Below are positions 1-33,630 of a stretch of DNA of 33,630 nucleotides, piece after piece. This stretch comes from Streptomyces afghaniensis 772. GTDB lineage: Bacteria; Actinomycetota; Actinomycetes; Streptomycetales; Streptomycetaceae. The notes beneath the pieces are model-generated. The model made no database searches and was not told the origin of the DNA. It worked only from the letters and a program-made list of their open reading frames with translations. Position numbers and translations under genes: made by a program. How positions within the stretch are numbered: the stretch's first letter is position 1; the number at the start of each line of letters is the position of its first letter. The stretch lies in contig KE354505.1 in NCBI GenBank assembly GCA_000415505.1, positions 1 through 33,630 on the forward strand. The letters are read 5' to 3'.

Positions 1-579
1 CGGTTCCCGGTAGGCGCCGAGGTCGACCAGGGTGTGCCCGCGCGGGGACGTCACCGGGGCGAAGCCGTACCGCTCGTGGCGCAGCAGTCGCCCTTGCACG
101 TCGTCGTTCCACAGGCAGCCGACGGCGCCCGTGTCGTCGACGCGCTCCCACAGGTCGGCGAAGACGGCGGCGATGTCGTCCAGTCCCCACGCGAAGTGGT
201 ACGTCCACCGGAAGCGGTGCCCCGGCCCGGCACCGCGCGTGTCCACGTACGCCTGCCAGGGGAACGTGGTCGACGCACAGGGGACCCCGGCCTCTTCGCA
301 GGCGTCGGTGACGGCGGGCAGCACCCGGGTCCCGGCCATGGTGAGCACGACGTTCGCCCCGTCGGCGCCGGCCAGGTCCCGTACGGCCTGCCGGGCCGCG
401 TCGGGATCCGAGCGGCTGTCGCGCACCGCGACGGTCACGTCGTAGCGGCGGCCGCCGTTGCGGATGTGCGCGAGCAGGGGCGCCAGTCTGCGCAGCACAT
501 ACGACAACGGTGACCCGAGAGGGGCCAGTCGGCCCGTCAGTGGCGCCACCACACCCACACACAAGGAATTCGACGACAT
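1..579 (-). CDS. ABC-type substrate-binding protein (partial, no signal peptide)
   Basis: An open frame runs without a stop from an ATG at 579 off the left edge; 193 codons are visible. The N-terminus reads MSSNSLCVGVVAPLTGRLAP, followed by a stretch like RYDVTVAVRDSRSDPDAARQ and then a segment like GANVVLTMAGTRVLPAVTDACEEAGVP. The 'xxGVVAPLTG...lG' opening and the 'D..SDP..A...v..L' segment are typical of the periplasmic-binding fold of branched-chain-amino-acid-type receptors (Peripla_BP_6). The ATG is preceded by GAAGAGG at a good distance; a GTG at 594 is in frame but less well placed. There is no hydrophobic signal sequence or lipobox, so it may be a cytoplasmic sensor-like relative rather than a transport receptor. 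It lies 31 bases after the small cysteine-repeat gene on the same strand. Codon use is strongly G/C at third positions. The family call is moderately sure; the ligand cannot be told. Confidence 0.75.
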   Translation of the reverse strand, partial: MSSNSLCVGVVAPLTGRLAPLGSPLSYVLRRLAPLLAHIRNGGRRYDVTVAVRDSRSDPDAARQAVRDLAGADGANVVLTMAGTRVLPAVTDACEEAGVPCASTTFPWQAYVDTRGAGPGHRFRWTYHFAWGLDDIAAVFADLWERVDDTGAVGCLWNDDVQGRLLRHERYGFAPVTSPRGHTLVDLGAYREP

Positions 580-610
580 CGGGGCCCTCTTCACTGAATC
601 GGGACGGCCG

Positions 611-928
611 TCAGCGGCCGGAGCGGTCCTTGGTCACGCAGGTGGTCTTGCTGAACACCGCCACCGTCTCGTTGCCGCAGTTGTTGCTGTGGCCCGAGGC
701 GTTGCGGGCGAAGAGCAGGTTGGACAGGACGCCGCCGCTCGGGCCCGCCTGGTCCCCGCCGCCCTTGCCGCCGTCCTCGGTGACACAGGTGCGCTCCTTG
801 AACAGCGCCACCTTGCCCGTGCCGCAGAGGTTGGCGTGGCCGGAGGAGTTCCGGCCGGAGAGGTTGGACAGCACACCGCCCGCCCCCGCGTCGCCGTCCC
901 CGGCATGGGCCGTGGCCAGGTGAATCAT
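611..928 (-). CDS. small protein with two paired-cysteine repeats, function unknown
   Basis: The frame is clearly coding, with nearly every third position G or C. It holds two related units: one with GVLSNLSGRNSSGHANLCG then VALFKERTCV, and one with GVLSNLLFARNASGHSNNCG then VAVFSKTTCV. Each unit has two cysteines about 15 residues apart, so each could form one disulfide. A Gly-rich linker joins them. The chosen ATG at 928 gives MIHLATAHAGDGDAG; 'ATAHA' followed by 'GDGD' looks like a signal peptidase cleavage site, but the hydrophobic core expected upstream is absent in all three frames. A TTG at 991 would add 21 residues without a signal. The repeats recall small secreted surface proteins such as chaplins (GVLSGN...CGN), but the match is too weak to assign the family. 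It may have lost its export signal. Confidence 0.6.
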   Translation of the reverse strand: MIHLATAHAGDGDAGAGGVLSNLSGRNSSGHANLCGTGKVALFKERTCVTEDGGKGGGDQAGPSGGVLSNLLFARNASGHSNNCGNETVAVFSKTTCVTKDRSGR

Positions 929-1110
929 CTGCGAGGACGGTTGATCAGGTACTCCCACGGGAGGCCGGGTGCGCGGACGTTGACGCGTCAAGGTGCAGCC
1001 CGTGGGCGTGGACCGATGGTGTGGTTTGGCGCTCCGCCGGCCCGATCACGCGTGCGGGTCGGCGAAGACTGGGGTGCGGGGGTGGCGCGGGGCCACCGGG
1101 AGGGGGCGAC

Positions 1111-3494
1111 ATGGCTGACGGCACGGTTCTGGTGGCGGTGGCGGAGGGTCCGGAGGACGGGGGCGCGGCGGCCGGGCAGCTGGCGAGGATCGCCGAGGCC
1201 ATCCGGGGGCGCGGCTTACAGGTCCGGTGGGTGGTGAGCGTCACCGACGCCGAGGCGGTGCTCAGGACCGAGGCCGGTCTCGCCGCCGCCGTGGTCGCCT
1301 GGGATCTTCCGCCGTCGCCGGGGGCGACGGTGAACCGGGGGGTGCGGCAGTACTGCGCCGAATCGGGCGCCGCTTCCAGAATCTGCCGGTGTTCCTGGTC
1401 ATGGCGGACGAGGGGCTGCGCGATCTGCCGTTGTGGGTGTCGCAGTCGGTGGTGGGCTACGTGTGGCCGCTGGAGGACACGCCGGCGTTCATCGCGGGGC
1501 GGATCACCACCGCCACGCGCGGCTACCAGGACGCCCTGCTGCCGCCGTTCTTCAAGGCGCTGCGCCGCTTCGACGACGCGCACGAGTACTCGTGGCACAC
1601 CCCGGCGCACTCCGGCGGTGTCGCCTTCCTGAAGTCACCCGTGGGCCGGGCGTTCCACGACTACTTCGGGGAACGGCTGCTGCGCAGCGACCTGTCGATC
1701 TCGGTCGAGGAGCTCGGCTCGTTGTTCGAGCACACCGGGCCGATCGGCGAGTCCGAGCGCAACGCCGCGCGGGTCTTCGGCTCCGACCACACGTACTTCG
1801 TGCTGCACGGCGACTCCACCTGCAACCGGGTGGTCGGCCACTTCAGCGTGACGCGGGACGAGATCGCCCTGGTGGACCGCAACTGCCACAAGTCGGTCCT
1901 GCACGGTCTGGTCGTCTCCGGCGCCCGGCCGGTGTACCTGGTCCCCACGCGCAACGGCTACGGCCTCGCCGGACCGCTGCCGCCGGCCGAGATCGCGGCG
2001 GACTCGGTGGCGGCGCGGATCGCCGCGAGTCCGCTGACGAGGGACGCCGTGTCATCGCGCGCACAGTACGCGGTGTTCACCAACTCCACGTACGACGGGC
2101 TGTGTTACGACGCGGTGGCGGCGGCCCGGGCCTTGGCCGCCGGGACGCCCCGGGTGCACTTCGACGAGGCGTGGTTCGCCTACGCCCGCTTCCACCCCTT
2201 GTACGCCGGGCGCTACGGCATGTCGGTGGACGAGGAGAGCTTCCCCGGGCCCGACCGGCCGACGGTCTTCGCGACCCAGTCCACGCACAAGCTGCTCGCG
2301 GCGCTGTCGCAGAGCGCCATGGTGCACGTCAGGCCGGCGCCCCGGGCACCCGTGGAGCACGAGCGGTTCAACGAGGCGCTGATGATGCACGGCACCACGT
2401 CGCCGCTGTACCCGATGATCGCCTCGCTGGACGTGTCCACGGCGATGATGGACGGTCCGCAGGGGCAGTGGCTGGTCGACGAGGCGGTGACCGAGGCGGT
2501 GCGGTTCCGCCAGGAGATGGTGCGCATCGGGCGACGGATCGAGGCCGCCGGGGACCGGCCGCCCTGGTTCTTCGGCGTGTGGCAGCCGGCTGAGGTGACC
2601 GACCCGGAGAGCGGGGCGCGCCTGCCCTTCGACGAGGCCCCGGCGGATCTGCTGCGCACGGAACCGTCCTGCTGGCACCTCGAACCCGGAGCGGACTGGC
2701 ACGGCTTCCCCTGGCTGACCGACGGCTACTGCATGCTCGACCCGATCAAGGTCACCCTGACCTGCCCGGGGATCAGCGCCACGGGTGAGGTGTCCGACTG
2801 GGGCATTCCCGCGCGGGTGCTCACCGCGTATCTGGGGACGCGGGGCATCGTCGTGGAGAAGACCGACAGCTACACCACGCTGGTGCTGTTCTCCATGGGC
2901 ATCACCAAGGGCAAGTGGGGCACGCTGCTGGACGCCCTGATGGACTTCAAGGACCTCTACGACGGTGACGCGCCGCTCGACCGTGTCCTGCCGGCGCTGG
3001 TCGCCGAGCACCCACGGCGCTACTCCGGGCTGACTCTGCGCGGACTGTGCCAGGAGATGCACGACCAACTGCGCGAGCTCCGCCTGGTCGAGCTCCTCGA
3101 CACCGCCTTCCGGGAGCTGCCGGAGCCGGTCGTCCCGCCCCAGCTGTGCTACCAGCGCCTGATCCGCGGCGGCACGGAACGGATCCGCCTGACCGACGCG
3201 CCCGGCCGCGTCGCCGCGGCCATGGTCACGGTCACACCGCCCGGCATCCCCGTCCTCATGCCGGGCGAGAGCGTCGGCGCCGCGAGCGGCCCGCTCCTGC
3301 GGTACCTGACCGCGCTGGAGTCGTTCGACCGCCGCTTCCCCGGCTTCGGCAGCGAGACCCACGGAGTGGTCCGCGACCCCGACACGGGCGACTACCAGAT
3401 CGAATGCCTCCGCCCGGACACGCCCGACCGTGCGGACACCACGACGACGCCGGCCCAGCGAAGCGCCCCGGAGGGGGCCGAGCCGGTGGGGTGA
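1111..3494 (+). CDS. Orn/Lys/Arg decarboxylase family protein (frameshifted near the N-terminus)
   Basis: PLP-dependent decarboxylase of the fold-I Orn/Lys/Arg group, about 794 residues when repaired. The start is the ATG at 1111, with GGGAGGGGG just upstream. The N-terminal receiver-like domain (MADGTVLVAVAEG, about 70 residues) is read in the 1111 frame. The rest, from GRRFQNLPVFLVMADEG on, lies in the -1 frame. The switch must fall between about 1318 and 1345, where there are a G5 run (1320-1324) and a G6 run (1337-1342); one missing G would join the two parts. The PLP lysine is in the STHKLLAAL motif (codon 2289-2291), with the upstream FDEAWFAYARFHP segment typical of the family. A C-terminal domain follows to GAEPVG. 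Substrate (ornithine, lysine or arginine) cannot be told by eye. A dimethylargininase-type gene follows on the same strand, which fits arginine/ornithine metabolism. Confidence 0.85.
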
Positions 3495-3611
3495 GTCCGG
3501 GGCAGGGGTGAGCTGACGCTTTCATGCCGGGCCGGTCCCGGGGGGCGGGCCCGAGGTCCGGGGGCCGGGCCTCCCCCAGGGGTGTCGTCTTCCGGGATCG
3601 CCCTGCATGAT

Positions 3612-3644
3612 GGTCGGCCGACGCCCGATGGGTTCCGGCCGACC
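3612..3644. promoter_or_regulatory. 9-bp inverted repeat upstream of ddaH-like gene
   Basis: GGTCGGCCG at 3612-3620 is the exact reverse complement of CGGCCGACC at 3636-3644, with a 15-base loop. It sits about 57 bases before the GTG start of the dimethylargininase-type gene. It could be an operator, or part of the termination region of the decarboxylase; the 3520-3585 stretch just before it is also very rich in C/G runs. In DNA this G/C-rich, chance stems are common. Confidence 0.3.
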
Positions 3645-3700
3645 CCGGAGGCTCCGTCGGCGCCGTCCAGACACGTCCCATCCGATACGGAGTCACGCTC

Positions 3701-4477
3701 GTGCCCAGCAAGAAGGCCCTCGTCCGCCGCCCCAGCCCGCGTCTTGCCGAAGGGCTGGTGACCCACATCGAGCGGGAGAGGGTCGACGCCGACCTCGCGG
3801 TCGAGCAGTGGGAAGCGTACGTGGCGGCCCTGCGCACGCACGGCTGGGAGACCATCGAGGTGGACCCGGCCGACGACTGCCCGGACTCGGTGTTCGTCGA
3901 GGACACCGTCGTGATGTACAAGAACGTGGCGCTGATCGCCCGCCCGGGCGCCGAGTCCCGGCGTGACGAGACCGCCGGCGTCGAGGAGGCCGTGGCGGGT
4001 CTGGGCTGCTCGGTGAACTGGATCTGGGAGCCGGGCACACTGGAGGGCGGCGACGTCCTGAAGATCGGCGACACCGTGTACGTGGGCCGGGGCGGGCGCA
4101 CCAACGCCGCCGGCGTCCAGCAGCTGCGGGCCGCGTTCGAACCGCTGGGCGCGCGGGTCGTCGCCGTACCGGTGACCAAGGTGCTGCACCTGAAGTCGGC
4201 CGTCACCGCGCTGCCGGACGGGACGGTCATCGGGCACATCCCGAAGATGGACACGCCGTCGCTGTTCGGGCGCTTCCTGCCGGTGCCGGAGGAGGCCGGT
4301 TCGCACGTCGTGCTGCTCGGCGGTGACAAACTGCTGATGGCGGCCAGCGCGCCGAAGACCGCGGAGCTGTTCGCGGACCTGGGGTACGAACCGGTCGTCG
4401 TGGACATCAGCGAGTTCGAGAAGCTCGAGGGATGTGTGACGTGCCTCTCGGTGCGGCTGCGGGAGCTGTACGCCTGA
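3701..4477 (+). CDS. ddaH: dimethylarginine dimethylaminohydrolase (DDAH)-type hydrolase
   Basis: A 258-residue guanidino-modifying hydrolase of the DDAH/arginine deiminase superfamily, which converts N-omega-methylated arginine to citrulline and methylamine. Visible family marks are the acidic DSVFVEDTVVMY segment near residues 65-76, the EPGTLEGGDVLKIG loop near 109-122, the catalytic His at about 163 in VLHLKSAVTAL, and the catalytic Cys at about 248 in EGCVTCLSVRL. Length and His/Cys spacing match the bacterial DDAH type. The start is GTG at 3701 with GGAG about nine bases upstream. It follows the Orn/Lys/Arg decarboxylase by 206 bases, so a separate promoter is possible. A close citrullinating homologue with a different substrate cannot be excluded. 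Confidence 0.88.
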   Translation: MPSKKALVRRPSPRLAEGLVTHIERERVDADLAVEQWEAYVAALRTHGWETIEVDPADDCPDSVFVEDTVVMYKNVALIARPGAESRRDETAGVEEAVAGLGCSVNWIWEPGTLEGGDVLKIGDTVYVGRGGRTNAAGVQQLRAAFEPLGARVVAVPVTKVLHLKSAVTALPDGTVIGHIPKMDTPSLFGRFLPVPEEAGSHVVLLGGDKLLMAASAPKTAELFADLGYEPVVVDISEFEKLEGCVTCLSVRLRELYA

Positions 4478-4494
4478 GGGGGTGGCACGCCCCC
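4478..4494 (+). terminator. hairpin immediately after the ddaH-like stop codon
   Basis: GGGGGTG, a GCA loop, then CGCCCCC form a 7-bp stem (one G-T wobble) starting at the base after the TGA stop. There is no T tract, as is usual in Streptomyces terminators. It probably limits read-through toward the desaturase promoter. Confidence 0.5.
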
Positions 4495-4549
4495 GGTCCA
4501 GCCCCTGGACCTGCGGCTCCGGGGGCGGAGGGTGCGCGCACGAGCGACA

Positions 4550-4563
4550 CCGCTGATCAGCGG
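4550..4563. repeat. 14-bp perfect palindrome CCGCTGATCAGCGG
   Basis: A perfect 14-base palindrome between the ddaH-like gene and the desaturase operators, followed by CCTTTAC. It could be a second terminator hairpin or a protein-binding site. No assignment can be made from sequence alone. Confidence 0.4.
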
Positions 4564-4578
4564 CCTTTACAGCGCTCT

Positions 4579-4630
4579 TAACCTACGGCATCGTAACCTA
4601 CGGAAACGTAGCCTACGATGCCGTAGGTTA
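4579..4630 (+). promoter_or_regulatory. three overlapping operator palindromes (CCTACG-N4-CGTA) upstream of the acyl-ACP desaturase gene
   Basis: Three copies of the pattern CCTACGnnnnCGTAgg start at 4582 (spacer GCAT), 4597 (GAAA) and 4612 (ATGC), a strict 15-bp period in which neighbours share one base. The outer copies are also exact mirror images: TAACCTACGGCATCGTA at 4579-4595 pairs with TACGATGCCGTAGGTTA at 4614-4630, with a CTACG-GAAA-CGTAG hairpin nested inside. The block lies 39-90 bases before the desaturase ATG, where a promoter must be. Symmetric TACG...CGTA sites are a common operator form for TetR-type regulators of lipid genes in actinobacteria (inference). No TetR gene is in this window, so the binding protein would be encoded elsewhere. 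Confidence 0.75.
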
Positions 4631-4668
4631 CCGCTCACCGCTCGTACGTATGTCCCCCTGGAGAGTCC

Positions 4669-5655
4669 ATGACGATCACCACTCCCCACCTCGGCAGCCC
4701 CGCCGGCGCCTGGACCGACGCTCAGCTGCTGTACGCACTGGAGGAAGTGGTCGAGAAGGAACTCAACCGGCATCTGCAGGTCGCCAAGGACTGGATGCCG
4801 CACGAGTACGTGCCCTGGAGCGACGCGCGCAACTTCCCCGGCCTCTTCGAGGACGGCGAGGCCTGGGACAAGGAGCAGTCGAAGGTCACCGAGATCGGCC
4901 GCATCGCGCTCGTCGTGAACCTGCTGACCGAGGACAACCTGCCCAGCTACCACCACGAGATCGCCTCGCTCTTCGGCCGCGACGGCGCCTGGGGCACCTG
5001 GGTGCACCGCTGGACGGCCGAGGAGGGCCGGCACGGCATCGTGATGCGGGACTACCTGCTCGCCTCGCGCGCGGTGGACCCGGACAAGCTGGAGCAGTTC
5101 CGCATGTCGCACATGAGCGAGGGCTTCGAGTCGGACAACCGGCACTCGATGCTCCACTCGATCGCCTACGTCGCCTTCCAGGAGCTGGCCACCCGCATCT
5201 CGCACCGCAACACCGGCCACCAGTCCGGCGACCCGGTCTGCGACCGCATGCTGGCCCGCATCGCGACCGACGAGAACCTGCACATGGTCTTCTACCGCAA
5301 CCTCCTGAAGTCGGCGTTCGAGCTCGCCCCCGACCTGACCATGCAGGCCGTGCGGGACGTGGTCGTGAACTTCCGGATGCCCGGCCACGGCATCCCCGGC
5401 TTCGAGCGTGCCGCCGCGCAGATGGCGATCGGCGAGGTCTACAACCTGCGCATCCACCACGACGACGTGCTCCAGCCCGTGCTGCGCTTCCTGAAGATCA
5501 TGGAGATCGACGGCCTGGGCCCCGAGGGCCGCAAGGCGCAGGAGGAACTCGGTCTGTACATGGGCGGCCTGGACAGCGAGGCGACGAAGTTCGACGAGAA
5601 GCTGGCCGCGCGCAAGGCCCGCATGGCGGCCCGGGCCGGTGCCACCGGCGCCTGA
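4669..5655 (+). CDS. desA: acyl-[acyl-carrier-protein] desaturase (soluble diiron)
   Basis: A 328-residue soluble ferritin-like diiron desaturase that inserts a double bond into acyl chains carried on ACP, feeding unsaturated fatty acids to membrane lipid. The iron-binding motifs are visible: VEKEL near residues 25-30, TEDNLPSYHHE near 86-96, EEGRHG near 115-120 and DENLH near 204-208. Length and motif order match the plant/actinobacterial DesA family. The ATG at 4669 follows CTGGAGAGTCC, a fair ribosome site. A triple CCTACG-N4-CGTA operator lies directly upstream, so tight control by a lipid-responsive repressor is likely. The partner ferredoxin or reductase is not in the window. Confidence 0.93.
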   Translation: MTITTPHLGSPAGAWTDAQLLYALEEVVEKELNRHLQVAKDWMPHEYVPWSDARNFPGLFEDGEAWDKEQSKVTEIGRIALVVNLLTEDNLPSYHHEIASLFGRDGAWGTWVHRWTAEEGRHGIVMRDYLLASRAVDPDKLEQFRMSHMSEGFESDNRHSMLHSIAYVAFQELATRISHRNTGHQSGDPVCDRMLARIATDENLHMVFYRNLLKSAFELAPDLTMQAVRDVVVNFRMPGHGIPGFERAAAQMAIGEVYNLRIHHDDVLQPVLRFLKIMEIDGLGPEGRKAQEELGLYMGGLDSEATKFDEKLAARKARMAARAGATGA

Positions 5656-5685
5656 CGGCCGACCCGGGCCATCCGGCCACGTCTG

Positions 5686-5721
5686 CGAGGCCCCCGGCCG
5701 CCACGAGCGGCCGGGGCCTCG
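5686..5721. terminator. strong bidirectional terminator between convergent desA and whiB-like genes
   Basis: CGAGGCCCCCGGCCGC, a CACGA loop, then GCGGCCGGGGCCTCG form a 15-bp stem with one bulged base. It lies between two genes whose 3' ends face each other, so it can serve both. No T tract follows on either side. Confidence 0.85.
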
Positions 5722-5766
5722 GCGTTCCGCACGCCCGCCCCTCCCCCGCCGGGGGCGCGCACCCGG

Positions 5767-6012
5767 CTACCGCGACGTACGCCGCAGTTCCAGCCGCTCC
5801 TTCTCCGACAGACCGCCCCAGACACCGAACCGTTCGTCGTTGTCCATCGCGTACTCGAGGCAGGCGTCACGGATCGGGCACAGACCGCAGATCCGCTTCG
5901 CCTCCCGTACCGAACTGCCGGGCTCGGGGAAGAAGAAGTCCGCCCCGGTCTGCGCGCACAACGCCTCCTGCTGCCAGGCGAGTTCGGGCGAGATCATGGT
6001 GTCGATGTGCAT
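5767..6012 (-). CDS. WhiB-like [4Fe-4S] transcriptional regulator
   Basis: An 81-residue Wbl protein. Four cluster-binding cysteines are at 19, 42, 45 and 51 (EALC ... RICGLCPIRDAC), giving the C-x22-C-x2-C-x5-C arrangement of the family. The GVWGG turn follows at 63-67, then a short basic tail (KERLELRRTSR) of the kind used in DNA or sigma-factor contact. Proteins of this family bind the housekeeping sigma factor and act with it at promoters. The start chosen is ATG 6012; an in-frame TTG at 6051 would add 13 residues. Neither has a clear ribosome site. The best one in the leader serves a three-codon ORF just upstream, so coupled translation is possible. Which Wbl subclass it belongs to cannot be decided. 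Confidence 0.85.
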   Translation of the reverse strand: MHIDTMISPELAWQQEALCAQTGADFFFPEPGSSVREAKRICGLCPIRDACLEYAMDNDERFGVWGGLSEKERLELRRTSR

Positions 6013-6058
6013 GCCCAGAAGCGTTCCGGAAGGCGAAAAACGTTCGATCAACGCGGGA

Positions 6059-6070
6059 TCAACACCGCAT
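6059..6070 (-). CDS. three-codon upstream ORF (Met-Arg-Cys-stop) in the whiB-like leader
   Basis: On the minus strand GGAGG, seven bases, then ATG CGG TGT TGA. This is the best ribosome site in the region. Its stop lies 7 bases before the in-frame TTG (6051) and 46 bases before the ATG (6012) of the Fe-S regulator gene, which has no clear site of its own. The last sense codon is a cysteine codon. Whether it is translated is inference. Confidence 0.4.
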   Translation of the reverse strand: MRC

Positions 6071-6082
6071 TGACGTGCCTCC

Positions 6083-6101
6083 GGCCACCTTGATGGTGGC
6101 C
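6083..6101. promoter_or_regulatory. hairpin GGCCACC-TTGAT-GGTGGCC in the whiB-like leader
   Basis: A perfect 7-bp inverted repeat with a 5-base loop, 13-31 bases upstream of the Met-Arg-Cys mini-ORF on the minus strand. It may be an RNA hairpin in the leader or an operator in the space between the whiB-like gene and the divergent VOC gene. Confidence 0.4.
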
Positions 6102-6248
6102 TGCCGGACGGTCCGACGCACGGCGGCGCGCGGGAACCCGGCGCACCGCACCCGGCAGCACGGCCCCGGCGGCGCTCCGGCGGCGCTTGTCAGCGGCCGG
6201 TGCGAGACTCGGCAGAGGGGATGACGGACCTGTGCGAGGAGACCGACG

Positions 6249-7031
6249 ATGCTCACCACCCGTTATGTGACCGGCGCTCCGAACTGGATCGATCTCGGCA
6301 CCCCCGACATCGACGGCGCAGCCGCGTTCTACGGCGGCCTGTTCGGCTGGCGGTTCCAGCCGGGTGGGCCCGAGGTCGGCGGGTACGGCCTCTTCCAGCT
6401 CGACGGCAGGACCACGGCCGGTGGCATGCAGACCACCCCGGAGCAGGGCCCGCCGTCCTGGACGGTGTACTTCCAGGCCCCGGACGCGGACGCCACCGCG
6501 CGGGCGGCCGGGCAGGCGCGCGGCTCGGTGCTGATGCAGCCCATGGACGTGCAGGACCTGGGCCGCATGGCGCTCCTCGCCGACCAGGCGGGGGTGCCCT
6601 TCGGCCTGTGGCAGCCCGGCCGCAACAAGGGCCTGGAGGTCGTCCGGGAGCCCGGCTCGCTGTGCTGGCTGGAGCTCTACACGGCGGACGTCCCGGCCGC
6701 TGCCGCCTTCTACCACTCCGTGCTCGGCCTGGAGACCGTCGGAGTCGACTTCCCCGGCGGCGCCTACACCACCCTCACCCCGGCCGGAGAGAGCGAGGAC
6801 GCCATGTTCGGCGGCCTCGTCCCCCTGGCCGACGCGGCCGAGGAGGAGGCCCACTGGCTGCCGTACTTCGAGGTCACCGACCCGGACGCCACCGTCGCCC
6901 GGGCAGGGGAACTGGGCGGCACGGTCCGGATGCCCGCCACGGACCTGCCGGACGTGGGCCGCATCGCCAAGCTCACGGACCCGTACGGGGCGCGTTTCGC
7001 GGTGATCCGCAGCGAGCCGCAGCCGGCCTGA
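6249..7031 (+). CDS. VOC-fold (glyoxalase/bleomycin-resistance/dioxygenase superfamily) protein, two tandem domains
   Basis: A 260-residue protein made of two vicinal-oxygen-chelate domains. The first starts at about residue 12 (GAPNWIDLGTPDIDGAAAFYGGLFGW) and the second at about 138 (PGSLCWLELYTADVPAAAAFYHSVLGLE); each ends with a 'DPxGxxF'-like strand (GVPFGLWQP; DPYGARFAVIR). The ATG at 6249 follows GAGGAGACCGACG, a strong ribosome site. Proteins of this form are common in Streptomyces and often called 'hydroxylase', but the substrate is unknown and metal ligands cannot be fixed by eye. It stands alone between the divergent whiB-like gene and the convergent LacI gene (gap 15 bases). Confidence 0.85.
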   Translation: MLTTRYVTGAPNWIDLGTPDIDGAAAFYGGLFGWRFQPGGPEVGGYGLFQLDGRTTAGGMQTTPEQGPPSWTVYFQAPDADATARAAGQARGSVLMQPMDVQDLGRMALLADQAGVPFGLWQPGRNKGLEVVREPGSLCWLELYTADVPAAAAFYHSVLGLETVGVDFPGGAYTTLTPAGESEDAMFGGLVPLADAAEEEAHWLPYFEVTDPDATVARAGELGGTVRMPATDLPDVGRIAKLTDPYGARFAVIRSEPQPA

Positions 7032-7046
7032 GGCACCTGCGCGGGA

Positions 7047-8084
7047 CTACGCGGACGCCCGCCGAACCAGCGTCGTCGGCAGGACGACGCCGGAGCGCGT
7101 GTCGCCGGCGCCCTCCCGAGGAGTGCCGCGGTCGAGCCCCCGCAGCAGCAGGCGGGCCATCAGGCGGCCCATCTCCTCGATGTCCTGACGGACCGTCGTG
7201 AGGGGCGGATCGGTCTGTTCCGCGAGGGGCAGCATGTCGTCGAAGCCGACCACGGCCACGTCGTCGGGGACGCGGCGACCCGCCTCGCGCAGGACGCGCA
7301 GCGCCCCCGAGGCGGTGAGGTCGTTGGCGGCGAACACCGCGTCCACGTCCGGGCAGCGGCCGAGGAGTTCGCGCATCGCCCGCTCGCCCCCGGCCGGGGT
7401 GAAGTCGGCCTCGGCGATGAGCCGTGGGTCGGCGTCCGCCATGACGTCCCGGTAGCCGTCGAGCCGGTCCACGGCGGACGTCTGGTCGAGGGCGCCGGTG
7501 ATGTGCGCGATACGGGTGCGGCCGAGGCCGGCCAGGTGGCGGACGGCGTCGCGGGCGCCGCCGCGGTTGTCGCTGTCGACGTACACCACGTCGCGCCGGT
7601 CTCCGCTCCAGCCGGGCCGCCCGCCGAAGACGGTGGGGACGCCGGCCCGCTGGATCAGTTCCGGCAGCGGGTCGTCGAGGTGCAGGGAGAAGACGAGCGC
7701 CCCGTCGACATGCCCGCCGGCGAGATACCGGCCGACCCGGGCGTGGTCGTCCCGCCCCTCCGTGAGCAGCAGGACGAGCTGGTTGTCGTGGGCCGTGAGT
7801 TCCTTGCTGATGCCGCGCAGCTGGAGCGCGAAGAACGGGTCGGCGAACACGCGGGTCTCCGGTTCGGCGACGACGACCGCGATCGCGTCGTGCCGCCGGG
7901 TCACCAGGCTGCGGGCCGCCTGGTTGGGCACGTACCCGAGCTCCTCCACCGCCTTGCGGACCCGCTCGACGAGGATGTCCCTGACTCCGTCACCGCCGTT
8001 GACCACGCGTGAGACGGTGGCCCGCGAGACACCGGCCCGGGCGGCCACGGCCTCCAGAGTGGGACGCGGCGCTGTGTCGGTCAC
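7047..8084 (-). CDS. LacI/GalR-family transcriptional regulator
   Basis: A 345-residue regulator with an N-terminal helix-turn-helix and hinge (PTLEAVAARAGVSRATVSRVVNG, then ELGYVPNQAARSLVTRR at about residues 50-66), followed by a sugar-binding periplasmic-type domain (IAVVVAEPE..., VDGALVFS, VVYVDSDNRGGARDAVRHLAGLGRTRIAHI, VDAVFAANDLTASGALRVLRE, VAVVGFDD). The GTG at 8084 is chosen because AGGAG lies seven bases before it; a GTG at 8099 would add five residues and has no ribosome site. A GAGAGCGCTCTC palindrome lies 57 bases upstream, so autoregulation is likely. The neighbouring laccase and sugar-oxidation genes are possible targets. The effector sugar cannot be told. Confidence 0.93.
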   Translation of the reverse strand: MTDTAPRPTLEAVAARAGVSRATVSRVVNGGDGVRDILVERVRKAVEELGYVPNQAARSLVTRRHDAIAVVVAEPETRVFADPFFALQLRGISKELTAHDNQLVLLLTEGRDDHARVGRYLAGGHVDGALVFSLHLDDPLPELIQRAGVPTVFGGRPGWSGDRRDVVYVDSDNRGGARDAVRHLAGLGRTRIAHITGALDQTSAVDRLDGYRDVMADADPRLIAEADFTPAGGERAMRELLGRCPDVDAVFAANDLTASGALRVLREAGRRVPDDVAVVGFDDMLPLAEQTDPPLTTVRQDIEEMGRLMARLLLRGLDRGTPREGAGDTRSGVVLPTTLVRRASA

Positions 8085-8140
8085 TTCGGGGCTCCTCACC
8101 TGCGGCTGCGGATCAGGATAGCCCCGGTCACGCAGGTGGT

Positions 8141-8152
8141 GAGAGCGCTCTC
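8141..8152. promoter_or_regulatory. LacI-type operator, perfect palindrome GAGAGCGCTCTC
   Basis: A 12-bp perfect palindrome centred on CG with the GAGCGCTC core typical of LacI/GalR operators in actinobacteria. It lies between the laccase stop and the LacI-family start, where it would control the regulator's own promoter. Confidence 0.7.
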
Positions 8153-8167
8153 GCGCCCGCGCGACCG

Positions 8168-9169
8168 TCAGTGTCCGTGCTCCCGCTCGTCGCGCTCCGG
8201 GGCATCGTGCTCCGCGTGATCACCCTCGTGCTCGTGCGGGTCGTAGCCGGGAATCGTCCCGTCCGGCTTCTTCACCAGGAACAGGCCCACCATCCCCATG
8301 TCGGAGTGGCTCTGCACATGGCAGTGGTACATCCAGGCGCCGGCGCCGACCCCCTCCCCCGCGATCACCTGGAAGCCGAACGAGTCGGCCGGGCCCGTGA
8401 TCTTGTTGTCGATGACCTGGCTGGGGTCGTCGGGGCCGGTCAGCATGCCGGTGCGGTTGTCCGCCCAGCGGTGACCGTGCATGTGGAACGTGTGGTAGAA
8501 CTCGCCGTGCGTGATCACGACGAACTCGACGCGATCACCCACCGTGGCCTCGAAGTTCGGCCCGGAGTGCGGCGGCCTGTTGTTGATGAGCATGTCGTTG
8601 AAGACGACCGTGTGCGTCCGGTCCGGCAGGACGTCGCCCTTGCGGCGGACGATGACCGGGCCGAACAGGCCCTTCTGGAGCCCCTGCGTGCCGTGGTCGG
8701 TGCCGACGACGTGGTCGTGGTAGTGCCAGTAACCCGCGCTGCCCGCCCGCCAGGTGCCGTCCTTGCGGCGGCCGGGGGCGTGGGTGCGCCAGGTGTAGGT
8801 GCGGGTGCCGCCCGGCTCGACATGGCTCCGGTTCAGCTTCGTGCCGTCGCTGGTGATCTCGTAGTCCAGACCGTGGACGTGCAGGCTCACCGCCACGTCC
8901 ATGGTGTTCTCGAATTCGATGTGCAGCGTGTCGCCCTCGTTGAGCTCGATGAGCGGGCCGGGGACGGTCGCCTTGCCCTTCTCCAGGCCGTAGCCCATCT
9001 GTCCGTCGGCGAGCTTCTCGGCGTACAGCTTGATGCGCTTCACCTCGCCCCCGGCCGGTGCTGTCTTGGCCGGCCCGTCCGCGCTGATGGCCTCCGGCGC
9101 CACGGACAACGATGTCGCGACGGCCGCGCTCCCCAGCAGGACCCGCCGGTTGAAGCTGCGTCTGTCCAT
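8168..9169 (-). CDS. two-domain small laccase (multicopper oxidase), Tat-exported
   Basis: A 333-residue two-domain laccase, closely resembling from memory the S. coelicolor small laccase SLAC and EpoA of other streptomycetes. It oxidises phenols and similar donors and reduces O2 to water; such enzymes work as trimers. The N-terminus [13 protein letters not shown] is a twin-arginine signal, so the folded copper protein would be exported. Copper motifs appear in order: HVHG near residue 97, YWHYHDH near 147, [10 protein letters not shown] near 230, and [13 protein letters not shown] near 287, which carries the type-1 Cys-His-Met. The C-terminal tail is rich in His, Glu and Asp (from about 315), as in SLAC. 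It is divergent from two secreted sugar-oxidation-type proteins, one of them with a cupredoxin domain. Confidence 0.96.
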
Positions 9170-9295
9170 GCGGAACTCCCCACCCTGGTAAGGCTTTTAC
9201 GGAGACGTACCTGTGATGAACCTGTGAGACGGTACCGGTCGCGCTCCCGTTTATCCACACTCAAGACAAAGTTGGGGCCATCACGGTCATAGGTA

Positions 9296-9324
9296 TTGGC
9301 GAGCCGTGCAAAGGGGTTTAGCTT
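9296..9324 (+). promoter_or_regulatory. candidate promoter TTGGCG-N17-TAGCTT for the ThuA/sugar-dehydrogenase gene
   Basis: TTGGCG at 9296-9301 and TAGCTT at 9319-9324 are separated by exactly 17 bases and lie 35 bases before the ATG at 9359, a good fit to the Streptomyces housekeeping sigma pattern. The rest of this 189-base divergent space holds a direct repeat ACCTGTGA (near 9209 and 9220) on the laccase side. Confidence 0.5.
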
Positions 9325-9358
9325 CCTTGGCGGTGTTGCTGTGACCGAGGAGGTGCCC

Positions 9359-11833
9359 ATGCACTTACGAGGGTTGAGCAAGGGAAGACGTGTCTGGGCG
9401 GCCTCCGCGGCCGCCGGGGCCGTGACCGCCGGACTGCTGGCCGGGCCCGCTCACGCGGGCCCGTATCCAGAACCCCCGCTGACAACGATGTCGATCAAGT
9501 CGCCGCCGGGCGGCGCGAATGTACGGGTGCTGATCTTCCACGGTTCCGCGGCGGCCGGGGAGGAGTCGCCGGTCGTGAACGCCGGGATCGAGGCCATCGA
9601 GGACATCGGGCTGTCGGGACCGGCGAACCGCCGCTTCACCGTGCAGGCCACCGACGACGCCTCGGTGTTCACCAACGAGAAGAAGCTCGGGCGCTTCAAC
9701 GCGATCGTGTTCCTGACCGGCGGGGGCGATGTCCTCGACGCCGAGCAGGAGGCGGGCCTGGAGGCCTACATGGAGGCCGGCGGCGGGTTCGTCGGCATCC
9801 ATGACGCGGCGCGCGCCGAGCCGTACTCGGACTGGTTCACCGGACTGGTGGGTACCCGCCCGGCCGTGTCGAGCCCTGCGGCCGTCCAGCGCGCGACCGT
9901 CGAGGCCGGAGACCGCCGGCACCCTGCCACCAAGGACGTGCCGGTGCAGTGGAAGCGTCCCGACAAGTGGCTGAACTGGGCGAAGAACCCGTCGGGTGAC
10001 GTCCATACGGTGGCCCGGGTCAGGGAATCGACCTACCAGCCGGGTGCGGGCGCCAACGGCTGGGATCACCCGGTGAGTTGGTGCCGTGACTACGACGGTG
10101 GCCGCTCCTTCTACACCGGCATGGGCGGCACGGTGTCGTCGTACGACGAAACCGACTTCCGGGCCCATCTGCGCGGCGCGCTGATGTGGACGACGCGCCT
10201 GGAGCAGGCCGACTGCAAGGCGACCATCAACGCCAACTACGCGGCGGAGCGGCTGACCAAGCCCAATCAGCCGGGGCAGAACGACCAGATCGGCGAGCCG
10301 CACGGGCTGGTCACCGCGCCCGACGGCCGGGTGTTCTACATCGGCCGGGGCGGCGCCGACTCCTCGCAGCCCGTGGTGACCGACTGGAACAACCCCGACA
10401 TCGGCAAGGGCAAGGGCGAGATCCACGTCTACGACCCGAAGACCAAGCAGGTCACGCTCGCCGGAGCGCTCACCGTCTTCGGCAACAAGGGCGGCGGCGA
10501 CGAACTGGTCAAGGTCGAGGAGGGCCTGCTCGGGATCGAGCTGGACCCGAAGTTCGAGCAGAACGGCTGGGTGTACCTGCACTACACGCCGCACTCGCAG
10601 ATCAACCGGGACACGCGGATGGCCGAGCGGCGCGTCTCGCGCTTCACCCTCGACCAAGCGACGAACAAGCTGGACCTGGGCAGCGAGAAGGTGCTGCTGA
10701 AGTGGCCGGTGCAGATCCACAGTTGCTGCCACTCGGGCGGCGGGATGGCCTGGGACTCCGAGGGCAACCTGTACATCGCCACCGGTGACAACAACTCCAG
10801 TGGGTTCAGCGGCGGTTACTCGGGCAACAACCCGCAGCCCAACTACAAGGGCGTCTCCTTCGCGGACGCGCGCCGCACGGCCGGCAACACCAACAACCTC
10901 AACGGCAAGATCCTGCGCGTCCACCCGGAGCCGGACGGGACGTACACGCTCCCCGAGGGCAACCTCTTCACCGGGAAGGAGACCGACGAGGGCGGCGGCA
11001 AGACGCGCGGCGAGATCTATGTGATGGGCGTCCGAAACCCTGCCCGTATCTTCGTCGACAAGTCGACCGACGTGCTGTACGCGGGCTGGGTCGGCCCGGA
11101 CGCGAGCGCGCCCTCGACGACCTGGGGTCCGGCCAAGTACGACACGTTCGCCGCCATCACCAAGGCGGGCAACCGGGGCTGGCCGTACTGCATGGGCAAC
11201 AAGCAGCCCTACCGGGACCGCAATCTGCCGGATCCGTCCCAGCCGCTCGGCTGGTACGACTGCGACCGCCCGAAGAACGAGTCGCCGAACAACGACGGTC
11301 TGGTCAACCTGCCGCCGGTCACCGGCAACAACATCTGGTACTCGCCGCAGGGCGGCGCGCCGGACTACCCGCGGGACGCGAACGGCGTCCCGTCGTACAA
11401 GCCGGAGGAGGCCACGTACCGGCTGCCCTGGCTGAAGGGCGGCGGGCAGGCCGCGATGAACGGGCCGGTCTACCGGTACGACAGTGACAGCACGAGCACC
11501 ACCAAGTGGCCTGCCTACTGGGACGGCAAGTGGTTCGTCGGTGACTTCTACGACGCCGACCAGCCGCGCAACGCGGTGCTCATGGACCCGAAGACGCAAG
11601 GGGACGGCGGTCTGCCGGTGCACTCGGAGTCGCTGAAGAAGATCGTGCCGGTCGGCAACGACGGGATCAAGAACCTCATGGACTGGAAGTTCGGTCCGGA
11701 CGGTGCGCTGTACGTGCTCGACTACGGGCGCGGCTTCTTCACCTCTGACTCCAAGTCGGCCCTGTGGCGGGTCACCTACAAGGGCGGCGGGCCGACGCCG
11801 GCCGCCGGTCAGCTGGCGAGGGGGACCGAGTGA
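9359..11833 (+). CDS. secreted ThuA-domain plus PQQ-type sugar dehydrogenase (GSDH-like beta-propeller) protein
   Basis: An 824-residue secreted protein. The ATG at 9359 follows GAGGAGGTGCCC; the signal peptide starts MHLRGLSKGRRVWAAS and ends at GPAHA|GPYPEP. Residues about 45-285 form a ThuA-like domain (NVRVLIFHGSAAAGEESPVV, AIVFLTGGGDVLDAEQEAGL, GGGFVGIHDAARAEPYSDWF, FYTGMGGTVSSYDE). Residues about 300-805 form a six-bladed propeller of the glucose/sorbosone dehydrogenase type (GLLGIELDPKFEQNGWVYLHYT, HSCCHSGGGMAWDSEGNLYIATGDN, NLNGKILRVHPEPDG, GVRNPARIFVD, DWKFGPDGALYVLDYG). Proteins of the GSDH family oxidise sugars with PQQ, and ThuA proteins are linked to 3-keto-sugar metabolism; whether this one is catalytic is not shown. 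Its stop overlaps the start of the cupredoxin-DUF1080 gene by four bases, so the two are made together. Confidence 0.92.
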   Translation: MHLRGLSKGRRVWAASAAAGAVTAGLLAGPAHAGPYPEPPLTTMSIKSPPGGANVRVLIFHGSAAAGEESPVVNAGIEAIEDIGLSGPANRRFTVQATDDASVFTNEKKLGRFNAIVFLTGGGDVLDAEQEAGLEAYMEAGGGFVGIHDAARAEPYSDWFTGLVGTRPAVSSPAAVQRATVEAGDRRHPATKDVPVQWKRPDKWLNWAKNPSGDVHTVARVRESTYQPGAGANGWDHPVSWCRDYDGGRSFYTGMGGTVSSYDETDFRAHLRGALMWTTRLEQADCKATINANYAAERLTKPNQPGQNDQIGEPHGLVTAPDGRVFYIGRGGADSSQPVVTDWNNPDIGKGKGEIHVYDPKTKQVTLAGALTVFGNKGGGDELVKVEEGLLGIELDPKFEQNGWVYLHYTPHSQINRDTRMAERRVSRFTLDQATNKLDLGSEKVLLKWPVQIHSCCHSGGGMAWDSEGNLYIATGDNNSSGFSGGYSGNNPQPNYKGVSFADARRTAGNTNNLNGKILRVHPEPDGTYTLPEGNLFTGKETDEGGGKTRGEIYVMGVRNPARIFVDKSTDVLYAGWVGPDASAPSTTWGPAKYDTFAAITKAGNRGWPYCMGNKQPYRDRNLPDPSQPLGWYDCDRPKNESPNNDGLVNLPPVTGNNIWYSPQGGAPDYPRDANGVPSYKPEEATYRLPWLKGGGQAAMNGPVYRYDSDSTSTTKWPAYWDGKWFVGDFYDADQPRNAVLMDPKTQGDGGLPVHSESLKKIVPVGNDGIKNLMDWKFGPDGALYVLDYGRGFFTSDSKSALWRVTYKGGGPTPAAGQLARGTE

Positions 11834-14022
11834 TCCGGCAACGAAGAATCTGGGCCGCCCTGCTGGCCGCCCTGCTCGTGATGCTCGGCGTGCAGGCGAT
11901 GCCGGCGGCCGGGCAGACCAAGGCGCAGGCCGCCGAACAGGTCCTCACCTGGACGGCCGACAACGACATCGACAAGTACCTCTCGGCGCCGAAGACAGCG
12001 GTCGCCGGCACCGCGACGATCGTGTTCGAGAACAGCGCGGCCACCGGCAACACCACGGGCATGCCGCACACGCTGACGTTCGTGACCAGCGATCCCGAGT
12101 TCAACAACGACGTGCAGCTCAACATCCTGGCCAATCCGAACGACGCCCAGGGCGGCAAGCACACCGCCCAGGTCACGCTCACACCCGGCCGGTACTTCTA
12201 CCACTGCACCATCCCCGGCCACGGCCAGATGCAGGGCATCCTGGTGGTGACCGAGGGCACCGGCGAGGACACCACCGCGCCCGAGGCGTCGGCGCACGTG
12301 AGCGGCACGCAGAACACTCAGGGTGAGTACGTCGGTTCGGCGAGCGTGGCCCTCCACGCCACCGACGAGGGCGGCTCCGGCGTCGAGAAGATCGAGTACG
12401 CGATCGGCGACGCGGGCGCCTGGCAGCCGTACACCGCGCCGGTCGTCGTCGACCAGGTGGGCGCCCACAAGGTCCGCTATCGCGCCTTCGACAAGGCGGG
12501 CAACGTCTCCGCAGAGAAGAGCACCGAGTTCACGGTGGTGGCGCCGCAGTCGGACGACACGACCGCGCCGGAGACCTCGGCGACGGTGAGCGGTGAGCGC
12601 AACCCGGACGGGGCGTACATCGACATGGCGACCGTCACCGTCTCCGCGTCCGACACGGGCTCCGGGGTCAACACGATCGAGTACGCGGTCGGCTCCGGTG
12701 CCTGGCAGCCGTACACGGCGCCCGTGATGGTGCACCAGGTGGGCGCGCACACCGTCCGCTACCGCGCCACCGACAAGGCGGGCAACGTGGCGGCCGAGAA
12801 GAGCGTGCAGTTCACGGTCGTCGCGGCTCCGCCGCAGGACACCACCCCGCCGGTGACGGGCGTGACCGTGGACGGCACGAAGAACTCCGCCGGGGCGTAC
12901 GTCAACAGCGCCCGGGTGACCGTCACGGCGACCGACGAGCACGGCTCGGGCGTCGAGAAGATCGAGTACTCGCTGGACGGCGGGCCGTACCTGGCGTACA
13001 CGGCTCCGGTCGTGGTCGACCGGGCGGGCGCGCACACCGTGGCGTACCGGGCGACCGACAAGGCCGGCAACACCTCGGCGGCGCGTACGGTGACCTTCAC
13101 GGTCGTCTCCGGGCAGGTCCCGGCGCCGAACTGCCCGGAGTACGACGAGCGGCTGACGGTGATCGTCGGCGAGGTCGACTCCGGCGTGCGCAACCGGGTC
13201 ACCGACAACCGCTGCCGGATCGGCGAGCTGATCGAGGACGAGAAGGAGTGGACGTCCCACGCGCTGTTCCTCAAGCACGTGACGTCCGTCCTCGACGCGC
13301 TGCTGAAGGAGGGCGTGATCGACCAGCGCGAGTACACCGCCATCCGCAAGGCCGCCCGCCAGTCGGGCATCGGCAAGCCGGGGCAGACCGAGGGCTACCG
13401 GGCGCTCTTCGACGGCAGTGCCGAGTCGTTCGCCAAGTGGCAGCAGGTGGGCGGTGGTTCGTTCGCGCTGAACCCCGACAGGACGATCACCTCCAGCACC
13501 ACCACGCCGGGCATGGGCATGTTGTGGTTCCCGCAGCGCAAGTACGGCGACTTCTCGCTGCGGCTCCAGTGGCGCGACGACGCTCCCGGCACGGGCAACG
13601 CCAACTCGGGCGTCTTCGTGCGCTTCCCGTGGGTCCACGACCACCCGGAGGAGTCCCGGCCCGAGTGGGTCGCCATCAAGTACGGGCACGAGGTGCAGGT
13701 GCTCGACCGGCCCGACGGCGACATGTACAAGACGGGTTCGGTCTACGGGTTCGACCGGGTGGGCCTCGCCGGCGCCGGTGTGACGCAGAAGGGCACCTGG
13801 AACGACTACGAGATCCGCGTGGAGGGCCAGCACTACTCGGTGTTCCGCAACGGTGTGCTGATCAACGAGTTCGACAACACCGGCGGCCAGGAGTTCAGCC
13901 CGCCCCGCTCTGACGACCCGGGCACGGACGGGCGGCGGTTCGCCTCCGGCTACATCGGGCTCCAGGTGCACGGCACGACGGATGTCGTCTCGTACCGCGA
14001 CATCCGGATCAAGGAGTTGTAG
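11830..14022 (+). CDS. secreted cupredoxin - Ig-like repeats - DUF1080 (3-keto-disaccharide hydrolase-like) protein
   Basis: A 730-residue secreted protein. The start is the GTG at 11830 in a GTGA overlap, with GCGAGGGGG upstream; the signal peptide is IRQRRIWAALLAALLVMLG... A cupredoxin domain follows (about 35-140): MPHTLTF supplies the first His and YHCTIPGHGQM the Cys-His-Met of a type-1 copper site. Next come three Ig-like repeats of about 95 residues, each opening DTTAPE/DTTPPV and ending like 'vRYRAxDKAGNxSAEKS.xFTVV'. A linker with paired Cys (NCPEYDERL...NRCRIGELI) leads to a C-terminal DUF1080 domain (about 530-730; YRALFDGSAESFAKWQQVGGGSF, ANSGVFVRFPW, HEVQVLDRPDGDMYKTGSVYGF, GYIGLQVHG). 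DUF1080 proteins act on 3-keto-disaccharides. The last 14 bases overlap the convergent polymerase gene. Confidence 0.92.
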   Translation: MIRQRRIWAALLAALLVMLGVQAMPAAGQTKAQAAEQVLTWTADNDIDKYLSAPKTAVAGTATIVFENSAATGNTTGMPHTLTFVTSDPEFNNDVQLNILANPNDAQGGKHTAQVTLTPGRYFYHCTIPGHGQMQGILVVTEGTGEDTTAPEASAHVSGTQNTQGEYVGSASVALHATDEGGSGVEKIEYAIGDAGAWQPYTAPVVVDQVGAHKVRYRAFDKAGNVSAEKSTEFTVVAPQSDDTTAPETSATVSGERNPDGAYIDMATVTVSASDTGSGVNTIEYAVGSGAWQPYTAPVMVHQVGAHTVRYRATDKAGNVAAEKSVQFTVVAAPPQDTTPPVTGVTVDGTKNSAGAYVNSARVTVTATDEHGSGVEKIEYSLDGGPYLAYTAPVVVDRAGAHTVAYRATDKAGNTSAARTVTFTVVSGQVPAPNCPEYDERLTVIVGEVDSGVRNRVTDNRCRIGELIEDEKEWTSHALFLKHVTSVLDALLKEGVIDQREYTAIRKAARQSGIGKPGQTEGYRALFDGSAESFAKWQQVGGGSFALNPDRTITSSTTTPGMGMLWFPQRKYGDFSLRLQWRDDAPGTGNANSGVFVRFPWVHDHPEESRPEWVAIKYGHEVQVLDRPDGDMYKTGSVYGFDRVGLAGAGVTQKGTWNDYEIRVEGQHYSVFRNGVLINEFDNTGGQEFSPPRSDDPGTDGRRFASGYIGLQVHGTTDVVSYRDIRIKEL

Positions 14023-15040
14023 GCCCGCCGGGCGTCTTCCTGGCCCTGCTCGGCTGTACCCGCCTCGGTTCCCCCGGCATCTTCGGATACTCGGGCGGGT
14101 ACGGCAGGTCTCCCAGCCCGTGGTCGTGTTCGTCGCGGCGGGCGAGGTCGAGCAGGGACTCCAGGGAGTAGCGCTGGTCGTCCATGTCCGCGTGCACGTC
14201 GCCGAGTTCGGCGAAGCGCGCGGGCATGGACGCGAGGTCGAAGTCCTGGGGGTGAGCGACTCCCACCTCGTCCCAGCGTAGGGGCGCGGAGACGGGGGCG
14301 TGCGGGCGGGGCCGTACGGAGTAGGCGGAGGCGATCGTGCGGTCGCGTGCCGTCTGGTTGTAGTCGACGAAGATGCGCTTGCCCCGCTCCTCCTTCCACC
14401 ACTTGATGGTGACCTGCTCCGGCATCCGCCGCTCCATCTCCCGGCCGACGGCGATGGCGGCGCGCCGGACCTGGGTGAAGGTCCAGCGGGGTTCGATGGG
14501 CACGAAGACGTGCAGGCCCCGGCCGCCGGAGGTCTTGGGGAAGCCGCGCAGTCCGCCGAACTCGTCGAGCACCGCCCGCAGTTCGTGGGCGGCGCGGACG
14601 GCGTCCTGGTAGTCGGTGCCGGGCTGCGGGTCGAGGTCGATGCGGAGTTCGTCCGGGCGGTCGACGTCGTCGCGGCGGACCGGCCAGGGGTGGAAGGTGA
14701 GCGTGCCGAACTGGGCTGCCCACACCACGGCACCGACCTCGGTGGGGCACATCTCGTCGGCGCTGCGGCCGCTGGGGAAGGTGATGTGGGCGGTCGGGAT
14801 CCAGTCGGGCATGTTCTTCGGGGCCCGCTTCTGGAAGAAGTTCTCGCCGGTGACGCCCTCGGGGTAGCGCTCCAGGGTGGTGGGACGGTCGCGCAGGGCG
14901 CGCAGGATGCCGGGGCCGACGGCCAGGTAGTAGCGGGCGAGGTCCAGCTTGGTGAAGCCCCGCTCCGGAAAGAACACCTTGTCCGGGCTGGACAGCCGTA
15001 CGGTCCGGCCGCCGACCTCCAGTTCCACCGCGTCACCCAT
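14009..15040 (-). CDS. LigD-type non-homologous end-joining DNA polymerase/primase domain protein
   Basis: A 343-residue stand-alone archaeo-eukaryotic primase-type polymerase, the PolDom of LigD, which fills gaps and adds ribonucleotides during repair of double-strand breaks. Family marks: LSSPDKVFFPERGFTKLDLARYY at about 15-38, ENFFQKRAPKNMPDWI at about 66-81, the catalytic Asp pair in LRIDLDPQPG (about 133-142), KTSGGRGLHVFVPI (about 169-182) and KRIFVDYNQTARDRTIASAYSVRP (about 226-249). The tail after about 310 is low-complexity (RRVQPSRARKTPGGPTTP). The ATG at 15040 is chosen; the frame continues upstream but reads as shadow of the ligase gene. A DNA ligase gene is divergent 74 bases away. 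No Ku or LigD nuclease gene is in the window. Confidence 0.92.
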   Translation of the reverse strand: MGDAVELEVGGRTVRLSSPDKVFFPERGFTKLDLARYYLAVGPGILRALRDRPTTLERYPEGVTGENFFQKRAPKNMPDWIPTAHITFPSGRSADEMCPTEVGAVVWAAQFGTLTFHPWPVRRDDVDRPDELRIDLDPQPGTDYQDAVRAAHELRAVLDEFGGLRGFPKTSGGRGLHVFVPIEPRWTFTQVRRAAIAVGREMERRMPEQVTIKWWKEERGKRIFVDYNQTARDRTIASAYSVRPRPHAPVSAPLRWDEVGVAHPQDFDLASMPARFAELGDVHADMDDQRYSLESLLDLARRDEHDHGLGDLPYPPEYPKMPGEPRRVQPSRARKTPGGPTTP

Positions 15041-15114
15041 GCGAGCCACGGTAGGCGCACCCCGCATACCCCGCACATCGGGCGTGCTCTGGCGTCTGGG
15101 CGCAAAATCAGAGC

Positions 15115-16179
15115 ATGGACCTGCCCGTGATGCCCCCTGTGCTGCCGATGCTCGCCAAGTCCGTGGCGACGATCCCCTCGGGCATGCAGTACGAGGCGAA
15201 GTGGGACGGGTTCCGGGCGATCGTCTTTCGCGACGGGGACGAGGTCGAGCTCGGAAGTCGTACCGGAAAGCCTTTGACCAGGTATTTCCCCGAGCTGGTG
15301 ACGGCCGTGCGGGAGCGGTTGCCGGAGCGCTCGGTGGTGGACGGGGAGATCGTGATCGCCCGGGAGGGGCATCTGGACTTCGACGCGCTGACGGAGCGGA
15401 TCCACCCGGCGGACTCGCGGGTGCGGATGCTGGCCGAGCGGACACCGGCCTCGTTCGTCGCCTTCGATCTGCTGGCACTGGGGGACGAGTCGCTGATGGA
15501 CGCCCCGCTGACGGACCGGCGGGAGCTGCTGGACCGGGAACTGTCGGGGGTGACCGCGCCGGTACACCTGGCTCCGGCGACCACGGACATCGAGGTGGCG
15601 CGCAGCTGGTTCGAGCAGTACGAGGGGGCGGGTCTGGACGGGGTCGTCGCCAAGCCGCTGACCGTGCGCTACCGCCCGGACGAGCGCGCCATGTTCAAGA
15701 TCAAGCACGAGCGGACGGCGGACGTGGTCGTCGCCGGATACCGCCTGCACAAGAGCGGCCCCGTGGTGGGCTCGCTGCTGCTCGGTCTCTACGACGACCG
15801 GGGCACCCTCCAGCACGTGGGCGTGTCCGCCGCCTTCCCGATGAAGCGGCGCGCCGAGCTGGTGGAGGAGCTGGAGCCGCTGCGCATGGACGATGTCCAG
15901 GGGCATCCGTGGGCGGCCTGGTCCGAGGAGGCGGCGCACGAGACGGCACGGCTGCCCGGCGCGCCCAGCCGCTGGTCGGCCAAGAAGGACCTGTCGTGGG
16001 TGCCGCTGCGGCCGGAGCGGGTGGCCGAGGTGGCGTACGACCACATGGAGAACGGGCAGCGCTTCCGGCACACCGCCCGTTTCCGCCGCTGGCGCCCGGA
16101 CCGGACCCCGGAGAGCTGCACCTATGCGCAGCTTCAGGAGCCGGTCCGCTACGACCTGGCGGAGATCCTGGGCGCGTAG
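15115..16179 (+). CDS. ligC: ATP-dependent DNA ligase (LigC / LigD ligase-domain type)
   Basis: A 354-residue ATP-dependent ligase with nucleotidyltransferase and OB domains only. Motif I EAKWDGFRA (about residues 27-35) carries the adenylated Lys; SRTGKPLTRYFPEL (motif Ia, about 48-61), VVDGEIVI (motif III, about 79-86), SFVAFDLLAL (motif IIIa), LDGVVAKPL (motif IV) and MFKIKHERTADVVVAGY (motif V, about 200-216) follow in order. It seals nicks, probably in repair with the divergently encoded LigD-type polymerase. There is no clear ribosome site before the ATG (CAAAATCAGAGC), so a leaderless message is possible. The 74-base divergent space has 6-bp arms TGCTCT/AGAGCA around the likely promoter, too short to call. 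Confidence 0.93.
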   Translation: MDLPVMPPVLPMLAKSVATIPSGMQYEAKWDGFRAIVFRDGDEVELGSRTGKPLTRYFPELVTAVRERLPERSVVDGEIVIAREGHLDFDALTERIHPADSRVRMLAERTPASFVAFDLLALGDESLMDAPLTDRRELLDRELSGVTAPVHLAPATTDIEVARSWFEQYEGAGLDGVVAKPLTVRYRPDERAMFKIKHERTADVVVAGYRLHKSGPVVGSLLLGLYDDRGTLQHVGVSAAFPMKRRAELVEELEPLRMDDVQGHPWAAWSEEAAHETARLPGAPSRWSAKKDLSWVPLRPERVAEVAYDHMENGQRFRHTARFRRWRPDRTPESCTYAQLQEPVRYDLAEILGA

Positions 16180-16195
16180 CGCGCACACGGACCGG

Positions 16196-17387
16196 TCAGG
16201 GCTGCATCAGCACCTTGACCGCGCCGTCCTGCTTGCGCTGGAACATCTCGTACGCGTGCGGGGCCTGAGACAGCGGCACCCGGTGGGTGGCGAAGTCCTC
16301 GACGCCGAGCGGGTCCTCGTCGGTCAGGTACGGGATGATGTCGTCGCTCCAGCGCCGGACGTTGGCCTGGCCCATCCGCATCTGGATCTGCTTGTCGAAC
16401 AGGGTGAGCATCGGCATCGGGTCGGCCATGCCGCCGTAGACGCCGGACAGCGAGATGGTGCCGCCACGCCGGACCAGGTCGATGGCGGTGTAGAGGGCGG
16501 CGAGGCGGTCGATGCTGAATCGTTCGGCGAGCGGGCCGCTCAGCTTGCGGGGCATGATCGCCGTGGCCTGCTGGGCGAGCTTGGCCGCCGCGCTGCCGTG
16601 GGCCTCGGTGCCGACCGCGTCGATCACGGCGTCGGGCCCGCGGCCGTCGGTCTCGTCGCGGATCGCCGCGACGAGTTCCTTCTCGTCGTCGAAGGACCTG
16701 AGGTCGTACGTCTCCACCCCGCGCGAGCGCGCCCGGCGCAGCCGCTCCGGGACCCAGGTCCACGCCGAACACCCGACCGGCGCCCCGCACCTGGGCGACG
16801 CGGCAGGCCATGTCGCCGATGGGTCCGAGGCCGAGCACGGCGATGCTGCCGCCCTGCGGGACGTCGGCGTAGGCGACCGCCTGCCAGGCGGTGGGCAGGA
16901 CGTCGGAGAGGTAGACGAAACGGTCGTCGGGCGGGCCTTCCGGCACCTTGATCGGCCCGTACTGCGCCTGTGGGACGCGCAGGTACTCGGCCTGGGCGCC
17001 CGGTACCGAGCCGTACAGGCGGGTGTAGCCGAACAGTGCGGCGCCCATGCCCTCGCCGTGCACCTGGGTGGTCTCGCACTGGGTGGGCAGGCCGGTCAGG
17101 CACATCCAGCAGTTGCCGCAGGCGATCTGGAACGGCACCACGACCCGGTCCCCCGCCTGAAGGTCCGGGACGCCGGCGCCGACCTCCTCGACGATGCCGA
17201 TGGGTTCGTGGCCGAGGATGTCCCCGGGTGTCATGAACGGCGTGAGCACTTCGTACAGGTGCAGGTCCGAACCGCACAGCCCGGTGGACGTCACGCGGAT
17301 GACCGCGTCCGTCGGTTCCCGGATTTCCGGATCGGGCACCGTCTCCACCCGGACGTCCCGCTTGCCCTGCCAGGTCACAGCCCTCAT
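16196..17387 (-). CDS. zinc-dependent alcohol dehydrogenase (MDR, formaldehyde-dehydrogenase-like), frameshifted
   Basis: A medium-chain zinc dehydrogenase of about 396 residues when repaired. From the ATG at 17387 it shows the catalytic-zinc segment TGLCGSDLHLYE (Cys near 38), GHEPIGIVEEVG (His-Glu near 61), the structural-zinc cysteines in CGNCWMCLTGLPTQC (about 90-105), and the NAD(P) Rossmann motif GLGPIGDMACRVAQ (about 187-200). After FGVDL the frame turns to nonsense; the true C-terminal half (VETYDLRSFDDEKELVAAIRD ... KVLMQP) is in another frame and ends at 16196. One extra C in the CCC at 16753-16755 explains this: removing it restores 'GVDLVPERLRRARSRGVETYD'. It is either a recent null mutation or a sequence error. 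It converges on the ligase gene with 16 bases between. Confidence 0.88.
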
Positions 17388-17444
17388 CGCCTCGCGCTCC
17401 CTCCGTCAGCGTGCGCGTCGGTCGGCCGGTCGGTCAGTCGGCGA

Positions 17445-17462
17445 CGCCCGGGTACCCGGGCG
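17445..17462. promoter_or_regulatory. 18-bp perfect palindrome CGCCCGGGTACCCGGGCG
   Basis: A perfect 18-base palindrome in the 199-base space between the divergent alcohol dehydrogenase and DUF3048 lipoprotein genes, 58 bases before the dehydrogenase ATG. Next to it is a short CGGTC-rich repeat tract (17418-17440). Position and symmetry suggest an operator, but a G/C-rich self-pairing element is also possible. Confidence 0.5.
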
Positions 17463-17586
17463 GATCCGCGCTGAACCTTGAGCCGATCGACGGACGAAGC
17501 GAAGACCCTCCGCCAAAATCGATCGGGTATGGCCATCGGTGGACATATAAGTGCACAATCAAGACAAATCGATGACATGGAGCCCG

Positions 17587-18585
17587 GTGGCGACGGTGGG
17601 CAGGGAACGAGGGGCGCGCGGACGGCGCGCCGCGACGACAGCGGCGCTGCTGGCCGCCACGGTGACGGCCGCCCTGGCCGCGGGCTGCACCGGCGGGGGC
17701 GCTCCCGGCGACGACGGACGGGGCACCTCCAGGCAGTCGGAGCCGGGCACATCCCCCTCGGCGACCGGCTCCTCCGTGCTGGCCGTCAAGCTCGACAACG
17801 CCGCCGCGGCCCGGCCGCACACCGGCGTCGACGCCGCGGACGTGGTGTACGCGGAGCAGGTCGAGGGAGGGCTGAGCCGGCTGATGGCGGTGTACGCGAC
17901 GCGGCTGCCGAAGGAGGTCGGCCCGGTGCGCAGCGCACGCGAGTCGGATCTGGAGCTGCTGCGCCAGTTCGACCGGCCCATACTCGCCTTCTCCGGCGCG
18001 CAGAAGAAGCTCCTGCCGCTGATCGACAGGGCACCGCTGCGGGCGGAGACGCCGGGCAGCGCCCCCGACGCCTTCTTCCGCGGCTCCGGCAAGCCCGCCC
18101 CGCACAACCTCTATCTGCGGCCCGAGCGGATCCTCCCCGAGGCCCCGGGCCCGGCCGCCCTGACCACCGGTTTCCGCTACGGCCCCGCCCCGGCCGGCGG
18201 CGGCACGGCGGCGACCTCGCAGACGGTGCGCTACCCGGCGGCCCGCTTCACCTTCACCTGGTCGGACTCCCGGGACCGCTGGCTGGTCGGCATGGACGGC
18301 GCCCCCGCCACGACGGCCGACGGGACGCGGATGGCGGCCGCGACGGTCGTGGTGCAGTACGTGAAGGTGCGCGAGTCCGCCTTCCGCGACTTCCTCGGCA
18401 ACAACACGCCGTACACCGAGACGGTGGGCTCCGGGAAGGCCAGGGTGCTGCGCGACGGGCGGGCCTACGACGTGAACTGGAAGCGCGAGGACGCCTCGGA
18501 CGGCACGGCGTTCACCACCGGCGACGGCATGCCGGTGAACTTCGCGAAGGGCCAGGTGTGGGTGGTGTACGCCAAGGCGTCCTGA
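17587..18585 (+). CDS. DUF3048-domain lipoprotein
   Basis: A 332-residue secreted lipoprotein. A lipid-attachment box LAAGC lies near residues 33-37 after a hydrophobic signal (AATTAALLAATVTAAL); a disordered Gly/Ser/Pro stretch follows. The DUF3048 body begins VLAVKLDNAAAARPHTGVDAADVVYAEQVEGGLSRLMAVY and includes VGPVRSARESDLELLRQFDRPILAFSGAQ. The C-terminal half (VQYVKVRE..., GKARVLRDGRAYDVNWKRED, TTGDGMPVNFAKGQVWVVY) matches the family's second domain. The family resembles the Bacillus YerB lipoprotein; its role is unclear. The GTG at 17587 is chosen because GGAG precedes it by five bases and a TATAAG at 17546-17551 is a candidate -10 box that would exclude the GTG at 17551. An ATG at 17572 is the other option. 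Confidence 0.9.
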   Translation: MATVGRERGARGRRAATTAALLAATVTAALAAGCTGGGAPGDDGRGTSRQSEPGTSPSATGSSVLAVKLDNAAAARPHTGVDAADVVYAEQVEGGLSRLMAVYATRLPKEVGPVRSARESDLELLRQFDRPILAFSGAQKKLLPLIDRAPLRAETPGSAPDAFFRGSGKPAPHNLYLRPERILPEAPGPAALTTGFRYGPAPAGGGTAATSQTVRYPAARFTFTWSDSRDRWLVGMDGAPATTADGTRMAAATVVVQYVKVRESAFRDFLGNNTPYTETVGSGKARVLRDGRAYDVNWKREDASDGTAFTTGDGMPVNFAKGQVWVVYAKAS

Positions 18586-18605
18586 CGCGCGGGCCGCGCC
18601 CGTCA
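18583..18605. terminator. short hairpin spanning both stop codons of the convergent DUF3048 and pcaV genes
   Basis: TGACG at 18583 pairs with CGTCA at 18601-18605 around an inner GGGC-CGC-GCC. The stops of both genes (TGA on plus, TCA on plus for the minus gene) form the foot of the stem. It is the only terminator-like structure in the 17-base gap. Confidence 0.4.
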
Positions 18606-19067
18606 GCGGGGCGCCACCAGGGACTCCCCCGGATTGCGCAGCCCCTCGGCCGCGTCCGCGACACGCCGGATGAGGTCGAAGAACACCGTCCGCTCCTCGG
18701 CGGTCAGCGGGGCGAGGAACACCTGGTTCATCCGGGCGGTGCGCACGGTCAGCTTGCGGTGGGTACGCACGCCCTCGTCCGTGAGACGCAGCAGGGAACG
18801 GCGGCCGTCCTCCGGGTCGCGGACCTTGTCGAGGAGTCCTCGCCGGCTGAGCCGGCTGATCACCTCGGCGATGGTCGACCGGTCCAGGCCCACCCGCTCC
18901 CCCACCGTGCGCTGGTCCAGCCCGGGCTCGTCGACGAGCGTGTTGAGGACCGCGTACTGGGGCGAGGTGATCTCCTCGGAGACCATCGTGTTCCACAGCA
19001 GGTAGTGCGCCTGCTGGAGCCGCCGGGCCAGGTGCCCCGGGTGGGTGGTGAGGTCCGCCGCCGCCAT
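18603..19067 (-). CDS. pcaV: MarR-family repressor of the pca operon (PcaV)
   Basis: A 154-residue MarR-family regulator, divergent from pcaIJFHGBL exactly as the protocatechuate-responsive repressor PcaV is in S. coelicolor. The winged helix lies at about residues 35-100 (SPQYAVLNTLVDEPGLDQRTVGERVGLDRSTIAEVISRLSRRGLLDKVRDPEDGRRSLLRLT, seen in parts). With the ATG at 19067 (GCGAGGGG upstream) the Arg shown in PcaV to bind the ligand falls at residue 15 (HLARRLQQ), which supports this start over the longer frame from 19142. It should hold the pca operon off until protocatechuate binds, and its own leader carries a candidate operator. Confidence 0.9.
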   Translation of the reverse strand: MAAADLTTHPGHLARRLQQAHYLLWNTMVSEEITSPQYAVLNTLVDEPGLDQRTVGERVGLDRSTIAEVISRLSRRGLLDKVRDPEDGRRSLLRLTDEGVRTHRKLTVRTARMNQVFLAPLTAEERTVFFDLIRRVADAAEGLRNPGESLVAPR

Positions 19068-19082
19068 GTGCACCCCTCGCTC

Positions 19083-19108
19083 GTATTCATCGGTGTACTG
19101 AACAATAC
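19083..19108. promoter_or_regulatory. candidate PcaV operator at the pcaV promoter
   Basis: GTATT at 19083-19087 mirrors AATAC at 19104-19108, and TTCA at 19086-19089 mirrors TGAA at 19099-19102, giving an imperfect dyad. On the minus strand TATTGT within it is a possible -10 for pcaV. The site lies 15 bases before the pcaV start, fitting autoregulation. Confidence 0.4.
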
Positions 19109-19169
19109 CCGGCCGCTCCTGGACTGTCTGCCGTCCGAACAAGGGATCACGGCCGGAAAAACCGAGGTC

Positions 19170-19198
19170 TTGACGCCCTTCCGCCCCGATGGCAGCGT
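19170..19198 (+). promoter_or_regulatory. candidate pca operon promoter TTGACG-N17-CAGCGT
   Basis: TTGACG at 19170-19175 is a good -35 match; 17 bases on, CAGCGT (19193-19198) is a weak -10. Transcription would begin near 19205, just before the TACTCAG/CTGACTA inverted repeat, so a bound repressor there could block the polymerase. Confidence 0.4.
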
Positions 19199-19217
19199 GA
19201 GAGCAGCTTCGCAGAAA

Positions 19218-19235
19218 TACTCAGTGCCCTGACTA
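19218..19235. promoter_or_regulatory. candidate PcaV operator before pcaI (TACTCAG-TGCC-CTGACTA)
   Basis: Two 7-base arms matching at six of seven positions around a 4-base centre, an 18-bp dyad of the size bound by MarR dimers. It ends 39 bases before the pcaI ATG and lies downstream of the candidate promoter. Assignment to PcaV rests on position. Confidence 0.5.
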
Positions 19236-19274
19236 AAGCGGGTCGGGTCGCTCGGAAGAGATGGGGCTTCTCGG

Positions 19275-20030
19275 ATGGACAAGGTGGTCGCCACAGCCCT
19301 TGAGGCGGTGGCCGACGTCCCGGACGGCGCGTCGCTCGCGGTGGGCGGTTTCGGGCTGAGCGGTGTGCCGAACGTGCTGATCGGGGCGCTGTACGAGCGC
19401 GGGGTGGCCGGGCTGTCGGTGGTCTCCAACAACTGCGGGGCGATGGAGTCGGGCCTTGCGGTGTTGCTGGCGGCGGGCCGGATCTCCCGGGTGACGGGGT
19501 CCTACATCGGTGCCAACAAGGAGTTCGCCCGGCAGTACCTGGCCGGTGAGCTGGAGGTCGAGCTGATCCCGCAGGGCACGCTGGCCGAGCGGCTCCGGGC
19601 CGGCGGCGCCGGCATCCCCGCCTTCTACACCCCGGCCGGAGTGGGCACGCAGGTCGCCGAGGGCGGGCTGCCGTGGCGCTACGACGGGCAGGGCGGGGTC
19701 GCGATCGCCTCCCCGGCGAAGGAGGTGCGGGAGTTCGGCGGCACGGAGTACGTGCTGGAGCACGGCATCCGCACCGACTTCGCCCTGGTCAGGGCCGCGA
19801 AGGGCGACCGGCACGGCAACCTGGTCTTCAACAAGTCCGCCCGGAACTTCAACCCGCTGGCCGCGATGGCCGGACGGGTCACGATCGCCGAGGTGGAGGA
19901 GCTGGTGGAGCCCGGCGAGATCGACCCGGACGCGGTGCATCTGCCCGGCATCTTCGTGCAGCGGGTGCTCGCGCTCACCCCTGAGCAGGCGGCGGACAAG
20001 AAGATCGAGCAGCGGACGGTGAGGTCCTGA
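19275..20030 (+). CDS. pcaI: 3-oxoadipate CoA-transferase, alpha subunit
   Basis: A 251-residue alpha subunit of a family I CoA-transferase, which moves CoA from succinyl-CoA to beta-ketoadipate in the penultimate step of the pathway. The N-terminus has [27 protein letters not shown]; the conserved SVVSNNCG and the [10 protein letters not shown] region follow at about 55-85, and [18 protein letters not shown] at about 113-130. The start ATG 19275 has no strong ribosome site. First gene of the pcaIJFHGBL operon; its stop overlaps the pcaJ start by one base, which fits equal synthesis of the two subunits. Confidence 0.95.
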
Positions 20031-20674
20031 TGGCCTGGACTCGCGAGGAGATGGCCGCACGGGCGGCACGGGAGCTGAGGGACGGCCAGTACGTCAATCT
20101 CGGCATCGGCCTGCCGACCCTCATCCCCAACTACCTGCCCGAGGGCGTCGAGGTCGTCCTCGAATCCGAGAACGGCATCCTGGGCACGGGTCCGTACCCC
20201 ACCGAGGACGCCGTCGACCCTGACCTGATCAACGCCGGGAAGGAGACGGTCACCGTCCTGCCGGGCGCATCCTTCTTCGACTCCGCGCTGTCGTTCTCGA
20301 TGATCCGGGGCGGGCACATCGACGTGGCGGTGCTCGGTGCCATGCAGGTGTCCGAGCGGGGCGACCTGGCCAACTGGGCGATCCCCGGCAAGCTGATCAC
20401 CGGGATCGGCGGGGCGATGGACCTGGTGCACGGCGCCCGCACGGTCGTCGTCGTGATGACGCACACCGCCAAGGACGGCTCCCCGAAGATCCTCACCGAG
20501 TGCGCCCTGCCGCTGACCGGCAAGGGGTGCGTGAACCGGATCATCACCGACCTCGGCGTCCTGGACGTCACCGACGACGGGCTCGTCCTGGTCGAGACCG
20601 CGCCGGGTGTGACCGCCGCCGAGATCGTCGCCAGGACCGACGCCGAACTGACCGTGCCGGAGGGCGTGAAGTGA
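20030..20674 (+). CDS. pcaJ: 3-oxoadipate CoA-transferase, beta subunit
   Basis: A 214-residue beta subunit paired with PcaI. The family motif around the catalytic glutamate, [13 protein letters not shown] (about residues 45-57), is intact, as are [17 protein letters not shown] (about 21-37), [24 protein letters not shown] (about 84-107) and [23 protein letters not shown] (about 127-149). Start and stop overlap the neighbouring genes (TGATG with pcaI, GTGA with pcaF), so translation is coupled along the operon. The last strand of the protein ends with VPEGVK. Confidence 0.95.
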
Positions 20675-21873
20675 AGGACGTCTACATCGTCGACGCGGTC
20701 CGTACGCCGATCGGCCGCTACAACGGCGCACTGGCCGGCGTGCGCCCGGACGACCTGGCCGCGCACGCCGTCCGCGAGATCCTCGCCCGCACGCCGGAGT
20801 TGGATCCGGCGCGGATCGAGGACGTGTACTTCGGCAACGCCAACGGCGCCGGTGAGGAGAACCGCAACGTCGGCCGGATGGCCGCCCTGCTCGCGGGCCT
20901 GCCCACCTCCGTGCCGGGCGTGACCGTCAACCGGCTGTGCGCGTCAGGCCTGGAGGCCGTGATCCAGGCGGCCCGGGCCATCGCGCTCGGCGACGCGTCG
21001 ATCGCACTGGCCGGCGGGGTCGAGTCGATGACCCGGGCGCCGTACGTCCTGCCGAAGAGCGACAAGCCCTTCCCGGCGGGGCACACCGAGCTGTACTCCA
21101 CCACCCTCGGCTGGCGCATGGTCAACCCGCGTATGGAGCCGCAGTGGACCATCCCGCTGGGCGAGTCGGCCGAACTCATCGCCGACAAGCACAAGATCGG
21201 CCGGGAGCAGCAGGACGAGTTCGCCCTGCGCAGTCACGAGAAGGCCGCGGAGGCTCAGCGGGCCGGGTTCTTCGACGCCGAGTTGGCCTCTGTCGAGATT
21301 CCGCAGCGCAAGGGTGACCCGGTGGTCTTCGCCGCCGACGAGTGTGTCCGTCCGGATGCGTCCCTGGCGGCGATGGCCAGGCTGAAGCCGTCGTTCCGTA
21401 CGGAGGGCGGGACGGTGACGGCGGGCAACGCGTCGCCGTTGAACGACGGTGCGGCGGCGCTGCTGCTGGTGGATGAGGAGGGGTTGAGGGCGACGGGGCG
21501 TGAGCCGCTCGCCCGCGTCCGCGCGACAGGTGTCTCCGCGACCGACCCGCACTACTTCGGACTCGCCCCTGTCGAGGCGGTGAACCGGGCTTTGACCAAG
21601 GCGGGCAGGGGGTTTGGCGACCTGTCCGTGCTGGAGCTGAACGAGGCGTTCGCCGCGCAGGTGCTGGGGTGTGTGGCCGAGTGGCCCGAGTTCGATCCCG
21701 CGATCCTCAATCCGCAGGGTGGTGCGATCGCCCTGGGGCATCCGCTCGGTGCGTCAGGCGCTCGGCTTGCCGGGACCGTTGCTCATCAGCTGGCCCGGCG
21801 TGGCGGCGGTGTCGGTGTCGCCACGCTTTGTATCGGGGTGGGCCAAGGCCTCGCCCTCGTCCTCGAACGTTGA
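20671..21873 (+). CDS. pcaF: beta-ketoadipyl-CoA thiolase
   Basis: A 400-residue thiolase that splits beta-ketoadipyl-CoA into succinyl-CoA and acetyl-CoA, the last pathway step. The start is the GTG at 20671, overlapping the pcaJ stop (GTGA), giving [19 protein letters not shown]. The acyl-carrying Cys is in [10 protein letters not shown] (about residue 90). [23 protein letters not shown], the catalytic His in [16 protein letters not shown] and the second Cys in CIGVGQG follow in the usual order. Length and motifs fit PcaF rather than a biosynthetic thiolase, and the context settles it. Confidence 0.95.
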
Positions 21874-21890
21874 CGAAACGCAGGATCACG

Positions 21891-22664
21891 ATGACTCTCA
21901 CTCAGCACGACATCGACCAGGAGATCGCGGCCGAGCGCGCCGCGTACGAGAAGCGGCTCGCCGACGGCGGGCCCGTCGAGCATCAGCCGCGCCGCGACTA
22001 CGCGCCGTACCGGTCCTCGGTGCTCCGGCACCCCAAGCAGCCGCCGGTCACGATCGACGTCAGCAAGGACCCGGAGCTGGTGGAGCTGGCCTCCCCGGCC
22101 TTCGGGGAGCGGGACATCACCGAGATCGACAACGACCTCACCCGGCAGCACGACGGCGAGCCGATCGGCGAGCGCATCACCGTCTCCGGGCGGCTGCTGG
22201 ACCGCGACGGCCGCCCGGTCCGCGGCCAGCTCGTGGAGATCTGGCAGGCCAACTCGGCGGGCCGGTACGCCCATCAGCGTGAGCAGCACGACGCCCCGCT
22301 GGACCCGAACTTCACCGGCGTGGGCCGCACCCTCACCGACGACGAGGGCCGCTACCACTTCACCACCGTCCAGCCGGGCCCGTACCCGTGGCGACAGCAC
22401 CTCAACGCGTGGCGGCCGGCGCACATCCACTTCTCGCTCTTCGGCACCGCGTTCACCCAGCGGCTCGTGACCCAGATGTACTTCCCGAGCGACCCGCTGT
22501 TCCCCTACGACCCGATCATCCAGTCCGTGACGGACGACGCGGCCCGGCAGCGGCTGGTCGCGACGTACGACCACGGCCTGTCGGTGCCGGAGTTCTCGAT
22601 GGGCTACCACTGGGACATCGTGCTGGACGGCCCGAACGCCACCTGGATCGAAGAAGGGCGCTGA
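21891..22664 (+). CDS. pcaH: protocatechuate 3,4-dioxygenase, beta subunit
   Basis: A 257-residue iron-binding subunit of the intradiol dioxygenase that opens the ring of protocatechuate to 3-carboxy-cis,cis-muconate. The Fe(III) ligands are expected among the Tyr residues of AGRYAHQREQ and PGPYPWRQHLNAWRP and the two His of PAHIHFSLFG (about 180-189). The dioxygenase signature RGQLVEIWQANSAGRY is at about 103-118. The ATG at 21891 follows CAGGATC, 17 bases after the pcaF stop. It pairs with PcaG, six bases downstream. Confidence 0.95.
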   Translation: MTLTQHDIDQEIAAERAAYEKRLADGGPVEHQPRRDYAPYRSSVLRHPKQPPVTIDVSKDPELVELASPAFGERDITEIDNDLTRQHDGEPIGERITVSGRLLDRDGRPVRGQLVEIWQANSAGRYAHQREQHDAPLDPNFTGVGRTLTDDEGRYHFTTVQPGPYPWRQHLNAWRPAHIHFSLFGTAFTQRLVTQMYFPSDPLFPYDPIIQSVTDDAARQRLVATYDHGLSVPEFSMGYHWDIVLDGPNATWIEEGR

Positions 22665-22670
22665 CCTGCC

Positions 22671-23276
22671 ATGACGAAGATCGACACCAGCAGGCCGGAG
22701 AGCGTGCTGCCCACCCCGTCGCACACCGTCGGCCCGTTCTACGGCCACGCCCTGCCGTTCCGGGGCGGCGAGGACATCGCGCCCCTCGGGCATCCGGACA
22801 CCGTCACCCTGCACGGGTACGTCACCGACGGCGCGGGCGATCCGCTCCCCGACGCCCTGATCGAGCTGTGGGGCGCGGACCCGGACGGCAACCTGCCGAC
22901 GGCGGACGGTTCGATGCGCCGCGACCCGGCGTCGGGCGGCTTCCTGGGGCGCAACGGCGTGGAGTTCACGGGCTGGGGACGTATCCAGACCGATGCGAAC
23001 GGCCACTGGTACGCACGCACGCTGCGGCCCGGTGCGCGCGGTCGGAGCGCCCCGTACATCAGCGTGTGCGTCTTCGCGCGCGGGCTTCTCGTGCACCTGT
23101 ACACCCGCATCTACCTGCCGGGCGACGACGCCGTGCTCACCGCCGATCCGCTGCTGTCCGGGCTGGAGGACGGGCGCCGCGACACGCTGATCGCCGTGGC
23201 GGAGGCGGCCGGGACGTACCGTTTCGACATCCGCCTTCAGGGCGAAGGCGAGACGGTCTTCCTGGAGTTCCAGTGA
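22671..23276 (+). CDS. pcaG: protocatechuate 3,4-dioxygenase, alpha subunit
   Basis: A 201-residue alpha subunit with the same intradiol-dioxygenase fold but no complete set of iron ligands, as is normal for PcaG. It opens PTPSHTVGPFYGHALPFRGG (about 16-35) and has PLPDALIELWGADPDG at about 59-74 and RSAPYISVCVFARGLLVHLYTRIYLP seen in parts at about 123-148. It forms the mixed active site with PcaH. The TGA stop overlaps the GTG of pcaB. Confidence 0.95.
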   Translation: MTKIDTSRPESVLPTPSHTVGPFYGHALPFRGGEDIAPLGHPDTVTLHGYVTDGAGDPLPDALIELWGADPDGNLPTADGSMRRDPASGGFLGRNGVEFTGWGRIQTDANGHWYARTLRPGARGRSAPYISVCVFARGLLVHLYTRIYLPGDDAVLTADPLLSGLEDGRRDTLIAVAEAAGTYRFDIRLQGEGETVFLEFQ

Positions 23277-24568
23277 CAACTGCCCGAGGTGACACCGGTC
23301 TGCTCGCCCCGGGGTGGGCAGACTCGGCGGCCGCGTCCGCCACGAGCGACCACGCGTATCTACGGGCGCTGTTCGACGCGGAGGCCGCGCTGACCCGGGC
23401 CCAGGCGGCGCTCGGGCTGGCCCCCGCCGAGGCGGCGACGGCGGTGACCGAGGCGGCCGACGCCGGCGCCTTCGACGTACGGTCCCTCGCCGAGCGGGCC
23501 CGCGCGGGCGGCAACCCCGTCATTCCCCTGGTCGCGGAGCTGACGAAGGCCGTCGGCGAGGAGTACGGCCCCTATGTCCACCGGGGGGCGACCAGCCAGG
23601 ACATCATGGACACCGCGACGATGCTGGTCGCCGTGCGCACGCTGGACCTGGTCCTCGCCGATCTCGGCCGCACCGAGCAGGCGCTCGCCCGGCTGGCCGC
23701 CGAGCACCGTGACACCGCGATGCCGGGGCGGACACTCACCCAGCACGCCGTACCGACGACGTTCGGGCTGAAGGCGGCCGGATGGCGGGCGCTGGTCCTC
23801 GACGCGCGGGACCGGGTGAGGGCCGTGCGGGACTCACTGCCCGCCCAACTCGGTGGCGCGGCGGGCACATTGGCGGCCTTCGGGGCGTACGGCGCGAGCG
23901 ATCCGGTGGCGCTGCCGACGGCCTACGCCCGTGAACTCGGCCTCCGCGCGCCCGATCTGCCCTGGCACACTCTGCGGACGCCCGTCGCCGATCTCGCCGG
24001 CTGTCTCGTCTTCACGGCGGGCGCGCTCGGCAAGCTCGCCGTGGACGTCCTCACCCTGTCGCGTACCGAGATCGCCGAGGTCGCGGAGGGCAGCGGCGGG
24101 GGTTCCTCGGCCATGCCGCACAAGTCCAATCCCGTACGGTCCACCCTCATCGCCTCCGCCGCGCGGCGGGCACCGCAGCTCGCGGCCACGCTGTACGGGT
24201 CGATGGCGGCGGAGGACGAGCGGCCGGCCGGGGCCTGGCACGCGGAGTGGGAGCCGCTGCGGGACCTGCTGCGGCTGGCCGGCGGGGCCGCCCGGGACGC
24301 CGTCGAGCTGGCGGAGGGGCTGCGGGTCCGGCCCGAGGTCATGCGCGAACACCTGGATCTCACCGGCGGGTTGATCGTCTCCGAGCGGCTGTCGGCCGAG
24401 CTGGCCCCGGTGCTGGGCCGCGCCCGCGCCAAGGAACTCCTCACCAGGCTGGCCGCCGAGGGGCGCCCGCCGGCCCAGGCGCCGGAACTGGCGGACGTCG
24501 ACCTCGATCCCACCCACTACACCGGCTCCGCCGGAGCCCTCACCGACCGTGCTCTGGAGCGACGTTGA
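23273..24568 (+). CDS. pcaB: 3-carboxy-cis,cis-muconate cycloisomerase
   Basis: A 431-residue member of the fumarase/aspartase/argininosuccinate-lyase superfamily, which closes 3-carboxymuconate to 4-carboxymuconolactone. The family signature loop GGGSSAMPHKSNPVRS is at about residues 276-291; the HRGATSQDIMDTA segment (about 102-114) and the TLTQHAVPTTFGLKAAGW segment (about 152-169) carry other active-site residues. The start is the GTG at 23273 in a GTGA overlap with pcaG. It ends in a TTGA overlap with pcaL. Longer than some proteobacterial PcaB only slightly; nothing odd. Confidence 0.95.
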   Translation: MTTARGDTGLLAPGWADSAAASATSDHAYLRALFDAEAALTRAQAALGLAPAEAATAVTEAADAGAFDVRSLAERARAGGNPVIPLVAELTKAVGEEYGPYVHRGATSQDIMDTATMLVAVRTLDLVLADLGRTEQALARLAAEHRDTAMPGRTLTQHAVPTTFGLKAAGWRALVLDARDRVRAVRDSLPAQLGGAAGTLAAFGAYGASDPVALPTAYARELGLRAPDLPWHTLRTPVADLAGCLVFTAGALGKLAVDVLTLSRTEIAEVAEGSGGGSSAMPHKSNPVRSTLIASAARRAPQLAATLYGSMAAEDERPAGAWHAEWEPLRDLLRLAGGAARDAVELAEGLRVRPEVMREHLDLTGGLIVSERLSAELAPVLGRARAKELLTRLAAEGRPPAQAPELADVDLDPTHYTGSAGALTDRALERR

Positions 24569-25686
24569 CACTTCTCGCCCACCGTGCCGAAGGACCCTCT
24601 TCCGCACCCCCACTGCTGCTCGGCCCTTCGCTCGGCACGTCGAACGCCCTGTGGGACAAGGTGGCGCCCGAGCTGTCGATCACCCATCGGGTCGTCCGCT
24701 GGGACCTGCCGGGACACGGCGGCTCGGCGGCCGGTCTCATCAAGGCGGGCGCGACGGTCGGTGACCTCGCCGACCTGGTACTGGCGCTCGCCGACTCGCT
24801 CGGCATCCAGCAGTTCGCGTACGCGGGTGTGTCGCTGGGCGGGGCGGTGGGGCTGCACCTGGCCGTCCACCGTCCGCAGCGGCTGTCGTCCCTCGCCGTG
24901 ATCTGCTCCTCCGCGCACTTCAACGGGGCGAAGCCCTGGCAGGAGCGGGCCGCGCTGGTGCGGCGGGAAGGGCTGGCCGGGCTGGCGGAGAGTGCGGACG
25001 CGCGCTGGTTCACCTCCGGTTTCACCGTGCCGGAGCTGGTGGACGACCACCGGCGCGCCGACCCGGACGCGTACGCCGCCTGCTGTGACGCGCTCGCCGC
25101 GTTCGATCTGCGGGACCGGCTGCCCGAGATCGCCGTGCCGACGCTGCTCATCGCCGGACGGGACGATCCGGCGACGCCGCCCGCGCATCTGCGGGAGATC
25201 GCGGACGCGGTGCCGGGCGCTGCGCTCGTGGAGCTCCCGGGCGCCTCGCACCTGGCGCCCGCGCAGTGCCCGGAGGCGGTGCTGACCGCGCTGCGGGCAC
25301 ACTTCGGCGGGACCGCCGGACGCGGTATGGAGGTGCGGCGCGAGGTGCTCGGCGACGCGCACGTCGACCGGGCGCAGTCCCGGCAGACCCCGTTCACGGC
25401 ACGCTTCCAGGACTTCATCTCGCGCTACGCCTGGGGCGAGATCTGGACCGACCCGACGCTGTCACGCCGCGAGCGCAGCATGATCACCCTCACCGCGCTG
25501 GTGGCGCACGGCCACTACGACGAACTGGCCATGCACGTCCGGGCGGCGCGCCGGGGCGGGCTCACCCCGGAGGAGATCGGCGCGGTACTGCTCCAGTGCG
25601 CGGTCTACTGCGGGGTGCCGGCGGCGAACTCGGCGTTCGCGACGGCCCAGCGGGTGCTGGCGGAGGAGGACGGCACGCCAGGGTGA
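24565..25686 (+). CDS. pcaL: fused 3-oxoadipate enol-lactonase / 4-carboxymuconolactone decarboxylase
   Basis: A 373-residue two-enzyme fusion (PcaD then PcaC) known from Rhodococcus and Streptomyces. Residues 1 to about 250 form an alpha/beta-hydrolase: VVRWDLPGHGGS (about 42-53), the nucleophile Ser in YAGVSLGGAVG (about 86-96), the acid in LLIAGRDDPATPP (about 193-205) and the His in LPGASHLAPAQCP (about 222-234). Residues about 253-373 form the carboxymuconolactone decarboxylase domain (MEVRREVLGDAHVDRAQ, LSRRERSMITLTALVAHGHYDEL, EIGAVLLQCAVYCGVPAANSAF). The start is a TTG at 24565 overlapping the pcaB stop, so translation probably depends on coupling. It is the last gene of the operon. 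Confidence 0.95.
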   Translation: MTLLAHRAEGPSSAPPLLLGPSLGTSNALWDKVAPELSITHRVVRWDLPGHGGSAAGLIKAGATVGDLADLVLALADSLGIQQFAYAGVSLGGAVGLHLAVHRPQRLSSLAVICSSAHFNGAKPWQERAALVRREGLAGLAESADARWFTSGFTVPELVDDHRRADPDAYAACCDALAAFDLRDRLPEIAVPTLLIAGRDDPATPPAHLREIADAVPGAALVELPGASHLAPAQCPEAVLTALRAHFGGTAGRGMEVRREVLGDAHVDRAQSRQTPFTARFQDFISRYAWGEIWTDPTLSRRERSMITLTALVAHGHYDELAMHVRAARRGGLTPEEIGAVLLQCAVYCGVPAANSAFATAQRVLAEEDGTPG

Positions 25687-25750
25687 TCCTGCTGGTCGTA
25701 GGCTCGACGGCAGCTCGCTCCGGCCCGCCCGGCGTGCCTACGGTGGGAGC

Positions 25751-26542
25751 ATGTCCACCATCCTGATCACCGGCGCCACCTCGGGGCTCGGCCGGTACAT
25801 CGCCTTCGAACTCGTCCGCTTGGGGCATGTCGTCCTCGTCCACGGCCGGGACGCGGGCCGCACCGAGCGGCTGGCCGGGGAACTGCGCGCCGAGGGGGAC
25901 GCCGAGGCGTTCGTCGCCGACCTGGCATCGCTGGCGCAGGTGCGCGAGCTGGCCGGGCACGTCGCCGACGCGCATCCCGAGCTCGACGTGCTGGTCAACA
26001 ACGCGGGCGTGGGGTTCGGGACGCCCGGTGCGGGCCGTGAGCTGAGCGCCGACGGGCACGAGTTGCGGCTGGCGGTGAACTATCTGGCGCCGGTCGTGCT
26101 GACCCGGGCCCTGCTGCCGGTGCTGCGGGCGAACGCGCCGGCGCGGATCGTCAACGTCGGTTCGGCCGGTCAGGAACCCCTGGTCGCCGAGGACCCCGAG
26201 TTCACCCGCGGCTACGACGGCGTGTCGGCGTACTGCCGCAGCAAGTTCGCGCTCGCCGCGCACACCTTCGCGCTCGCCGGGGAACTGGACGGCACCGGCG
26301 TCTCGGTGAACGTGCTGCACCCGGCGACGTACATGGACACGGCGATGGTCCGCGAGGCGGACGTCACGCCGTGGAACACGGTCGCCGACGGGGCGGCCGG
26401 TGTGCTGGCCCTGGCCACGCGCGACCTGGGCAGCGGCCGGTACTACGACGGGACGAGCCCGGCACGGGCCCATGAGGCGGCGTACGACCCCCGGGTGGGC
26501 AGGCGGCTCGCGGCGGTGACCGAGCAGTTGCTCGGCGCCTGA
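25751..26542 (+). CDS. short-chain dehydrogenase/reductase (SDR)
   Basis: A 263-residue SDR with the nucleotide-binding motif TGATSGLG (about 7-14), VNNAGVG (about 83-89), the catalytic Ser in VNVGSAG (about 137), and YCRSK (about 158-162). NADP preference is suggested by the GRDAGR stretch after beta-2. The ATG at 25751 follows GGGAG; TACGGT ends six bases before the ATG and could be a -10 box for a leaderless message. The 64-base gap after pcaL holds a 7-bp inverted repeat CGTAGGC (25697) / GCCTACG (25736). Not known to belong to the beta-ketoadipate pathway; the substrate is unknown. It converges on the LAL-like gene with a one-base gap. Confidence 0.9.
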   Translation: MSTILITGATSGLGRYIAFELVRLGHVVLVHGRDAGRTERLAGELRAEGDAEAFVADLASLAQVRELAGHVADAHPELDVLVNNAGVGFGTPGAGRELSADGHELRLAVNYLAPVVLTRALLPVLRANAPARIVNVGSAGQEPLVAEDPEFTRGYDGVSAYCRSKFALAAHTFALAGELDGTGVSVNVLHPATYMDTAMVREADVTPWNTVADGAAGVLALATRDLGSGRYYDGTSPARAHEAAYDPRVGRRLAAVTEQLLGA

Positions 26543-26543
26543 G

Positions 26544-29226
26544 CTACCCGGCTCCGGCGCCCGCCTTCAGCGCCGCCCGCGCCCGTGCCGCCAGCCCGTC
26601 CGCGCCGCAGGAGACCGCCAGGCCGAGGCCGCGGTCGAGGTCGGTGGCCGAGCGGGCGGCGATGCCGTACTCGATGCGGGCCGCCGCGTGCTCGTACTGG
26701 CAGGGCGAGGACTCCAGGTAGGTGACGGCCTGGGCGGCGAGGCGGACCGCACGCTGGCCGGTCTCCAGGGCGGCGGCGCAGCGCAGGGCCTCCCCTATGG
26801 CGGTGTCCGTCCGAAACGCTCGGCCGGCGGCGGACGTCGACGGCGAGCCGGGCGGCACGGGCCGGGTCCTCGGTGGCCAGGGCCCGGGCGAGGTCGCCCG
26901 CCCAGGGGACGAGCACGGGGTTGTGGTGCCCGCGCGCTGCCGCCGCCTTCTCGGCGGCCTCCAGTTCGTTGACGCCGTCCTTGGTGCGGCCGACGGCCAG
27001 CAGCAGCCGGCCGCGCACCGAGCGCGGGTCCGGCAGCACGATGGTGGACGGGTAGGGCGGGGCGAAGCCGTACCGTTCGGCGACCTCCCAGGCCTCCTCG
27101 ACATGGCCGCGGGCGAGCAGTGTGTCGACGAGGTTGCAGGTCGCGGACCAGTACAGAGGAAGGCGGCGGCCGACGCGCTCGGCGAGGCGCAGCGACTCGC
27201 GCAAGGACTCCTCCGCCTCCTTCAGCCGGCCCCGCCTGCGGTGGCCGAGCCCGACGTAGGCGTGGGCCAGGGCGAGGTGGCCGCCGCTCCAGCCGGCGGT
27301 CTCGTAGGCGCGCAGGGCCTCGTTGTAGAGGGTCTCGGCGCGGTCGAGGCGGTCGGTGAAGGCGTACGCGTTGGCCAGCATCAGGAGCAGTTCGATGCCC
27401 CACTCGGTGTCGGTCCAGCCGAGCCCCGGGGCCAGGCGGCCGTTGACGAGGGCGCGGTCGCACAGTTCGACGACCTCCTCGGCGTTCTCGCCGTGCATCA
27501 GGGCGTCGAAGCCGCGCAGGATGAGCAGGGCGCGTTCGGAGTTGTCCCGGCCGGTGCAGGTGCGGGCGAGGTCGGCGAGCCGCCGGGAGCGGTCGGGTGA
27601 GGTGGCCTCGCCGGCGTGGATGCCCTCCCACATGAAGTGCACGGCCTGGAGCCGCATCCGGGCGGGGCCGGGCTGGAGCCGGGCGGCCTCCGCCTCGACC
27701 GTGCGGACGGCCTCCTCCAGCTGGTCGTTGTGGAGCAGCGCCTGGGAGAGCCGGAAGACGGCGTCCACCCGCTTGTCGCCGTCGAGGCCGGGCATGCCGA
27801 GCGCGGCCCGCAACTGGCTGATGGTGCGGGCTGGCGCGGTGAGGAAGGTGGCCTCGGCCAGTTCGTACAGCACGTGCGGGTGCGTCTCGGGCCGGGGCGG
27901 CTCCTTCAGGGCGCGCTCCAGGCAGCGGCGGGCCGCGTCGGGTGCGCCGACGGCGAGGTGCTCGCGGGCGGCCTCGCGCAGTTGCCCGACGAGTTCCTCG
28001 TCGTCGTCCGGGTGGACTTCGAGGAGGTGCCGGGCGGCGGCAGCGGCGCCGTGTCCCTCGTCGGCGACGATGCGGGCGGCGATACCGTGCATGGCGGTGC
28101 ACAGGGCGTCGGGGATCGAGTTGTAGACGGCGGTGGCGATCAGCGGGTGGACGAACTCCAGATCGCCTTCGGCTGTGCGGCCGGTCGCGGGGTCGGGGGC
28201 GGTGAGGATGCGGGCGGTGCGCAGCAGTTCGGCGCAGCGGCGGGCCACGTCGGGCTTGAGGGTGGCGAGCTTGGCGACCAGGTCGATGGAGATGCCGGTG
28301 CCGAGGATGGCGGCGGCCCAGGCGAACCTGGTGGCGTCGATGCCGAGTTCCTCCAGGCGGGCGACGAGGCCGCCGCCGCGGGCCGAGCGGTTCAGCTCGC
28401 GCAGTTCGCCGGCGCGGGCCTCGACCGGTTCGAGTTCGCTGTCCTGCACCTTGGCGAGGAGTTCGACGGTGTCGTAGGGATTGCCGGCGGTGACGGCCCA
28501 GACCTCGCGGCAGAACGCGGCGTCGGCGTGTTCGCCGAGGGTGGCGCGGGTGAGTCCGGCCGTGGCGTCCGGGGTGAGGGCGCTCAGGGTCGTGGCGGGG
28601 CCGTCCGCGGCGGCGGCGACGGTGTCGAGGAGACGGGCGCTCGTGCCGGAGACCTCGCCCGGGCGGCGGGTGACCACGACCAGGACGGACATCTCGTCGC
28701 GGCGTTCGGCCAGCGCGGCGAGCCAGTGCAGGGTCTCCTGGTCGGCCCAGTGGGCGTCGTCGATGAGCAGCACCAGCGGCCAGTCCCGGCGGGAGAGCCG
28801 GCGCACGGCGGCGACCAGGCCGTCGCACACGCCCTGCGGGTCGGCCTGCCGGTCGCCGGGGTCCGCTATGCCGAGGGCGGGCCCGGCGATGTCGTACCAG
28901 TCGCCGAGGTACTCGCGGGCCTCCTCCGGCAGCATCGACAGCAGCGCCGGTTGCAGTAACTGCCGTACGACGTTGAAGGGGACCGACCTGAGGGTCTCGC
29001 CGCCGCGTGCCGACCAGACCTGGCAGCCGTGTGCCTCGGCGATGCGGCGGGTTTCGGCCAGCAGCGCGGTCTTGCCGAGCCCGGCCTCGCCGCGGAAGAC
29101 CAGCAGCCCGCCGGACGAGGAGCGGTCCGCGCACAGGCTGTCGACCGCCCGCGCGACGGCGGCGACTTCCTCGTCGCGCTCCCACAGGGAAGCCGAGGCG
29201 GCGGCCGTGGGCCGTACCTCCGTCAT
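26544..29226 (-). CDS. large LAL-like ATPase/TPR protein without a LuxR DNA-binding domain (frameshifted near the C-terminus)
   Basis: About 894 residues when repaired, starting at ATG 29226 with GGGAGG upstream. An AAA-type ATPase module leads: Walker A GEAGLGKTALL (about 46-56), Walker B VLLIDDAHWAD (about 137-147), then EVSGTSARLLD and the winged segment found in LAL/MalT-type regulators. From about 430 on there are helical TPR-like repeats (HPHVLYELAEATFLTA, HLALAHAYVGLGHRRRGRLKEAEESLRESLRLAERVG). The end ...LAARARAALKAGAG shows no LuxR helix-turn-helix, unlike typical LAL proteins. Between 26811 and 26825 the frame shifts: the stretch between the two good frames spells 'AERFG' in the third frame, so two missing bases, one in each of two CC pairs (26811-26812 and 26824-26825), fit best. 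Function: an NTPase signalling protein, target unknown. Confidence 0.8.
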
Positions 29227-29402
29227 CCCGCTACCTCCCGAAGTCGCCCGAACGACGTACAGACGTCGAGCGTAGCCGTCCGATTGCCTGAGTGGAGGAT
29301 GGACGGGGCACCTGTTGCCGTGACGGGTGACACCGGGTGCGATCGGACGACGTACCCGGGCCGTCACCAGCCGTCTTCGCGTCAACGGCGTGCAATTGCA
29401 GG

Positions 29403-29410
29403 GGAGGTGA
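29403..29410 (+). promoter_or_regulatory. near-ideal ribosome-binding site GGAGGTGA at the transporter start
   Basis: GGAGGTGA is an 8-base match to the 3' end of 16S rRNA. The annotated-type GTG start (29407) lies inside it, too close to be used with it. Five bases after it comes ATT (29416), in frame. This leaves the true start open. Confidence 0.5.
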
Positions 29411-30717
29411 CGTTCATTCACCACACCGGGGAGACACGTCGGGGCCGGCGGGCGCTGGTCGCCGGGTCGGTGGGCAATCTCATCGAATGGTACGAGTTCG
29501 GCGTCTACGGCTACTTCGCGACGATCATCGCGGCACGGTTCTTCACACCGGAGGGCGGCAGCGAGGCCGAGGCGTTGGTGAAGACGTACGCGTCGTTCGC
29601 GCTCGCGTTCTTCTTCCGGCCCGTCGGGGCGGCGCTTTTCGGCCGCCTGGGCGACCGGGTCGGCCGTCGTCCTGTGCTGGTCCTGGTGATCACGCTGATG
29701 ACGGTCGCGACGGCGCTGATCGGCGTGTTGCCGACGTACGCGCAGGCGGGAGCCCTGGCGCCCTGGCTGCTCACCTTTCTGCGGGTGCTCCAAGGGTTGT
29801 CCGCCGGTGGGGAGTTCGGCGGCGCGGTGTCGGTGATGACGGAGTTCGCGCCGCCGGGCAGGCGAGGGCTGTACGGGTCGTTGCAGTCGTTCACGGTGGC
29901 GCTGGGGCTGCTGGCCGGTGCGGGCGCGGCGGCGTTGCTCGCCACGGTGCTGACCGAGGAGCAGTTGGGATCGTGGGGCTGGCGGCTGCCGTTCCTGCTG
30001 ACGCTGCCGCTGGGGCTGGGGGCGTTGTGGCTGAGGCTGCGGCTGGACGAGACGCCGGCGTTCATGGCGGAGGCGGCACGGGAGACGCCTCCGCCGCGCG
30101 AGGTCGCCAGAGCCGTCGTGCTGGGCGCGGGGCGGATCATGGGCTGGGCCGCTGCCGGTTACACGTTCCTCGTCGTGCTGCCGTCATATCTGCAGAGTTC
30201 GCTGGGCGCGACCTTCCAGCAGGCGCTGGTCGCCACCGTGCTGGCCAACCTGGGCTTCGCCGTGACGATCGTGCCGGCGGGGCTGCTCAGCGACCTGCTC
30301 GGGCGGCGGACGGTGATGCTGACGGGGGCCGTGCTGGTGGTGGTCCTCGCGGTGCCGCTGCTCAACCTTCTTCAGGAATCCGGCGTTTCGAACACCGTGA
30401 AGGGTGTGGCGGTGTTCGGCGCCGGTGCGGTGGTGGGGCTGATGGCGGGGCCGGGTCCGGCGATGCTGTCGGAGATGTTCCCGGCCCGGGTGCGCTGCAC
30501 GGGCCTGGGACTCGCCTACGCGCTGTCCAATGCGGTGTTCTCCGGGTGCGCCGGGCTCATCATCACGGAGACGATCGAGCGGACGGGGAGCGTGGACATC
30601 CCCGCGTACTACGCGGCGGTGACGTGCGCGGTGAGCGTGCCGGCGCTGCTCACGCTGTCCGGGCGGGGGGTGGCCGAGGAGGCAGAGGAGAAGGCTGGAC
30701 GGACGGAATGCGGGTGA
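29407..30717 (+). CDS. MHS-family (metabolite:H+ symporter) major facilitator transporter
   Basis: A 436-residue inner-membrane transporter with 12 predicted hydrophobic segments. Family marks: SVGNLIEWYEFGVYGYFATIIA in the first segment, RPVGAALFGRLGDRVGRRPVLV between segments 2 and 3, and RVLQGLSAGGEFGGAVSVMTEFAPPGRRG at about 120-148. The MHS branch carries organic acids, proline/betaine and dicarboxylates; the substrate here is unknown, though an aromatic or keto-acid would suit the nearby pca genes (inference). The start is uncertain: GTG 29407 (MTFIHHTGETRRG), an in-frame ATT at 29416 that is better spaced from GGAGGTGA, or an upstream ATG at 29299. The TGA stop lies inside the first unit of a 14-bp tandem repeat that runs to anmK. 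Confidence 0.92.
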   Translation: MTFIHHTGETRRGRRALVAGSVGNLIEWYEFGVYGYFATIIAARFFTPEGGSEAEALVKTYASFALAFFFRPVGAALFGRLGDRVGRRPVLVLVITLMTVATALIGVLPTYAQAGALAPWLLTFLRVLQGLSAGGEFGGAVSVMTEFAPPGRRGLYGSLQSFTVALGLLAGAGAAALLATVLTEEQLGSWGWRLPFLLTLPLGLGALWLRLRLDETPAFMAEAARETPPPREVARAVVLGAGRIMGWAAAGYTFLVVLPSYLQSSLGATFQQALVATVLANLGFAVTIVPAGLLSDLLGRRTVMLTGAVLVVVLAVPLLNLLQESGVSNTVKGVAVFGAGAVVGLMAGPGPAMLSEMFPARVRCTGLGLAYALSNAVFSGCAGLIITETIERTGSVDIPAYYAAVTCAVSVPALLTLSGRGVAEEAEEKAGRTECG

Positions 30718-30805
30718 ACGGATGCGGGTGAACGGATGCGGGTGAACGGATGCGGGTGAACGGATGCGGGTGAACGGATGCGGGTGATCGGATGCGGGTG
30801 ATCGG
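30708..30805 (+). repeat. seven tandem 14-bp units (ATGCGGGTGAACGG) joining the transporter stop to the anmK start
   Basis: Units start at 30708, 30722, 30736, 30750, 30764, 30778 and 30792. Units 1-5 are identical; units 6 and 7 read ATGCGGGTGATCGG. The transporter's TGA (30715-30717) is in unit 1, and unit 7 is the first five codons of anmK (Met-Arg-Val-Ile-Gly). Each unit has an ATG and a GGTGA that stands four bases before the next unit's ATG. Every ATG in units 1-5 opens MRVNGCG-stop and that of unit 6 MRVIGCG-stop, each overlapping the next; only unit 7 leads into anmK. Confidence 0.97.
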
Positions 30806-31946
30806 ACTCATGTCCGGGACGTCGTACGACGCCATCGACGCGGCGGTGGCCGACCTGGACCTCGTCGGCGACAGCCTGGTGCTGAAGCCGCTCGGCATGG
30901 TCAGCGAGCCGTACGACGGTGAACTGCGCGAGGCCCTGACCGCCGCCCTGCCGCCGGGGCACACCACGCTGGGCGAGGTGTGCCGGCTGGACACCCTCAT
31001 CGGGCAGGCCTTCGCGGCGGCCGCGGTCCGGGCCGACCGGGAACTGTGCGAGGGGTTGGCCGGGTTGGTGGCCTCGCACGGGCAGACCGTCTACCACTGG
31101 GTCGCCGAGAAGGAGGTGCACGGCACGCTCCAGCTCGGGCAGCCGGCCTGGATCGCCGAGGCGACCGGGCTGCCCGTGGTCGCCGACTTCCGGCCGCGGG
31201 ACATCGCCGCCGGCGGGCAGGGTGCCCCGCTGGTCAGCCTGTTCGACCTGCTGTGGCTGCGGGGCCGGCCGGGCAGGCCCGTCGCGCTGAACATCGGCGG
31301 TATCGCCAACCTCACCGCGCCCGACGGGACCGCCTTCGACACCGGGCCGGGCTGCGCGCTGATCGACGCGGCGGCCCGCGGGTTCAGCGGCGGAGCCCTG
31401 TCCTACGACACGGACGGGGCGCTGGCCGCCCGCGGCCGGGTGCACGGGCCGCTGCTGGACCGGCTGCTGGAGGAGCCGTACTACGCGCTGCCCGCGCCCA
31501 AGACGACGGGCAAGGAGCTGTTCCATCTCGGTCGTCTGCGGGACGCGCTGGCCGGGTTCGGGACGCTGCCCGCCGAGGACGTCGTCGCCACCCTGACCAT
31601 GCTCACGGCCCGGACGGTGGCGGACGCCGTGCGGTCGGTGGGCGCGACGGAGGTCGTCGCCTCGGGTGGCGGTACCCGCAACCCGGTGCTGATGGGGATG
31701 CTCGGGGAGCTGCTGCCGGGGGTGGCGGTGCGCACCTCGGACGAACTGGGGCTGCCGTCCGGCGCGAAGGAGGCGTACGCCTTCGCGGTCCTGGGGTTTC
31801 TGACCCTGCACGGCCTGCCCGGCACCGAGCCCGCGAGCACGGGGGCACGGCATCCGAGCGTGCTGGGGTCGGTGACCCCCGGCCGGGAAGGGCTGCGGCT
31901 GCCCCCGCCGGCCGGCCGGGGGCCGACGCGCCTGCTGCTGGACTGA
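30792..31946 (+). CDS. anmK: anhydro-N-acetylmuramic acid kinase
   Basis: A 384-residue kinase of the ASKHA fold that opens the 1,6-anhydro ring of anhydroMurNAc and phosphorylates it, returning cell-wall sugar to metabolism. Marks: VIGLMSGTSYDAIDAAV (about 3-19, phosphate loop), LVASHGQTVYHW (about 93-104), VADFRPRDIAAGGQGAPL (about 132-149), ALNIGGIANLT (about 167-177), FDTGPGCALIDA (about 183-194) and EVVASGGGTRNPVLM (about 288-302). The ATG at 30792 is the seventh of a ladder of tandem ATG units; it is the only one that opens the long frame. Ribosome binding would use the GGTGA of unit 6. The last 50 residues are extended and Pro/Gly-rich. It is 74 bases after the transporter stop and may be transcribed with it. 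Confidence 0.95.
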   Translation: MRVIGLMSGTSYDAIDAAVADLDLVGDSLVLKPLGMVSEPYDGELREALTAALPPGHTTLGEVCRLDTLIGQAFAAAAVRADRELCEGLAGLVASHGQTVYHWVAEKEVHGTLQLGQPAWIAEATGLPVVADFRPRDIAAGGQGAPLVSLFDLLWLRGRPGRPVALNIGGIANLTAPDGTAFDTGPGCALIDAAARGFSGGALSYDTDGALAARGRVHGPLLDRLLEEPYYALPAPKTTGKELFHLGRLRDALAGFGTLPAEDVVATLTMLTARTVADAVRSVGATEVVASGGGTRNPVLMGMLGELLPGVAVRTSDELGLPSGAKEAYAFAVLGFLTLHGLPGTEPASTGARHPSVLGSVTPGREGLRLPPPAGRGPTRLLLD

Positions 31947-32003
31947 CGCGATCTGTTCGGCTCCTCTCATCCCACTTTCACCGACGCCTCATACGGTGGG
32001 GGC

Positions 32004-33622
32004 ATGACGCAGGAGACTCCTCCCGGGTGGTACCCCGACCCCGGGCAGAAAAGTGACGGGCCCGCCACCGAGCGCTGGTGGGACGGCAGGGCCTGGACGG
32101 ACCGCATCCGCCCGGCACAGCCGACCGCGACCTGGGGTCCCGCTACGCGCGAACCGGCCCCTGGCGAGGCCCCGTCGGGAGATCCGGCACCCTCAGGCGA
32201 TACGCCGCCCGCGGGGCAGCAGGGTGGTGCCGCCGGGCAGCAGAACGGCGTCGGACAGCCGGAAGCGGGACAGCCCGCCGATGCCGGGGCACCGGGAGCC
32301 GCTGGGAGTCCGGCCGGTACCGGGGATCCAGGCGGTGCCGGGGATCCAGCTGGCGCCGCACAGCCGACCGGCGTCGGACAGCCGGAAGCGGGACAGCCCG
32401 CCGATGCCGGGGCACCGGGAGCCGCTGGGAGTCCAGGCGGTGCCGGGGATCCAGGCCGTGCTGGGGATCCAGGCGATGCCGGACAACCGACCGGCGTCGG
32501 ACAGCCGGAAGCGGGGCAGCACGCCGGGGCACCGGGAGCACCCGGGAGTCCGGCCGGTGCCGGAGAGCCGACCGGCCCGGGAAATCCCGGAGCCTCCGCG
32601 TATCCGGCGAGTGCCGGACAGCCGGGAGCCGCCGGGGCCCCGGTCGGCGCCGGGGCACCGGGCGCCTCCGCCTACCCGGGTAGCACCGGACAACCGGGAG
32701 CCCCCGCGTATCCAGGCGGCCCTGGGTATCCGCCCGGCGCCGGGTATCCCGCGGCCCCGGGGTATCCCGCCTACCCCGCCGCTCCTCCGGCCGCCGGTCG
32801 AGGGCGAGGGCTGCGGATCGGGATAGCCGTGGCGGCAGCCGTCGTCGTCCTGGCCAGCATCGGTGTCGGCGTGTACGCGTTGACCGACAACGGCGGCTCG
32901 GGCGGCGGTTCCGCCACCTCGCAGGGGCCCGGCGGCCCGGGCGGAGCCGGGGGTCAGGGCGGGCCGTTCGGCGGACCGGGCGGATCCGGAGGTTCCGGCG
33001 GCGACGGCGGATCCGGTGGCTCCGGAGGTTCCGGCGGGGACGGCGGATCCGGTGGGCAGGGTCCCTCGCCCGAGCAGTCCGAGCCGCCGAAGATCAGGAG
33101 CGGGTCGGTGACCGACTCGGTCAGCGGGATCAGCCTGCCGATCCCCAAGGGCTGGTACGGCCAGGAGGTCAGGGCCGGCGCGCAGGTGACGTCCGACGAC
33201 TCCTACAAGTGCCCCGGCGACACCACCTCGACCTGCACGAAGGGCGGAGCCTACTCGGCCCCGGCCCTGGCCCTCGGCACCAAGGGCAGCACCGCCGAGG
33301 AGATCGCCAAGGCGGACATCGCGGCGAACGCCGAGGAGTCCTACGGCGGCAAGTCCTACGGCGGGATCACCTCCCACGACGTGCTGGCCGCCGAGTCCGT
33401 GACCGTGGCCGGGCAGAAGGGCTACCTGGTCCGCTGGAAGGCCATCACGAGCAAGGGCGCCGACGGCATCGTGGAGTCGCTCGCGTTCCCCTCCCCGCGA
33501 ACCAGAAGCTGATGGTCGTCGTCCGCTTCGGCGTCGACGCCGACCAGAAGGAGTCCGTCCTGGACGAGATCACCAAGGGCATCAAGGTGTCGACGGGCGG
33601 TGGCAACGGCCAGACCGTCTGA
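32004..33622 (+). CDS. DUF2510 membrane protein with Gly/Pro/Ala-rich repeats and an external C-terminal domain (frameshifted near the end)
   Basis: About 539 residues when repaired. An N-terminal DUF2510 motif (PPGWYPDPGQ...ERWWDGRAWTD, about 6-37) is followed by a long Pro/Gly/Ala/Gln-rich region (about 50-260) with three 41-residue repeats, a single membrane span (IGIAVAAAVVVLASIGVGVYAL, about 272-293), a Gly/Ser/Asp linker, and an external domain (about 370-539) that begins SVTDSVSGISLPIPKGWYG and has two Cys (KCPGDTTSTCTKGG). The frame from 32004 stops at 33512 soon after ESLAFPSP; the true end (NQKLMVVVRFGVDADQKESV ... GQTV) is in another frame and ends at 33622. One missing C in the CCCC at 33497-33500 explains this. 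TACGGT ends six bases before the ATG, so the message may be leaderless. Function unknown. Confidence 0.82.
32247..32590 (+). repeat. 123-bp (41-codon) tandem repeat inside the DUF2510 gene
   Basis: Units start at 32247, 32370 and 32493, each opening with codons for GVGQPEAGQ. Units 1 and 2 are nearly identical over the first 60 bases; unit 3 is diverged and shortened. The period is a multiple of three, so copy number can change without breaking the frame. A shorter GGATCCGG/GGTTCCGG repeat follows at about 32980-33055 in the Gly/Ser linker. Confidence 0.9.
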
Positions 33623-33630
33623 CCGGCCCC

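Follow-up and report, generated by a model that had tools for sequence, protein, structure and literature searches.

The anmK gene of Streptomyces afghaniensis 772 is preceded by tandem copies of its own start. In the stretch of 33,630 nucleotides analysed here (the window), seven ATGs follow one another at 14-nt spacing at positions 30708-30805, and the seventh (ATG7) is the start codon of anmK, a cell-wall-recycling gene of this soil bacterium. We estimate a probability of roughly 0.7 for the reading that the array was born by slippage as a tandem copy of the anmK start, that it is tolerated, and that it helps 30S subunits to start directly at ATG7. The array would then be a start ladder of variable copy number and a variant of translational coupling.

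The array lies between two forward-strand genes. The upstream ORF (29029-30717, counted from the earliest possible start) encodes an MFS/MHS-type transporter, which matched PF00083 (E 1.1e-39) and PF07690 (E 1.6e-28) in a profile search and ends with the TGA at 30715-30717. The downstream gene, anmK (30792-31946), encodes anhydro-N-acetylmuramic acid kinase of 384 aa (PF03702, E 7.3e-115). The ATGs are located at 30708, 30722, 30736, 30750, 30764, 30778, and 30792. TRF assigned a period of 14, 7.4 copies, and 97% matches to 30703-30806, with a score of 185 that was the highest in the window among all periods under 100. Units 1-5 (30708-30721, 30722-30735, 30736-30749, 30750-30763, and 30764-30777) are ATGCGGGTGAACGG, and units 6 and 7 (30778-30791 and 30792-30805) are ATGCGGGTGATCGG. 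The ORFs opened by units 1-5 (30708-30731, 30722-30745, 30736-30759, 30750-30773, and 30764-30787) read MRVNGCG before the stop, whereas ORF 6 (30778-30801) reads MRVIGCG and overlaps anmK by 10 nt. Sequence, TRF, and ORF reading thus bear out the initial annotation, which had described seven 14-bp units with anmK coding sequence as the last, an ATG in each unit with GGTGA four bases ahead of the next ATG, and overlapping 7-codon frames in units 1-6. The exact copy number of seven is taken from a single draft assembly of 1724 contigs. Seven near-identical adjoining copies exclude chance as the source of the array.

The array had also been said to run exactly from the transporter stop to the anmK start. 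This does not hold at the transporter end, because the transporter TGA sits inside unit 1, so that the first 10 nt of this unit are shared with the transporter and lie in its frame. An extra A ahead of ATG1 shifts the left edge of the array 1 nt out of register. The transporter ends with the residues EEKAGRTECG in the window and with EEKAG in S. coeruleorubidus; the window's transporter therefore seems to have lost the stop at that point and to run five codons further, into the array. In the anmK frame, a TGA at 30771 is followed by no ATG, GTG, or TTG up to ATG7, which makes ATG7 the only possible start of anmK. No sigma-70-type promoter or terminator patterns were found in 30400-31000. Within anmK, 31398-31485 gave a sub-threshold Rfam match to malK-III RNA (23.7 bits against a gathering threshold of 50), which is probably due to chance. 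The ORF downstream of anmK contains a 123-bp tandem repeat (32231-32526, 2.4 copies at 90%), and TRF found 32304-33055 to be rich in 9-, 18-, and 36-bp repeats.

The ladder's strongest predicted ribosome site is that of ATG7. Duplex energies, which include looped pairs, were calculated with what we take to be the 16S tail sequence. They were -16.0 kcal/mol for ATG7, -11.3 for ATGs 3-6, -11.7 for ATG2, and -8.0 for ATG1, and the median for anmK over 93 junctions was -12.2. The stronger site of ATG7 results from the A-to-T difference in unit 6, which places GGTGATC instead of GGTGAAC ahead of the anmK start codon.

The repeat unit is the first 14 nt of anmK itself and not an alien element. The identical 14 nt open anmK in 52 of the 93 distinct Streptomyces junctions, and at junctions with several 14-nt copies the extra units differ from the local anmK start by at most one mismatch. 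The repeat unit thus probably stems from unit 7. To these 93 junctions, which are distinct sequences, a first pass of 86 had contributed without 13 reverse-oriented loci and 2 contig-end loci. The underlying genus searches matched anmK in 163 of 392 genomes, with 30 loci among the matches listed, and then gave 133 loci, 80 of which were kept. A second set comprised 60 further stretches, 59 of them readable, so that loci from 90 of the 163 matching genomes were covered overall.

Extra start copies were present at anmK in 8 of the 93 junctions, in a comparison that took one genome per species. Besides the seven copies of the window, there are three in S. africanus and two each in S. coeruleorubidus, S. 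massasporeus, S. lomondensis, S. viridochromogenes, and genome G207. In S. bluensis, anmK is preceded by a 17-nt unit of another sequence, ATGAGGGTGGCTGAGGG, which occurs twice. The same array in locus L256 was the sole extra-copy junction among the 59 further readable stretches. In both, the 17-nt units are joined by the canonical ATGA overlap (-4), and the second ORF of S. bluensis overlaps anmK by 10. Shorter stutters before anmK were not scored as copies: L072 and L113 have a doubled ATGCGG there, and the repeats of L098 and L247 are irregular. The initial annotation had proposed to compare the junction among related genomes and took a fixed unit number as evidence against its reading; the junctions showed one, two, three, and seven copies. 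Copy number at this one locus thus differs between genomes, which makes the array a variable-number tandem repeat between species. The anmK tree forces at least five changes of label, all on well-supported branches, which would correspond either to five gains or to about four together with one loss, in genome G197. Start duplication at anmK is therefore recurrent, and in one case it involves the different 17-nt unit. G197 has a single copy although it is nested in a duplicated clade, which indicates that loss is easy or retention weak.

An older imperfect repeat, in which the stretch 5' of anmK resembles codons 2-5, is the likely seed of the array. Of the 92 junctions with enough flank, the 84 single-copy ones were compared, leaving aside S. 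bluensis and the seven junctions with several 14-nt copies. Positions -11 to -1 and +3 to +13 were identical at a mean of 5.6 of 11 sites, against 3.2 at control offsets, and identity of at least 7/11 was found in 32 of the 84 junctions against 1.7% of controls. As a seed, this repeat is both short and imperfect; part of the resemblance arises because both stretches look like a Shine-Dalgarno site. Replication slippage, or unequal recombination, could have occurred between these resembling stretches on the two sides of the start codon, with the transporter stop/ribosome-binding stretch (for example GGTTGANCGG) and anmK codons 2-5 (CGGGTGATCGG) as partners. The single-copy junction of G197 has GGGTGACCGG ahead of the ATG, which looks like a fused product. 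In S. coeruleorubidus, S. africanus, and S. lomondensis, the transporter TGA is followed by an A (TTGAACGG), and the same base distinguishes units 1-5 (GGTGAACGG). This adds a third reading of the A/T difference, which the initial annotation had ascribed to a more recent copy event shared by units 6 and 7 or to amplification of units 1-5 from a mutated unit: units 1-5 may be hybrids of the stop segment and anmK codons, though a lone base is no proof.

Such units would be tolerated because they lie outside the AnmK frame and each restores the ribosome-binding sequence, the TGA, the 4-nt spacing, and the ATG. The last copied segment would supply the anmK ATG with the strongest predicted site, where 30S subunits could bind directly, and ribosomes finishing minicistron 5, whose stop is 4 nt upstream, could aid the anmK start. 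In our view, anmK most likely starts by direct initiation at ATG7, with ORF 5 lending local help, and we rank this above a relay of ribosomes along the units and above a switch by unit parity.

The array may instead be a neutral stutter that has no effect on translation, the site before ATG7 alone setting AnmK output, and we give this somewhat less than even odds. Short arrays between genes are widespread in Streptomyces: four ATGs at 14-nt spacing occurred in 179 of 384 genomes and were also frequent in the reversed control, so that an ATG ladder as such is not special. Stutter of this kind is ordinary in Streptomyces, and its placement over a start is the unusual part. Most of the ATG arrays read do not end at gene starts. 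Among 30 such loci, the final ATG begins a coding-like ORF in the window's own (384 aa) and in L225 and L238 (both at least 501 aa). L215, L227, L235, and L239 have coding-like frames from an earlier ATG only, and L226, with a frame of 312 aa and 73% GC at second positions, was left out of the count. In L238 (G317:C4, minus strand), degenerate 14-nt ATG units run up to a FAD_binding_3 ORF, the true start of which is unsure. The single copy of G197 within a duplicated clade is also as expected of a neutral stutter. Against neutrality stands the rarity of start-spanning duplications in G197, where 1.6 Mb with 1161 coding-like ORFs yielded 2 raw non-triplet cases, both judged interior, compared with about four probable origins at anmK. 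Across 110 loci with 432 distinct coding-like ORFs, anmK included, start-spanning hits were obtained for eight anmK genes and for three further ORFs, of which just the one in L090 was hit at its first start. This comparison is biased since the anmK locus was chosen via the window; its fair part consists of the three origins that lie outside the clade of the window. The repeated origin at anmK may also reflect a mutational hotspot instead of selection. In L090 (S. alfalfae, 4270-4314), a 16-nt unit with TGATGA, in about 2.6 copies, lies at what may be the start of a gene downstream of anmK.

The initial annotation had ribosomes of the transporter pass from minicistron to minicistron to anmK, with copy number tuning AnmK translation. 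We regard this relay as plausible, though less likely than not. Each unit does have a complete start context and recreates the usual geometry of TGA, 4 nt, and ATG. The in-frame stop of the transporter is 4 nt ahead of anmK in 39 of the 93 junctions and 3 nt ahead in 7, and any stop triplet, regardless of frame, is 4 nt ahead in 53. The transporter frame reaches 80 nt into anmK in 9 junctions, so the 4-nt geometry is common and not universal. Eleven junctions have no upstream transporter match, and the remainder are scattered, including a few with no resolved transporter frame (e.g., S. massasporeus). In the window, the gaps between stop and start are +4 and -10, and the stops of the transporter and of ORFs 1-5 are each 4 nt ahead of an ATG, the first being ATG2. 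From the transporter stop to the anmK start the distance is +74 nt. Coupled pairs work best at stop-start distances of about -4 to +3 and more weakly to about +40 nt. The 74-nt gap is beyond the usual reach of direct coupling, which would be weak given the dependence on distance in PMC10666635 and PMC12548453, although one study cited in PMC12548453 reports coupling also at longer spacings. The array comes within the coupling distance only via the minicistrons, so that coupling to the transporter would need a relay. Short ORFs that deliver ribosomes are an accepted idea in the same source (PMC12548453).

In the window, the spacing is awkward for a simple hand-over. A forward hop over TGA, 4 nt, and ATG covers 28 nt, that is, two units. 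The series ATG1-3-5-7 ends at anmK, whereas hops from the transporter stop lead to ATG2-4-6, and the stop of the last ORF is 10 nt inside anmK. Ribosomes derived from the transporter would therefore skip anmK, and a simple hand-over would require a backward restart over 10 nt. In S. coeruleorubidus and S. viridochromogenes (two copies, transporter stop at 18 nt), the hop likewise overshoots anmK by 10. Moreover, ribosome loss is expected at each hop. In S. africanus, the transporter stop is 32 nt and the first ORF stop 4 nt ahead of anmK, so that the hop from the transporter reaches anmK. In G207 (locus L028), owing to a base change (ATCTG), the extra unit reads as a 4-codon ORF that ends in TGATG and overlaps anmK by 1 nt; this unit would deliver ribosomes to anmK.

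A second, unrelated junction, before an S9-peptidase gene, also varies in 14-nt steps, with zero to three extra. Four TGATG steps 14 nt apart were found in 24 of 376 genomes, with reversed-control hits in 7, and of the loci read, only L225 and L324 run up to a likely gene start as judged by codon-position GC. In L324 (1501-1545; G134:C1:1423945-1423989), the upstream frame ends at a TGATG, and the short frames MVTP, MVIL, and MVSR, each closed by a stop and joined by TGATG, lead to the S9-peptidase gene (PF00326). The ladder is also seen in L340 and L350. Relatives of this junction were matched in 177 of 179 genomes; among the 30 loci listed, 13 with at least 80% identity (G134 included) were compared and 17 more distant ones excluded. 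TGATG was present at offset 0 only in three of the 13, at 14 only in five, at 0 and 14 in one, at 0-14-28 in one, and at 0-14-28-42 in one, and was absent in two. The presence of TGATG at every step in L339 and L340 favours a relay at such ladders. L225 (G081:C233:30304-30376, minus strand) has 4-codon units (MSGA or MSAA, then a stop) joined by TGATG, with six ATGs, before a PMT_2 glycosyltransferase ORF; judged by its sequence, it is a candidate third ladder, the assumed start of the PMT_2 ORF being unsure.

Alternatively, the upstream ATGs could act as decoys that capture ribosomes in useless 7-codon ORFs and so reduce AnmK or break its coupling to the transporter. The predicted sites of ATGs 2-6 are indeed near the anmK median. 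This reading is nevertheless unlikely, since the site of ATG7 is the strongest and the stop of ORF 5 just ahead of it would bring ribosomes rather than remove them. Quite improbable, in our judgement, is a class of self-copying stop-start ladders in Streptomyces operons, with units of 3n+2 nt (14, 17), whose copy number would set the hand-on of ribosomes and act as a parity phase switch at anmK: given the two-unit hop, adding or dropping one 14-nt unit would flip coupling on or off and leave AnmK unchanged. Inflation of the copy number by the assembler is very improbable despite the 1724 contigs of the source genome, because 98 bp fit within one ordinary short read, the units are not all identical, and independent assemblies of relatives have two and three copies at the same site. 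Direct repeats with fixed spacing can serve as binding sites for proteins, but an operator-like DNA or RNA array lying over the start by accident is the least credible reading, as the unit is made of anmK start sequence, the site in S. bluensis is occupied by another unit, the RNA fold of the array is no better than that of shuffled sequences (z -0.70; 51 of 200 shuffles as good), and Rfam gave no match inside the array.

In the mostly open-access literature searched, on start or ribosome-site duplications, MIRU-like coupling, Streptomyces repeats, and anmK, we came across no start-codon ladders like this one. Translationally coupled genes, as outlined in PMC12548453, share with the present junction a co-directional pair, a stop and start a few nucleotides apart, and a Shine-Dalgarno sequence near the stop, and the single-copy TGA-4 nt-ATG junction is common; here the junction is tandemly copied, with up to six spare starts in a species-dependent number. 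The nearest named system is the MIRU, a repeat at gene starts that occurs in variable copies and whose short ORF is coupled to the gene that follows (PMC12548453; PMC2734929). MIRUs are described there as dispersed, apparently mobile elements of 40-100 bp, whereas the present unit has 14 nt and stems from the gene's own start, and that of the S9-peptidase ladder is unrelated; the array thus has neither the length nor the dispersal of a MIRU. In the genome of S. afghaniensis itself, the search gave the junction along with two weak matches, both to stretches that are not part of the array, which does not fit a dispersed element. In the other 353 genomes of the genus searched, the two-unit pattern (at most one mismatch) occurred in eight, at one place each, which likewise speaks against a dispersed family. 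Seven of the eight matches are at anmK starts and the eighth is in G100; six of the seven are single-copy junctions, where the match comes from the likeness of the stop stretch to the unit. The ATGA overlap (-4 nt) of MIRUs with the next gene is absent in the window, where the gaps are +4 and -10.

The TAACTGA heptamers of Beggiatoaceae and some cyanobacteria are also short direct repeats by start codons, and differ between two Cyanothece strains mostly by 7-nt indels; as far as the source describes them, they have little Shine-Dalgarno character and no ATG and occur genome-wide (PMC4679880), whereas the present unit is gene-specific and is the start context itself. Copy variation beside a gene start is further known from fpg1 of Mycobacterium tuberculosis (PMC2734929) and from Moraxella tracts (PMC4679880), in which the length of upstream tandem repeats goes with expression; the accounts in these sources, which for fpg1 are of mRNA levels, describe no start codon in the unit.

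Stop-start modules like these are otherwise built by hand for reinitiation studies. The anmK junction, with one, two, three, and seven copies, and the S9-peptidase junction, with zero to three extra steps, form a natural copy series, which allows a direct test of how far ribosomes travel after termination and whether short overlapping ORFs hand them on. The series also shows how a gene tolerates, or uses, repeated duplication of its own start codon. If the array is only neutral, it is a warning that gene-start annotation at such junctions can err. If a class of self-copying ladders did exist, copy number would be a fast-mutating setting of the ribosome flow to the next gene.
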